58,600 nucleotides of DNA from the NCBI GenBank assembly GCA_012719395.1, contig JAAYAL010000033.1, positions 1-58,600 on the forward strand. Direction: 5' to 3'. Source of the stretch: Gaiellales bacterium. GTDB taxonomy: Bacteria; Actinomycetota; Thermoleophilia; RBG-16-64-13. Both the position numbers and the translations under genes were made by a program. Below are positions 1 to 58,600 of the stretch, piece by piece; position 1 is the stretch's first letter, and the number at the start of each line of letters is the position of its first letter. A model generated the notes under the pieces. That model had not been told where the DNA came from. It was given only the letters and a program-made list of their open reading frames with translations, and ran no database searches.

Positions 1-210
1 GCCTAGGCGAAATCGCGGTTCTGACCAGTTCTCGACCTCCTGAGGAGAGGACAAAACGCTATATGCACTTTCTGGTGCAGGCATCGTCAGCTGTGGTCTA
101 GGAGAGGGATCTGCTGCGGAACGCCAGTCTGAGGGCTTCTTTATTATTCTCTTATGCTGCGACCTCCATGACGATGACACACCACACGACGTAGACTGCC
201 GCGATACGGC

Positions 211-1455
211 TTACGCCGACTGGGCCGGTGACTGCTGTGCGCCTCCCTCGCGGGGGCCAAAGCTCACGAAGCCACCGAACTTCTGTAGCTCATCCACACG
301 GCAACTCCAGACCAGCCTCCCGTCATGCGCAATGATGTCGGGACAGCCGTCACACATGCTTTGGCGACCGTCCGGCTGTATGTCGCAGGGCTGGATGATC
401 ATGATGGCCTGCATCCGCAGCGGCTCGCCCCAACCCCCCGGATGGGCCAGATAATTCTTGGCAACCCGCGCCAAGCTCTTGTTGATCAGCCCCACGGGGA
501 GGATGACTCCGGCGTTACGCATGAGCCTTGGGCTGGTGTACGCCAAGTAGGTGCGCCACACCACATGGTGTGCCGTTTGGGCGAGCTCCATGAGTTTGGG
601 GTCCATGCACCCGAGCATCCTCTTCGGGTTGCCGAAGCGAAGACCTACCAGCCACTTGAAGGCTGAGACATCTTCCGTGCCGTTCAGGTAGCCACAGGGC
701 TGGTAATCTGGAAACACGGTTTGGATGCGATCGATCACCTCTTGGGCAACAATGTCCTTGGGGCTCACTTCGCGCTCAAACGTGTAAACCAACTCGCTCA
801 GATCCACCTTCTTGCCGTGCACCCATCCTTCGTAGTCCGCCTTGGTGGTAGCGGAACGGAACAGGATGAAGACTATGGTGTTGACAAACTCGATGTTCTC
901 CTGCGCCCAGTTCACCAACATGGGAATGTCGTCAAGAGTGTCACGGTAGATGGTGGCGTTGAATGCCACTGCGATCTTGCCCTTGCCATGCTTGTAGACC
1001 ATGCGCGCCAGCTTCAGCCGGAGCTCGTTGAGATCCTCCTCGCTCTTGCCCTTCCACCCCGGCCGGTTCTGGTGGGAGTCCACGTGGAAGGTGAACCCAA
1101 CGACACCGGCGCTCAACAGCTTCGCCACCAGCTCCGGCGTCAAGGCCCGTCCATTGGTGTTCACGATCGGCTTCCAGCCTTGATCCGCCACGTACCGCAC
1201 CAACTCCAAGATGTGCGGGTAGAGCAAGGGCTCACCCCCCGCGATGGAGATCCCATCCGTGTTGCGCAGGCGCTTGACGGTCTGGAGCTCCTCGATCACC
1301 TGCTCCAGCGGCTTGTGGCCTTGTGGGTCGTTCTCCCGGTAGCAGCCCTCGCAATAGAGGTTGCACTTGGTGGTGGGCTCCAACCATGTGATGGCGTTGT
1401 CCGCCAGATTCCAGGGCAAGCGATACAGTTGGCGATGATCCACTTGGAGCGACAC
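211..1455 (-). CDS. Radical SAM protein with C-terminal Cys-rich region
   Basis: A 414-residue radical SAM enzyme. The SAM-cluster motif CNLYCEGC places the three cluster cysteines at 31, 35 and 38, and the GGEP motif lies at 73-76. The C-terminal part carries more cysteines (QPCGYL, MLGCMD, QPCD, MCDGCPD, WSCRVD). This suggests an auxiliary SPASM/twitch-like iron-sulfur cluster, as in peptide- and cofactor-modifying radical SAM proteins. It starts at a GTG preceded by AAGGAGGG. It has its own sigma-A-type promoter and stands alone, so no precursor peptide or partner identifies a substrate. The family call is secure; the reaction is unknown. Confidence 0.85.
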   Translation of the reverse strand: MSLQVDHRQLYRLPWNLADNAITWLEPTTKCNLYCEGCYRENDPQGHKPLEQVIEELQTVKRLRNTDGISIAGGEPLLYPHILELVRYVADQGWKPIVNTNGRALTPELVAKLLSAGVVGFTFHVDSHQNRPGWKGKSEEDLNELRLKLARMVYKHGKGKIAVAFNATIYRDTLDDIPMLVNWAQENIEFVNTIVFILFRSATTKADYEGWVHGKKVDLSELVYTFEREVSPKDIVAQEVIDRIQTVFPDYQPCGYLNGTEDVSAFKWLVGLRFGNPKRMLGCMDPKLMELAQTAHHVVWRTYLAYTSPRLMRNAGVILPVGLINKSLARVAKNYLAHPGGWGEPLRMQAIMIIQPCDIQPDGRQSMCDGCPDIIAHDGRLVWSCRVDELQKFGGFVSFGPREGGAQQSPAQSA

Positions 1456-1490
1456 GTATCCCTCCTTATCGGCAGCCGAAAGGCAACCGA

Positions 1491-1519
1491 ATTATAGCCC
1501 GGCGGTAGCAGGCGGTCAT
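1491..1519 (-). promoter_or_regulatory. Sigma-A-type promoter of the radical SAM gene
   Basis: On the minus strand there is a perfect -10 TATAAT (1491-1496), a 17-bp spacer and a -35-like ATGACC (1514-1519; 4 of 6 to TTGACA). The predicted transcript starts near 1484, leaving about 29 nt of leader with AAGGAGGG before the GTG at 1455. It is the best consensus promoter I can see in the window. Confidence 0.65.
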
Positions 1520-1705
1520 TCCTCCGCGGACCTCTCCTCCTGCAGCAGACCATCCACCAACAGCGGGGCCAGCAGATTGATGTGGTCAAGCACAGCCGCC
1601 GCCTTGGCCAAGGACTCCGCCGACGGCGGGAACACACGCCCGATCCCCACGAGGCGAGCCGACGCGGGGGAGCGAAGAACGAACGGCGAGACAACCGAGC
1701 CGCGA

Positions 1706-1750
1706 GCGAGCAAGGGGGGAGCCGGCTGCGCCGGCTCCCCCCTTGCTCGC
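1706..1750. terminator. 21-bp perfect GC hairpin after hcp, no T-tract
   Basis: Arms 1706-1726 and 1730-1750 are perfect reverse complements with a 3-nt loop (TGC). It lies 16 nt past the hcp stop codon, so it probably ends or protects the hcp transcript. No run of T follows on either strand. The core GCCGGCTGCGCCGG recurs at 11703-11716 and, inverted, at 50711-50724. An ORF at 1516-1770 on the minus strand reads through the hairpin and has no recognisable product. Confidence 0.6.
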
Positions 1751-1766
1751 TTCGTTACCGGGTGAG

Positions 1767-3404
1767 TCACTTGCCACCCAGGATGGTGGCGAGATCCTCT
1801 TCCGGCGTGGTGATGGCTTTGATGTCGTAGTTGTCTACTAGATACTTGGCCACGTTGGCGGAGAGGAAGGCAGGGAAGGTGGGACCAAGCCGAATGTCCT
1901 TGAGGCCCAGATACAGAAGGCTGAGGAGGATAGCCACCGCCTTCTGCTCGTACCAGGACAGCACGAGCGACAACGGCAGATCGTTGACCCCCACACCGAA
2001 GGCCTTGGACAACGCCACCGCCACCTGGACGGCAGAGAAGGCGTCGTTACACTGACCCACGTCCAGCAGGCGCGGGATGCCGTCGATGGTACCCAGGTCC
2101 TTGTCGAAGAAACGGTACTTGCCGCAGGCCAGCGTGAGCACGAGGCAATCCTCGGGAACCTGCTCCACGAACCGCGTGTAGTAGTCGCGTCCCGGTTTGG
2201 CGCCGTCGCAGCCGCCCACCAAGAAGAAGTGACGGATCTTGCCGGCCTTGACCATGTCCACGATGGCACCGGCATTGCTCAGGATGGCGTTGCGCCCGAA
2301 ACCCACCATCACCTCTTTGCCGGGCTCATCCTGGGCGAAGCCCGGGAGCTCCAGCGCCTGCTCAATGAGGGGTGAGAAATCGGAGCGGTCCACCACGGGG
2401 CAATCGGGCCAGCCCACCACACCCGTGGTATAGACGTTTCTGAAGTAGCTCTCCTGCGGCTGCTGGATGCAGTTGGTGGTGAAGAGAACCGGACCAGGGA
2501 AGTCCGGGAGTTCCTTGCGCTGGTTCTGCCACGCCGTGCCGAAGTTGCCGAAGAGGTGAGGATAGGCCTTCAGCTTGGGGTAGCCGTGAGCCGGGAGCAT
2601 CTCTCCGTGCGTGTAGATGGCGATGCCCCTGCCCTCAGTCTGCTTGAGCAGGGCCTCCAGATCCAGCAGGTCGTGTCCCGTGACCAGGATGGCCTTCCCT
2701 GCTTTGTGGCCGAGAGGAACGGGGGTGGGCACCGGGTGGCCGAAGGACTCCGTGTTGGCCTTGTCCAGCAACTCCATGGTCTTCAGATTGAGCTCTCCAC
2801 AGCGGAGAACACGCGGGAGCCACACGCCCAGATCGCCCTGGTCCCAGCGGGCCAGGTCGGCAAGCGCCTCGATCATGTATTCACCTATAGCCGGATCACG
2901 GTAGCCCAGCACGGCGGCGTGGCTGGCGTATGCCGCGATTCCCTTCAAACCGAACTGGATGGTGTGCTGCAACGAGCGCACATCCGCGTCGTCCGAGGCC
3001 TCAGCCATCAGGCCCAGCTCAGCGCCCTGTGCGATCAGCCCCGGCAGATCGGCTGCCGGCTCGAACGCTGCAGCTCGCTCCGGCGGGTAGATGCCGGCTT
3101 TGTCCAATTCAGCCTGAAGCGACTTGCGATGGCAGACGGCCTCACGTATGAACGCCTCGATCCGCTTGGGGTCGAAGTTAACATTGGTCAGCGTGCTGAA
3201 AACGGCTTCGTTGAAGAAGTCCCCAAGGTCTTCGGTCAGCAGACCCTTGGGTGCGGCTGCTTGCGCGACCACAGCCAGCCCCTTCAGCGTGTGCATGAGG
3301 GCGTCCTGCAGCGTGGCTACTTCCGCGTTCTTCCCACATACGCCGCGCACGGTGCAGCCTTCGCCCTTGGCGGTCTGCTCACACTGGTAGCAGAACATCG
3401 ACAT
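1767..3404 (-). CDS. hcp: Hydroxylamine reductase / hybrid-cluster protein
   Basis: A 545-residue hybrid-cluster protein, an NO-detoxifying iron-sulfur-oxygen enzyme first assayed as hydroxylamine reductase. The start is the ATG at 3404, after AGGAGG, which gives MSMFCYQCEQ. An upstream in-frame start would add 13 residues that are unlike the family. The N-terminal cysteines C5, C8, C17 and C23 (CX2CX8CX5C) match the class found in anaerobes, which holds a cubane 4Fe-4S cluster rather than the enterobacterial 2Fe-2S. Hybrid-cluster regions are visible: TGHDLLDLEAL, THGEMLPAHGYP, TTNCIQ, GGCDGAKPGR, LACGKYRFF and GQCNDA. The gene is divergent from a CRP/FNR-family regulator, and a palindromic operator overlaps its promoter. 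Confidence 0.95.
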   Translation of the reverse strand: MSMFCYQCEQTAKGEGCTVRGVCGKNAEVATLQDALMHTLKGLAVVAQAAAPKGLLTEDLGDFFNEAVFSTLTNVNFDPKRIEAFIREAVCHRKSLQAELDKAGIYPPERAAAFEPAADLPGLIAQGAELGLMAEASDDADVRSLQHTIQFGLKGIAAYASHAAVLGYRDPAIGEYMIEALADLARWDQGDLGVWLPRVLRCGELNLKTMELLDKANTESFGHPVPTPVPLGHKAGKAILVTGHDLLDLEALLKQTEGRGIAIYTHGEMLPAHGYPKLKAYPHLFGNFGTAWQNQRKELPDFPGPVLFTTNCIQQPQESYFRNVYTTGVVGWPDCPVVDRSDFSPLIEQALELPGFAQDEPGKEVMVGFGRNAILSNAGAIVDMVKAGKIRHFFLVGGCDGAKPGRDYYTRFVEQVPEDCLVLTLACGKYRFFDKDLGTIDGIPRLLDVGQCNDAFSAVQVAVALSKAFGVGVNDLPLSLVLSWYEQKAVAILLSLLYLGLKDIRLGPTFPAFLSANVAKYLVDNYDIKAITTPEEDLATILGGK

Positions 3405-3449
3405 ACTTGACCTCCTGTTGATCACGTACTCGTGGTCTGCCATTACCCT

Positions 3450-3455
3450 ACAATA
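3450..3455 (-). promoter_or_regulatory. Probable -10 element of hcp (TATTGT)
   Basis: On the minus strand TATTGT lies 17 bp after the last half-site of the 3473-3486 palindrome, so that half-site (AGTCAA) sits where a -35 would be. The predicted start is near 3438-3443, giving a leader of about 35-40 nt before the hcp ATG. This geometry fits class II activation by a CRP/FNR protein, but repression by overlap is equally possible. Confidence 0.45.
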
Positions 3456-3472
3456 GGAGTCACTACTCTTCC

Positions 3473-3486
3473 TTGACTTGGGTCAA
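3473..3486. promoter_or_regulatory. HcpR/FNR-type operator TTGAC-N4-GTCAA
   Basis: This is a perfect inverted repeat, TTGAC TTGG GTCAA. It matches the CRP/FNR superfamily site class described for HcpR-type nitrosative-stress regulators (TTGAC-N4-GTCAA) and resembles FNR boxes (TTGAT-N4-ATCAA). It lies between hcp and the regulator gene. It is centred about 36-41 bp upstream of the predicted hcp start and ends 1 nt before the likely GTG start of the regulator. One bound dimer could therefore activate hcp and limit its own gene. Confidence 0.75.
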
Positions 3487-3487
3487 C

Positions 3488-4177
3488 GTGAGCAAGATTC
3501 CCCCAAACATATCTCTGCGGGCCTTCCCACTCTTTGCGGGACTCGAACCGGACGAGCTGGCCGGAGTGGAGGGCTTCACCCGGCGCCTGCCTCTGTCTGC
3601 CGGCGAAGCTCTGTTCCAAGAGGGGGACCGGGCCGACAGACTGTTTCTCATCCGCTCCGGGCGCCTCAAGGTCTTCAAGTCCTCGCCCCAGGGGAGGGAG
3701 CAGATCCTGAGCGTGCTGGGGCCGGGTGAGCCTGTGGGAGAAGCCGCGGTCTTCGCAGGCGAATCCTTCCCGGCCGGCGCGGAAGCCCTGGAGGCCTCCG
3801 AGGTGCTTGCCATCCCTCGCCGCGTGCTACTGGATATCGTGGAGAGGAAGCCGGAGGTGGCCATGAAGTTCATCGGCTCCTTGGCCAGGCGTCTGCGCTA
3901 CTTCACCGCTCTGGTTGAGAATCTCTCGCTGCGCGAGGTGACGGAGCGACTGGCCTCCTACGTCCTCTACCTTGATTCGCGGCAGATGAGCCAGGGGCAT
4001 GTGGACCTCGAACTCTCCCGCGCCCAGTTGGCCGCACTCTTCGGAACCGTCCCGGAGACCCTGAGCAGAGCCTTCCAGCGCCTGGCGCGTTGCGGAGCCA
4101 TCAGCGCGGAACGGCGCCTGGTGCGGATCGAAGATCGTCGCGTGCTGGAACAGCAGGCCTGGCTCCAGAAGGATTAG
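3488..4177 (+). CDS. CRP/FNR-family regulator, probable HcpR-type
   Basis: A 229-residue transcription factor. The N-terminal cyclic-nucleotide-binding-like domain starts at about 8-120 (LFAGLEPDELAG, GEALFQEGDRADRLFLIRSG). A dimerisation helix follows, then a C-terminal winged HTH (LSRAQLAALFGTVPETLSRAFQRL). No N-terminal cysteine cluster is present, so it is not a classical 4Fe-4S FNR; HcpR proteins sense NO through heme. I chose the GTG at 3488. A TTG at 3473 is also in frame, but its codon would fall inside the operator. Divergence from hcp and the shared palindrome support a role in controlling hcp. Its stop overlaps the stop of the convergent azlD gene. Confidence 0.8.
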   Translation: MSKIPPNISLRAFPLFAGLEPDELAGVEGFTRRLPLSAGEALFQEGDRADRLFLIRSGRLKVFKSSPQGREQILSVLGPGEPVGEAAVFAGESFPAGAEALEASEVLAIPRRVLLDIVERKPEVAMKFIGSLARRLRYFTALVENLSLREVTERLASYVLYLDSRQMSQGHVDLELSRAQLAALFGTVPETLSRAFQRLARCGAISAERRLVRIEDRRVLEQQAWLQKD

Positions 4178-4491
4178 CCGAGGAGCAGCCGCAGCAGCGC
4201 CATAGCCGCCGCCCCTGCAACCACCGCCCAAATGAGACTGCGCCGCCACAAGGCCACGGCCAGACAGGGGATGGCCGCCAACAGATTGAGATTGTGCACG
4301 CCTACATCCAGCCGGCCCTCCGGAGCGAAGATCAGGGGCACGGCGAACGCGGCCAGCACCCCCACGGGGACCCCGGCCAGAAAGCGAAGCAGCAACTTCG
4401 GCAGGTGGCGCCCGGCCATAGCCAGCAGGGGTATGCACCGCGTCAGGTAGGTGACCGCCGCCATGGCCACGATTTCCAAGAACAGCGTCAT
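4174..4491 (-). CDS. azlD: AzlD-like branched-chain amino-acid exporter small subunit
   Basis: A 105-residue membrane protein with about four hydrophobic helices. It carries the family pattern of a conserved TRCIPL segment near residue 17 and a proline-rich middle. AzlC and AzlD together export branched-chain amino acids or analogues. The start ATG overlaps the azlC stop as ATGA (4488-4491), which implies translational coupling. Its stop overlaps the stop of the convergent regulator gene, so the two transcripts share 3' ends. Confidence 0.85.
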   Translation of the reverse strand: MTLFLEIVAMAAVTYLTRCIPLLAMAGRHLPKLLLRFLAGVPVGVLAAFAVPLIFAPEGRLDVGVHNLNLLAAIPCLAVALWRRSLIWAVVAGAAAMALLRLLLG

Positions 4492-5270
4492 GCTCGTTCC
4501 CCACGCGCGCGGACTCCCACGTCATCGTCCGCGCTCGCCCGAGCAGGGTCCTCCACCAGGGGATCTTCCTTCCCCGGGAGCAGCGTGCCTGCCACCGAGG
4601 CCGCCAGTGTGGCGACAAGTGCTCCCCACGCCCCGACGCCCAGGACTGCGAGTGCCAGCGAAGCCATAGCCGCAACTCCCGCCACTACAAGCTCCCGGCG
4701 CCCGTGCAGCTGCAGGGCCAACAGCCCGATAAACATGGCGGTGAGCGCATAGTCAAGCCCCAAACGCGCCGGATCTCCCACCAAGGAGCCAGCCAGGGCG
4801 CCGATAGTGGAACCCGCTATCCAGGATAGCTGCGAAACACCATTCAGCCCGGCCACGAAGGGAAAGCTCAGCCTTCCGCGTCTCTCCGCGGCGCGCGTGG
4901 CCATGACGAAAGTCTCGTCGGTCAGCTCCGCCGCCAGCCAGGCCAGGCGGCTTTTTGGCATCTTCTGCAGCTTGGGCACGAGGGCTGAGGAGTAGAGAAG
5001 GTGGCGAAGATTGAGCAGCAGCGTTGTAGCCAGAAGAGTGAGCGGCGTCACTCCGGCGCCTAGTAGCGAGACACCCACCAGCTGGGCTGAGCCGGCAAAC
5101 ACCATTACGGACATGCCGATCACCCCCCACGCCGGCACTCCGGCCGAGACCCCCAGAATCCCGTAAGCGATGCCAATGGGGACATAGCCCAGGACCACGG
5201 GGACCGCGTCCTTCATCCCCTCCCGGATTTCCCTGCCTGTCCCGGCCCCCTGAGGGCTCTGCTCTGCCAT
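4488..5270 (-). CDS. azlC: AzlC-like branched-chain amino-acid exporter large subunit
   Basis: A 260-residue inner-membrane permease with the AzlC signature near the N-terminus (REGMKDAVPVVLGYVPIGIA) and several hydrophobic helices. The start ATG is preceded by GAGGGAAA. It pairs with the overlapping azlD gene in a two-gene unit. The C-terminal tail is charged, Asp/Arg-rich and presumably cytosolic. The exported substrate is inferred from the family only. Confidence 0.88.
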   Translation of the reverse strand: MAEQSPQGAGTGREIREGMKDAVPVVLGYVPIGIAYGILGVSAGVPAWGVIGMSVMVFAGSAQLVGVSLLGAGVTPLTLLATTLLLNLRHLLYSSALVPKLQKMPKSRLAWLAAELTDETFVMATRAAERRGRLSFPFVAGLNGVSQLSWIAGSTIGALAGSLVGDPARLGLDYALTAMFIGLLALQLHGRRELVVAGVAAMASLALAVLGVGAWGALVATLAASVAGTLLPGKEDPLVEDPARASADDDVGVRARGERA

Positions 5271-5366
5271 TTTCCCTCATCTCTGGTTTGCGCTACAGTC
5301 TGGCATATGCGTGACATTCGGGCGAGACCGCGCAGGGACGCATCCGGACGGAGAGGGGCGCAGAGC

Positions 5367-7832
5367 ATGAGCGATTTCGAGAAACTCGGCGTGTTCTACC
5401 TGGGCAAGGAATATGACCTCCAGACTCAGAAGGCGAAGGACGACCTGCTTCTGTATGATGCCAAGGATCTCGTGACTCACGGCGTGTGCGTGGGCATGAC
5501 CGGGAGCGGCAAAACCGGCCTCTGCGTAGGGCTGCTGGAAGAGGCCGCCCTTGACGGGGTGCCTGCCATCGTTGTAGACCCCAAGGGCGACCTGCCGAAC
5601 CTGCTCCTGACCTTCCCAGAACTGAGACCGGAGGACTTCCGTCCCTGGGTCAATGAGCAGGATGCCGCACGTCGGGGTCAGACCCCGGATGAGTTCGCCT
5701 CGCAGCAGGCTGAACTCTGGCGCAAGGGATTGGCCGAGTGGGGGCAGGATGGCGAGCGCATCGCGCGCCTCAAGGCCGCCGCCGATTTCGCCATCTACAC
5801 GCCGGGGAGCACGGCTGGGCGGCCGGTCTCCGTGCTGGGCTCCTTCCAGCCCCCCAGCGGGGCCGTGCGCGACGATCCCGAATTGCTGCGCGATCGCGTG
5901 AGCAATGCCGCAGCGGGGCTGCTGAGCCTGGTGGGAGTGGGGTCGGAGAGCATGCAGTCGCGGGAGCACATCCTCCTCTCTTCGCTGCTGGAGAACGCCT
6001 GGTCGGCGGGCAAGGCGCTCGACCTGGCCTCGCTGATCGGCCTCATCCAAAAGCCGCCGTTCCAGACGCTGGGCGTCATGGACCTGGAGTCCTTCTATCC
6101 GGCGGAGGACCGCTTCGCCCTCGCCGTCTCCTTCAACAACCTGTTGGCGGCGCCGGGTTTCGCCACCTGGCTGCACGGGGAGCCTCTCGATATCGCCCGC
6201 ATGCTCTACACGGACACGGGCAGGCCACGCGTCGCCATCTTCTCCATCGCCCACCTCAGCGACACGGAACGCATGTTCTTCGTCACTCTCCTCCTCAATG
6301 AGATCCTGTCCTGGACACGAGCGCAGGCCGGCACCGGCACCCTGCGCGCCTTGGTCTACATGGACGAGATCTTCGGGTTCTTCCCCCCCGTGGCAAACCC
6401 GCCCTCCAAAACGCCGCTGCTGACGCTGCTCAAGCAGGCACGTGCTTTTGGCGTGGGTGTGGTGCTGGCCACCCAGAATCCCGTGGACCTGGACTACAAG
6501 GGCTTGGCCAACGCCGGCACCTGGTTCATAGGACGGCTGCAGACGGAGCGTGACAAGGCGCGCGTCCTGGAAGGCTTGGAAGGTGTTGCAGCCGGCGCCG
6601 CCGGCGGATTTGACAAGCAGGCCATGGAGTCCACCCTCGCCGGTCTCGGCAGCCGGGTCTTCCTCATGTACAACGTTCACGAGGACGCGCCGGTTGTCTT
6701 CACCACCCGCTGGACCATGTCCTACCTGGCGGGGCCGCTGACGCGCGTGCAGATCAAGACGCTGGCCGGGCAGGCCCCAGCGGCCACCCCGCCTGCCGCT
6801 CCAGTGGCGACCGGCGCGCCCGCGCCGGTCGCCACTGGAGCACCCAGCCCCACGTCACCTTCCATTGCGCCCCCCACCCTGCCGGGACCACCCGTCCTCC
6901 CTCCAGAGATCGCTCAGGGTTTTCTCCCCCTCCGCACCGCTCGCCCGGCAGACACCGACCTCTTATACCTGCCCATGCTCCTCGGCCTGGCAGACACCCA
7001 CTTCCGCAACGCCAAGCTGGGCGTAGGGGAAGACCGGACAGGGACCGCCTTGGCCGCCATCGACCCCATCACAGGGGTCGTCAACTGGGAAAGCGCCTCC
7101 TCGCCCGACCTCTCGCCCGATGATCTGACCGCCGAGCCATCACTGCCGGCGAGTTTCGGACCTCTCCCCTCCACTGCCAGCCGGGTCACCAGCTACAAGG
7201 CCTGGGGGAAGGACCTTGCTTCCTGGCTGTATCGCACCCAGGCACTGGAACTGCTGCGCAGCCCCAGTCACAGGCTCGTGTCCGGCGCAGGAGAGAGCGA
7301 AGGAGAATTTCGCGGAAGGCTACAGCTCAAAGCCCGGGAGCAGCGGGATGCGCTGAGCGAAGAGCTTCGCACGCGCTACGCCCCACGGTTGGCCTCCCTG
7401 GAAGAGCGTATCCGGAAGGCACAATTGGCCATCGAACGCGAGCAGGAGCAGGCCAAAGGCCAGAAGCTGCAGACCGCCATCTCCTTCGGCGCCACCATCC
7501 TCAGCGCTTTCACCGGGCGCAAGCTGACAAGCCTGAGCACCTTGGGTCGAGCCACCACTGCTGCACGTGGCGTGGGCCGCACGCTGGATCAGAGCGGTGA
7601 GGTGGAGCGCGCAAAGGACAACTTGGAGTCACTGCTGCGGGCAAAGCAGGATCTCGAAGCCGAGTTTGAAGCCGAAGTGGCCGAGATCGAACGAGGCGGA
7701 GCCCGGGCTGAAGAACTCGAGACCGTTCAGGTCCGCCCCAAGAAGACCGACGTCTCCGTGCGGCTGCTGATGCTGGTCTGGGCGCCCCACTGGGTGGACC
7801 ACCTAGGAAATGAGACCCCCGCGTGGGAATAG
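5367..7832 (+). CDS. HerA-like ATP-binding protein (helicase HerA / DUF853-type)
   Basis: An 821-residue ATPase of the HerA/FtsK-like superfamily. Walker A is GMTGSGKT at residues 43-50, followed by VVDPKGDL at about 70-76. The Walker-B-like segment LVYMDEIFGFFPP lies near 327-340, and an Asn/Gln sensor region is LATQNPVDLDYKG. A Pro/Ala-rich linker follows (VATGAPAPVATGAP), then a C-terminal half with a predicted coiled coil around residues 670-700 (LEERIRKAQLAIEREQEQ). The ATG at 5367 (MSDFEKLG) matches related proteins better than the in-frame upstream ATG at 5307. No NurA nuclease or other partner lies nearby, so its process is unknown. DNA or protein translocation is an inference. Confidence 0.8.
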   Translation: MSDFEKLGVFYLGKEYDLQTQKAKDDLLLYDAKDLVTHGVCVGMTGSGKTGLCVGLLEEAALDGVPAIVVDPKGDLPNLLLTFPELRPEDFRPWVNEQDAARRGQTPDEFASQQAELWRKGLAEWGQDGERIARLKAAADFAIYTPGSTAGRPVSVLGSFQPPSGAVRDDPELLRDRVSNAAAGLLSLVGVGSESMQSREHILLSSLLENAWSAGKALDLASLIGLIQKPPFQTLGVMDLESFYPAEDRFALAVSFNNLLAAPGFATWLHGEPLDIARMLYTDTGRPRVAIFSIAHLSDTERMFFVTLLLNEILSWTRAQAGTGTLRALVYMDEIFGFFPPVANPPSKTPLLTLLKQARAFGVGVVLATQNPVDLDYKGLANAGTWFIGRLQTERDKARVLEGLEGVAAGAAGGFDKQAMESTLAGLGSRVFLMYNVHEDAPVVFTTRWTMSYLAGPLTRVQIKTLAGQAPAATPPAAPVATGAPAPVATGAPSPTSPSIAPPTLPGPPVLPPEIAQGFLPLRTARPADTDLLYLPMLLGLADTHFRNAKLGVGEDRTGTALAAIDPITGVVNWESASSPDLSPDDLTAEPSLPASFGPLPSTASRVTSYKAWGKDLASWLYRTQALELLRSPSHRLVSGAGESEGEFRGRLQLKAREQRDALSEELRTRYAPRLASLEERIRKAQLAIEREQEQAKGQKLQTAISFGATILSAFTGRKLTSLSTLGRATTAARGVGRTLDQSGEVERAKDNLESLLRAKQDLEAEFEAEVAEIERGGARAEELETVQVRPKKTDVSVRLLMLVWAPHWVDHLGNETPAWE
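6798..6841. repeat. Perfect 21-bp inverted repeat inside the HerA-like gene
   Basis: Arms 6798-6818 and 6821-6841 are exact reverse complements separated by 2 nt. Read in frame they encode most of the VATGAPAPVATGAP linker between the ATPase core and the coiled-coil half of the protein. It resembles the intergenic hairpins elsewhere in this window in length and perfection but not in sequence. Confidence 0.8.
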
Positions 7833-7913
7833 GCGCCTCCTGACCACGGTACGCGCAGGCCCTTGCACGTGTGAGGCCCGCGGGGTAGGCTCTCCCGAAC
7901 GTAGGAGGTGGAC

Positions 7914-7988
7914 ATGAACAAGAAGGGCATCATCAGTCTCAAGAAGAGGCGCAAGAAGAGAGGCAAGAAGGTATCCCTGCGCTACTAG
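7914..7988 (+). CDS. 24-residue Lys/Arg-rich micro-protein
   Basis: An ATG follows a near-ideal ribosome binding site (AGGAGG, 6 nt away) and opens a 24-codon frame ending in TAG. The peptide begins MNKKGIISLKK and ends GKKVSLRY. It has 13 Lys/Arg and no acidic residues. That composition recalls very small ribosomal or RNA-binding proteins such as the actinobacterial KKRRKR-type bS22 peptide and Thx, but I do not recognise the sequence. It starts 81 bp after the HerA-like gene and faces the MBL gene. The strong site and clean stop argue for expression. Confidence 0.55.
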   Translation: MNKKGIISLKKRRKKRGKKVSLRY

Positions 7989-8022
7989 CCTGCTACAGGT
8001 GCGCGCGCCGGAGGCTCAGAGT

Positions 8023-8817
8023 TCATGGCTTGAGGAGCACGCTGAATCGCTCGGACGTGTAGACCTGGGCCGGGCCCCATGGCGTCCGACAGCTTCTGCC
8101 CTCTGCCCGCCCGTCTGCGATGAGCGAAAAGAACTCCTCAATCTGGCATACGTCTCCGCCGCCCAAAGGCGTGGGGCCGTGCCCGGGCAGAACCAGCCTT
8201 ATCTGGGCGGACAGACCGGCCAAGCGCCTCAGGCTGACCCGGTAGGCGGAGAAATCCGCCTCCGGGAGACAGGCAAAGATGTTGCCGAAGTAGACAACAT
8301 CGCCCGCCACCAGAATCCTGCGCTGCCGCTCCCAAAGGCATATGCTGCCGGGTGAATGACCCGGGGCATGGATGACCTCGAGTGTGCGATCGCCCAGTTC
8401 AACGACGTCACCCTCCGCCAACGTTCTTGTGACCGGCACCCCGGGGATGCAGAAGGAAGCACCGTCAAACCCGGCGGGTGGGTCCACCAGGAAAGCGTCC
8501 CGGTTGGTCAGTGCACCCAGTTGCTCATGCGGAACACCTGCCTGGATCCGCTCCCGTTCTGCCTCATGCGCCCAAACGCCGCCGAACCAGCGATTGCCTC
8601 CGATGTGATCGTAGTGGGCATGCGTGTTGACCACCAGCAGCGGCAGCCCGGTCAGTTCCTCCACCGCTTCCCGGATGTTGCCGATTCCCAAGCCGGTGTC
8701 AACCAGTAGCGCCCGCTCTCTTCCTCCCAGCAGGTAGGAGGTCACTGAGTCCGCATGAGGCTCTGAGATGGCCCACAAACCCGGCTCCAGCTCTTCGATA
8801 TCAAACCATTCCTGCAT
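8023..8817 (-). CDS. Metallo-beta-lactamase-fold hydrolase
   Basis: A 264-residue MBL-fold protein. The metal-binding motif THAHYDHIGG is followed by the third His in HAPGHSPGS, an Asp in VAGDVVYF and a last His in LPGHGPTP. This is the glyoxalase-II-like pattern for a dinuclear metal site. I chose the ATG at 8817 because GGGGAG lies 8 nt upstream; in-frame GTGs at 8844 and 8838 would add 7-9 residues. It is divergent from the cupin gene. The substrate cannot be told from sequence; a thioester or lactone hydrolase is plausible. Confidence 0.85.
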   Translation of the reverse strand: MQEWFDIEELEPGLWAISEPHADSVTSYLLGGRERALLVDTGLGIGNIREAVEELTGLPLLVVNTHAHYDHIGGNRWFGGVWAHEAERERIQAGVPHEQLGALTNRDAFLVDPPAGFDGASFCIPGVPVTRTLAEGDVVELGDRTLEVIHAPGHSPGSICLWERQRRILVAGDVVYFGNIFACLPEADFSAYRVSLRRLAGLSAQIRLVLPGHGPTPLGGGDVCQIEEFFSLIADGRAEGRSCRTPWGPAQVYTSERFSVLLKP

Positions 8818-9049
8818 CTCACTCACTCCCCCCGTCACGTCCACCGCCTCCTCCGTTCACCTCGAGGCCTCCCGCCCGGACATGTCCTACCCGCCACAAC
8901 GGCATTCACCCACTCCCATAGTAGCCGCTGGACCGGCGCCGGCGTGCCGCTAACAGATGGGAAGCTGCGGGCCGGCCACAAGGTAATGGCATTCGGCAGC
9001 CAGAACGCGTACGCTTGGTGCCATATCCCCGCGTACAACGAGGTGGCCA

Positions 9050-9382
9050 ATGGTAGACAGGCTCGGGCACGAGGCAGGGCAAGAAGTCAGAGCGGCCTCG
9101 CTGGTGGAGGTGCAGCCGGGGGCGGTGGTCAGCCGTGAGATCATCAGCAAGCCGCAGGGGACGGTGACCGTATTCGCCTTCGATGAGGGGCAGGGGCTCA
9201 GTGAACACACCGCGCCCTATGACGCTCTGGTGCACGTGCTGGAGGGGCGCGTGAGAATCACGCTGGGCGGCGTGGCCCACGAAGTGGCCGAGGGCGAGCT
9301 TGTCATCATGCCGGCGGGCATTCCCCACGCACTCGACGCGCTGATGCCCTTCAAGATGATGCTCATCATGATTCGCGCTTGA
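9050..9382 (+). CDS. Small single-domain cupin
   Basis: A 110-residue cupin beta-barrel. Motif 1 is degenerate (PYDALVHVLEGRVRITLGG) and motif 2 is GELVIMPAGIPHALDAL, keeping one clear metal-type His (HAL). SD GAGGTGG precedes the ATG. Its TGA overlaps the TTG start of the acyl-CoA synthetase gene (TTGA), so the two are probably co-translated. The pairing suggests a regulatory or small-molecule-binding role linked to that enzyme, but no ligand can be named. Confidence 0.8.
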   Translation: MVDRLGHEAGQEVRAASLVEVQPGAVVSREIISKPQGTVTVFAFDEGQGLSEHTAPYDALVHVLEGRVRITLGGVAHEVAEGELVIMPAGIPHALDALMPFKMMLIMIRA

Positions 9383-11694
9383 CGGACCAAGCCCACAAGC
9401 TCATCCGGCGGTGTCTGGCCGAAGGCCGCCGGGTCCTCGACGAGGTTGAGGCCCGAGAGTTGTTGACGGCCTATGACATCCCTGTGGCGGCCTACCGCCG
9501 AGTGGACGCGGCAAACGATGGGTCGTGTGCGCCTGGCGTCGGCGCTGTAGTTGACGCAGCCAACCGATTGGGCTACCCGGTGGTACTGAAAGCACTGGTG
9601 ACCGGCGCTCTGCACAAGACGGACGCGGGGCTCGTGGCGCTCAATCTGCGCACGGAATGCGAGCTTCGGGCCGCCCACGCGGATCTCACGGCCCACGCGG
9701 GACAGCCCTGTTCCATGCTGGTCGAGCGCATGATCCCAGGCCACCGTGAGCTGTTGGTGGGGCTGAGCCGCGACCCACAGTTCGGAGCAGCGGTGGCATT
9801 CGGAACCGGGGGCGTGTTCGCCGAAGCCTTGCACGACGTAGCCCTGAGTCTGGCACCACTCTCCCCGGTCGATGCCGAGACCATGCTGCAACTCGTCAGG
9901 GGACAGGCTTTGCTCGGTGCGGTCCGCGGCCTGCCACCCGCAAGCCGGGAGGCGCTCACCGGCATCCTCTCTGCCGTCGGCCGGATGGCGGTCGAGCATC
10001 CGGAGATCGAGGAAATCGATATCAACCCCCTTCTTCTGCCGGATTCCGTGAGCGATGACGCGGCATCAACCGGTGACGCCCGCACAGGGGTCCATCCGGT
10101 AGCGGTGGACGCCTTGGTGACTCTCCGCGCAGCCGGCCACCCTGGCAGCAATGTGATGACCGACTCCGCAGACCACCCCGCGCCCGCACGTTTCTCCCCC
10201 ACCCAGTGGGAAGCTCTGTTTCGCCCGCGCGCAATCATTGTGGCAGGTGCATCCGGCAATCCGGCCAAGTGGGGTGGGTCGCTGCTCGTGAACCTCTTGC
10301 AGAATGGCTTCCCCGGCACTGTGTACCCCATCAATGCCCATGCCGATGCCGTGCTGGGGATGCCGGCATATCCCACCATCGCCCATATCCCGGGCAAGGC
10401 CGATCTTGCCCTGGCCGCCGTCCCCGCCGCTCACCTGGCTGCCGTGATCAAAGCGGCGGCTGCAAAGGGGGTCAGAGCCGTGGTGGCCGTCACCGCCGGC
10501 TTCGGTGAGCACGACGCGGCAGGCCGTGATCTGGAGCGCCACGTGGCACAGACGGCCCGCGAATGCGACGTCCTGCTCTTGGGTCCCAACACCGCCGGGG
10601 TTCTTTCCACCCCAGCTCACATGTTCGGACTGGGAGCGGTGGCACTCGATGTACTGCCGGGCAGGGCTTCCCTCATCGCGCAATCGGGAAACGTGTCCAT
10701 CGCCCTCCTGCTGGCAGCGCATGAAGCCGGGCTGGGCATCAGCAAAGTGGCCGGGCTGGGAAACGAAGCGCTGACCAGTGCAGCCGATCTTGTGCAATTC
10801 CTGACCGATGACCCTGAGACCGACCTGGTCATGGCATACATAGAGGGTATCCGAGACGGACGACGCTTCTACGAAATCGCGCGGCGCTGCACCAGGAGGA
10901 AGCCGCTGGTTGTGCTACGCGGTGGGCTGAGCGAAAGGGGTCGGCGGGCCGTTGTCTCCCATACCGGAGCCCTTGCCGGCTCGGCGGACGTCTTCTTGGC
11001 TGCCGCGCGGCAGGCCGGCGTCATCGTCACCACCGACCAGGATGACCTCGTGGACACCTCGATCGCCCTCTCCCGCGTACCGCTGCCCCAGGGCAGGCAA
11101 GTGGCGGTGGTGTGTTCCGGCGGCGGCTGGGGTGTGCTCTGCGCGGACGAGCTCACCCGACAGGGCCTTTCGTTGGCAGAGCTTCCGGCAGATCTGGTGA
11201 CAGACCTTGACGGCGTGTTGCCCGAGTTGTGGAGCCGAGGCAACCCCCTGGATCTGGTGGCCACCGTCGATAGGGAAGCCGTGGCCTATGCCGTTGACCG
11301 CCTGCTCTCACACCCCCAGGTGGATGCGGTGCTCCTGCTCGGCATTCTCAGCATGCCCTTCATGCTGAGACGGGTCTGCGCCCGAGCTGCCGAGTTCTTG
11401 AGCAGCCAGAGAACGATGGCCTCCCAGTCAACCGCGCTGGAATCGGCTCGCGCTACGCTCACCCATCTTGCGCAGCGCGAGCAGGACTTGGCGGACATCT
11501 GCGGGCCGCTGATGGAGAGGCACGGCAAGCCCATTCTGGCAGTGGAATTCCACGGGACCGCACGCGCTCGGCCCCGCACAGATGCAGCACAGTCCCATCA
11601 CCAGTTGGTCACGTTCCCCTCTCCCCTACGGGCCTGCCGTGCGCTGGCCCACCTGGCTTGGTACAAAGAGTACCTGCGCAGCCCGGCAGGCTGA
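9379..11694 (+). CDS. ADP-forming acetyl/acyl-CoA synthetase, fused beta-alpha
   Basis: A 771-residue NDP-forming acyl-CoA synthetase that interconverts acyl-CoA + ADP + Pi with acid + ATP + CoA. Residues about 1-230 are an ATP-grasp (beta-like) domain. Residues about 270-700 hold the CoA-binding Rossmann domain (IIVAGASGNPAKWGG) and the succinyl-CoA-ligase-like domain with the phosphohistidine motif SHTGALAGS. The beta-alpha order is the reverse of the common alpha-beta fusion. The TTG start overlaps the cupin stop. The last roughly 90 residues are Ala/Arg-rich and less like the family. In anaerobes this enzyme makes ATP from acyl-CoA; acid activation is the other possible direction. Confidence 0.85.
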   Translation: MTDQAHKLIRRCLAEGRRVLDEVEARELLTAYDIPVAAYRRVDAANDGSCAPGVGAVVDAANRLGYPVVLKALVTGALHKTDAGLVALNLRTECELRAAHADLTAHAGQPCSMLVERMIPGHRELLVGLSRDPQFGAAVAFGTGGVFAEALHDVALSLAPLSPVDAETMLQLVRGQALLGAVRGLPPASREALTGILSAVGRMAVEHPEIEEIDINPLLLPDSVSDDAASTGDARTGVHPVAVDALVTLRAAGHPGSNVMTDSADHPAPARFSPTQWEALFRPRAIIVAGASGNPAKWGGSLLVNLLQNGFPGTVYPINAHADAVLGMPAYPTIAHIPGKADLALAAVPAAHLAAVIKAAAAKGVRAVVAVTAGFGEHDAAGRDLERHVAQTARECDVLLLGPNTAGVLSTPAHMFGLGAVALDVLPGRASLIAQSGNVSIALLLAAHEAGLGISKVAGLGNEALTSAADLVQFLTDDPETDLVMAYIEGIRDGRRFYEIARRCTRRKPLVVLRGGLSERGRRAVVSHTGALAGSADVFLAAARQAGVIVTTDQDDLVDTSIALSRVPLPQGRQVAVVCSGGGWGVLCADELTRQGLSLAELPADLVTDLDGVLPELWSRGNPLDLVATVDREAVAYAVDRLLSHPQVDAVLLLGILSMPFMLRRVCARAAEFLSSQRTMASQSTALESARATLTHLAQREQDLADICGPLMERHGKPILAVEFHGTARARPRTDAAQSHHQLVTFPSPLRACRALAHLAWYKEYLRSPAG

Positions 11695-11722
11695 TGGCCT
11701 CCGCCGGCTGCGCCGGAAGAAG

Positions 11723-11761
11723 GCGGAGGGCGCCGGGGCTCAAAGCCCCGGCGCCCTCCGC
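11723..11761. terminator. 18-bp perfect GC hairpin between convergent genes
   Basis: Arms 11723-11740 and 11744-11761 are exact reverse complements with a CAA loop. It lies 28 nt after the acyl-CoA synthetase stop and 34 nt after the stop of the convergent RRM gene, so it can serve both transcripts. No T-tract follows. The motif GCCGGCTGCGCCGG, also in the hcp hairpin, lies just before it at 11703-11716. Confidence 0.6.
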
Positions 11762-11795
11762 ACGTCTTGTTCAGCGGCGTTTCGCAGGCCTCCCG

Positions 11796-12140
11796 CTACC
11801 AGCGACGGCCGCCACCGCCGTAGCCACCGCCGCCGCCGCCGTAGCCACCACCGCCGTAGCCACCGCGACCTCCACCGCCGAACCGAGGCTGCTGCTCCTT
11901 GGCCGAATCCACCTTGAGGGTGCGCCCGTCGAGTTCAATGCCGTTGAGAGCAGTGCGGGCGGCCTCCGCCTGCTCAGGAGTGGCCATCTCCACGAAACCG
12001 AACCCTTTGGGACGACCGGTCTCTCGGTCTACAATCAGAGCGACAGAAACCACCTCCCCGTGGGCAGCAAACTTCTCCCGGACCGTCTCCTCCGTGGTGG
12101 AGTAGCTGAGGTTGCCCACATACAGCTTCGCTGAACTCAT
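11796..12140 (-). CDS. RRM-domain RNA-binding protein with Gly-rich tail
   Basis: A 114-residue protein with one RNA recognition motif: RNP2 is LYVGNL and RNP1 is KGFGFVEM. A glycine/tyrosine/arginine tail (GGYGGGG repeats ending GRRW) follows. This build is typical of bacterial and cyanobacterial Rbp proteins that act as RNA chaperones, often in cold or stress responses. The ATG at 12140 has CGGAGG upstream at good spacing. The tail is encoded by GCC/ACC-rich repeats that look like a tandem DNA repeat but keep the reading frame. Confidence 0.92.
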   Translation of the reverse strand: MSSAKLYVGNLSYSTTEETVREKFAAHGEVVSVALIVDRETGRPKGFGFVEMATPEQAEAARTALNGIELDGRTLKVDSAKEQQPRFGGGGRGGYGGGGYGGGGGGYGGGGRRW

Positions 12141-12219
12141 CAATCCTCCGATACTCGCAATGAACTACACTCATACACGTGCGACGATGAGGGGCGGGAG
12201 AACGTGAAGAGTTCAGCGC

Positions 12220-12840
12220 GTGGCCCAAGAACCGTCAGATGTAGAGTGCTCCTTGCAGCATAACACCAGTATTGCTCGTTGCGCGTGGGTGAATTCTGAC
12301 CCCGTCTACGTCCGCTACCACGACACAGAATGGGGCGTGCCGGTGCACGATGACCGCAAGCTCTTTGAGTTCCTGGTGTTGGAAGGTGCGCAAGCCGGAC
12401 TGAGTTGGCTCACCATCTTGAGAAGGCGCGCCGCCTACCGCAGGGCCTTCGCTGCATTTGACCCCGAAAGCGTAGCCAGATTCACTACCGCCGACGTGGA
12501 GAGGCTGCTCAAGGACCCTGGCATTATCCGCAACCGGAGGAAGATCGAAGCTGCGGTGAGCAATGCCCGCGCTTTCCTGGCCACCCGCGACGAGTTCGGC
12601 TCCTTCGACGCGTACATCTGGCGCTTCGTCGAGGGCCGCAACCGCAACAGCGGGTGGACGGACATCACCGAGATTCCTGCCTATAGCGCCGAGGCCGAAG
12701 CGCTCAGCCGAGACCTCCGCCGCCGCGGGTTCACGTTCGTGGGGCCCACTATCTGCTACGCCCACATGCAGGCCACCGGCATGGTCAACGACCATACCAT
12801 CGACTGCTTTCGCTACTCGCAGATCGCCGCTCTGCCGTAG
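12220..12840 (+). CDS. tag: DNA-3-methyladenine glycosylase I
   Basis: A 206-residue Tag-family glycosylase that excises 3-methyladenine from alkylated DNA. Zinc ligands match the family: C21 (RCAWV), H34 (RYHDTEWG), H192 and C196 (NDHTIDCFRY). The catalytic Glu is probably E55 in LEGAQAGLSW. It starts at a GTG. It is divergent from the RRM gene and convergent with the OsmC gene. The family call is firm. Confidence 0.95.
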   Translation: MAQEPSDVECSLQHNTSIARCAWVNSDPVYVRYHDTEWGVPVHDDRKLFEFLVLEGAQAGLSWLTILRRRAAYRRAFAAFDPESVARFTTADVERLLKDPGIIRNRRKIEAAVSNARAFLATRDEFGSFDAYIWRFVEGRNRNSGWTDITEIPAYSAEAEALSRDLRRRGFTFVGPTICYAHMQATGMVNDHTIDCFRYSQIAALP

Positions 12841-12885
12841 CTTCAGACCCTCCGCCGCACCACGCCTACAGGGGGCGGCGCACAA

Positions 12886-13332
12886 TCATGCCTCGTCCAA
12901 ACGGGCCGCCAGAGTGATCTTCACGTTTCCTTCCAGGGCCCGTGAGACGGGGCAGCCTCCTTTTGCGGCTTCCGCCGCCTCGCCGAAAGCCGCCCTTTCC
13001 ATCCCGGGTACCTTGCCCACCACCTCCAGCGCGGACGCAGTGATGGTCGGCGCGCCCTGGACAACATCGAAACCGACCGTGGCGTTCACCGTGAGTTGCT
13101 CCGGCGGATACCCTGCTTCCGCCAAGGTATTTGAGAGCGCCATGGAGAAGCAGGACGCATGCGCCGCTGCTATCAGTTCCTCAGGACTGCTCTTACCCTG
13201 AGATCTCAGTGTGCGCGATGCCCACGTCACAGGGAAGCCCGGCAGCGCTCCACTCTTCACCGACACCTCACCCGAACCGTGGACCAGGTCACCCTTCCAG
13301 ACCACGGTTGCCGTGCTGTCAGCCTTCGCCAT
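12886..13332 (-). CDS. OsmC/Ohr-family peroxidase
   Basis: A 148-residue OsmC-family protein that reduces organic and fatty-acid hydroperoxides with a pair of reactive cysteines. These are C61 (AAAHASCFSMALS) and C127 (KGGCPVSRAL), at the family spacing. The sequence TLRSQGKSSPEELIAAAHAS is closer to OsmC than Ohr. With catalase and Hcp it forms part of a scattered stress-defence set in this window. Confidence 0.92.
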   Translation of the reverse strand: MAKADSTATVVWKGDLVHGSGEVSVKSGALPGFPVTWASRTLRSQGKSSPEELIAAAHASCFSMALSNTLAEAGYPPEQLTVNATVGFDVVQGAPTITASALEVVGKVPGMERAAFGEAAEAAKGGCPVSRALEGNVKITLAARLDEA

Positions 13333-13599
13333 AGCAATGCCCCCTCACCTGCTCGTGGTTGCGTGCGCGGACAACCTGGCCGGCACCTCGGCAGCACAGC
13401 CGCAACGGCACAGACCAGCCGACCCATATCGCGACCGGAGTAGTCCTTGACTGCTCCCCTGCCCACCACGGTACCCACTTCGCACTCATGACTGAACCGA
13501 CATGCACAATCGTTTGATGAGGATGGCCCTACTCCCCGGCAGCTCCCGCCGCAAACGAGCCTCTCCGCACTCTCCCGCGTTGGTCGACGGAGCGTCTGA
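13333..13599. other. Intergenic region, OsmC side
   Basis: This stretch separates the OsmC gene start from the glutamine synthetase stop. I see no coding potential with a ribosome site and no clear promoter or strong hairpin. The OsmC promoter must lie here. Confidence 0.4.
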
Positions 13600-15042
13600 C
13601 TAGAACAACCCCCAGAGATACTGGTTGGTGACCTCGTGATGGAACTGGATCTCCGACACCTTGATCTGCGTACCCAGAGCGGCCGGGCAGCGCTCTGCTG
13701 AAGCCAGCTTCAACTCGTAGTACTTCTTGTGGACAGAATCACCCATCATCTCCACCATGAAGGGGCTGCTCTTGAAAAGCCGTATAGCATCGTAAATGTT
13801 GTCCGGCAGAAAACGGGTGCGAGTCCGCTTTTGCTCCTCCGGTTCCTCTGACTTGGGTCCCTCCAGCCCAGTACGGAACAACGCATAGGTCATCAGGTAA
13901 GGGTTGGCATCCGGAGCTACCGAACGCACCTCCAGGCGAGCGCTCTTGGCGTTGCCCAGGGGAATACGCACCATGGACGCACGGTTGGTGGCAGAGGCTT
14001 TTATCTGGCTCGGCGCCTCGAAGCGAGGATCCAGTCTGCGATAAGCATTCACGCTGGAGTTGAGAATCAGGCAGATCTCCTGCCCGCTGTTCAGGATCCG
14101 ATCCGCGAAATCGCGGGCCAGGTCCGACACACCATCCTGACCGTCCTTCTGGTAGAAGAGGTTCCTGCCCTCCGTATCACGTATGGAGAGGTTGGCGTGC
14201 ATCCCGTTGCCGTTGACTCCCGCCACCGGTTTCGGCAGGAAGCAGGCGGTGAGGTCCATCTTCTGGGCCACCTGGCGACACAACAGCTTGTAGAGCTGGA
14301 TCTGGTCTGCCCCCACCAGGGCATTCGTGTAGGTGTAGTTGAGCTCGAACTGTGACGGAGCCACTTCCGGATGGTCCTTCTCATTGCCGAAGCCCATGGC
14401 TCGCTGCGCTTCGGCCGCGGTATCGATGAACTGGCGCAGATCATCACCGGGAAGCGAGTGATAGTACCCGCCCGTGGAGATGAAGTCGAACTTCTCAGTT
14501 TCGTGGTACCGCCGCTCCGCGTCGCGTCCGCAGAAGAGAAAACCCTCCACCTCGTTCGACACCAGGCACTCCCACCCACGAATGTCGTGAAGCTCTCGGG
14601 CATACTGGCGCAGCCGCGAACGAAAGTCCGCCGAGTAGCCCGTTCCGTCCTGATCCTGCACGTCCGCGAAGACCAGCACCTTGCCCGGCCCGAAGATGTC
14701 GGCGGGGAGCCAGTAGAAGGCGGGCCAATCGATGTGCAAACGAAGGTCGGATGACTGCTGCTCAGCGAACCCATGGATGGACGAGCCATCAAAGGTGAGG
14801 TTGTGCTCCGAGCTCAGGAGGAACTTCTTGTCGTAGTCCAGCATATGCAGCCGGCCCTCGAGATCGGTGAAGCAGACCGTCACAGCCTTGATCCGCTTCT
14901 CTCCCTCCAGGTACTTCATCCGTTCTTCACGCATCTCCTCGACGGGCACCCGCGCCAGCCGCTGCCGCTTCACCTCAGTGTTGATCTCCTCCAGCTCATC
15001 GTACGGGATCTCAATGAAAGGCCGCAGACCCTGGTGTTCCAT
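13600..15042 (-). CDS. glnA: Type I glutamine synthetase
   Basis: A 480-residue GS catalyses glutamate + ammonia + ATP to glutamine. Family motifs are DGSSIHGF near 85-92, the metal-site segment VAPSQFELNYTYTNALVGAD, NGNGMHANLS, and RIPLGNAKSARLEVRSVAPDANPYL. The Tyr-bearing loop used for adenylylation in GSI-beta (NLYDLP type) is not visible, so it is unlikely to be controlled by GlnE. The C-terminus (SEIQFHHEVTNQYLWGLF) is unusual. It sits alone behind an AT-rich upstream patch around 15076-15130 that probably holds its promoter. It may be a GlnA variant rather than the main housekeeping enzyme. Confidence 0.9.
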   Translation of the reverse strand: MEHQGLRPFIEIPYDELEEINTEVKRQRLARVPVEEMREERMKYLEGEKRIKAVTVCFTDLEGRLHMLDYDKKFLLSSEHNLTFDGSSIHGFAEQQSSDLRLHIDWPAFYWLPADIFGPGKVLVFADVQDQDGTGYSADFRSRLRQYARELHDIRGWECLVSNEVEGFLFCGRDAERRYHETEKFDFISTGGYYHSLPGDDLRQFIDTAAEAQRAMGFGNEKDHPEVAPSQFELNYTYTNALVGADQIQLYKLLCRQVAQKMDLTACFLPKPVAGVNGNGMHANLSIRDTEGRNLFYQKDGQDGVSDLARDFADRILNSGQEICLILNSSVNAYRRLDPRFEAPSQIKASATNRASMVRIPLGNAKSARLEVRSVAPDANPYLMTYALFRTGLEGPKSEEPEEQKRTRTRFLPDNIYDAIRLFKSSPFMVEMMGDSVHKKYYELKLASAERCPAALGTQIKVSEIQFHHEVTNQYLWGLF

Positions 15043-15245
15043 TGGCCGCTTCTCCCTTGTGCTTAAACCTGCAGTGACATAGTTATTTTCTACCTCATTA
15101 AGGCTTGAAGCAATGACATTTAGACCAAATTGGCGGGCTATTTCTTGGCCCCATGGCCAAAGGCAGAGCTGAAACGCAATCTCCCTGCGTCCAACGCGGA
15201 GAGGCTTCCAGCCCGGCAGTAGACGCCGCCGGGCCTGCGAAGCAG

Positions 15246-17582
15246 CTATTCTCGGTCTTGGTCAGCCAAGGCGGCCAGGATGGCCTCCGGCGTGATGGGC
15301 ACTTCTCGCATGCGCACGCCTACGGCATCGTAGATGGCGTTGGCAATGGCCGGCGCTATGCCCACCATCCCCGGCTCACCTACACCCTTGGCACCAAAGG
15401 GGCCCTTGGGATCAGGCTCGTCAACAATGAGCACCGTGGATTCCGGCATATCCATGCTTCCCGGAACCTTGTACGAGTCATAGTTGGTGGTCTGCACCAC
15501 GCCCGTCTGCGGATCGATGGCATAGTTCTCCGTCAGAGCGTAGCCCAAGCCCTGCTGCAGGCCGCCTTCGATCTGCCCTTCCACCGACATGGGATTGATG
15601 GCCGTGCCGCAGTCCATGGCAGTCACGAAACGGGGCACTTTCACACGGCCGGTCAGCGTGTCCACCTCCACCTCGGCAAAGTAGGCGCCGTAGATGGGCG
15701 AGTTCCATTCCGGCTCGAAGGACTGCTTCCCGGCGAAGTTGGTGGCGTGGCCTCCAAAACTGTAGATGGCGTCGTAGCAGAGGTCGCCAACCGGGCACGA
15801 CCTGTCTGGAGCCTGGGCCACGTATACCACGCCATCGCGGATCTCCAAGTCTTCCACCTGCGCATCCAGCTTCTCCGCGGCAAAGGCCAGCAATTGCTCT
15901 TTGGCCTGCTGCGCGGCCCGCTTTGTAGCCCCGCCGATGGCATACGTGGAACGGCTGGCATCAGACCCGTATTCAAACAGCGTCACGTCGGTGTCGCCGG
16001 TGACGATGTTCACGTCCTCCGCTCGGATGCCCAGTTCCTCGGCGCAGATCTGGGACAGCGCGCCCCAGATGTGACTACCTACAGGCGCCGGGTGAACCGT
16101 CAGATTGACAGACCCGTCTTCGTTGAACTTGACAATGGCATTGGAGTGCTCCAGATAGAGGGGGGCGGCGCCCGAGCAGTGGTTCATGGCGCACATGCCC
16201 ACCCCGCGTCTCACCCGTGGACCGCCCTTCGTCTCAGCCACGCCTTTCTCCACAGCGGCAGAGGTGATCTCGGCCTTGGGCCTCCACCCGAAGGCACGTC
16301 CGCCCAACCGCAGGCAGTCCTCCAAGTAGGTGCTCTCCAGATTGAGCCCGAACGGCGCGACATCCCCCTGGTGCTTGGCGTTCATCAGACGGAGCTCCAC
16401 CGGATCCATGCCGAGCCTCTCCGCCGCCTCGTCCATGAGCTGCTCCACGGCAAAGCTCATCACTTCATTGCCGAAACCACGCATGGCACCGGAGGGAGGC
16501 GTGTTGGTCATCACCATGTCCGCTTCGCCCGCCCGGTTGTCACAGCGATACAGGCCCATGACCAACGACATCCCAATGACCGAAGCCATGGGGCCGCAGG
16601 CCATGTACGCCCCAAGGAAACCCAACATGTCCGTCTTGATCGCGGTGAGCGTCCCATCCCTCTTGAACCCCATCTTGACGGTCACGCGTTTGAAGCCGGT
16701 CCGGCTCTCCAACGAGGTGAAATGATCCTCCCGGGAAAAGACCAGGCGCACCGGCCTGCGAGATGTGAGCGCCAGCGCCGCCGCGAGGGGCTCCGCACAG
16801 AGCGACCCCCGCTGGCCGAAGCTGCCGCCGATGAAGGGGGTGAGAACCTTGACCTTGTGCACCGGCATCTTGAAGATGTGGGCAAGCTCGCGCCGAGCCA
16901 GGTGGGCCAGCTGGCACTGGGAGTAGACATTCAGCCGCCCTGCCGAATCAACGTACGCTACTGAGGCCGCCGTCTCTTGGGTGCAGTGCTCCTGTTTGGG
17001 GGTACGAAAGCTTCCCTCCACCACCACGTCCGCCTCCGCCAGCGCCTGCTCAACGTCTCCGGAGGGGAAGGGGTAGGTCAGGTGCTTGCCGATGTTGCCC
17101 GGCGCTTCCGGGGAGACCTGCGGAGCCCCGGGCTTGATGGCCTCTTCCGGGTCCAGCACAAAGGGGAGCTGCTCATACTCCACTGCGAGCAAAGCCAGAG
17201 CCTGTTCCGCGACATGCTCGCTCACCGCGGCCACAGCCGCCACGGCATCCCCAAAGTGACGAGGATGACGGTTGACCACTGCCTCCTCCGGCGGAATGCG
17301 GTAGCCTCCCGCGATCAGAGGCATGTCCTTCATGCCCCGGTCAAAGGTGTTCCAGTCCGTCACGTCGTCTGGGGTAAGGACGCAAACCACCCCGGGAAGG
17401 GCAGCGGCCCCGGAGATGTCGATGCTCCTGACCAGAGCGTTGGCATATGGACTGCGCAGTACTTTGCCGATCAACATGCCCGGGAGCCTGACATCACCTG
17501 CAAACACAGCCTCGCCGGTGGCCTTGGCCGGCCCATCCGGCTGCGCGATTCGGGTGCCTACGACGGCAAACTCCCCGCTCAT
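15246..17582 (-). CDS. Molybdenum hydroxylase large (Mo-binding) subunit
   Basis: A 778-residue xanthine dehydrogenase/aldehyde oxidoreductase family Mo subunit. Visible motifs are PFIGGSFGQRG for the cofactor, GAMRGFGNEV, and the catalytic Glu region GAKGVGEPGMVGIAPAIANA. Start ATG 17582 follows GGAGGTAGCGCC and overlaps the stop of the iron-sulfur subunit (ATGA). The RGFG motif and lack of the CODH AYRCSFR loop rule out aerobic CO dehydrogenase. The substrate could be a purine, an aldehyde or an aromatic CoA ester. No maturation genes are nearby. Confidence 0.9.
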   Translation of the reverse strand: MSGEFAVVGTRIAQPDGPAKATGEAVFAGDVRLPGMLIGKVLRSPYANALVRSIDISGAAALPGVVCVLTPDDVTDWNTFDRGMKDMPLIAGGYRIPPEEAVVNRHPRHFGDAVAAVAAVSEHVAEQALALLAVEYEQLPFVLDPEEAIKPGAPQVSPEAPGNIGKHLTYPFPSGDVEQALAEADVVVEGSFRTPKQEHCTQETAASVAYVDSAGRLNVYSQCQLAHLARRELAHIFKMPVHKVKVLTPFIGGSFGQRGSLCAEPLAAALALTSRRPVRLVFSREDHFTSLESRTGFKRVTVKMGFKRDGTLTAIKTDMLGFLGAYMACGPMASVIGMSLVMGLYRCDNRAGEADMVMTNTPPSGAMRGFGNEVMSFAVEQLMDEAAERLGMDPVELRLMNAKHQGDVAPFGLNLESTYLEDCLRLGGRAFGWRPKAEITSAAVEKGVAETKGGPRVRRGVGMCAMNHCSGAAPLYLEHSNAIVKFNEDGSVNLTVHPAPVGSHIWGALSQICAEELGIRAEDVNIVTGDTDVTLFEYGSDASRSTYAIGGATKRAAQQAKEQLLAFAAEKLDAQVEDLEIRDGVVYVAQAPDRSCPVGDLCYDAIYSFGGHATNFAGKQSFEPEWNSPIYGAYFAEVEVDTLTGRVKVPRFVTAMDCGTAINPMSVEGQIEGGLQQGLGYALTENYAIDPQTGVVQTTNYDSYKVPGSMDMPESTVLIVDEPDPKGPFGAKGVGEPGMVGIAPAIANAIYDAVGVRMREVPITPEAILAALADQDRE

Positions 17583-18064
17583 GGCGCTACCTCCCTCCCG
17601 CGCATCTTCTCTGCAGCCGCCAGCACGGCCTCCACAATCTTGACGTAGCCGGTGCAGCGACAGATGTTGCCCGCCAGCGCCTCCCGCACCTCTGCTGCGG
17701 TAGGGGCAGGATTGCGGTCCAGCAGCGCCTTGGCAGTGAGAATCATGCCCGGTGTGCAGTAGCCGCACTGGATGGCGCCAAGGTCCACGAAGGCCCGCTG
17801 CAAAGGATGCAGCTCCGGCCCACCCGCCAGCCCCTCAATGGTGAGGATCCTTTTGCCCCGCACGGCCAGGGCGAGCGTCATGCAGGCCAGCACCGGCACC
17901 CCATCCACCAAAACGGTGCATGCCCCGCAGTTCCCCACGCCGCAGCTGTGCTTGGTGCCAGTGAGCCCCAGATGGTCGCGGAGAACCTCGATGAGCAATT
18001 GGTGGGGCTCGATCCCCAGCTCGTGAGTCTGCCCGTTGATATCAAAGCCGGCAAATACCTTCAT
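17579..18064 (-). CDS. Molybdenum hydroxylase small (2x 2Fe-2S) subunit
   Basis: A 161-residue iron-sulfur subunit. The plant-type 2Fe-2S motif is CGVGNCGACTVLVDG, with its fourth Cys in VLACMTL. The second 2Fe-2S is built from QCGYCTPGMI and NICRCTGY. The true start is ATG 18064 (MKVFAGFDI). It overlaps the FAD-subunit stop as ATGA, and the downstream large subunit starts in the same way. The subunit passes electrons from Mo to FAD. Confidence 0.95.
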   Translation of the reverse strand: MKVFAGFDINGQTHELGIEPHQLLIEVLRDHLGLTGTKHSCGVGNCGACTVLVDGVPVLACMTLALAVRGKRILTIEGLAGGPELHPLQRAFVDLGAIQCGYCTPGMILTAKALLDRNPAPTAAEVREALAGNICRCTGYVKIVEAVLAAAEKMRGREVAP

Positions 18065-18951
18065 CACCCAAGCCCTCCCGGAAGGTCTGCGGTGAGTGGC
18101 CAGAGCTCCGTGATGGCCTCGTTGACCAGCACCTTCACCAAGTGGCGGCGATACGCGGCCCGCGAGCGCGGCTCCGCTTCTTGCGCCGCCCTCTCCGCCG
18201 CCTCCCACACCAGCCCCGGCGCCGGCCGGTTGCCCCGCAGCAAGGCCTCCGCCTTGCGCGCACGGATGGCCATGGGCGCCACCGACCCCAAGCCTATGCG
18301 CACATCTGCGCACACGTCACCCGGACCCCTCACCACCACCACCCCGGCGCCGGCCAAGGTTTCGTCCGTGACGGTGACCTTGGTGAACCATTTGTAGCAG
18401 CCCGCTCCACCCGGAGGCAGAGGTGGGATGAGAATCTCCACCACCAACTCGTCCGAGCTCAGCACGGTGCAGAAGGGCCCGGTGCAGAACTGGTCGAGCG
18501 GAACCACCCGCTCACCCTGCGGACCCAGCAAGCGCAGCTTGGCCTCCAGCGCCACCAGCGGCGGGGGAGTGTCCTGCGAAGGCCCCGCTTTGCACAAGTT
18601 GCCTCCGATGGTCCCCATGTTCCGCACCTGAGGGGTACCCACCTCATTGCAGGCAGTGGCCAGCATCCCAAAGTGCTCACGCACCAGCGGCGAACGGGCG
18701 ATCTCCGCGTGGGTGCACAGAGGCCCCAACCGCAGGCCGGCGACCGGATCGAACTCAATGAATCGCAACTCCTCGAGGCCAGCGAGGGCGATGAGGCACT
18801 CCGGGGTCAACTGCCTCTTCTTCATGGAGATCACCAGGTCCGTGCCGCCTGCGATCACCCGTGCCCTATGGCCGAAGCGGGCCAGCAGCTCGACAGCCTC
18901 CCGCACACTCTGCGGCTCGAAGTAATCGAATGGTGTGAGGAGTCTGTACAC
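18064..18951 (-). CDS. Molybdenum hydroxylase medium (FAD-binding) subunit
   Basis: A 295-residue FAD subunit of the CoxM/HcrB/XdhB type. Flavin motifs are AGGTDLVISMKK and TIGGNLCKAGPSQD. It starts at a GTG after GGAGGTGCGGCG and is the first gene of the FAD-FeS-Mo operon, the order seen in coxMSL-like clusters. An inverted repeat lies about 40-70 bp upstream. Confidence 0.93.
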   Translation of the reverse strand: MYRLLTPFDYFEPQSVREAVELLARFGHRARVIAGGTDLVISMKKRQLTPECLIALAGLEELRFIEFDPVAGLRLGPLCTHAEIARSPLVREHFGMLATACNEVGTPQVRNMGTIGGNLCKAGPSQDTPPPLVALEAKLRLLGPQGERVVPLDQFCTGPFCTVLSSDELVVEILIPPLPPGGAGCYKWFTKVTVTDETLAGAGVVVVRGPGDVCADVRIGLGSVAPMAIRARKAEALLRGNRPAPGLVWEAAERAAQEAEPRSRAAYRRHLVKVLVNEAITELWPLTADLPGGLG

Positions 18952-18991
18952 CGCCGCACCTCCGTCGGTCGCTGTCCCCAGTGTACAGGCA

Positions 18992-19023
18992 GTTCCACGA
19001 GCGCGCCGCGTTATTTGTGGAAC
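18992..19023. promoter_or_regulatory. Inverted repeat upstream of the Mo-hydroxylase operon
   Basis: GTTCCAC (18992-18998) and GTGGAAC (19017-19023) are 7-bp exact inverted arms separated by 18 nt, 41-72 bp upstream of the first gene. It could be an operator for a dimeric regulator or a hairpin in the leader. No regulator gene is adjacent, so this is only a candidate. Confidence 0.3.
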
Positions 19024-19069
19024 GATGAGCGAACCACAGGCGGCTGCCGACCACGCACCAGCGACGGCC

Positions 19070-20188
19070 CTATCGTCTCCTCCGTCTCACCCAGGATGCC
19101 GCTCGTCTCACGAACGAGTCCGCACGAGACGCCGCAACCCGGTTTGCGAACCGGTCGCCCACCACTTCGTACCGAGAGACCGAGGTCCATACCACCGCTT
19201 GGAGGATAGCGGCTCCGGGAATGGCCAAGAACGCTCCAATCGCCCCGAACAGAGCCGTCCCGGCAATGACAGAGCCAAAGGCAACAGCCGGGTGCATGTC
19301 CATGGTCTGCGAAGTGATGCGAGGAGCCAGCAGATAGTTCTCCACCTGCTGGTAGACCACGAAGAAGATCAACAGCGCCAGTGCCTTGACCGGTGAGTCA
19401 ATCAGCGCCAACACAAGGGGGATCAATGCCGCCAGGTAGGTTCCCACAGTGGGTATGAACTGCGAGATGACTCCCACCCAGATAGCCAGAGGAAGCGCGG
19501 AAGGCAAACGGAGGATGGTCAGCATGAGGAAGGTGAAGACGGCGGAGATCACGGCCAGCAAGAGACGAGAGTAGAGATAGCCTCCCGTCTTATCCACCGC
19601 AACATCCCACGTGCGCAGGATCTCCTGCTGGCGAGAGGGCCGGAAGAACGAGAGCAGAACCCGGCGCAACTGAGGCCCCTGCGCTACGAAATAGTAGGAG
19701 AAGAGCACCACAGTCAACAACTGCAGCAAAGCACCCAGAGCATCCCCCGCCATCCCCATCACGTTCCCTGCCAGGTCCGCGCCCCAAGAGGTCAGCATGC
19801 CCAAGAGGTCCTGAGACTGGCTGAGGGCGGAATCGCCGGAGAAGGAGAAGCCGAACCACCGTTCCAGGAACGGATTGACCTCCTCCAACCAGGCCGGAAT
19901 GCTCCGGATCAGTGACTGCACCTGCTGGATGAGCAGCGGGATCACGGTTCCTATGACGACTCCCACCACCGCCACAGAGGCCGTCAAGACCAGCAAGGTG
20001 GCCAGGCTCCGCTTCCAGCCCCGGGCGGCCAGCCAGTTGACGGCGGGTTCCAGCGCAAACGATACGAAGAGCGCCACCACCAGGGCGCCGATGAACCCCG
20101 CCAACACCCGGACGGCGTATAGAAGGGCCAGGATCACCAGCACTGTGACCACCAAGAGCACGAGCAGGCGCGGGATCCACGGGGGCAT
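19070..20188 (-). CDS. AI-2E / PerM-family membrane permease
   Basis: About 372 residues with roughly eight hydrophobic helices, starting with PPWIPRLLVLLVVTVLVILA. The C-terminal half has the family hallmark ISQFIPTVGTYLAALIPLVLAL and the late segment AVAFGSVIAGTALFGAIGAFLAIP. Members move small molecules or ions (AI-2 exit, Na+/H+ exchange); the substrate here is unknown. ATG 20188 is a good fit to the family start. A GTG at 20293 would add 35 residues. It lies downstream of the palindrome at 20361-20392, so it probably has its own promoter. Confidence 0.82.
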   Translation of the reverse strand: MPPWIPRLLVLLVVTVLVILALLYAVRVLAGFIGALVVALFVSFALEPAVNWLAARGWKRSLATLLVLTASVAVVGVVIGTVIPLLIQQVQSLIRSIPAWLEEVNPFLERWFGFSFSGDSALSQSQDLLGMLTSWGADLAGNVMGMAGDALGALLQLLTVVLFSYYFVAQGPQLRRVLLSFFRPSRQQEILRTWDVAVDKTGGYLYSRLLLAVISAVFTFLMLTILRLPSALPLAIWVGVISQFIPTVGTYLAALIPLVLALIDSPVKALALLIFFVVYQQVENYLLAPRITSQTMDMHPAVAFGSVIAGTALFGAIGAFLAIPGAAILQAVVWTSVSRYEVVGDRFANRVAASRADSFVRRAASWVRRRRR

Positions 20189-20360
20189 CTGCCCCCCCTG
20201 CTCGTTCTGCAGGGATGACGCGCCGCGCTTCGCAGCGTCCTCGATGCCGCTTTGAATCTCGCCGGCTATGTGGCCACCCGCCCTTTCACCCACCGCTTCC
20301 GACGCGGAGTGTAGCAGGAGCAGGCGGGGATGACGCCGCGGCCCCGTTGCGGACCGGGGC

Positions 20361-20392
20361 GGGGGGCGATGGCGCCGGCGCCATCGCCCCCC
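20361..20392. terminator. 32-bp perfect palindrome after the SLH gene
   Basis: GGGGGGCGATGGCGCC is followed at once by its exact reverse complement. It begins 20 nt past the stop of the SLH protein gene and precedes the permease gene. There is no T-tract on either strand. It fits the pattern of the other 3'-end hairpins in this window. Confidence 0.6.
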
Positions 20393-20412
20393 TGACCTTC
20401 CGCAGACCGTTG

Positions 20413-21687
20413 CTAGAGGGTCACTCCCCAACGGGCCGCGGTCGAGGTGAACTGCCTCTGCAGCGACTCCAGCCGTTCCACGTAGTCACCAAAACCTGCG
20501 ACGCTGCTGCCGTAGTAGACGGCGGCAAAGCCATACCAGTCCGGTTCGGGCCCGGACAGCACGGAGAGATAGAAGCCCCCTATAGCGGACTTCAGGTAAC
20601 GGCCCCATGCGGCCATCCCCACATCAGCACTGGGAAATGAGTACCAATCCATGCCGGACACCCATATGCGGCCGTCGCAGAGAACGCCCCACACCGTGTC
20701 GGCTCCGTGATAACGCATGCAGCCGAAGTTGTTGTGGCGCGCCAACGAGCCACCCAATACAGGATCGCCCAAGGAGGTCTCCGCAGCCAACACCACGAGC
20801 TGAGCCAGTGGCGGCACCCCGTACCACTCGGCATTCTGAAGAACCATCTCTCCAGTGATGGGGCTGTTGTGCGGCCCAAAGAGCGCTTCGTCCATGAAGG
20901 CGGCCAGCGCCTGTTGCGCCTCCGAAAAGAACGGCCCTGAGCCGGCATCCTCCTCGGAGACGGGCACACGAGAAAGGATGCTGCCTGACAAAGCCTCGTC
21001 CACTTCGGCGATCACAGGATCCCCCGCGGCCATGGAGGCAGCCAAGGCGTCGGCCCGCTCAAGCACCAGGCAGAACTGCGCTCGCGTTATCTGGTCCAAG
21101 GGATTCAGCCGGCCGGCGTCACCCGCCAGCACGCTGTTCATGATAGCCAGAGCCATGACTGGCCGTGCATCCGGCGAGACGGCCACCCCATCCAGATAGC
21201 CGGCCAGAGCAGCATCGATCTCCCGCGCACCCAGCCCGAGCGTCGCCTCCTCCAGACCCAGGCTGCGCATGACCACCGTGGCCATTTGCTCGCGCGTCAT
21301 GGGATTCCCGGCCCCGAAGGTTCCATCAGGGTACCCTCTCAGCCATCCTCGTGCAGCGGCCGCCTCTATGTAGTCGCGGAACGTGGCATCCACGTCGGAG
21401 AAGGAGGTGCTCTCCACCTCCGGTGCCTCTGTCCCTCTCCACAGCACCAGCATCTTCGCGGCCTGCCCACGCGTGACCGGGGAGTAGGGCGCGAAACTGC
21501 CCTCGAGGTTCCCGTTTATGATGCCACGGGAAGCAAGTGATTCAATGGCCTCGTGGGCCACATCGGTGTCAGGGACGTCGGGGAAGGTGGATGGATGGGC
21601 CTGCGCGGGCTGGACACTCAAGAACACCGCCAGCACGACTGCCGGCAGCAGGAATGCCGGCATCACAAGCCTGGTCTTCTTCTTCAT
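20413..21687 (-). CDS. Secreted S-layer-homology protein with lysozyme-like domain
   Basis: A 424-residue exported protein. A signal peptide spans about 1-30 (basic start, hydrophobic core, cleavage after AQA). Three SLH-type repeats follow at about 35-95, 96-150 and 160-215 (FPDVPDTDVAHEAIESL, FSDVDATFRDYIEAA, TRGQ/TREQ/TRAQ motifs), which normally anchor proteins to pyruvylated cell-wall polymers. The C-terminal third (MVLQNAEWYGVPPLAQLVVLAAETSLGD, NNFGCMRYHG, W-rich) looks like a glucosaminidase/lysozyme fold with a probable catalytic Glu in AAETSLGD. It starts at an ATG after GGCAGAGGT. It is probably a surface-bound cell-wall hydrolase. Confidence 0.85.
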   Translation of the reverse strand: MKKKTRLVMPAFLLPAVVLAVFLSVQPAQAHPSTFPDVPDTDVAHEAIESLASRGIINGNLEGSFAPYSPVTRGQAAKMLVLWRGTEAPEVESTSFSDVDATFRDYIEAAAARGWLRGYPDGTFGAGNPMTREQMATVVMRSLGLEEATLGLGAREIDAALAGYLDGVAVSPDARPVMALAIMNSVLAGDAGRLNPLDQITRAQFCLVLERADALAASMAAGDPVIAEVDEALSGSILSRVPVSEEDAGSGPFFSEAQQALAAFMDEALFGPHNSPITGEMVLQNAEWYGVPPLAQLVVLAAETSLGDPVLGGSLARHNNFGCMRYHGADTVWGVLCDGRIWVSGMDWYSFPSADVGMAAWGRYLKSAIGGFYLSVLSGPEPDWYGFAAVYYGSSVAGFGDYVERLESLQRQFTSTAARWGVTL

Positions 21688-22060
21688 ACCTCTGCCTTTT
21701 TTCGATTACAGCTGCGTGGGAGCTGAGGGGGCAGACGGGCCCAAGATGTGCGTCAGGGACGAGCATGCGCGCGCCGACAGGCGCAGCAGGCGCTCTGATG
21801 TGTGAAAGGGGGGTTGCTAGTAGATGGGAGTCTCGCGACGCGCTTTGGGCCTGGTCATTACCTCTCCAGTTCGCCCTCTGCCTGAGTCTAAGACTGTGAA
21901 GACTGAGGCCGTTTCTTACACTACGGGACCGCATGATACCAGACGCGGATACACAGAAGCCAGGGCCAACCGCCCGCTGCCCGAGAAGCATCCCTCTGAG
22001 AAGAGAAACGTCGGCTACCGCCGCCTTGGTGCGGTATGGTATGAGATAGGAGGCGTTCTT
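21688..22060. other. Intergenic region between divergent SLH and fur genes
   Basis: About 370 bp hold the divergent promoters of the SLH gene (minus) and the fur-katA pair (plus). I looked for PerR/Fur-like dyads and for c-di-AMP or c-di-GMP riboswitch cores and found no convincing match. A long open frame crosses it on the plus strand but has no internal ribosome site before 22054. Confidence 0.4.
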
Positions 22061-22084
22061 ATGTTGTTGGAGATGTCCCTGTGA
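22061..22084 (+). CDS. Seven-residue leader mini-ORF before fur
   Basis: ATG at 22061 follows a strong AGGAGG at 7-nt spacing. It encodes MLLEMSL and ends at a TGA that overlaps the GTG start of the fur-type gene. The best Shine-Dalgarno in the region therefore serves this mini-ORF, and fur has only GGAG. It could couple or tune fur translation. Chance is possible with so short a frame. Confidence 0.35.
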   Translation: MLLEMSL

Positions 22085-22569
22085 CTCGTGCGCATAGCGA
22101 AATGGTGGAACGCATTGGCCGGTTCTCGGACGCGCTGAAGAAGAGCAGGCTGAGGCTGACCCACCAAAGGCTCGAGGTAGCGAGAGAGATCGCGTGTAAT
22201 ACCACGCACCCGGATGTGGAAACCATCTACCAAGGAGTACGACAACGCATCCCCACCATCTCGCTGGACACTGTGTACCGGACACTGGCGTCTCTCGCCG
22301 CACTGGGTCTCATCGCCCGAGTCAGTGTCTCTTCTGGGCCCACGCGTTACGACGCCAACCTCGCCCGGCACCACCACTTCCTCTGCACCAGGTGCGGCTT
22401 GATCCGCGATGTGTGCAGCGCCGCGCTCGATGCCGTGAGAGCACCCGAGGAAGCCAACGACCTCGGCACAGTGGAGTCCGTGGAGGTCCAACTTCGAGGC
22501 GTGTGTGAAGCATGCGCCGGAAAGGAGAGTCTGCATGGCAAAGAAGAAGGACACGGAGAGCACTGGTAA
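22081..22569 (+). CDS. Fur/PerR-family regulator
   Basis: A 162-residue Fur-family repressor. The winged helix is in the first 85 residues ([32 protein letters not shown]). The metal region has [10 protein letters not shown] (C102, C105) and the second CxxC VCEAC (C142, C145), which form the structural zinc site. Position directly before catalase suggests a peroxide-sensing PerR role rather than iron uptake control. The start is GTG 22081. The last 35 nt overlap the catalase start, so both are made from one message. Confidence 0.88.
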
Positions 22570-24016
22570 GAAGCTGACCACCAACTTCGGAGCACCTGTC
22601 CCCAACAACCAGGATTCACTGACTGCCGGGCCACGCGGCCCCATGCTGCTCCAAGATGTCTGGTACCTGGAGAAGATGGCCAACTTTGACCGCGAGGTCA
22701 TCCCTGAACGCAGAATGCACGCCAAAGGCTCGGGCGCATTCGGCACCTTCACCGTCAGCAACGACATCACTCAGTACACCCGGGCCAAGGTCTTCTCGGC
22801 CGTGGGCAAGAAGACCGACCTGTTCGTGCGTTTCTCCACGGTGGCCGGCGAGCGGGGCGCAGCCGATGCTGAGCGAGACATCCGCGGCTTCGCCGTCAAA
22901 ATGTACACCGAGGAAGGGAACTGGGACCTGGTCGGAAACAACACACCGGTCTTCTTCTTCCGCGACCCACTGAAGTTCCCCGATCTTAACCACGCCGTCA
23001 AGCGTGACCCCCGTACCAACATGCGCAGCGCCCAGAACAACTGGGACTTCTGGAGCTCGCTGCCCGAGGCGCTGCACCAGGTCACCATCGTCATGAGCGA
23101 CCGGGGCATACCCGCCAGCTACCGCAACATGCACGGTTTCGGCAGCCACACTTACAGCCTCATCAACGCCAAAGGTGAGCGTAACTGGGTCAAGTTCCAC
23201 TGGGTCTGCCAACAGCCCGTCAAGAACCTCAGCGATGAGGAAGCCGCCGTGCTCGTGGGCACGGACCGGGAGAGCCACCAGCGCGATCTCTACGAGGCCA
23301 TCGAGAACAAGGACTTTCCTCGGTGGAGACTCTGCATACAGGTCATGCCCGAGAAAGATGCCGCCACGTACCACTTCCACCCCTTCGACCTCACCAAGGT
23401 TTGGCTCCACGGCGACTACCCGCTCATGGAAGTGGGCACGATGGAGCTCAACCAGAACCCGGAGAACTACTTCGCGGATGTGGAACAGGCGGCCTTCAAC
23501 CCCGCCAGCGTGGTGCCCGGCATTGGGTTCTCGCCCGATAGAATGCTGCAGGGGCGCCTCTTCTCCTACGGAGATGCCCAGCGCTACCGTCTGGGTGTGA
23601 ACCACCACCTCATCCCCGTGAACAAGGCGCGCTGCCCGGTCCATGGCTTCAGCCGCGACGGCCTCATGCGCGTGGACGGCAACTACGGTGGCACCCTCCA
23701 CTATGAGCCCAACAGCTACGGTGAGTGGAAGGAGCAACCGGAGTACGCGGAGCCGCCGCTGACTCTGGATGGCGCCGCACACCGCTGGGACTATCGCAAG
23801 GATGACAACAACTACTACGAGCAGCCCGGCATGCTCTTCCGCCTGATCGGTCCCGAAAAGCAGCAACTGCTGTTCGAGAACACGGCCCGGAACATGAACG
23901 GTACCACTGAGGAAGTGAAGCTTCGTCACATCGGCAACTGCTACAAGGCCGACCCGGCATACGGCGAGGGCGTGGCGGCCGCCCTCGGTGTCCCCATGAG
24001 CAAGGTGAAGAAGTAG
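22535..24016 (+). CDS. katA: Monofunctional heme catalase
   Basis: A 493-residue small-subunit (clade 3-like) catalase that dismutates hydrogen peroxide. The distal heme His is H62 ([12 protein letters not shown]) and the essential Asn lies in VGNNTPVFF near 135. The proximal Tyr is in [14 protein letters not shown]. The ATG at 22535 follows AAGGAGAG and lies inside the 3' end of the fur gene in another frame, so translation is probably coupled. An earlier in-frame start at 22505 is unlikely. Full length and intact. Confidence 0.96.
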
Positions 24017-24038
24017 AGCACGACCCTCGTCCCCGCAC

Positions 24039-24082
24039 GCTCCGCCGCCCCGGCTCGGATCCCGGGCCTGAGGGGGCGGAGC
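24039..24082. terminator. Imperfect long hairpin between convergent katA and ftsH
   Basis: Outer arms GCTCCGCC (24039-24046) and GGCGGAGC (24075-24082) enclose an inner stem of GGCTCGG (24052-24058) with CCGGGCC (24062-24068), including one G-T pair. It sits 22 nt after the katA stop and 15 nt after the stop of the opposing ftsH gene. No T-tract is present. Confidence 0.45.
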
Positions 24083-24097
24083 CGCCTTCCCCAGGGC

Positions 24098-26098
24098 TCA
24101 GAGGCGCGCTTCCTGGTTGCCCAAGACCTCCTGCACTGCGCTTCCCTCCAGTGTCTCGTGCTCGAGGAGTTGCCGGGCCAGCGCTTCCAGGGCATCGCGG
24201 TGCTCACGAAGCAGCGCCTGTGCACGCTCGTACTGCCCGGTGACCATGCCCTGCACCTCGGCATCGATGATCTGCCGGGTATGCGGGCTGAGCTGGCTGT
24301 TGTCCTGCACCATGCCCCCCAGGTACTGCAGCTGCTGACCAGCATAACGCACCGAACCCAGTTTCTCGCTCATGCCGAATTCGGTCACCATCCGTCGCGC
24401 CAGCTCGGTGGCCTTCGTGATATCGTCGCCGGCGCCGGTGCTGATGGTGTCGAACACCGTGGTCTCGGCCGCCCGTCCGCCCAGCATGACGGCGATGCGG
24501 TCGTTCAGCTCATCCCGGGTGAGAATATAGCGATCTTCAGAAGGCATCTGCAGCGTGTAACCCAGCGCGCCGCGAGCCCGGGGAATGATGCTGATCTTGG
24601 CCACGGGATCGGCATGGGGCAGCAGACCTGCAACCAGAGCGTGCCCCGATTCATGGTAGGCAACGGTGAGACGCTCGTGCTCGTTCATCACGCGGGTCTT
24701 CTTCTCCAAACCGGCGACAACCCGCTCCATGGCCGCCTCGAAATCCTTGAGGCCCACGGCGTCCGCCCCCCGGCGCGCTGCAAGCAGAGCAGCCTCGTTC
24801 ATGGCGTTGGCCAGGTCGGCCCCACTGAAGCCTGGAGTGATGCGGGCGGAGCGTTCCAGATCGAAATCGGCAGCAAGCTTGATGCCCTTGCTGTGAATCT
24901 TGAGGATCTGCACCCGACCTACCAGATCGGGATTGCCCACCTCTACCTGGCGGTCGAAACGGCCCGCGCGCAGCAGTGCCTTGTCAAGCACCTCCGGACG
25001 GTTGGTGGCCGCCATGATGATGACCGGATGGGTGGTGTCGGTGGTGAAACCATCGATCTCGGCAAGCAGCTGGTTGAGCGTCTGTTCACGCTCGTCGTTA
25101 CCTCCGCCCATGACGGCGCCAGCGCCTCGGGTTTGACCTATGGCATCGATCTCGTCGATGAAGACGATGGCCGGAGCGGCCTTGCGGGCCTGCTCGAAAA
25201 GGTCGCGCACCCGCGCGGCACCAACCCCCACGAACATCTCCACGAACTCGGAGCCACTGCTCTCGAAGAAGGCCACCTCGGCTTCGCCGGCGGTGGCTTT
25301 GGCCAGGAGCGTCTTGCCCGTGCCGGGCGGGCCAACCAGCAGAACTCCTTTGGGGATACGCCCTCCCAGGCGGGCGAACTGCTCCGGCGTCTTGAGGAAC
25401 TGGATGATCTCCCGCAGTTCAGCGATGGCCTCATCGGCGCCCCCCACATCCTTGAAGCTGACGCCCACATCCTCCGGCTTCACCTGCGTGGCCTTGCTCT
25501 TCCCGACGCCAAAGATGCCGCCCATCCCGCCTCCCGCGGTCCTGGCCGCCCGCCGATAGATGAAGTACCAGAAGACGCCGATGAGGAGGAAGGGCAACAA
25601 GGAGATGAGGATTGAGCCTATCGCGCTGGATGGGGCACTGAAGGAGTACTTGACACCTGCGGCCTGCAGTTCCTGCACCAGGTCGGCGTCCGCCCCCAGT
25701 TGGCTGTAGGTCTTGAATCCCAACGAGCCCGTGGCCTTGGCATCTGGGTTCTTCATGGTGCCGGTGATCTGCTCCGGCCCAACTTCTGCCGTCAGTATCT
25801 GGCCCTCGGCCAACTTGGCCTTGAAGGCGCTGTATTCAAGTTGCGTGGACGGCGCGCTCATAGGGCCCACGATGAACTGCTGGAACAGGTAGAGGGCAAC
25901 GAGTGCAATAACGACATAGCTCAGCAGGTACAAGAGCTGTCGACCCATCCGGCGCCCGCGATCGTCGTCGTTCTGATGCCCGCCCGGGACGGAGGAACCA
26001 GGCCGACGGCCGGCGCCGGATTCCGGTTGCGGAGCCTCACGCCGGGTTCCACCCTGGGTGCGTGAGGCGTGGCTGTCGGGTTGCTCGTTTACTCCCAT
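24098..26098 (-). CDS. ftsH: ATP-dependent zinc metalloprotease FtsH
   Basis: A 666-residue membrane AAA+ protease that degrades damaged and regulatory proteins. A charged cytosolic extension (about 1-50) precedes TM1 at about 54-76, a periplasmic domain and TM2 at about 162-182. Walker A is GPPGTGKT (256-263), the pore loop is in [10 protein letters not shown], Walker B is [11 protein letters not shown] (from 311), and the zinc site is HESGH (482-486). The N-terminal extension is longer than usual; the alternative ATG at residue 51 (MGRQLLYLL) would give the classical length. No strong ribosome site decides between them. Confidence 0.95.
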
Positions 26099-26245
26099 CG
26101 CGCGTCGCTCTTTTCGTGGTCAGCACATGGCCCCGGGAACCCCGGCTACCACAATCCTAACGCGCAGCCAGCCACAGAGCCACAACGGCGCTCCGGCAAG
26201 CCTCCTTGCCCACGGCGCGTAGCAGCTTCCTCAGTCCTGCGGTAG

Positions 26246-27094
26246 AGTCGCTTCAACAATCATCTCGCCGCGAGCGCAGCCCCAGCCCTACAGGCGGCCG
26301 CCCGCGCAGGAGGAGCCGTGGTGGGCCCACTCCTGGCGCTGGCCCTCCTGGCACTGGCCGGAGGGGACCTACGCCGAGTCATCACCTTGGCCGTGATACC
26401 GGGAGCCATCGGCGCTCTGCTGGTACTGACGGTTTCTGATCCACGACGGACGAAAAGTCCCGGAGTGACGGAACCGGAGGGTTCCCCCTCAGGGGAGATG
26501 CCCGCGAAACAAGCGCCGCCCTTGCGATGGTCTCTGGTGCCGCGGCGGTTCAGAGTGTACCTGGGAGCATGGCTTCCTTTCTCCCTGGTGAACTCCAGCG
26601 ACGTGTTTCTCATCCTACGCGCCAAGCAATTGGGCTACTCGGCGACAGCCGTGGTTCTCATCTACGCACTGTACAACCTCGTGTACGCCCTGGCCAGCGT
26701 GCCGTTGGGCCACCTTTCCGACCGGCTGAAGCGCCGCCGTGTGCTGGTGGGCGGGATGGTGGCCTTTGCCCTTGTCTACACGGGATTTGCCTTGGCCACC
26801 GCTCCCTGGCACGCGCTCGTCCTCTTCGCCCTCTACGGCTTGTATATCGCCGCTACCGATGGCGTGGGAAAGGCCTTCGTGGTGGACATGGTCCCGGCCG
26901 GCCTCCGAGCCACCTCCATCGGGTTCCTCGGCACCGTCACCGGACTGGCGACCCTCGCCGCCAGCACCGTGGCCGGCGTGCTCTGGGACGCAGTGGGACC
27001 ATGGGCGCCGTTTGCCTATGGTGCGGCTGGAGCACTGATCTGTGCAGCGTTTCTCGCCTTGCTCCCCGGGCTACGGGAACCCGCGCGTTCTTGA
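26246..27094 (+). pseudogene. 5'-truncated MFS transporter
   Basis: The frame opens after a TAG at 26243 and reads straight into MFS helix 4/5 sequence (APALQAAARAGGAVVGPLLA). It continues through the second half of a 12-helix transporter, including the motif GHLSDRLKRRRVLVGG. A normal member has about 400 residues. Here the first roughly 130 (helices 1-4) are missing, and no other frame upstream to ftsH supplies them. A GTG at 26318 could start a 258-residue half-protein, but no good ribosome site supports it. I read it as a decayed gene left by deletion near the ftsH promoter. Confidence 0.6.
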
Positions 27095-27413
27095 CAACGC
27101 GATTGGCCACAGTCCCGCTACCTGCTGCATCCGTCCCGGTCACCTCTTGGCTGGTGCCATGAAGCGTGTGGCCGGTTCTAGGGGGGGAGGACCGGCCACA
27201 CAGCGCATAGGACGCTCAACACACTCAAGGTGGGATCGGGGGGAATCCCGGAGCCATGAGGATCAAGTGTTCAGCTATCTCCATTGTACGTTCTCTCATC
27301 TATCGACACCATCGATTGTTCCGATTGCTGTCATCCAATTGCTTGATCGCTAGCAGCTGTGCCCTGAGACCTGGGGGTGGTGCAGCAGGAACCAAACCTA
27401 CCGGGATCAGAAA
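27095..27413. other. Intergenic region with one hairpin, downstream of tRNA-Sec
   Basis: About 320 bp between the MFS remnant and the 3' end of tRNA-Sec. It contains the 27166-27201 hairpin and a more AT-rich stretch (about 27255-27350) without a supported gene. The open frame through it runs into the tRNA and is not coding. Confidence 0.4.
27166..27201. terminator. 11-bp inverted repeat after the MFS remnant
   Basis: GTGTGGCCGGT (27166-27176) and ACCGGCCACAC (27191-27201) are exact inverted arms with a 14-nt G-rich loop, about 70 nt after the MFS stop. It could terminate that transcript. It could also be the far end for the Sec locus reading the other way. Confidence 0.4.
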
Positions 27414-27508
27414 CGGAGCGGCATGGGAATCGAACCCACCCTGGACGGGGCTACCGCCCAACAACCGGTTTTGAAGACCGGGCCGGCCACCAGACCGGGC
27501 GCCGCTCC
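27414..27508 (-). tRNA. selC: tRNA-Sec (anticodon UCA)
   Basis: A 95-nt selenocysteine tRNA on the minus strand. The 8-bp acceptor stem GGAGCGGC/GCCGCTCC has discriminator G. The D-stem is long, 6 bp (CCGGTC with GGCCGG). The anticodon arm CCGGT-CTTCAAA-ACCGG carries TCA. A long variable arm follows, then the T-arm with loop TTCGATT. These are the hallmarks of bacterial tRNA-Sec. CCA is not encoded. It is the last element of the selA-selB-DUF89-selC array, all on one strand. Confidence 0.95.
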
Positions 27509-27599
27509 ACGTGCATGTGGATTCTAGCCCAGCATCCCCCGCTCCGCCCGCCGCTGACCCGCCGACGCACTTTGCCGCCCGGTCACCTCGGCCGCCGGT

Positions 27600-28478
27600 T
27601 CAGCGGTTGACAAGGATCAACGAGCCCTCGCGCACACCGTGGAGAGCGGCCATGGGGGTGCATTTGGCGTGAATCAAGAAGGTGATCCTGCCCGCAACGG
27701 AGGGGTCTTCTTCAAGCACTTCGAAGTTGCCGATGCCCTTGGAGATAATGAGAGAAGCGCCTTCCACCAGCTTTCGTACCTCATCCGAAACCAGGGAGAG
27801 GTCCGTGGAAGGGAGAGGCTCCTGGGTACCGTTGCCAAGCAGGCGATCGCAATCGTGATCGATGCCCACTTCCAGCGCCTCCGTCATGGTCACGTCGTTG
27901 AGCGTGGGCGTCTCCTTGACCACGACGGTGGTTTCGACGATCCAGTTCTTGCGTATCACCTGCAGCAGCAACCGATCAAACACCACCTCGCCGCAGTTGT
28001 CCGTGAGGTACACAAGGGAGGAGGCTGACGAGAGCCGTCGGCGCAGTTCCGCTAACTCCTCTGCATCCAAAGCCAGGCTCTCCAGAGAGCGAAGCAACGT
28101 GTCAGGCGCAGCCGTGTCCACATTGATCACGGCGTCCAGCATATTGCCGGCGATGGCAAGCTTCAGGGCGTTGGCGAGTGGATCCGGGGCCGAGACCACG
28201 TAGGCATGAGCCTCGGGATATAGCAGTAACGCCTGCTGGTTCTGCCGAATCTTGTCTTTGCGAAGTGCGTCCGCCTCTCCCGTGAAGTCCGTCAGGAGAC
28301 GCCAAGCCGCCGCGAGATCGTACGACGGCTGATGGGAAAAGCTCCCCAAGCTCACGATACCCGCGTCCAGCACTCTCTCCATGACGGCGCGCACCCGCTC
28401 GTCATCCAAGCCGTTGCGCCGCGCGGTGCTTATCACCAGCGACAGCACGCAGGGAAGGCAATCCGGCCATGCTTTCAT
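27600..28478 (-). CDS. DUF89-family (damage-control phosphatase-like) protein
   Basis: A 292-residue DUF89/ARMT1-like protein. The N-terminal CxxC (C7, C10 in PDCLPC) and the metal-site segment YLTDNCGEVVFDRLLL followed by SKGIGNFEVL mark bacterial subfamily I. These are metal-dependent phosphatases proposed to clean up damaged phospho-metabolites. The ATG at 28478 has GGGAGG upstream; a longer frame extends into selB but is not needed. It lies 14 bp after selB and before tRNA-Sec, so it is probably cotranscribed with the Sec genes. No selenium role is known to me. Confidence 0.85.
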   Translation of the reverse strand: MKAWPDCLPCVLSLVISTARRNGLDDERVRAVMERVLDAGIVSLGSFSHQPSYDLAAAWRLLTDFTGEADALRKDKIRQNQQALLLYPEAHAYVVSAPDPLANALKLAIAGNMLDAVINVDTAAPDTLLRSLESLALDAEELAELRRRLSSASSLVYLTDNCGEVVFDRLLLQVIRKNWIVETTVVVKETPTLNDVTMTEALEVGIDHDCDRLLGNGTQEPLPSTDLSLVSDEVRKLVEGASLIISKGIGNFEVLEEDPSVAGRITFLIHAKCTPMAALHGVREGSLILVNR

Positions 28479-28492
28479 TCTCCCGGCCTCCC

Positions 28493-30451
28493 TCAGCGCC
28501 GGCGGCGGCGTAGCCTTCGCGCATCGCCCACGCGCAATGTCATCCCCTCCGAGTCCATGTGCTCCAGCAAGGCCTGAGCGTAACGTCGTGAGCTGGACAG
28601 CAGGTCCCTCACCTGGGCCAGCGTGACCTGCCCCTCGCTCTCCATGGCCACCGCGATCCTGCCCAGGATCTGCTCGAGTTGCGTAGCAGGGTAATAGAGA
28701 TCCTCTCCCACTCTGACCACGCGGCCCATGCGCTGCAGCGCTCTCACCAGACGCGTGGCTTCCTCGCCCGTCAAGCCGGCTGCGGCAGCTGCCTGCTCCA
28801 CAGCGGGAATCTCCACCCCCGCGGCTCCGAGCGCCTCCAGCAGGCGCTCCGCCGCTTCCGCATCCTTCCCTTCCAGCACATCGGCCGCCTGCGCCCAACG
28901 GAAGCCATGCTCCGACCTCACCAGCTCGCCGTCAAGGACCAGCATCTCCAACGCCGCATCCACCGCCGGCCATTCCCGGCCTCCGGCCAGCAGGCGACGC
29001 AATTCCCCGTGACCGAGATATGGGTTGAGGGGCTCGCGCTCCGCCCGCTCGCGACACACGGCAAGCACCTGTTCGCGCAACGCGACGAGGGAGGGGTAGT
29101 GGAAGACAGTGGCGCCGGGCACGGCTACCGCCCGGCCATCCGCCAGTACGGCCTTCAACGCCGCCCCGCCATCGAAGCGCCACAGATAGGGGCTCGTCTC
29201 CAGCCGCTGCACACCCAGGCCGCGGGGGAAGCCTTCCTCCAAGAGAAGGGCGGCGATAGCGTCGCCCGGTCCTTCCTCCAGCACCTTAAGCCGTTCGCGC
29301 CAGTGCGGGTCGGTCCCGTGCTTCTTGGGGGCCGGGTCGAAGACCCGCCCCCCCCCAACAGTGGTCACCGGAGTCAAGGAGCGCACAATGAACTGATCTC
29401 CCGGGTAGACCAGCGTCTCCTCCTCGAAGCGAACCTGCGCGTACCCGGATTCGCCCGGCTCCAAGGCCTCCCGATCCGCCAACACCAGCTTGGCCAGGAC
29501 TTCGTGCGTCCCGTGATCCACCCGCACACGTGACACGCGCCCCAACGGCCCGGGCGCCTCCCGGAGCAGACGGACGGAGACGTCAGCCAGGTAGGTGGGT
29601 GAGATGGCCGGGTCCTTCACGATCCAGCGGCCCCGCTGGAGCGCGTGCCTCTCCACGCCGGTCAAGTTGAGCGCCACCCGCTGGCCGCCCATGGCTACTT
29701 CCGCGGCGCGGTCGTGAACCTGGATACCCCTGATGCGCACCTCCCCCAACTCCTGCTCCGCCGCGGGAAGCACGGCTACCACATCCTCCGGACGCAGTTC
29801 CCCGGACCACAGCGTTCCCGTCACCACCGTACCGATCCCACGCAGCGAGAACACGCGATCCACCGGCATACGCGTGGCAGGGTACGCGCGGCGCGGTGGG
29901 ATACGGGAGGCCTGCTCATCCAGCGTGGCCAGCAGCTCCAACAGTCCGGCACCCGTGACTCCGCTCACGGGAACGATCGGCGTACCCTGGAAGCGGCTTG
30001 CCGCCAGGAAGTCCTCCACGTCAGCCGTGGCCAGTTCCACCATGTCGGCGTCCACCATGTCTATCTTGGTCAGCGCCACCACTCCCAGAGAGATATCCAG
30101 CAACTCGATGATCCGGAGATGCTCCCGAGTCTGCGGCATGACCCCATCGTCCGCCGCCACCACCAGCAGGAAGAGATCGATTCCCGTGGCGCCGGACACC
30201 ATGTTCTTGACGAACCGCTCGTGGCCGGGCACATCCACGATGCTCAGCCGGCGGCCACCGGGCAACTCCAGCTCGGCAAACCCCAGCTCGATGCTGATGC
30301 CCCGCTCCTTCTCCTCCCGTAGGCGATCGGTGTCCTTGCCGGTGAGGGCCTTGACCAAGGTGGTCTTCCCGTGGTCGATGTGCCCCGCCGTTCCCAGCGT
30401 CAGCGCTCGTACGGGGGCCATGGCCCCGCCCGTGTCAACCTCCGCCCCCAC
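28493..30451 (-). CDS. selB: Selenocysteine-specific elongation factor SelB
   Basis: A 652-residue translation GTPase that delivers Sec-tRNA to UGA codons marked by SECIS. G1 is [14 protein letters not shown]3 is [12 protein letters not shown], and ALTKID is the G4 region. The C-terminal 250 residues are winged-helix repeats that bind SECIS RNA. The GTG at 30451 lies just 5 nt after the selA stop and has GAGGGG upstream; an ATG at 30421 is the alternative. The stop is TGA, a normal terminator here. Full length for the family. Confidence 0.95.
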
Positions 30452-30456
30452 CTGCC

Positions 30457-31887
<1,431 letters not shown>

Positions 31888-31896
31888 CGCCCTGTG

Positions 31897-32919
31897 TCAG
31901 CGCTCGCGTTCCAGGAAGAAATCCGCCATGGAAGCCAGCACATCGCGCGCCCGCGATGGACGGACACCATTCAGGCATTCCCGCGCCTGCACGATGAGGC
32001 TGCGGGCCTTCTTCCGGCTGTCTTCCACGGAACCGTACTTCTCCAGCAGCCCGACGACTTCAGCCACTTCCTGCGGCGACTTCGAGTGACCCAACCGCAG
32101 CAGTTCGGTCAACCGCCGGCCATCTGCGGGCGAGGCTGCGTTCAGGCAGTGGATCACCATGAGCGTGCGCTTGCTCTCCAGGATGTCGTTGAGCAGATCC
32201 TTGCCCACCGTGGCCTCGTTGCCCACAATGTTGAGCAAGTCATCCTGGATCTGGAAAGCGACGGCCGCGTTCCTCCCGAACTCCTCGAGCGCCACGCGCT
32301 CCGCGGCGGGCGCCCCCCCAATCAGGGAACCGATCTTCAGCGGGGAGATGCCGGAGTAGTAGCCGGTCTTGCCGAGGGCCATCGCCAAGTAGTCGTCCGT
32401 GGTGAGATCGTAGACCTCGTCGCGCACCCAGCCCACGTCCAAGGCCTGCCCTTCGATAGTCCGGGCGCTCATCTCACCAATGGCATCCAGCACAGCAATC
32501 TTGGTGGCATCGTTCAAGCCCTGGTCCTGCACCACTATGGTGCAGACCAGACCCAGCGCATAGTCACCGGTGTTGATGGCAAGCGACACCCCGTGGATGA
32601 TGTGCGCGCATTGCTGGTCTCGGCGCAACTCGCTCTCATCCATGATGTCATCATGGATGAGAGCAGCAGCATGGAAGAACTCCACGGCACAGCCGCTGGG
32701 TAGGGCAAGATAAGGGTCGGCGCCGGCGGCCTCACAGGCCAACATGGCCATGGCCGGGCGCAGCCGCTTCCCACCCCTGGCCACGAAGCCTTGCAGTATA
32801 TCGTAGAGATAGGGCCGCAACCGCGTGCCCTGTCCCCGGCATTCGAGGTATGCGGCCAGTTGCCGGTCTATCGCCGGCTTGACTTCAGCCGTGTAGTCCA
32901 AGAAAAGCTCGACGTCCAT
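31897..32919 (-). CDS. Polyprenyl (trans-isoprenyl) diphosphate synthase
   Basis: A 340-residue all-alpha prenyltransferase that condenses isopentenyl diphosphate onto allylic diphosphates. The first Asp-rich motif is HDDIMD (D90, D91, D94). The second is QIQDDLLNIVGN (D226, D227), with Asn in place of the third Asp. KTGYYSGISPLKIGSLIGG lies between. Chain length cannot be fixed from sequence; geranylgeranyl or farnesyl products for quinone or lipid synthesis are likely. It heads the run into selA. Confidence 0.9.
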   Translation of the reverse strand: MDVELFLDYTAEVKPAIDRQLAAYLECRGQGTRLRPYLYDILQGFVARGGKRLRPAMAMLACEAAGADPYLALPSGCAVEFFHAAALIHDDIMDESELRRDQQCAHIIHGVSLAINTGDYALGLVCTIVVQDQGLNDATKIAVLDAIGEMSARTIEGQALDVGWVRDEVYDLTTDDYLAMALGKTGYYSGISPLKIGSLIGGAPAAERVALEEFGRNAAVAFQIQDDLLNIVGNEATVGKDLLNDILESKRTLMVIHCLNAASPADGRRLTELLRLGHSKSPQEVAEVVGLLEKYGSVEDSRKKARSLIVQARECLNGVRPSRARDVLASMADFFLERER

Positions 32920-33043
32920 ACTCTCCGCTCATTCAGAAGGGCGCGAGTGGGCACCGGCCCAAGCCAGACACCCACAAGCCAGTCATGACTGTCGCTTGAG
33001 GTATACCACGAAGCCGAGCCGGAGACAGCCCCGCAAGGACCTT

Positions 33044-33535
33044 CTACTTCGCGTTCAGGGCTATTTCCCCGCTGAATACTCCGGCCAGGCGCTTCAGCCC
33101 GTCCACGAATGCCCGCTGCTGCTTGCCGTCCATGCCCTCCAGGACCTTCTCGATCTGCGCGCGACGCAGTCCCACCAGACGCTGGGAGAGGTCCTTGGCA
33201 CTCTCTCTGAGGGAGACCGTCACCACGCGCCGGTCCTTGCTCTCCCGATTGCGCTCGACGTAGCCGTAGTCCACCAGTGGGTTGATGAGGCCGGTAGCGG
33301 ACGGAGTGGTGATGCGCAGTCCAGAGGCCAACTCACTCATGGTCTGGGGACCCGTCTGGGCCAGGTGCACCAAGGCCTTCATCTGCGCAACCGATATGCC
33401 CTCACGCCTGATCTCCAGCGGGACCGACCGGCCGAGCGCCCGGCTCAGGTCAGGCAGAATCCGCAACACATCAAATACGGTCTGATCATCAACGGCCGAT
33501 TCGGCCGCCTTGGATTTCGGTGTCTTCGTGGCCAT
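33044..33535 (-). CDS. MarR-family transcriptional regulator
   Basis: A 163-residue winged-helix regulator. Core MarR features are QMKALVHLAQTGPQTMSELASGLRITTPSATGLINPLVDYGYVERNRESKDRRVVTVSL, here seen as the HTH plus the beta-wing with the DRR motif. The ATG at 33535 (MATKTPKSK) gives the family length. Its target may be the neighbouring polyprenyl synthase or itself, but no palindrome decides it. Confidence 0.9.
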   Translation of the reverse strand: MATKTPKSKAAESAVDDQTVFDVLRILPDLSRALGRSVPLEIRREGISVAQMKALVHLAQTGPQTMSELASGLRITTPSATGLINPLVDYGYVERNRESKDRRVVTVSLRESAKDLSQRLVGLRRAQIEKVLEGMDGKQQRAFVDGLKRLAGVFSGEIALNAK

Positions 33536-33713
33536 CCCACACCCCCAGGGTTGCTCCCAATCCTCGCCTGCTCTCAGGGGGGTTTCTGCTCCCCACACTC
33601 CACATTCTACCGCCAATAGGCAACCTCTATCCAAACAAATGGCACTAACTAATTCTTTGGATACTGGATGTCTACGTAACCGTTGAATCGCCGGGCCATG
33701 AGCGCCTTTTGCC

Positions 33714-34454
33714 CTACTCGCCCCGCTCCAACAACTGATACTCCACGAGCTGAGCCTGGACGACCAGCCTCTGAGCCGCACTGTAGATGGGATGGCACGT
33801 CGCCAGAGAGATCTCCTCCACGCCGCGCTGGGCCACCACTTGGGTCTCGTAGGGAAGGACGACGATCGAGCGCCATACTCGGTAGACTGCAGCCACGTAG
33901 GGCAGTACCAACTGGATCTCATCCCCCGCTTCCAGATTGTCAAGACGGAAGAACGGAGCACCATAGGTGGTGCGGTGACCCGAGACCACGAAATTGCCGC
34001 CTTGGCCCGGAAAGGGCGTCTCGGGCCAGTGGCCCGGCCCCTCACGTAGATCCTGGGTCCCCGTGCCCTCCAAGACGATCACGTCAACACCGATCTTGGG
34101 GATCACAATCCGCCCTATGGCCCGGCCGCCCATGCCCACTACTGACGCGGCGAACTCATCGGCGGCGGCGCGCAGCAGACCCTCACGACGTGCCTGCTCC
34201 TCCCGCCACTGAGCCTGCCGGCCGGCATCGTGTTCCGGCGCCACGGTGACATCTACGGGAAGGGCCGCGACCATGTCGCCTTCGCGGAAGAACGAGGCGA
34301 TGTCGCCCTCAAGCCCTGGGCGCTGCTCCGAGAGTTGCCGCACCAGGTTCGCGTGCACTATCCAGGTGTAGGCCCACGTGCCCACAGGGTAGAGCAGCCC
34401 CAGCACTCCCGCCAGAATGAGTAGGTTGGCCAGCGTTTTCTTCCAGTTTCTGAT
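33714..34454 (-). CDS. Class D/E-type sortase with apparent AUC start
   Basis: About 246 residues. An N-terminal membrane anchor (ANLLILAGVLGLLYPVGTWA) is followed by an extracytoplasmic linker and the sortase barrel with SGHRTTYG (His), SLATCHPIYSAAQRL (Cys, Arg). All three catalytic residues are present. Two stop codons lie in frame just upstream, and the first standard start (GTG 34406) would cut away half of the anchor. GAGGTGA lies 6 nt before an ATC at 34454 that would give IRNWKKTLANLL, a normal basic-plus-hydrophobic start. Translation from AUC is therefore my preferred model. It follows the CpsB-like gene by 6 nt. Confidence 0.8.
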   Translation of the reverse strand: MRNWKKTLANLLILAGVLGLLYPVGTWAYTWIVHANLVRQLSEQRPGLEGDIASFFREGDMVAALPVDVTVAPEHDAGRQAQWREEQARREGLLRAAADEFAASVVGMGGRAIGRIVIPKIGVDVIVLEGTGTQDLREGPGHWPETPFPGQGGNFVVSGHRTTYGAPFFRLDNLEAGDEIQLVLPYVAAVYRVWRSIVVLPYETQVVAQRGVEEISLATCHPIYSAAQRLVVQAQLVEYQLLERGE

Positions 34455-34460
34455 CTGCTA

Positions 34461-35240
34461 TCACCTCATGCGCTTCCTCAGGCACGCCGTCCACCGGTCG
34501 CCTCGCCCGGCCAGGGCTGGGGGCAGAAGCGGGTGCCCTGCCAACAGCCTACGAGGATTCTCCTCCACCAAGCGTTCCACGGGGTAGTGGGGAAAGAGCC
34601 TCCTTACCTCCGCGGCGCCATTCTGCAGCGTGGCAGTCTCGAGTCTCCCATAGTGCACGTCGCTCGCCAGAAGAGCAGCCTCGCCCCGTGACAGGTGCCG
34701 CAATGCAGCATCTCGAGCCTTCCGCCCGAATTGGCCCAGGAGACTCGGAACCGTGATCTGCAGCACCACACCCTGGCGCGCCAGTTCGGACAGTCGCTCC
34801 GGCTGCCGTTGGAACCCCTCATTCCGCTCGGGGTGGGCCAGGATGGGCGTGATCTCCCGCAGGCGCAGATCGAACAGGGCGCGATCCGCCCACCTTGGCC
34901 AGCCGGCGTACGGGGTCTCAAGCAGAAGAATCGGTCTGCCGAATCCAAAGGTACAGGAAAGAATGCTGGCGGGGTCGAACTCAGCCAGTAGGTTGAGGTC
35001 GACCTCATAGCCGAGGCCAAGATCAAGCCGGATGCCCCTGAGGGAGGCCGCCAGCCTCACCTCGGAAAAGGCTCGTTTGGCCTGGGGTATGAAAGCGGAA
35101 GGATCGTCTGTGAGATGGGGTGTACACACGGCGTGGCTGACCCCCGTAGCGACGCAGGTTTTGACCATGGCCAAGCTCTCGCTCATGTCACGCGCCCCGT
35201 CGTCAATCCCGGGAAGGATATGGCAGTGCGTGTCAATCAT
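34461..35240 (-). CDS. CpsB/YwqE-like PHP-domain protein-tyrosine phosphatase
   Basis: A 259-residue PHP-fold metallophosphatase. Metal motifs are DTHCHILPGIDDGARD, CTPHLTDD, ILAHPERN and SDVHYGR. This pattern marks the CpsB/Wzb-type manganese-dependent tyrosine phosphatases that control capsule and exopolysaccharide export. The ATG at 35240 (MIDTHCHILPG) is the family start. It probably shares a transcript with the sortase, pointing to a cell-envelope role. No capsule genes lie nearby. Confidence 0.88.
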   Translation of the reverse strand: MIDTHCHILPGIDDGARDMSESLAMVKTCVATGVSHAVCTPHLTDDPSAFIPQAKRAFSEVRLAASLRGIRLDLGLGYEVDLNLLAEFDPASILSCTFGFGRPILLLETPYAGWPRWADRALFDLRLREITPILAHPERNEGFQRQPERLSELARQGVVLQITVPSLLGQFGRKARDAALRHLSRGEAALLASDVHYGRLETATLQNGAAEVRRLFPHYPVERLVEENPRRLLAGHPLLPPALAGRGDRWTACLRKRMR

Positions 35241-35377
35241 GTCCGCCGGTGCGTCCCTCCTTGCCCTTCGGCCTTTCCCCAAGAACCAGTCATTCCGGTA
35301 TGGCTGTATGCTACCGGTTGAGCAGCGTCGGCAGTAACCTGCACCGGCAGAAGACGTTTGGTTGCGGGGAGGCAGGA

Positions 35378-36277
35378 ATGGAGTTTTTTCAGAACGCATA
35401 CTTTCAGATAGCGGCGGCGGCCATTGTCGTCGTGCTCCTGCTGATTCTCATCCTCCTGATCCGCAGGAGGCACTCCACCACCTCTGCCGAGGTGCGTTCC
35501 GGTTTTGGCGAAAGCCGGAGGTCGGGCACCGCCGCCTCCCTCGCGAACACCCAGGGCGACTGGCCTTCGCCGGCGACCCCGACGCCGGCGACTGGACCTC
35601 CCGCTCCGCATGCCGCCCTCCGGCCACCACGGACGCGCGCCCTCGACATGGATCCGCTGGTTGCGACAATCGCCTCGATGGTGGCTCGCCCCGAGCCCCT
35701 CAGTGAATCGGACTTCCGGCGCCTCGCCATCTACCGCCCCGATCGGGTCATGGCCGCCGTCTCCTCCCTTGCCTCCGCGATAAACCCCGATCGGCACGCC
35801 GCCGCCAAGCTGGACAAGCTCGCGTCTCTACGCAGCTACCTGGAAACCCCGCCGGCCGAGCCCGCTGCCCTGGAGCCCGCCGCTGCAGAGAGGGAGGCCA
35901 CTGCGGTGGAGACTGAGCCGGGAGCAGAAGTGGCGCCCGACGGCCCCTCCCGGGAAACCGCCCTGTCGCCCGCATCCACGTCCGGCTACCCGCCCCGGCC
36001 GGAGCCTGACCTCACGGCCGAACAGTTTCTCCAGCTCTCCGAGGGTGAGAGGGCTTCCGGCCTGCCTCGCCTCCCCGCGACGGAGCTCGGCAAAGCCTTG
36101 TGTGCCAGCGAGGACGAAGACGTGAAGAGGCAGATGATAGACAGGCTGGTGGAGCTGGGGACAAGTGAAGCCCTTCTGGCTCTCGACCACTTCCTGGGGG
36201 ATGCCGAACCGTCCAACGCCCAACTCTACGCACTCAGCGCGGCGGAGCGCCTCCTCTCCGGCGGCAGCATGGGCTGA
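35378..36277 (+). CDS. Single-pass membrane protein of unknown function
   Basis: A 299-residue protein with an N-terminal anchor at about 8-28 (QIAAAAIVVVLLLILILLI) and a cytosolic side rich in Pro and Ala. A helical region near 90-155 (DPLVATIASMVARPEPLSES) is followed by an Ala/Glu/Pro linker. The C-terminal acidic helices (AEQFLQLSEGERASGL, EDEDVKRQMIDRLVEL, EALLALDHFLG) resemble HEAT-like or SAM-like bundles. SD GGGGAGG precedes the ATG. I do not recognise the family. It is divergent from the phosphatase gene and ends one base before the convergent IMPase gene. Confidence 0.75.
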   Translation: MEFFQNAYFQIAAAAIVVVLLLILILLIRRRHSTTSAEVRSGFGESRRSGTAASLANTQGDWPSPATPTPATGPPAPHAALRPPRTRALDMDPLVATIASMVARPEPLSESDFRRLAIYRPDRVMAAVSSLASAINPDRHAAAKLDKLASLRSYLETPPAEPAALEPAAAEREATAVETEPGAEVAPDGPSRETALSPASTSGYPPRPEPDLTAEQFLQLSEGERASGLPRLPATELGKALCASEDEDVKRQMIDRLVELGTSEALLALDHFLGDAEPSNAQLYALSAAERLLSGGSMG

Positions 36278-37225
36278 TCACCCTGCCCGTGGGTCGGGGA
36301 AGGCCAGGCTCCACAGCCGCCTGCCCCGCTCCATGATCCGGAAGCCATCCATGCCGGGACGCCAGCCCAAGAATGGCGTTCGCCGCTGAAGGTCCAGTGG
36401 CTGGGCCCAAAGGTCCTGCCCGTCAAGGGAAGCCGCGTCGCCCCCCTGCTCCCGCAACATGAGCAGACCGGCCGCGATGTCCACCGACCGCGACGGTGCC
36501 GGGCACAGAACGACGTCGGCAATAGCGAACGCGGTGTGACACAGGGAAAGCGCCAGCGAGCCTATCTGACGAACACGGTAGTCCTGCATCCCTCCGGGGC
36601 GCGTGTCCCAACCAACGTCAGTCGGCCAGCCAGCCAACACTCCCATCTGGCGAAAGCTGAAAACCGCGCATTCCGGACGCCCCATTTCCGTGAGGATCAA
36701 TTCGACCGTGCCCGCCGACGAGTAGCCTTCGATGTTGCGATTGCTCACCGCGCCGGCTCCACGTAGCGCGGCATATCGCGCTCCGCTGCTGTAGTCCGCC
36801 ACCACACCGATGCGAACATCTCCCAGTGTGTGCCCGTCGGCGACGCCCAGAGCAGCACAGTACGGGGCCAGGCCGCGTTTGGCATTGAGGCTGCCGTCCA
36901 CCGGGTCCACGAGGACCCGCCATGGGGCGGAGCCGTCCGGCGGGCCGGTCTCCCCTGCCTCCTCCGAAACGAGGTAGAACTCCTCTGGAGCCTGGGCGGT
37001 CAGCACGCTCAGCATGGCCTCTTCCGCCGCGCGATCGATCTCAACCGTGATGTCGCCGCCGCCACCGCGGCCCAACGCCGCGCGGCCGGCGGCAGTGCCG
37101 GCAAGAGGAGCTGCCGCTGCCTCGCCGGCCTCGGCCATGTCCCACAGGCAGGCGAGCCAAGCCAGTTCAACGGCCTGGGGAGGCCGACGCAGACCCGCCA
37201 GCAGGTCGATCAAGCCTTCGTTCAT
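36278..37225 (-). CDS. Inositol-monophosphatase-family protein
   Basis: A 315-residue member of the lithium-sensitive phosphatase fold. Metal motifs are SEEAG (87-91), LVDPVDGSLN (106-114; Ser-Leu-Asn in place of the usual Thr-x-Asn) and the late SRSVDIAAGLLMLREQGG. DPVDGSLN and the long middle insert are closer to archaeal-type FBPase/IMPase relatives than to SuhB. It could act on inositol phosphate, fructose bisphosphate or PAP. It sits just downstream of the ATPase operon on the same strand. Confidence 0.85.
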   Translation of the reverse strand: MNEGLIDLLAGLRRPPQAVELAWLACLWDMAEAGEAAAAPLAGTAAGRAALGRGGGGDITVEIDRAAEEAMLSVLTAQAPEEFYLVSEEAGETGPPDGSAPWRVLVDPVDGSLNAKRGLAPYCAALGVADGHTLGDVRIGVVADYSSGARYAALRGAGAVSNRNIEGYSSAGTVELILTEMGRPECAVFSFRQMGVLAGWPTDVGWDTRPGGMQDYRVRQIGSLALSLCHTAFAIADVVLCPAPSRSVDIAAGLLMLREQGGDAASLDGQDLWAQPLDLQRRTPFLGWRPGMDGFRIMERGRRLWSLAFPDPRAG

Positions 37226-37292
37226 CCGCCGCGGCGCTGGCTTTCAGGCCCGGCCGGGATGAGGCCGCGCGCCCATGACCCCCAACCCGCTT

Positions 37293-37748
37293 CTACAGTG
37301 CAATGATGGTGAAGACCATGACGAAGATCGCAACCGTCTCCACGATACCAATCACGGACAGGTAGTTCGTGAAACCCTCACCGGTCTCAGCGAGAGCATC
37401 GGCGCAGGCCGCACCCGCTGCGCCCTGCATCCACGCCGACACCCCGATCGCCAGCCCGGCGAAGAATCCCACGCCCAGCAGCGCAAACGGGTCGTACCCG
37501 CTATCCGCCTTGCCAATCATGGTGAACATGAGAATCATCCCGTAGATGGTCTGCGACATTGGTGCGCCGATGAAGGTCATCAGGGTGAAAGGCGCAGGCC
37601 GACCCAGAGCGTACGCCTTCTTCCAGGCACCCACCGCCGCCCTGCCTGCAATGGAGACGCCCACTGCTGAGCCGAGACCGCCGAGCCCCACCGCCGCCAG
37701 CGCGCCCATTCTGCCCAGTTCTGCCATCTGTTGCGAATCCATCATCAT
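37293..37748 (-). CDS. ntpK: V/A-type ATPase subunit K (proteolipid), Na+-type residues
   Basis: A 151-residue duplicated proteolipid with four membrane helices that forms the rotor ring. Only the second hairpin has the ion-binding carboxylate, E137 in IVETVAIFV. The residues around it match the sodium site of E. hirae NtpK (T64, Q65, Q110, E139): here S65, Q66 (PMSQTIYG), Q108 (WMQGAAG) and E137. It starts with overlapping ATGA on the subunit I stop. Sodium coupling is inferred from these residues. Confidence 0.92.
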   Translation of the reverse strand: MMMDSQQMAELGRMGALAAVGLGGLGSAVGVSIAGRAAVGAWKKAYALGRPAPFTLMTFIGAPMSQTIYGMILMFTMIGKADSGYDPFALLGVGFFAGLAIGVSAWMQGAAGAACADALAETGEGFTNYLSVIGIVETVAIFVMVFTIIAL

Positions 37749-39562
37749 CCTTTCAGTTGTGCGGTTGACTCAGCGGTGAAAGCGCTGCGCGCGAATGGAC
37801 GGAACACACGCCCTGACCAGCTAAGACCTTTGTGAGTGGAGAACTCCAGAGTGTTGAGGCGAACAGCGTGCACGAGCACAGCCAGTGCAGCCAGCACCAG
37901 ATTCAGGGAATGCCCAAACACGAGGATGAGGATGGCAGCCGCTGCGGTCAGCACATTCCCAAAACCAATGGACATTGCCATACCGTTGAAGGCATCCATG
38001 ACGGCGACCGTTGCCACTCCCACGGCAAACAGCCTGACGTACGAAATGATGTCGGTGAAGAAGCTCACCAAGGTAAGCGGCAACAGGAAATGGTTCATCA
38101 TGTTGCCCTTGAGCTCGGAGGCAGGGGTCATGAACACTATGACCAGAACGATGCCGGCGCCCAGCAGATAGAACTCGAAGGTGGGAAGAGGGTTGCCAAG
38201 CACAATGGAACTGGCCAAGAAGTACATAGCCCACACTATGAGAAGCCAACCAATCTGAGCCAAGAACGTGGCGCGTGGAAACTCAGTGATGCTGTTCCAA
38301 ACATGAGCGATACTGAGGTGAACCGCGCCGATCAAGAAGGATAGATTCATCACATTCTGGTTGTCGGCAAGCCAGTCGATCTTCAGCGAGGCTAGAAACG
38401 GCGGGAGATTCTTGATGCCCAGCCATGATCCCGACACAGCACCGAAGAAGACTACAGAGAGCCCCAGCATGAGCAGAAGGACGGCGGCGCTTCTCGCCCG
38501 CTTCACCCTCACGAAGAGCACGATGGCGAGCGCAACCATGAGGAGCCCATAGCAGGCATCACCAATCAACAGCCCCACGAAGAGAGTGAAGAAGACCAAC
38601 ACCGTCCAGCTCACGTCCGTTTCCCAGTATCCGGGGAGGATTCTCAGGAAACTGAAGAGGGTCTTGATTGGCTGGATGATTTTTGGATAGCGGATGAGCG
38701 TGGGCACCTGCTCCCCGGAACGGGGTGAACGCACGAGGAGACCCCACCCAAAGCGCCCTGCCGACTCCCGAAGCGCATCGATTGACTCTTCCGGCGCATA
38801 GCCCTCCAGGTAGCAGACTCCCTCCGCCGCTCCCATTCCCTCTCTGACTTCTAGATAGCGCACATCCTCGGCAATTTCGGCCGCGCGTTGCGAGAGAAGA
38901 GATCGGTGTGCGGACAGACCCAACAGCCGGGCATTGACACCGGCCAAACTCTCGTCTGCTTCGTGCACCAGGCGTCTCATCTGAGCAGGCGAATGGTCAG
39001 GGAGCCTGAAGGGGACATACGTACCACCCAGATCGATGGCCGGATCGATGTCGCCACGACCATACAAGGCATAGACGGCAGCATCACCCGTAGCCGCGAT
39101 AGGCTGAAGACCCAATCCCGAAGGTGCGACCAGGCGCTGCCCCGCGGCGGCCTCGATCACCCTGACCGTCACGCCCTTCTCCGCCAATTTGGCGATGGCT
39201 TCCGTATCGAAGTCGCCCAGCGACGCCAGGCGTTCGAGTTCATCCTGCAGAGTCTGCCTGTTCTCGGCCAGATCGGCCCGCGTCTTCAGCAGCCCCGTCA
39301 CCCGTTCAATCACTTGATCGGCGTTGGCATCACTACCCGGGGCTTGGGTGGATAACGACTCTGCCTCCTGTCCCAAGGTCGATATTCCCTCGAGGGCTCT
39401 CTCCGCCCGAGCCAGCCGCTCCCGCGCCTCTTCGAGCGTTCCGCCCGACGGCGCCTGCACTGGCATAACCTCTACACTGCCGAGCTCTCGCAGTTCCTCC
39501 AGGGCCTGGTCTCGGTCCTTCACCAGCGCCAGCAGGGTTACGTGCTTCATCTTCACTATCAT
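37745..39562 (-). CDS. ntpI: V/A-type ATPase subunit I (a-subunit)
   Basis: A 605-residue stator membrane subunit. The first about 310 residues are a soluble arm with heptads. The remainder holds seven to eight helices, including the conserved SYVRLFAVGVATVAVMDAFNGMA segment with the channel Arg. The start overlaps the subunit D stop (ATGA), and the stop overlaps the subunit K start. Order D-I-K is that of bacterial V-type operons. Confidence 0.93.
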   Translation of the reverse strand: MIVKMKHVTLLALVKDRDQALEELRELGSVEVMPVQAPSGGTLEEARERLARAERALEGISTLGQEAESLSTQAPGSDANADQVIERVTGLLKTRADLAENRQTLQDELERLASLGDFDTEAIAKLAEKGVTVRVIEAAAGQRLVAPSGLGLQPIAATGDAAVYALYGRGDIDPAIDLGGTYVPFRLPDHSPAQMRRLVHEADESLAGVNARLLGLSAHRSLLSQRAAEIAEDVRYLEVREGMGAAEGVCYLEGYAPEESIDALRESAGRFGWGLLVRSPRSGEQVPTLIRYPKIIQPIKTLFSFLRILPGYWETDVSWTVLVFFTLFVGLLIGDACYGLLMVALAIVLFVRVKRARSAAVLLLMLGLSVVFFGAVSGSWLGIKNLPPFLASLKIDWLADNQNVMNLSFLIGAVHLSIAHVWNSITEFPRATFLAQIGWLLIVWAMYFLASSIVLGNPLPTFEFYLLGAGIVLVIVFMTPASELKGNMMNHFLLPLTLVSFFTDIISYVRLFAVGVATVAVMDAFNGMAMSIGFGNVLTAAAAILILVFGHSLNLVLAALAVLVHAVRLNTLEFSTHKGLSWSGRVFRPFARSAFTAESTAQLKG

Positions 39563-40173
39563 GTGGCACCGGTCCCAGAGACGATTGCAGCCGTCTTTCC
39601 CTTTGCGATCTTGGCCCTCACCACACCGGCCGTCTGCGCGTCCCCCAGCGCAATCTGTATCACACGGATGTGCTCTTGCGTCTCAGGGATCTTGACCTTT
39701 TCGAAGAGGTTGACCCTCTGCGACGTGATGCGCAACTCCTCTCCCAGAAGGTCACGCTGCTGGGCCAGGATGGACTGTTCCACGCGCAGCCGAACCAGCT
39801 GCTGCAGCACCTCAAGGGCGTCATCCACCCAGGCCGGGGTCTGGAAGAGGTCAACGGGGGCCCGCTGGAAGACCGTTTCCTCCATGATGGGAACGTTCAC
39901 GCCGGCGATGTTGCCCGTGCTGGTCCTGACCTCCACCAGTCTGAGGTAGCTCCCCACGTCGATATCGCTGGAGAAGAGCTTGACCCACGTCTTGAGCTGT
40001 TCCCGGAGCTCGGCCTCCTCCGCCATCTTCTCTCGATACTCGCCGTCCGCCCGCCGCACTTCCGACTGGAGCTGCTGCTTCTTCAGTTCCAAGGTGGGCA
40101 GGAAGCGGTAGAAACGGGCCAGCGACTCCCTTTCCGCCTTCAACGCATTCTTGGTCTTCTTGATCTTGGCCAT
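39559..40173 (-). CDS. ntpD: V/A-type ATPase subunit D (central stalk)
   Basis: A 204-residue long coiled-coil protein with the family start KIKKTKNALKAERESLARFYRFLPTLELKKQQL and a C-terminal coil ending VNLFEKVKIPETQEHIRVIQIALGD. It is the rotor shaft inside the A3B3 head. It lies 16 nt after subunit B. No subunit F, its usual binding partner, is encoded in this cluster. Confidence 0.95.
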   Translation of the reverse strand: MAKIKKTKNALKAERESLARFYRFLPTLELKKQQLQSEVRRADGEYREKMAEEAELREQLKTWVKLFSSDIDVGSYLRLVEVRTSTGNIAGVNVPIMEETVFQRAPVDLFQTPAWVDDALEVLQQLVRLRVEQSILAQQRDLLGEELRITSQRVNLFEKVKIPETQEHIRVIQIALGDAQTAGVVRAKIAKGKTAAIVSGTGAT

Positions 40174-40189
40174 GGGCTTCTGCGAACCG

Positions 40190-41545
40190 TCAGGCGGCCT
40201 GCTCGACTGTACCGTCTTCCCCGCCGGTCTCCGCCACGGCCACTACCGCAGCCTTGGCCGGCCAGAATGCCTCAATCAGCCGGGTGGGGATGCCCGTCTC
40301 CTCCGGCGCGAAGCACTCGGCCAAGATGTCCCAGCCCACATCAAGAGCGCGTTCCAGTGGGATGTTGACCGACAGGTCCATCATCTTGTCTTCAAAAAGA
40401 CCACCGTACTTGATCAGCTTGAGGTCCCACGCACTCATACGGAAACCCATCGACTGCTTCTCCAGAGCCTCCTTGAAGGCCGCGTACAACTGGATCATGG
40501 TGTTCATGATGGTGCGGTGGTCTTCACGCGTGTCTGCGTTGACCTGCTGCTTGAGACGCGACAGGGAGCCAAACGGCTCGATGCGCCCGTTGCGCAGGTA
40601 GAACTGACCCTCCGTGATGTAACCGGTGTTGTCCGGGATGGGGTGAGTCACATCATCGCCGGGCATGGTGGTCACGGCCAGCACCGTGAGCGAGCCGGCG
40701 CCTTCAAAGTCGACGGCCTTCTCGTAGCGGGCGGCAAGCTGGCTGTAGAGATCACCTGGATATCCACGGTTGGATGGGATCTGCTCCATGGTGATGGCCA
40801 CTTCTTTCAGGGCGTCGGCGAAGTTGGTCATGTCGCTCAGCAGCACGAGTACGCGCTTGCCCTCCAACGCAAACTTCTCCGCCACTGCCAGGCAGGTATC
40901 CGGCACCAGCAGGCATTCCACTACCGGATCGGAGGCGGTGTGCACATACATGATGGAGCGAGAGAGAGCGCCTTCCTCCTCCAACGTGTCCCGGAAGTAC
41001 AGGTAGTCGTCGTACTTGAGCCCCATGCCGCCCAACACGATGATGTCCACCTCGGCATTGAGCGCGATGCGGGCCAGAAGCTCGTTGTAGGGCTCCCCGG
41101 CCACGGAGAAGATGGGCAGCTTCTGCGACTCCACCAGACTGTTGAAGATGTCAATCATGGGGATGCCGGTGCGGATCATTTTCTGCGGGATGATGCGGCG
41201 CGCAGGGTTGACCGGGGGACCGCCGATCTCAATGAGATTCTCATCGAGCCGCGGGCCCCCGTCCCGCGGGATGCCCGAGCCGGTGAACACCCTGCCCAGT
41301 AAGGCGTCGGCGTAGGGCGTCATGAGGCGCCGGCCCAGGAAACGCACCTCTGCATTGGTGGGAATGCCGCGGGTACCGGCGAACACCTGCAGAGTGACAT
41401 GTTCACCCTCCAGCCGGATGACCTGAGCCAGTGAGGTGCCGTTGGGCGAGGAGACCTCCGCCAATTCGTGGTAGCCGACGTCCGTTGCTGCCACGGTGAT
41501 GATATTGCCGGCGATCTGCGTGATTTCGTGGTAGACCTTACGCAT
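40190..41545 (-). CDS. ntpB: V/A-type ATPase subunit B (non-catalytic)
   Basis: A 451-residue regulatory nucleotide-binding-type subunit. It has the B-family start ([27 protein letters not shown]) and no canonical GxxxxGKT P-loop, as expected. The [43 protein letters not shown] region is typical. It overlaps the end of subunit A by 8 bp. The annotation is firm. Confidence 0.95.
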
Positions 41546-43268
41546 TCCTAGCCACCTCCGCGAGCATGTCGTGAATGCGCCCCTCCAGAGACACGAACTC
41601 CGGCGAGTCCATCTCCGACCTGTTCCAGTCCTTGGTCACCTGCGAAAGCGTCTGGAAGAAGCGGCGGGCGGAATCCTTCTCCGGGAAGTCCAGTTCGGCA
41701 GTCACTATCTTGGACATCACGTCAAACACATGCTTCTGCCGCTCGGCGGAAGAGGAGCCATCCACTGCGTCGTAGGCATCCTGCTGAAGGTAGACCGCAT
41801 CAAGGTACTCGGCCTTCAAGTAGACGATGAAGTCCTCCATCGACGTACCGGCCTCCTCCACCACCTTCATCATCTCCTGCACTTCCCGACCATCCCGCAG
41901 GGTCTTGCGGGCCCGGGCGAGCTCGTCCGCCGGTACGATGCTGGGGTACTTGCTCCAGCTGTCCAGTGGGTCGATGGCCGGGTAGCGACGTGCATCCGAG
42001 CGGGCACGGGACAGGCCGTGGAAGGCACCGACCACCTTCAGAGTGGATTGGGTGACAGGCTCCTCGAAGTCACCGCCCGCCGGGGACACCGTCCCTCCGA
42101 TGGTGACCGAGCCCACGGAACCGTCATTCAGTCGGACGATCCCCGCCCTCTCGTAGAAGGCGGCTATCACCGACTCCAGGTAGGCAGGGAAGGCCTCCTC
42201 GCCGGGGATCTCCTCCAGGCGGCCGGACATCTCGCGCAGGGCCTGAGCCCAGCGAGAGGTGGAATCAGCCAAGAGCATGACATTGAGCCCCATCTGCCGG
42301 TAGTACTCGGCGATGGTCACGGCCGTGTACACTGAGGCCTCACGGGCTGCGACCGGCATGGAGCTGGTGTTGCAGATGATAACCGTCCGTTCCATGAGGC
42401 TGTGGCCGGTGCGCGGGTCCATCAGCACGGGGAACTCGCGCAGGGTCTCCACCACCTCACCGGCACGCTCGCCACAGGCGGCGATGATCACCACATCAGC
42501 ATCCGCGTGCCGGCTTATCAGCTGCTGCAGCACCGTCTTGCCGGCACCGAAGGGCCCGGGGATACAGTAGGTCCCGCCCTTGGCCACGGGGAAGAAGGTA
42601 TCCAAGATGCGCATCTTCGTGACCAGCTGCTCGCTGGGGCGCATCCGCTCGGCATAGGCGCGGATTGGCCGCTTCACCGGCCACTTCTGCATCATGGAGA
42701 CGCTGAACTGCCCGTCCTCGTTCTCCAGCACAGCTATCTCGTCTGCCACGTGGTAGGAACCGGCCGCCGCCACGCTGACAACCCGATAGCTTCCCTGGAA
42801 CGCGAAGGGGACCATCACCCAGTGCTGGAAGATACCCTCGGGGACCGTCCCCAGCACGTCACCGGCCTGCACCACGTCGCCCGGCCCTGCTTTGGGTGTG
42901 AAGTCCCACTCGGTCTCCCGCGGCAGAGCGACAACCTGAAGACCTTTGGGGAGGAAGAAGCCGCACTGCTCGGCAATGGCCGGCAGCGGATTCTGCAACC
43001 CGTCGTAGATCTGGGTCAGGAGCCCAGGACCGAGCTCCACGGACAGCATCTCGTCCGCAAACTCAATACGGCCGCCAACTCTCAGACCCGACGTGTCCTC
43101 GAACACCTGGAGGTCCGCGTAGCGGCCGCGAATACGGATGACCTCAGCGATCAGCCGCAGATCCTCGACCACCACATACGCCACTTCGTTTTGATGGACG
43201 GCGAGATCGAACTCGGCCGTGACCATGTTCCCGTTGACGCCAACGATTCTTCCCGTTTTGGTTGTCAT
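41538..43268 (-). CDS. ntpA: V/A-type ATPase subunit A (catalytic)
   Basis: A 576-residue catalytic subunit with P-loop GPFGAGKT near 236-243 and the adjoining [12 protein letters not shown]. It carries the non-homologous-region insert (about 115-190) that separates A subunits from F-type beta. The start ATG at 43268 ([20 protein letters not shown]) overlaps the stop of the DUF2764-like gene as ATGA; a longer in-frame ORF upstream is not needed. Confidence 0.95.
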
Positions 43269-43801
43269 AGGCCTATTCCTGCGACGTTGTCCTTCACAAT
43301 GGTCTCCACAGCGATCTCTCCCTGCGCCTCGCTCAACCTCTGCCATTTCTCAGCTATCTGGAGACGCAGACCGTACGAGTACACGGCCACCAGCCCGAAA
43401 GCGTCGAGCGCCGAGATCTCCTCCAGCACTCCCCAGCGAAATTGGTCCAGAGACAGTTCCCTCTCCAGAGGATTAGTTGCGCTCATGGCAGCGGCCGCCG
43501 CGCTCTCCGCCGCAGAGTCGAACCCGGCGAAGGGACGCACGAACGGATTGGCGTCAACACCTGCTCGAGCCGCCCGCAACCGGGCGAGGGCGTCGCGCAA
43601 CTGAATCTCAGCGTGCACATACCGGCGGAGCCCAGGAAGACCGGCTTCTTCCAGCCGACCTTCCATGGCCGCCTCCAGCCCCCGAAAGTCTTTGGCCGAA
43701 AGCAGCCGCCGGCCCATGTCGAGAAATTCAGGCGAAGTGAGCGGGAGCTCTCCCTGCAGCCAGAGCAGCGGCAGGCTGGCCATGAAATATGCGTACGACA
43801 C
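43265..43801 (-). CDS. DUF2764-like protein, probable V/A-ATPase C-type subunit
   Basis: A 178-residue protein between subunits E and A. Features are SYAYFMASLPLL at the start, NPLERELSLDQFRWGVLEEI in the middle and YSYGLRLQIAEKWQRLSEAQG at the end. They match the DUF2764 family, which occupies this exact slot in the V-type ATPase operons of Bacteroidetes, spirochaetes and Chlamydia and is thought to replace subunit C. It overlaps subunit A and lies 17 nt after subunit E. Confidence 0.75.
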   Translation of the reverse strand: MSYAYFMASLPLLWLQGELPLTSPEFLDMGRRLLSAKDFRGLEAAMEGRLEEAGLPGLRRYVHAEIQLRDALARLRAARAGVDANPFVRPFAGFDSAAESAAAAAMSATNPLERELSLDQFRWGVLEEISALDAFGLVAVYSYGLRLQIAEKWQRLSEAQGEIAVETIVKDNVAGIGL

Positions 43802-43818
43802 CGGTGCCTACCCCTGGT

Positions 43819-44433
43819 CTAGCCGGCTGCCCGCTTGACGATCTCCCGGAGTGGGGATTTCAGCAAACCAGCCAGAGCCTCGGCGATAGCGTCCACCGTG
43901 AAGTCGTGGTAGAGCTTGTCGTCACGGAACGAGACCTTGAATCCTCTCTTGATCCCGGACTCCGCGTGAATCTCGATCCCCCGGCCCAAAGCGGAACGGT
44001 ACTCCTGCATGAAGAGATTGACGATTTCAGCTCGGTCCTTCTCATTCAGGAGGATATCGATCCGGCTCTCTTTCAGCTCATGTGCCCCATATGCCTCGGA
44101 CATCTTGATCATCATCTTGGCCATGGTCTCCGGCGTGAGGGTCACCCCCACCGACTGCCGCACACTTTCGACAAAGATGCTCTCAAGGTCCTTCTGGACT
44201 CCGATGACCATATCCCGAGCCGCTTGCTCCAGCGCCTTGGTCCCGCGTTCCACAAAGACCACGGAATCCTCATCGGCCTTTGCCACTCTCTCCGTGGCTT
44301 CCTTCTCCGCCTGGCTCACGATTTCCCGCGCCTTTTCCTTTGCTTCACGCAGGATTCGTTCCGCCTCGGCCTCTGCTTGCTCCACTCCTTCCCGCTGTAT
44401 GCGGTCAAGGAGGCTCTGCAGTTCGTCCACCAT
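43819..44433 (-). CDS. ntpE: V/A-type ATPase subunit E (peripheral stalk)
   Basis: A 204-residue subunit with an N-terminal coiled coil of heptads (VEQAEAEAERILREAKEKAREIVSQAEKEA region) and a globular C-terminal half typical of subunit E. The ATG at 44433 (MVDELQ) is preferred; another in-frame start is 7 codons earlier. It is the first gene of the operon. Its coil partner, subunit G/H, is not encoded here. Confidence 0.85.
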   Translation of the reverse strand: MVDELQSLLDRIQREGVEQAEAEAERILREAKEKAREIVSQAEKEATERVAKADEDSVVFVERGTKALEQAARDMVIGVQKDLESIFVESVRQSVGVTLTPETMAKMMIKMSEAYGAHELKESRIDILLNEKDRAEIVNLFMQEYRSALGRGIEIHAESGIKRGFKVSFRDDKLYHDFTVDAIAEALAGLLKSPLREIVKRAAG

Positions 44434-44594
44434 GCCGACTCTTCTCACAGTCAAGGTTGAGGAACAGACCGGGAGACAATATCACCTCAGCCTGTACAAA
44501 TGAAAGGAATTGTGGCGCTTTGCCGGCTGACCGGCCAGTCGGGCGCCGCGACCTGGAGCCGGTCGCCGCGAATCCTATGTGTTAGTGCACCAAA

Positions 44595-45680
44595 CTACAG
44601 CCGGTCCCGAAGCCAGCTGCTGACTTCCCCCGCGAGCTCGAAGCAGCGAGCGGCCGTGGCCGGGGGAAGCGCCCCCGTGCCGCAGGCGGGAGAGACGAAA
44701 GACTGCGCGAGAATGGCCTCCTCGGCAATCCCCACCTCGTTCCCCAGTGTCTCAGCCGCCGCCAGCACGCTGGCCCCCGCGCTCTCCGCGGAGAGCGACA
44801 ATGCGCGATCGTCGTTGGGCACAACTCCCCAGGCAAGCATGCCCCCTTCGTCAAGGAAGACGCCCACGGGCCCGGCATTGGCCAGAAGCGCGTCCACGTG
44901 ATCAGCCGCATCGAAGTTCAGGAGATCCAGCGGCAAACGGGTCACCTTGGCCCAGTCGGTCCCTCCGCAGATATGGATGCCGCGTAGACACTCCACGGCC
45001 CCAACCACCCTCCGCAGGGCGGGAACCACCAGATTGTCCGGCATGGACAAGTACCCCGATCCCCACTGCGCCAGGAAGGGCTCATCCACCATCATCAGCA
45101 CCTGCCCGGTGGCAGCGAGGGGTCGCAGGAACTGCTCCTGCCAGCGCGCCCGGGCCGCCAGCATCTCGGTAGCCACTTCACGCATGGTGTCATCGTAGAA
45201 GAGGGCGCGCTTGTCCAGAAAAGCAGTGGACATGCAGAGAGAGACCGGCCCGGTCACCTGTCCCTTCAGCAGCCGAGGAGGACGTTCCATTTCCCGCAGC
45301 ACCGCCGGCAGACCGTGTAGACCGGCCGCGTGGTCCGCCCCAATTCCGAAAGCCTGCGGATCGCCGGCTTCCAGCCGCTCCATGAAGGCGGCCAACTCCT
45401 CCACGGGCAACTCCTCCACCACCCAGGCACGACCGGCAGCCACGTCTACCTTGAGACCCGGAAGGCCTTCCGCAAACTGCACGTACATGTTCTCCAGAAA
45501 CGACCGCCGCGGCAGTTGCGGCCACGCCATGACCTCCGGTGTGGTGCGCAACAGAAGCTGATAGGCCTCCGCAGCGTCCGCATAGGGAACCGAACCCACG
45601 GCCATGGGAGCACAGCGCGGCGACCACACGCCGCCGCCGTTCCCGGAATCTATCAGTCCGGTTCTACGGAACCCTCTCAT
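44595..45680 (-). CDS. MetE/UroD-fold methionine-synthase-like protein
   Basis: A 361-residue protein of the cobalamin-independent methionine synthase (MetE C-terminal)/UroD-like fold. Visible elements are KGQVTGPVSLCM, MVDEPFLAQWGSG, GIHICGGTDWAKV with the zinc-type His and Cys, and a late Cys in SPACGTGALP. It lacks the N-terminal MetE half, so it is a stand-alone single domain as in archaeal and corrinoid-linked MtxA/Core-MetE proteins. The methyl donor is unknown. The ATG at 45680 overlaps the transglutaminase stop (ATGA). Confidence 0.75.
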   Translation of the reverse strand: MRGFRRTGLIDSGNGGGVWSPRCAPMAVGSVPYADAAEAYQLLLRTTPEVMAWPQLPRRSFLENMYVQFAEGLPGLKVDVAAGRAWVVEELPVEELAAFMERLEAGDPQAFGIGADHAAGLHGLPAVLREMERPPRLLKGQVTGPVSLCMSTAFLDKRALFYDDTMREVATEMLAARARWQEQFLRPLAATGQVLMMVDEPFLAQWGSGYLSMPDNLVVPALRRVVGAVECLRGIHICGGTDWAKVTRLPLDLLNFDAADHVDALLANAGPVGVFLDEGGMLAWGVVPNDDRALSLSAESAGASVLAAAETLGNEVGIAEEAILAQSFVSPACGTGALPPATAARCFELAGEVSSWLRDRL

Positions 45681-48058
45681 GTCCACGCTTTCCCCTTGGC
45701 CTCTGGCGGCCGGCCCTGAAGGCCCGCTTTCGCAGCGGCACGGCCCGGCGACACGGGGATACCGTACCACGCCCGCAAAGAACGCGACCAACCCCGAGTC
45801 GTGCGCAGCCGGCGGCGGACCCTCGCCGCCAGACCGCGGGCGTAGGCAACCTCCTCCTCGTCAACCTCCAGGGCACCAAAGGCCGCTCCCTGCCCCTTCT
45901 CCACGAGCGGACGGAGATCGATGCCCAACCGCGCATCCACCAACTCCGCCACTTCGTCCAGCGTGAGAGAGGGGGCCACGTAGACTCCCCAGGCCTTCAT
46001 GTCCGCCACGAGACGCCGGATGGTAGCCCGTAGGCGTTCCTCGGGGGCACCGATGCGCGTGGGCACGTCCCTCTTGACTGCGACGAGCAACGGCCACCCC
46101 AAGGCCACGCCCGCCACCGCCACAACGACAGCCATGAAGGGTGACACACCCGCAGAGCTCTTCCCCGCCCCGATGCCTCCCCCAAGCGGAAGCCCGCCCT
46201 CTTCCGGGGCCTGCCCGGACGCGGCCGGTTGACCGGTCTCGGAAGGGAGTGTCGATGCCGTTGTCGGAGACGACTCCGGATACGGATCAACGAAACCGGC
46301 ATTGGCCAACGACACACCCGGTGCTCCGACGGTCCGGCCCGGCGTGGGGTCGAAGGAAAGCCAACCATAGCCAGGGAAGTACGCTTCCACCCACGCGTGG
46401 GCGTTATTGGTGGTGACCTGATACACGTGGCTCGCGATCTCCTCCCCGGTGACGAAACCCACCGCCACCCGGGCCGGGATACCGTTCAACCGCAGCAGCA
46501 GCGCCATGGCCCCCGCGAAGTGCTGGCAGAACCCCTGCTTCGTGTCCAGCAGGAAGGCAGCGTACGCGGAGCGCATGGAGGAGGCGCGGGGCTCCAGTTC
46601 GTACCGGTAGTGAGTGCGAAGGTAGCGCTCAATGCGAAGGGCCACTTCATAGGGATCGTCGGCCTCTCCCACTATGCTGTCATTGAGAGCATAGATGCCC
46701 TGGAACTCCGCTACCCAACGGCCGGCAGTCTCCCCCTGCCCAAGCCATTCCTGATCCACGCCTCCGGCCTGGCGTGCTTCCTCCGCCGTGGGCAGGGGAA
46801 GATCCTCGTACAGTAGCTTGACGGTCTCCGGGTAATCCCTTCCCAGCCCCACCAGGTCTTCAGGCCGGACCTGGGGTATGACTACTTCAACAGCATACTG
46901 GAACCGCGGCCCGAGGCTCTTCTCCGCCCTGAGAGCCATGGCGCTCGAGCTGTAGACCCGCACCGCCTCCCCCAGAGTCAGCCGCGTGGGGTAGCCGCCG
47001 GTGAACAAATAGGTGGTATGGAGGCCATCGACTTCGAACGTCTGCGTCGCCTTCCTGCCCAGGATCGGCTGCTCACCCGCCGGGACATCCCTGATCATGT
47101 CCACGCCGTCGACCTGCGTGAGGAAAGTGCCCCGGCTGATCCAGGAATCCCCGGTGAACACATCAAGCACGTTGGCGCGCCAGTAGGTGACCACGGGGGA
47201 GGTGACACGCATGATGGGGTAGTCTCTATCGGGGTCCAGGAGAAGCGGGTAGTTCTGGCGCCAGTTGAACACAACCTCCGGTCCCGGCGCTAGTCGGAAC
47301 GGGTCCCATCCGGCCAATTGGGGCAGGCCGGGGTGAGCCAGGGTGGGGACAACCGTGAGCAGGCCCAGGGCGAGAAAGGCTGCGAAAGCCGAGAGGCCCA
47401 GACCGAGCCCGACGGACCGCGCCCCCGGCCGCACTCGCCGGCCTGTGCGGGTGAGAGCAAGCGTCAGGCCGAACAGGACCAGGAAGCCCATCGCCGCCCA
47501 CAACCCATGGCTCTCGCGGTTGATGCCACAGCACATCCCGATGATGACGCCCAGGACCCCCATCCCCAAGAGCGGTCGGTACAGCGAGACACCCAGCAAG
47601 CAGGCCAGCCAGGCGACCGCATACCACACCGTTGCCACCAACAACCGCATCTCCGGCGCCCCGTCCAGCGTCAGGGGATACACGTCTTGCCGGTAGGACA
47701 CCGCGCCCAAGCGCATCGCGTCAACGTAGTAGGCAACCTGCTCCAGCAGGTCCATCTGCGCACCGGGCTCTCCCGCCGGTTGAGGCAGGGGCATCACCAC
47801 CCACCACACCACATACAGGGCAAAGATGCCGAACGGAATGGAAAGGAACCACATTCTGCGGTACACAAGCCCAGGGAGGCCGGCAAGGAGCGCAAGCCCG
47901 GCGGCAAGCAGCAGAGCCGCAGTCAGGGGTTGGGCCAGGACCATGTTGACCGACAGCACCGTCAACGCAAGCACCCCGGCGACGGTGGAAACGTATGCCA
48001 CCTGCCCGAGAAGGGAGCCCGGGTGCCATTTCGAACCGGTGGCAGGTGGCCGAGCCAC
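45677..48058 (-). CDS. Membrane transglutaminase-like protein
   Basis: A 793-residue protein. The N-terminal third holds about six helices. A transglutaminase-like core follows with catalytic Cys in QGFCQHFAGAMALLL, His in NNAHAWVEAYFPGYGW and Asp in SFDPTPG. One further helix (VVVAVAGVALGWPLLVAV) precedes a C-terminal DUF4129-like tail. This is the third member of the common MoxR-DUF58-transglutaminase trio. A GTG start lies 6 nt after the DUF58 gene. The trio is thought to process or assemble cell-envelope proteins; its substrate is unknown. Confidence 0.9.
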   Translation of the reverse strand: MARPPATGSKWHPGSLLGQVAYVSTVAGVLALTVLSVNMVLAQPLTAALLLAAGLALLAGLPGLVYRRMWFLSIPFGIFALYVVWWVVMPLPQPAGEPGAQMDLLEQVAYYVDAMRLGAVSYRQDVYPLTLDGAPEMRLLVATVWYAVAWLACLLGVSLYRPLLGMGVLGVIIGMCCGINRESHGLWAAMGFLVLFGLTLALTRTGRRVRPGARSVGLGLGLSAFAAFLALGLLTVVPTLAHPGLPQLAGWDPFRLAPGPEVVFNWRQNYPLLLDPDRDYPIMRVTSPVVTYWRANVLDVFTGDSWISRGTFLTQVDGVDMIRDVPAGEQPILGRKATQTFEVDGLHTTYLFTGGYPTRLTLGEAVRVYSSSAMALRAEKSLGPRFQYAVEVVIPQVRPEDLVGLGRDYPETVKLLYEDLPLPTAEEARQAGGVDQEWLGQGETAGRWVAEFQGIYALNDSIVGEADDPYEVALRIERYLRTHYRYELEPRASSMRSAYAAFLLDTKQGFCQHFAGAMALLLRLNGIPARVAVGFVTGEEIASHVYQVTTNNAHAWVEAYFPGYGWLSFDPTPGRTVGAPGVSLANAGFVDPYPESSPTTASTLPSETGQPAASGQAPEEGGLPLGGGIGAGKSSAGVSPFMAVVVAVAGVALGWPLLVAVKRDVPTRIGAPEERLRATIRRLVADMKAWGVYVAPSLTLDEVAELVDARLGIDLRPLVEKGQGAAFGALEVDEEEVAYARGLAARVRRRLRTTRGWSRSLRAWYGIPVSPGRAAAKAGLQGRPPEAKGKAWT

Positions 48059-48064
48059 CGCTGC

Positions 48065-49327
48065 CTAACCCGTAACGGGGAGCGACGTGGTGATCCCCCC
48101 CGTTGGTATTGCCGCCCGGCCCAGCGCGCTCAACGCTTCCCCCGGATCGTCATCACGCCTGAGAAACAGCACATTGACGCCCGACCGCTGCAAGGAGAGG
48201 AGAAAAGCCCTCTCATTGACGCCGGGAGGCTCCCCCCGGAAGGAAGAGGGGGACACGTGAACCAGCAGGACAGGCACTCGGCGCTCAGCCAGACGAAGCA
48301 GCGGGAGTTGCAGCGACCGATCCCAGGTGGAGGACACGACCATGAGGCAGGTGTTGCGGGAGATCCGGGTCAGCGAGCGGCTGATGACATCTCCCAGAGG
48401 GCCCGGTGCAGTGGGAGAAGCCTGGGCCAGCAGTTCCCGCAGGTGGTGCCGACCGGCAGGCGTGCTCTCCAGCGTCACCGGCGTCTCGTCCTTGCCGTGT
48501 AGAACCAGATCCAGGGGGACCCCACGCTCCAAGAGGGTATCGGCCAGCGTACCGGCGGCCACGATAGATTTCTCGAAAGTATCGAGGGGCCTCTCGCCCA
48601 CCACCGCCTGCGCCCATCCATCGACCAGAACAACATTCTCCGCCCGCGGGGCTTCCTCCGTCTCGCGCAGCATGAGGACGCCTGTCTTGGCCGTGCTCTT
48701 CCAATGCACTCGGCTGAGCGGCTCACCCGGCTGGTGAGGCCGGATGCCGCGGAATTCTCCCGCCCCCTTCACGCTGGTCCCCGGCTTCAATCCGATCCCC
48801 AACACCCGGCCGGCCAGCAGCTCGAAGTCCTCGATCCTGCTCAACCGCGGCAACACGAGCAGCGTGGTGCTCCCATCCTGCGGGCTGCGACGCTCGGCCA
48901 GACCCAACGGATCGCCGGCCGCCACCTCTCCGCACGGCAACTCGTAACTGCCGCGCCACAAAGCACCCGAGCGGGTGGTTCCCCGTTTGGCCCGGCCGGG
49001 GAGCAGAACGGCCGCTGCGCACTCCGCGACCCCTCCACCAGCGGCCGAGAGGTCCAGCCGCGCACGGCAACCGAGCGCGGGGAACCAGGACCGGTTCTCC
49101 ACCTGCAGCCTAGCCTCCACGCGGTCACCGGAGACCACCGTCTCCGGGTCCAACGCCACCCCCAGGTGCAGCGAGCGCGAAGCCACTCCCGTCCACAGCC
49201 AGGAGACGACCACCAGCAAGGTCAGGGCATAGGCGACCAGATACAGTTCCACAGTGCCGAACAGGCGCCCGTTCACGTAGAAGGCGGCTGCCAGCAAGAG
49301 TACTCCCAGTCCCCTGACGGTGGGCAT
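48065..49327 (-). CDS. DUF58 (vWA-like) membrane protein
   Basis: A 420-residue protein with two N-terminal helices and the DUF58 signature FRGIRPHQPGEPLSRVHWKS, followed by a von Willebrand A-like domain (VLVDGWAQ). DUF58 proteins act with MoxR ATPases as client or adaptor. It lies between moxR and the transglutaminase in one operon. Confidence 0.93.
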   Translation of the reverse strand: MPTVRGLGVLLLAAAFYVNGRLFGTVELYLVAYALTLLVVVSWLWTGVASRSLHLGVALDPETVVSGDRVEARLQVENRSWFPALGCRARLDLSAAGGGVAECAAAVLLPGRAKRGTTRSGALWRGSYELPCGEVAAGDPLGLAERRSPQDGSTTLLVLPRLSRIEDFELLAGRVLGIGLKPGTSVKGAGEFRGIRPHQPGEPLSRVHWKSTAKTGVLMLRETEEAPRAENVVLVDGWAQAVVGERPLDTFEKSIVAAGTLADTLLERGVPLDLVLHGKDETPVTLESTPAGRHHLRELLAQASPTAPGPLGDVISRSLTRISRNTCLMVVSSTWDRSLQLPLLRLAERRVPVLLVHVSPSSFRGEPPGVNERAFLLSLQRSGVNVLFLRRDDDPGEALSALGRAAIPTGGITTSLPVTG

Positions 49328-49349
49328 TGACCCCTCCCCGGTGAAACGC

Positions 49350-50330
49350 TCAGAGGGTAGGCACCGGCACCGCCCTCAGGATGGCAGAGACAATATCCGT
49401 GGCCGACCTCCCATGCATGCGCGCCTCGGGCGAGAGAATGAGTCGGTGGGCCAACACACTCACGGCCAGGTGCTTGACATCCTGGGGAATCACGTATTCG
49501 CGCCCACGTATGAGCGCCAAGGCGCGAGCGGCCGCGGCCAGGGCCAACCCCGCCCGAGGGCTGGCCCCCAGATAGAGGTCCGTATGGGAACGCGTGGCGC
49601 CTACAACCCGCAGCAGGTACTCGCCGACCGCACCCACCATACGGACGGAGGCTGCGCAGTCCATCATGTCCAGCAACTGCTGGACGCCGACCACCACCGG
49701 CACCTTCTCCACCAGGTCCTCCGCACCGCTCTGGGCCAGCAGGCGCAGTTCCTCCTCCGGCGCCGGATACCCCAGACCCAGCCGCATCATGAAACGGTCC
49801 AACTGCGCTTCCGGCAGTTCGTAGGTGCCCTCGTATTCAATGGGGTTCTGGGTGGCGACCACCATGAACGGCCTCTCCAGGGGGTAGGTGACGTTCTCGA
49901 CGGTCACCTGCCGTTCCTGCATGCATTCCAGCAAGCTGGATTGCGTCTTAGGTGAGGCGCGGTTTATCTCATCCGCCAGAACCACATTGGCGAAGATGGG
50001 GCCGGGGCGGAAATCGAACTCACCGGTGCGCTGATTGAAGACGTTCACACCGGTGATATCGCTGGGAAGGAGGTCCGGGGTGAACTGGATGCGGGAGAAG
50101 CGGCAGTCGATGCAGCGAGCAAGGGATTTGGCAACCAGGGTCTTGCCCACCCCGGGGAAATCCTCGATCATCAGATGCCCGCCGGCCAGCAGCGTGACAA
50201 TGCAGAGCTCCACTGCCTCGCTCTTCCCCAGGAAGGCGGCGGAGACGCCGGCGTGAATCTCAGCCGCCAGCCGAGCCGCCGGCCCAAGGCCCATCTTGCT
50301 GCCAGGGAGCCTCGAAAGCGCCTGTGTCAC
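49350..50330 (-). CDS. moxR: MoxR-family AAA+ ATPase
   Basis: A 326-residue AAA+ chaperone. Walker A lies in EDFPGVGKTLVAKSLA, Walker B in VVLADEINRASPKTQSSLLECM, and sensor 1 in VVATQNPIEYEGTYELPEAQLDRFMMR. MoxR proteins remodel vWA partners, here the adjoining DUF58 protein. It is the first gene of the unit and divergent from the ileS leader. Confidence 0.95.
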   Translation of the reverse strand: MTQALSRLPGSKMGLGPAARLAAEIHAGVSAAFLGKSEAVELCIVTLLAGGHLMIEDFPGVGKTLVAKSLARCIDCRFSRIQFTPDLLPSDITGVNVFNQRTGEFDFRPGPIFANVVLADEINRASPKTQSSLLECMQERQVTVENVTYPLERPFMVVATQNPIEYEGTYELPEAQLDRFMMRLGLGYPAPEEELRLLAQSGAEDLVEKVPVVVGVQQLLDMMDCAASVRMVGAVGEYLLRVVGATRSHTDLYLGASPRAGLALAAAARALALIRGREYVIPQDVKHLAVSVLAHRLILSPEARMHGRSATDIVSAILRAVPVPTL

Positions 50331-50400
50331 CTAGCCATCACCTCCCTGCTAAGCTTCCCACTTGCAGCGGCCTTCACGCCCGTTGCGCACCTCCACGAAC

Positions 50401-50429
50401 TTGAAGTTTTGCACCGCAGGCCCTATCCT
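50401..50429 (+). promoter_or_regulatory. Predicted ileS promoter
   Basis: TTGAAG (50401-50406) and TATCCT (50424-50429) are spaced by 17 bp, each 4 of 6 to consensus. The predicted start near 50436 lies about 10-20 nt before the first recognisable T-box element. Confidence 0.4.
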
Positions 50430-50435
50430 CGCTGT

Positions 50436-50690
50436 CCAACGGCTATGACGGGAACGAGTAGATCTTGCTCATCCGCTTAGCGAGCCGGGGACGGTGTGAG
50501 CCCGGCCGGAACGGAGATCGAAAATCATCCCCGAGCCGCCAGCCGAAAGGCGGCTGACTGGGACGGTCGCGGCGGAGTTCTTCCTGCTAATCAGGGTACG
50601 TCCGCTGAGTCTACCTGAGGTGGACCCCCTCGACCAGCCTGATCTCGCCGAGTAGACCTGGCCGGGTCCTTCCCGTGACAGAAGGAGGGC
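50436..50690 (+). promoter_or_regulatory. T-box riboswitch of ileS (Ile specifier AUC)
   Basis: Stem I elements typical of actinobacterial ileS leaders are present: ACGAGTAG (50454-50461) as the 5' side of the specifier loop, and AUC (50517-50519) followed by GAA on the 3' side. This reads Ile. Between them lies AGCGAGCCGGGG...GGTGTGAGCCCGG. A small hairpin AGCCGAAAGGCGGCT follows. The T-box bulge is less clear: TGGGAC at 50559 or GGTGGACC near 50620 are the candidates. GAAGGAGG at 50681-50688 can pair with the upstream CCTTC. That suggests control of translation, as known for actinobacterial T-boxes. Confidence 0.7.
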
Positions 50691-50840
50691 GTGAACCGCA
50701 CGCGGCGCGCCCGGCGCAGCCGGCTCCCTCAGCCGTGCTGTCTCCTGGGCCATCCGCGTCTGTCCCGTCCCGACATGCACCTATGCGCAGACAGGGCGTG
50801 GATCGGCAACTTCGCCGGACCATCAGGCCTAGGAGGATGA
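50691..50840 (+). CDS. Possible 49-residue leader ORF coupled to ileS
   Basis: A GTG right after GAAGGAGGGC opens a 49-codon Arg-rich frame (start VNRTRRARRSRL, end PSGLGG). It stops at a TGA overlapping the in-frame ileS ATG at 50837. The spacing of the ribosome site is short (about 2 nt). The last codons GGA GGA TGA contain the AGGAGG that serves ileS. It may couple T-box control to ileS or may be fortuitous. Confidence 0.3.
   Translation: MNRTRRARRSRLPQPCCLLGHPRLSRPDMHLCADRAWIGNFAGPSGLGG
50742..50835 (+). promoter_or_regulatory. Possible sequestering stem over the ileS ribosome site
   Basis: CTCCTGGGCC (50742-50751) can pair over 10 bases, with one G-U, with GGCCTAGGAG (50826-50835), which covers the ileS Shine-Dalgarno. 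It would hide the site unless a ribosome or the T-box opens it. Confidence 0.4.
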
Positions 50841-50845
50841 GACCG

Positions 50846-53800
50846 TTGACCGAACGAGCCGCCAACCAGCCCCACCGTCCCGATACAGACGGCAAACGCA
50901 CAGACGGCAAACGTCTCTATCGCGCCGTGGATCCAGGGCAATCCCTGCCCGCCCTGGAAGAGGGGATTCTCCAGTGGTGGAAGAAGAACCGCATCTTCGA
51001 GAAAAGCCTGGAGTGGCGCAGAGACGCCCCGGAGTGGGTGTTCTACGAAGGCCCGCCCACGGCAAACGGCCGCCCCGGCGCCCACCACGTGCTGGCGCGG
51101 GTCTTCAAGGATATCTACCCGCGCTTCCGCACCATGCGCGGCAACTACGTCTTCCGCAAAGCCGGCTGGGATTGCCATGGGCTGCCGGTGGAGCTGGAGG
51201 TGGAACGGCAACTGGGAATCTCGCGCAAGGAGGAGATCGAAGCCTACGGCGTGGCCGCCTTCAACGAGTTGTGCAAGTCCTCGGTCAGCCGTTACGTGGA
51301 CGAGTGGCAACGCATGACCGAGCGGATCGGGTTCTGGATTGATCTGGACCAAGCGTACTGGACCATGGCCGACAGCTACATCGAATCCGTCTGGTCGATC
51401 CTGTCGGAGTTGTCGAAGAAGGGGCTGCTGTTCCAGGACTACAAGGTGGTGCCCTACTGCCCACGCTGCGGCACCGCTCTCTCCAGCCACGAACTGGCCA
51501 TGGGCTATCAGGACGTGATCGATCCTTCGGTGTTCGTGCGCTTCCCGCTGCTGGGCGCCACCGGAGAGGCCGAGCGGATCGACGGCCGGCCCGTCAGCCT
51601 CCTGGTCTGGACCACCACCCCCTGGACCCTCATCTCCAACGTAGCCGCCGCTGTGGGCCCCAAGATCCCGTACGCCCGCGTTCGTCTGGGCGAAGAGTAC
51701 CTGGTCGTGGCCGCGGACCTGGTCGACGACGTCCTAGGGCCGGAGGCAACCATCGAAGAGCAGTTTCCGGGCTCGGACCTCCTGGACCGCAACTACCGCC
51801 CACCCTACAGCTTCGTGGAGCCGGACAAGCGCGCCTGGTTTGTGATCAGCGGCGACTTCGTGAGCACGGACGAGGGAACAGGCATCGTGCACATCGCCCC
51901 CGCCTTCGGTGCCGAGGATATGGAGGTGGGCCGAGCCAACAACCTGCCCCTGGTCATGCCCGTGGACGAAGAGTGCAGGTTCACCGATGACGTCACCCCA
52001 TACAGAGGCACGTTCGTCAAAGACGCCGATGAGCGCATCATGCGCGATTTGGACGAGGCGGGCATCCTCTTCCGTCGCCTCCCCTATGAGCACAGCTACC
52101 CCTTCTGCTGGCGTTGCCACACGCCGCTGATCTACTACGCCAAGTCCTCCTGGTACATCCAGACCACGGCGCGCCGTAACGAGTTGCTGAACGCCAATGA
52201 GGAAGTCAACTGGCACCCGGAGCACCTGAAGCACGGCCGGTTCGGCAAGTGGCTGGAGAACAACATAGACTGGTCGCTCTCCCGCGAGCGTTACTGGGGC
52301 ACCCCACTCCCCGTGTGGCGCTGCTCCAACGGCCACGACCGCTGCGTGGGCTCCCGCGCAGAGCTGGCCGAGTTGGCAGGCCGTGATCTTTCGGACCTGG
52401 AGCTGCACCGCCCCTATGTGGACGAGGTCACCTTTGCCTGCCCCGAGTGCGGGGCAGAGGCGCGCCGCGTGACCGAAGTCATCGACGCCTGGTTCGATTC
52501 GGGCTCCATGCCCTTCGCCCAATGGCATTACCCCTTCGAGAACCAGGAGACCTGGAAGCAGCGCTTCCCGGCCGACTACATCTGTGAAGCCATCGACCAA
52601 ACACGTGGCTGGTTCTATAGCCTGCTGGCTATCAGCGCCCTCATGACGGACGGCCACACCTGCTACAAGAATGTGGTCTGCCTGGGCCACATCCTCGACG
52701 GCGAAGGCCGCAAGATGTCCAAGCACGTAGGCAACGTGGTCGATCCTTGGTCCGTGCTCAATAAGCAAGGAGCGGACGCTCTGCGCTGGTACCTGTTCGC
52801 TGCCAGCTCGCCCTGGTTCGCGCGCCGTTTCAGCCCGGAGCACATCGACGAAGTCATCCGCAAGTTCATCCTCACCCTGTGGAACACGTATAGCTTCTAC
52901 ACTCTCTACGCCAACATCGACGGCTTCGACCCCCGAGCCCACGATCTCCCCGTCGAGAGACGCACACTCATGGATCGCTGGATCCTCAGCGAGCTGCACC
53001 TGCTGGCCAAGAAGGTCACCGACGGCTTGGAGCAGTACGACTCCTTCGGGCCCAGCCGTGCACTCAGCGACTTCGTGGACGAGCTCTCCAACTGGTACGT
53101 TCGACGTTCTCGCCGCCGTTTCTGGAAGAGCGAGGAAGACACCGACAAGGTGGCCGCGTACCTCACGCTGTACGAATGCCTGGTCACCCTGGCCAAGCTG
53201 CTGGCACCCTACATGCCGTTCATGACCGAGGAGATCTATCGCAACCTGGTAGGCGAGCGTTACGAGGACCAGCCGGAATCGGTGCACCTGTGCGATTGGC
53301 CTGTCGCCAACGAGGCGTTCATGGACGAGGACCTCTCCTTCCGCATGGCCGCCGCGCAGAGAGTGGTGAACATGGGCCGAGCGGCGCGTATGGCATCGCA
53401 ACTCAAGGTCCGCCAGCCACTGGAGGTGGTGATGGTAGCCACTGACGCCAAACGACGCGTGGCGTTGGAGAGCTTGGCCGACGTGGTCATGGATGAACTG
53501 AACGTCAAGCGCATGGAGTTCGTGGATTCACCCGCGGAACTCGTCACCTACTCCGTCAAACCCAACTACCGCACCCTGGGGCCTCGTTTTGGCAAGTCCA
53601 TGCCACACGTGACCGCTGCCGTCGCGGACATCCCGGCTCTGGAGGCAGTCAAGCGGCTGGAGGCGGACCTGCCCCTGACAGTCACCATCGACGGTACCCT
53701 ACATGACTTGTCTCGGGAGGATCTGGTGGTGGAGACCCAGCAGAAGCAGGACTTCGCCGTGGAGAAGGAGGGCGACTTGGTCGTGGGTCTGTCCACCCGT

Positions 53801-54106
53801 CTGACCCCAGCGCTGGAGGTGGAAGGTCTGGCCCGGGAGTTGGTGCACCACGTGCAGAACACCCGTAAGGCGGCCGGGTTCCAAATCGAGGACCGGATCC
53901 AGCTGTGGGTGGAAGGTCCCGAGCAGATCTCGTCCGTGTTGGAAGCGCACAGCGAGTACGTCATGAGGGAGACACTGGCTGTTGAACTGGTCGGCCCCGG
54001 AAGCGCCGACCGCAACGATGGTCCAGTCGCGTCTCCTTCCACCCACCGCGAAGACCTGAAGGTCAACGGGCTACCGGTGAGCCTAGTGTTGCAGCGCGTG
54101 GCCTAG
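50846..54106 (+). CDS. ileS: Isoleucyl-tRNA synthetase
   Basis: A 1086-residue class I synthetase that charges tRNA-Ile. The HIGH-type motif is GRPGAHH near 75-80, the KMSKS-type motif is KMSKH near 621-625, and the editing domain lies between (CP1, with LLVWTTTPWTL). Length and the KMSKH variant fit the eukaryote-like IleRS type 2, common in Actinobacteria. I chose TTG 50846, 9 nt after AGGAGG; ATG 50837 has no spacing to that site. An in-frame GTG at 50675 would add 57 residues unlike the family. A T-box precedes it. Confidence 0.95.
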   Translation: MTERAANQPHRPDTDGKRTDGKRLYRAVDPGQSLPALEEGILQWWKKNRIFEKSLEWRRDAPEWVFYEGPPTANGRPGAHHVLARVFKDIYPRFRTMRGNYVFRKAGWDCHGLPVELEVERQLGISRKEEIEAYGVAAFNELCKSSVSRYVDEWQRMTERIGFWIDLDQAYWTMADSYIESVWSILSELSKKGLLFQDYKVVPYCPRCGTALSSHELAMGYQDVIDPSVFVRFPLLGATGEAERIDGRPVSLLVWTTTPWTLISNVAAAVGPKIPYARVRLGEEYLVVAADLVDDVLGPEATIEEQFPGSDLLDRNYRPPYSFVEPDKRAWFVISGDFVSTDEGTGIVHIAPAFGAEDMEVGRANNLPLVMPVDEECRFTDDVTPYRGTFVKDADERIMRDLDEAGILFRRLPYEHSYPFCWRCHTPLIYYAKSSWYIQTTARRNELLNANEEVNWHPEHLKHGRFGKWLENNIDWSLSRERYWGTPLPVWRCSNGHDRCVGSRAELAELAGRDLSDLELHRPYVDEVTFACPECGAEARRVTEVIDAWFDSGSMPFAQWHYPFENQETWKQRFPADYICEAIDQTRGWFYSLLAISALMTDGHTCYKNVVCLGHILDGEGRKMSKHVGNVVDPWSVLNKQGADALRWYLFAASSPWFARRFSPEHIDEVIRKFILTLWNTYSFYTLYANIDGFDPRAHDLPVERRTLMDRWILSELHLLAKKVTDGLEQYDSFGPSRALSDFVDELSNWYVRRSRRRFWKSEEDTDKVAAYLTLYECLVTLAKLLAPYMPFMTEEIYRNLVGERYEDQPESVHLCDWPVANEAFMDEDLSFRMAAAQRVVNMGRAARMASQLKVRQPLEVVMVATDAKRRVALESLADVVMDELNVKRMEFVDSPAELVTYSVKPNYRTLGPRFGKSMPHVTAAVADIPALEAVKRLEADLPLTVTIDGTLHDLSREDLVVETQQKQDFAVEKEGDLVVGLSTRLTPALEVEGLARELVHHVQNTRKAAGFQIEDRIQLWVEGPEQISSVLEAHSEYVMRETLAVELVGPGSADRNDGPVASPSTHREDLKVNGLPVSLVLQRVA

Positions 54107-54142
54107 CGGATCTCCCATTTGTCGGCAGCGGCCGACTGAAGA

Positions 54143-54186
54143 CCGGGGGGCGCCTCTTCCGCAAAGCGGGAAGAGGCGCCCCCCGG
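54143..54186. terminator. 18-bp perfect GC hairpin between convergent ileS and TPR genes
   Basis: Arms 54143-54160 and 54169-54186 are exact reverse complements with an 8-nt loop. It lies 36 nt after the ileS stop and 56 nt after the stop of the opposing lipoprotein gene. No T-tract. A shorter hairpin (GTCGGC...GCCGAC-like) lies just before it at 54121-54136. Confidence 0.6.
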
Positions 54187-54242
54187 CCGGATGCATGAGC
54201 CCGGAGCAGGTTGCTCCGCCGGCCGCCCGCGGGACTGTGCGC

Positions 54243-54878
54243 CTACTCCGCGGAAGCCGTCAACTGGTCCCTGTATGACTCGAGCCATTCCTTATCATCG
54301 TCCGCGACCGCCCCTATGCCCTCTTCAAGCAGAGCCACCGCATCATCCGGCCGTTCCTGGCGCACGTACTCGGTCGCCAGATTGATGTAGGCCACGGCCA
54401 ACGAAGGGTCAGTTTCTATGGCCTGCTGGTATTGGGAGACCGCCAAGTCCGCCTTGCCCCAGCCACGAAGCACGTTCGCGTAGTTGTTCCTCACGAAAGC
54501 GTCATCCTGAATGCTCAGCATCTTCTCGTACGTTTGGGCCGCTTCCTCGTACCGACCCAGGTTGTAATACGCCTTGGCCAGTTCCTGCAGCGCAGGCAGA
54601 TCGTCAGGCGTTTCTTCCAGCGCCTGCTGCAGCCCCGGGATAGCCGCTTCGTACTCGGCAGCACCCTTCCCCCCATCAACGACCGTAGTGGTGGCATCAG
54701 CTCCCACGGCCGTTGCCGGGGTCGTTGCCGGGGTCACGGCAGTGGTCTCGGCGGCCGAGGACGCGCTCGTGCCGGTGGTAGAGGATTCCCCGCCCCCGCA
54801 ACCCGCCAGTAGGACCAGCCCACAGGCGATAACAACCAGGGCGATAGTGGCACGTCTCCGACCGATCCTTGAGCTCAC
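54243..54878 (-). CDS. TPR-repeat lipoprotein
   Basis: A 211-residue lipoprotein. The signal peptide (RRRATIALVVIACGLVLLAGC) ends in a lipobox LLAGC. A Thr/Ala/Ser-rich linker follows, then about four tetratricopeptide repeats (ALQELAKAYYNLGRYEEAAQTYEKM, AVAYINLATEYVRQERPDDAVALL). The GTG at 54878, 9 nt after GGAGGG, is preferred over an ATG 10 codons earlier. TPR lipoproteins serve as scaffolds on the outer face of the membrane; the partner is unknown. It is the last gene of the mtaB operon. Confidence 0.85.
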   Translation of the reverse strand: MSSRIGRRRATIALVVIACGLVLLAGCGGGESSTTGTSASSAAETTAVTPATTPATAVGADATTTVVDGGKGAAEYEAAIPGLQQALEETPDDLPALQELAKAYYNLGRYEEAAQTYEKMLSIQDDAFVRNNYANVLRGWGKADLAVSQYQQAIETDPSLAVAYINLATEYVRQERPDDAVALLEEGIGAVADDDKEWLESYRDQLTASAE

Positions 54879-54897
54879 TTCACATCCCTCCGTAGAT

Positions 54898-55770
54898 CTA
54901 AGGCACATACAGGGTCAGGGCCGCCGGTTCGAGGCTTACCCGGGCAGGCAGAGTGCCGGCAAGCTCGCCGTCCACCTGGTACCAGACCGGCCCGCAGCCG
55001 CCGTAGAGACCGAACTCCACTTGCTGAGCGCGCGCTTCCGTGGCGGACACATGCAGGCCGCCCCAGCCGACGAGCGCGCCGAACCAGAACGAGACCAGCC
55101 CAACCAGGCTGCGATCGCGGAACGCCACCACGTCCAACCGACCGTCATCCGGCTGAGCCTTACGGGCGACACCAAACCGCCCGCCGTAGTAGCGGGTGTT
55201 GGCCGCAACGGCAAAGTTGGCGAGGAAGCGCCTGTCTCCCGCTTTCATCACGAAATCCGGCCCGCCCTGCCGGACCTCCTTGCGTAAAGCCGTCCAGACA
55301 AACGCCGCCTCGTTGTACCGACGTTTGGAGGCCGGGTTGAGGTTCTTCACGGTCAGCGCGTCGAAGCCCACGCCCACCATCAGCGTGAAACGCCGCCCGT
55401 TCACTATCCCCACATCGATATCCCGGGTGCGGCCTGCTGCAATCACCGCGCACGCCTTCTCCACCGTATGAGGCAGCCCCAACTCGAGCGAGAGCACGTT
55501 GACCGAGCCGGAGGGGATGATCCCCACCGGAACCCTGGCTCCTTTCAGACCGTTCACCACCTCGTTGACCGTGCCGTCTCCGCCGACCACCACGAGCGCC
55601 TCATTGACCAGCGCCATGCGCGTGGCGGCATGGGCGGCCGTCATGGGACCCGTGCTCCAGAAGGCGTCAACCACGAACCCCAGCCGACGGAGCTCCTCCG
55701 CCGCCCGCTCCCCCCTGCCGCGTGCCCTACCGCCACCCGCCGCAGGATTGCATATCAGCCCGACGCGCAC
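54898..55770 (-). CDS. Diacylglycerol/lipid kinase family protein
   Basis: About 290 residues of the DagK/YegS/LCB5 lipid kinase family. The N-terminal nucleotide motif is VGLICNPAAGGGRA and the catalytic GGDGTVNEVVNGL lies near residue 65. GIIPSGSVNVLSLELGLP and a C-terminal beta-sandwich (YYGGRFGVARKAQPDDGRLDVV) follow. It phosphorylates diacylglycerol or a related lipid at the membrane. I chose the GTG at 55770, 4 nt past the PHP gene stop; an ATG at 55794 overlapping that gene is the alternative. Confidence 0.88.
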   Translation of the reverse strand: MRVGLICNPAAGGGRARGRGERAAEELRRLGFVVDAFWSTGPMTAAHAATRMALVNEALVVVGGDGTVNEVVNGLKGARVPVGIIPSGSVNVLSLELGLPHTVEKACAVIAAGRTRDIDVGIVNGRRFTLMVGVGFDALTVKNLNPASKRRYNEAAFVWTALRKEVRQGGPDFVMKAGDRRFLANFAVAANTRYYGGRFGVARKAQPDDGRLDVVAFRDRSLVGLVSFWFGALVGWGGLHVSATEARAQQVEFGLYGGCGPVWYQVDGELAGTLPARVSLEPAALTLYVP

Positions 55771-55774
55771 GGCG

Positions 55775-56611
55775 CTACCGCTGGAGACCCACATAGCTGA
55801 TATCCGCCCTGCCCAAACCGGCGCGCGGCCGCAGGACGGCACGAGACGTGTACCCGGCACTCAAGGCCAGTCCGCCCGCAAGGGCAAAGTCCCTGCCCAC
55901 TTCAGACGGATGATGTGCATCCGAACCGAAGGTGATTCCCAGGCCCGCCTCTCGCGCCTTGATCAGCACCTCCAGCTGCGGGTAGATCTCCCCCACCGGC
56001 CTGCGCAGTCCCGCAGTGTTGATCTCCACCAAGACCTGCGACCGGCTCAGCCGCTGCATGAGCCGGTCCACATCCAAGGAAAGATCGCCTGCCGGACGAT
56101 GGCCGAACTTCTTCACCAGATCAAGGTGGCCGATGATGGTGAAGAGCCCCGTCTCTGCTGCATCTCCCACCGTCTCGTAGTAGGCCCGGTAGATGTCGTC
56201 GATGTCACGTCCCTCGAATCCGGCAAGGTTGGCCGGGTTGTCGAAACCCCAACCGTCCAGGTAGTGGACGGAGCCAATGACGTAATCGAAGGGCTGCGAG
56301 TTGAGCAGGGCTGCGATGTCGGCCTGGCGTCCCGGGAAGTAGTCCGCCTCAATGCCCAGCAGCACGTAGCCGGGGGCCAAGGTCTTCAGTGCTGTGACCT
56401 CCGCCACGTAGTCGCTGAGATCTTCGGGCTCCATGGCCAGGTGGGGATCCGGGTGCGGCAGCAGGGGGAGGTGGTCGGAGATCCCCACCGCTTCCAAGCC
56501 CGCTTCCTGTGCCGCCCGCACGATGTCGTCAGCCGTGCCCGTGGCGTGCCTGCAGCGGGCCACGTGCGTGTGGTAGTCCGTGTACCCAGCGGCTGCGAGC
56601 CCAGCGGCCAT
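55775..56611 (-). CDS. PHP-domain phosphoesterase, histidinol-phosphatase-like
   Basis: A 278-residue PHP-fold metal enzyme. Motifs are DYHTHVARCRHATG, GISDHLPLLPH, GIEADYFPG, SVHYLDGWG, IGHLDLVKKFG and FGSDAHHPSEVG, which together supply the trinuclear metal ligands. This set matches HisK/HisJ-type histidinol phosphatases, but members also hydrolyse other phosphates. The start overlaps the dtd stop (ATGA). Confidence 0.88.
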   Translation of the reverse strand: MAAGLAAAGYTDYHTHVARCRHATGTADDIVRAAQEAGLEAVGISDHLPLLPHPDPHLAMEPEDLSDYVAEVTALKTLAPGYVLLGIEADYFPGRQADIAALLNSQPFDYVIGSVHYLDGWGFDNPANLAGFEGRDIDDIYRAYYETVGDAAETGLFTIIGHLDLVKKFGHRPAGDLSLDVDRLMQRLSRSQVLVEINTAGLRRPVGEIYPQLEVLIKAREAGLGITFGSDAHHPSEVGRDFALAGGLALSAGYTSRAVLRPRAGLGRADISYVGLQR

Positions 56612-57057
56612 CAGAGATCCTCGCTGTCCAGGCAGATGGTGAACGGTCCGTCGTTGAGGAGGTGGACCTTCATGTGCGCCGCGAAACGGCCGCTCGCGGT
56701 GCCGACACCTCGCTGCTCCAGTGCCCGTCGAAACACCTCCACCAACTCCGCCGCCCGGACCGGCTCCCCGGCGGAAGAGAAAGAGGGTCGCCTGCCTTTG
56801 CGGCAGTCGGCAAAAAGAGTGAACTGGCTCACCACCAGAGCCTCCCCGCTCACGTCGAGGAGCGAGAGATTGGTCTTGCCCTCTGCATCATCGAACATCC
56901 TCAGCCCGACCGTCTTGTCCGCCAATCGTTCGGCCACCGCCACCCCGTCCTCTCTGCCCACGCCCACAAAGATGACGAGGCCGTGACCGATAGCTCCAAC
57001 TTCCTCGCCGTCAACCTCCACCCGGGCGTGCGTCACGCGCTGCATCACCAACTTCAC
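56611..57057 (-). CDS. dtd: D-aminoacyl-tRNA deacylase
   Basis: A 148-residue DTD that removes D-amino acids and glycine from mischarged tRNA. The catalytic SQFTL motif (VVSQFTLFADCRKGRRPSF) and the second NDGPFT motif are both present. The start is a GTG overlapping the mtaB stop (GTGA). It links to mtaB through tRNA quality control. Confidence 0.96.
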   Translation of the reverse strand: MKLVMQRVTHARVEVDGEEVGAIGHGLVIFVGVGREDGVAVAERLADKTVGLRMFDDAEGKTNLSLLDVSGEALVVSQFTLFADCRKGRRPSFSSAGEPVRAAELVEVFRRALEQRGVGTASGRFAAHMKVHLLNDGPFTICLDSEDL

Positions 57058-58490
57058 GCTTCAGCCCCTCCTGCTTGGCAATCACCGGATGCCGGCTGGT
57101 GTCCCCGCCAAACGCCGTCCGCACCCAAGCTGTCCAGCGCAACACGGCAATAGGTGTTCATGGCCCCGTCGCCGCCCGGGAAATGGACGTTCACGTAATT
57201 GCCGCTCAGCCCTTCCAGCAGTCCGTTCTCCGCCCGCCTCTGCAACACCAACACCTCGAGCACGCGGCCCTCCAAGGCGGCCAGGAAGCCCATCCGCTTC
57301 AGCCCGCCCAGACTGCGCAATTCCCGACTCCGGGCTTTGATGATCTCGGGCTGAACCTTCGACTCCAAGGCAGAGGCCGGGGTTCCCCGCCGGTCACTGT
57401 ACGCGAAGACATGCACGTGGGTGAGGGGCAATCGGGCGACCAGCTCCAGAGTGCACCCGAAGTCATGATCCGTTTCCCCGGGGAAACCCACGATAACGTC
57501 CGCGCCGATGGCTGCCTCCGGGAACCTCCGGCGGATGGCGTTGACCCGCTCGGCGTATTGAGACGAGCTGTAGGGCCGGTTCATCATCCTCAATACGCGG
57601 TCCGACCCGCTCTGCAACGGAACGTGGAAGTGAGGAGCAATGCGGCAGCCGGCTTGGGCCACCACCTCCAGCACTCTGTCCGTGATCTCCATGGGCTCGG
57701 TGGAGCTCAGACGCAATCGCGGCCCTTTCGGATCCGCCACCAGGGCGGACAGCAGCTCAGCAAGACCACCCTCTCCGGTGTCGCGACCCCACTGGCCCAG
57801 ATGGATGCCTGTCAGCACAACCTCACGATAGCCCTCCTGCCCCAGGACGCGAACCTGGCGCACCACCTCCGCAAGCGGCATGCTGCGGGCTGGGCCCCTT
57901 GCCCGAGGGATGATGCAGTAGCTGCAGCGCGAGTCACACCCTGTCTGCACCTTGAGGAAAGCACGGGTGTAGCCGGAGACGTGATGGATGAGATCGGTGC
58001 GGAAACAGGTGGAGGCACCATAGGGGGCAGCGCACACCGGAGCAGATGCAGATGACCGCATTCCCGATTCCGGCACGCGCTCATGGTACGGGGACGCCGG
58101 CGACGTGGGAGGGTCCCCCAGCAGCATGGAGAGGTGCTTCGGGAGGTCGAGCTTCTCTTTGTTCCCCAACACCAGGTCCACCCCCGCCACGGTGGCGGCG
58201 GCGTCCGGCGAGACCTGAGGGAAGCAACCGGTCAGGACCACCTTGCTGGACGGATCGCGGCGCTTGGCACGCCGCGCCTCATGCCTGCACTCCCGATCGC
58301 TCTTGCCGGTGACCGTGCAGCTGTTGATGACGCGCACGTCGGCGTGCTCAGACCATGGCACCACCGCGTAGCCGCAGGCGCGCACCCGCTCCTCCATCTG
58401 GGCGGTCTCACACTGATTCAGCTTGCAGCCCAGGGTGCGAAAGGCAATAGACAGCGCGTTGGTATGTGGAGAACTAGTGTCCTGCGTCAT
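57054..58490 (-). CDS. mtaB: tRNA t6A37 methylthiotransferase MtaB
   Basis: About 478 residues of a radical SAM methylthiotransferase that adds a methylthio group to t6A37. The N-terminal UPF0004 domain has cysteines in RTLGCKLNQCE, NSCTVTG and LTGCFPQ for the second cluster. The radical SAM core has [22 protein letters not shown] domain closes the protein. Family members normally start a few residues before the first Cys motif. Here the only ATG (58490) lies inside the presumed left end of an IS630 element, giving an MTQDT start from IS sequence. It leads a five-gene operon. Confidence 0.93.
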   Translation of the reverse strand: MTQDTSSPHTNALSIAFRTLGCKLNQCETAQMEERVRACGYAVVPWSEHADVRVINSCTVTGKSDRECRHEARRAKRRDPSSKVVLTGCFPQVSPDAAATVAGVDLVLGNKEKLDLPKHLSMLLGDPPTSPASPYHERVPESGMRSSASAPVCAAPYGASTCFRTDLIHHVSGYTRAFLKVQTGCDSRCSYCIIPRARGPARSMPLAEVVRQVRVLGQEGYREVVLTGIHLGQWGRDTGEGGLAELLSALVADPKGPRLRLSSTEPMEITDRVLEVVAQAGCRIAPHFHVPLQSGSDRVLRMMNRPYSSSQYAERVNAIRRRFPEAAIGADVIVGFPGETDHDFGCTLELVARLPLTHVHVFAYSDRRGTPASALESKVQPEIIKARSRELRSLGGLKRMGFLAALEGRVLEVLVLQRRAENGLLEGLSGNYVNVHFPGGDGAMNTYCRVALDSLGADGVWRGHQPASGDCQAGGAEA

Positions 58491-58531
58491 AAGTAGTTTG
58501 ACAGTAGGCCAGGAAGATGCCATAGTGGGTT
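58477..58531 (+). mobile_element. Presumed left end of an IS630-family element
   Basis: The sequence GTGTCCTGCGTCATAAGTAG begins right after a TA (58475-58476), the target of IS630/Tc1-type elements, here within CTAG. It is followed 36 nt later by a transposase-like start. The boundary is inferred because the right end is outside the window. Confidence 0.5.
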
Positions 58532-58600
58532 ATGGCCGAGATGACCCCTGCCCTGGTTGTTGCCGATGAGGACCGCGTGACCCTCGAGGCATGGACACGC
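58532..58600 (+). CDS. N-terminus of an IS630-family transposase (partial)
   Basis: The last 69 nt encode MAEMTPALVVADEDRVTLEAW-TR and run off the window. The pattern DE-R--LE-W-R matches the start of IS630-family transposases. Only 23 codons are visible, so the DDE domain cannot be checked. Confidence 0.55.
   Translation, partial: MAEMTPALVVADEDRVTLEAWTR

Follow-up and report, generated by a model that had tools for sequence, protein, structure and literature searches.

The leader of ileS in the window (the whole 58,600-nucleotide stretch that was analysed) is derived from a T-box (50438–50840), and its truly unusual point is that it has no discriminator at all, not a deviating one. What defines a T-box riboswitch is that it pairs with the 3′ end of the tRNA and so tells charged from uncharged tRNA. 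Judged from its sequence, the tRNA-decoding half of the leader is intact, and the ileS Shine–Dalgarno sequence lies within a predicted stem. The account that we favour, and consider probable, is that a T-box leader first exchanged termination for Shine–Dalgarno sequestration and later lost the part that senses aminoacylation.

All features lie on the forward (+) strand unless stated otherwise. The gene itself (50846–54106) most likely starts at TTG 50846, 9 nucleotides past its Shine–Dalgarno sequence AGGAGG (50831–50836); the ATG of IleS from the sister genus aligns at this codon, and AGGAGGACGAG of the sister genus aligns with the Shine–Dalgarno sequence. The two genera are joined with a tree support of 1.000, their IleS proteins are 79% identical and 60% of four-fold sites differ. 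Within the first ileS codons, a short direct repeat of ACAGACGGCAAACG (50884–50914) adds DGKRTDGKR to the N terminus, an extension not shared by the sister genus.

For comparison, ileS and its upstream DNA were taken from 60 related genomes, the same genomes were searched for T-boxes, named loci were fetched from a second genome collection, and the leaders were compared, folded and modelled. Leader anatomy was assigned after PMC7583486; folds are thermodynamic predictions that leave out tRNA and transcription kinetics. Every T-box match within the family lies before ileS and 16 of the 17 other members carry one; the remaining genome is incomplete and yielded no ileS. The T-box search gave no match in the 43 other genomes of the class that it covered.

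The tRNA-decoding half

Rfam model RF00230 matches 50436–50590 with 53 bits, below its gathering score of 93, the match being good over stem I and forced beyond it. This bears out the ileS T-box leader of the preliminary description. Stem I (50438–50537) comprises a basal helix (GGCU from 50441, paired with AGCC), a K-turn region and a distal region; the window keeps 61 of the 62 positions that are invariant among 16 relatives, and compensated double changes occur in the family at 11 of 27 consensus pairs. The specifier is AUC (50524–50526), as had been proposed, set in a GAA-N-AUC motif that aligns in all relatives and preceding the synthetase gene that it fits (alignment with 15 relatives). 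It matches the tRNA-Ile(GAU) of the genome, which was found by ARAGORN and by a tRNA family search; a first pattern search for tRNA-Ile gave no match in the genome, and the family search did recover it.

Stem II (50538–50662) pairs GCCAG 50538–50542 with CUGGC 50658–50662 and carries an S-turn (GAA 50545–50547 and AGUA 50651–50654), with a variable insert between; its AGUAGA-CUGG motif is kept across 17 genomes. The stem IIA/B pseudoknot follows directly (50663–50686), formed by helix IIA (CGGG 50663–50666 with CCCG 50672–50675) and helix IIB (UCCUU 50667–50671 with AAGGA 50682–50686), and all 26 of its invariant positions are kept in the window, which thus has both the S-turn and the pseudoknot. 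For helix IIB, 98% of cells are paired and there is one double change; its covariation is no better than that of shuffles because the helix hardly varies. Beyond it lies a predicted linker helix (50687–50712; GGGCGUG 50687–50693 with CGCGCCC 50706–50712), whose homologues in relatives carry compensated changes (GGAUGU/GCAUCC, GAGCGU/GCGCUC and GAGUGUG/CGCACUC), the 3′ strand being not clearly assignable in a few.

Over the whole decoding half, the window keeps 87 of the 88 positions invariant in the 16 relatives, and departures are more numerous in some relatives whose T-boxes are intact. A Poisson bound from one change in 88 sites would place neutral divergence since the loss below about 0.054 per site. 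Such near-perfect preservation implies that the sensor was lost recently, or that this half still matters.

The missing discriminator and the expression platform

The discriminator consists of RRRxG, stem III and AA, and of a UGGN bulge between helices A1 and A2 that pairs with tRNA NCCA. As AAGTAGGGTGGTACCGCGGG...CCCGTCCCTAC it occurs in all 16 relatives with the leader, with 29 invariant columns; one relative replaces GCGGG with GCGAGG, compensated on the opposite strand. The window leader has none of it. There, an intact AGGGUGGUACC is also lacking and a discriminator covariance model (R1) scores no higher than 2.8 bits; true T-boxes of family members reach 57.6–62 bits with it, and those before ileS in distant Chloroflexi and Clostridia 22–34 bits. 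The preliminary description had read a T-box bulge deviating from consensus, and there is no bulge at all; its proposed covariance-model check is answered in part, with stem I matched by RF00230 but no discriminator in the window leader. Across the whole genome, too, the discriminator model gave no credible match (the best, a partial one, had 14.4 bits and an E value of 2.6). No credible T-box was found elsewhere there; a short-pattern search was uninformative, its reversed control giving more matches than the pattern itself.

Several local candidates were set aside. The sequence near 50594 (AGGGTACGTCC) belongs to the variable insert of stem II and is no T-box homologue. The T-box-like AGGGCGUGAACCGC (50686–50699) is linker-helix sequence, common in its first part to the sister genus, and has no UGGN. 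A relic antiterminator at 50746–50772 (UGGG..GCG..CGUCCCG) is unstable and likewise has no UGGN, and a likeness of UGGGCC/GGCCUA to the acceptor stem of tRNA-Ile was dropped as a short GC palindrome. CCGCG and TCCCGTCCCGAC (about 50754–50774) may be leftovers of the antiterminator. Three alignments of window and sister leaders are about equally good (one deletion, substitution in place, or a deletion up to the Shine–Dalgarno sequence), and their scores do not separate them.

The platform differs stepwise across the family. A terminator is present in 15 relatives: over 8–16 bp, a G-rich arm lying downstream pairs with the 3′ strand of the antiterminator, and 5–8 T in 10 bases follow. The stem I, stem II S-turn and IIA/B pseudoknot of these class I T-boxes are nearly sequence-identical to those of the window, which by comparison has no antiterminator, terminator or U tract. 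In the sister genus (L003:7–165), the T-box is intact and the terminator absent, the best partner of the antiterminator arm being GGACG in its own Shine–Dalgarno region; this pairing, too, is lacking in the window. On the modelled folds, the sister leader may be a translational T-box with a long stem I that arose in the family from a transcriptional T-box, a mode that we offer as a suggestion because the forced antisequestrator frees the Shine–Dalgarno sequence only partly in the model. In the sister genome, two contigs (L040 and L003) end and start at the T-box inside the ileS leader, with an overlap of about 30 bases.

The sister layout is of the kind described for translational (class II) T-boxes of actinobacterial ileS (Seliverstov 2005, PMC1262725), for which the Mycobacterium tuberculosis and Nocardia farcinica structures are reviewed in PMC7583486. 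The window leader resembles that class in its decoding elements before ileS, AUC specifier, lack of a terminator and Shine–Dalgarno hairpin. It differs in its long stem I, in missing the UGGN bulge, the purine string of stem III and the antisequestrator, and in that no antisequestrator 3′ strand serves as its sequestering strand.

The predicted stem over the Shine–Dalgarno sequence

The preliminary description had also proposed a 10-bp stem able to hide the ileS ribosome site, and this part holds up as a prediction beyond chance. In the predicted sequestering element (50742–50835), CUCCUGGGCC (50742–50751) pairs with GGCCUAGGAG (50826–50835) through nine Watson–Crick pairs and one G–U pair, with pair probabilities of 0.97–1.0, followed by nine and four more pairs. 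The duplex between Shine–Dalgarno sequence and leader reaches −22.4 kcal/mol, matched by 9 of 1,000 shuffles (about 1 in 100), and the element as a whole −42.9 kcal/mol (z −3.4; 1 of 500 shuffles). In the default fold the Shine–Dalgarno sequence is predicted to be sequestered, as in class II leaders, with a mean unpaired probability of 0.04 against a shuffle mean of 0.35 (12 of 400 shuffles were as low). Opening it would place the model about 9 kcal/mol above the closed fold. No antisequestrator with a T-box bulge that frees the Shine–Dalgarno sequence was found in the window; when the nearest T-box-like helix is forced, at a cost of 17 kcal/mol, most of the Shine–Dalgarno sequence stays paired. 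The stem stands as a single-genome prediction, without comparative support.

From the parts observed to be present or absent across the family, we infer the following order of events. The family ancestor would have had a full transcriptional T-box, in which uncharged tRNA-Ile would stabilize the antiterminator against a U-tailed terminator. In the common ancestor of the window genus and its sister, the terminator would have been lost and the ileS Shine–Dalgarno sequence would have joined the switch. The window genus would next have lost the discriminator (stem III purine string, UGGN bulge and antiterminator 5′ strand), its Shine–Dalgarno sequence now lying within a new, predictedly stable stem. 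Most likely, this stem would damp translation of ileS whatever the charging state of tRNA-Ile, and the decoding half would either still be able to bind tRNA-Ile or be a young relic. Some points weigh against this account. The window belongs to the one genome of its kind, in 92 contigs, so a sequence or assembly fault is possible; given how well the decoding half is preserved, either function was completely lost only recently or no complete loss took place; and the sequestering stem has no homologue for covariation. Because ileS is essential, a stem that strongly sequesters its ribosome site without regulation would be costly.

Alternative readings of the leader

The leader could still be a tRNA-Ile switch that works without a T-box bulge, binding tRNA by anticodon and body and shifting the balance of closed and open folds, so that it would sense the amount of tRNA and not its charging. 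We regard this as unlikely. The decoding half is visibly constrained although four-fold sites have diverged so far from the sister genus, and an open fold does exist in the model; against this, the tRNA 3′ end has no pairing site, the arrangement is found in no relative, and the predicted open fold uses part of 50706–50714 and so breaks the linker helix, such that stabilization by tRNA might close the site. Somewhat more doubtful is a T-box variant cut down to its decoding module, which would read tRNA-Ile by anticodon and body and relay this to the new sequestering stem; ileS would then follow the amount of tRNA-Ile and not its charging, the 3′ end going unchecked. An artefact, meaning a contig error from about 50694 to 50825 that hides a T-box still intact in the organism itself, seems improbable. 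It would fit a single genome in 92 contigs and sister contigs that also break within the ileS leader, but the stretch in question pairs with the true Shine–Dalgarno sequence in a stem that is statistically unusual, the genome has no orphan T-box elsewhere, and a single 58.6-kb contig carries both ileS and the leader, whose two ends are homologous to those of relatives.

Least probable of all, to a degree that we would call slight, is the coupled translation put forward in the preliminary description, with ribosomes starting at 50681–50693, translating a 49-codon ORF through the stem and freeing the ileS site. The ORF does span both arms of the stem and, as in leader-peptide attenuation or translational coupling, it ends in the ileS start region, stopping at 50840 between the Shine–Dalgarno sequence and the TTG start; ribosomes on it would open the stem mechanically. 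The Shine–Dalgarno-like string GAAGGAGG (50681–50688) and the open GTG frame ending in ATGA at 50837–50840 (50691–50840) exist as described, but the string consists of the helix IIB 3′ strand and the first bases of the linker helix, and 16 family relatives conserve it with or without an ORF downstream; GTG 50691 sits within the linker helix. The string is thus a conserved part of the T-box fold and not a genome-specific ribosome site. A broken frame in relatives had been named as telling against the ORF, and such breaks do occur in the sister genus, whose frame runs for 21 codons, and in most of the others; frames following the string in relatives run from 1 to 451 codons or have no start. Dinucleotide shuffling leaves the window frame open in 46% of cases; the frame scores −0.31 bits per codon (non-coding; ileS scores +0.41) and, unlike an attenuation peptide, is not rich in Ile codons, having a single one. 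No conserved translated upstream ORF was found in the window, the frame is judged not to be a gene, and the proposed leader peptide looks like chance. Coupled translation is therefore unsupported, since string and GTG lie in conserved helices and the frame is unconserved, open by chance and non-coding.

If the leader did shift to sequestration and then lose its sensor, a decoding half left almost unchanged and a platform shift traceable stepwise in the family would make it a natural test of the regulatory value of decoding without sensing. Rfam-style matches to stem I can also label as T-boxes leaders that have no functional T-box.

The surroundings of the leader gave two further observations. 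Upstream of it, a divergent run on the reverse strand (45677–50330) encodes, as named from translations, a transglutaminase-like membrane protein, a DUF58-like protein and a MoxR-like AAA ATPase. ARAGORN placed a selenocysteine tRNA with anticodon TCA at 27414–27508 (reverse strand), suggesting that the organism may use selenocysteine.
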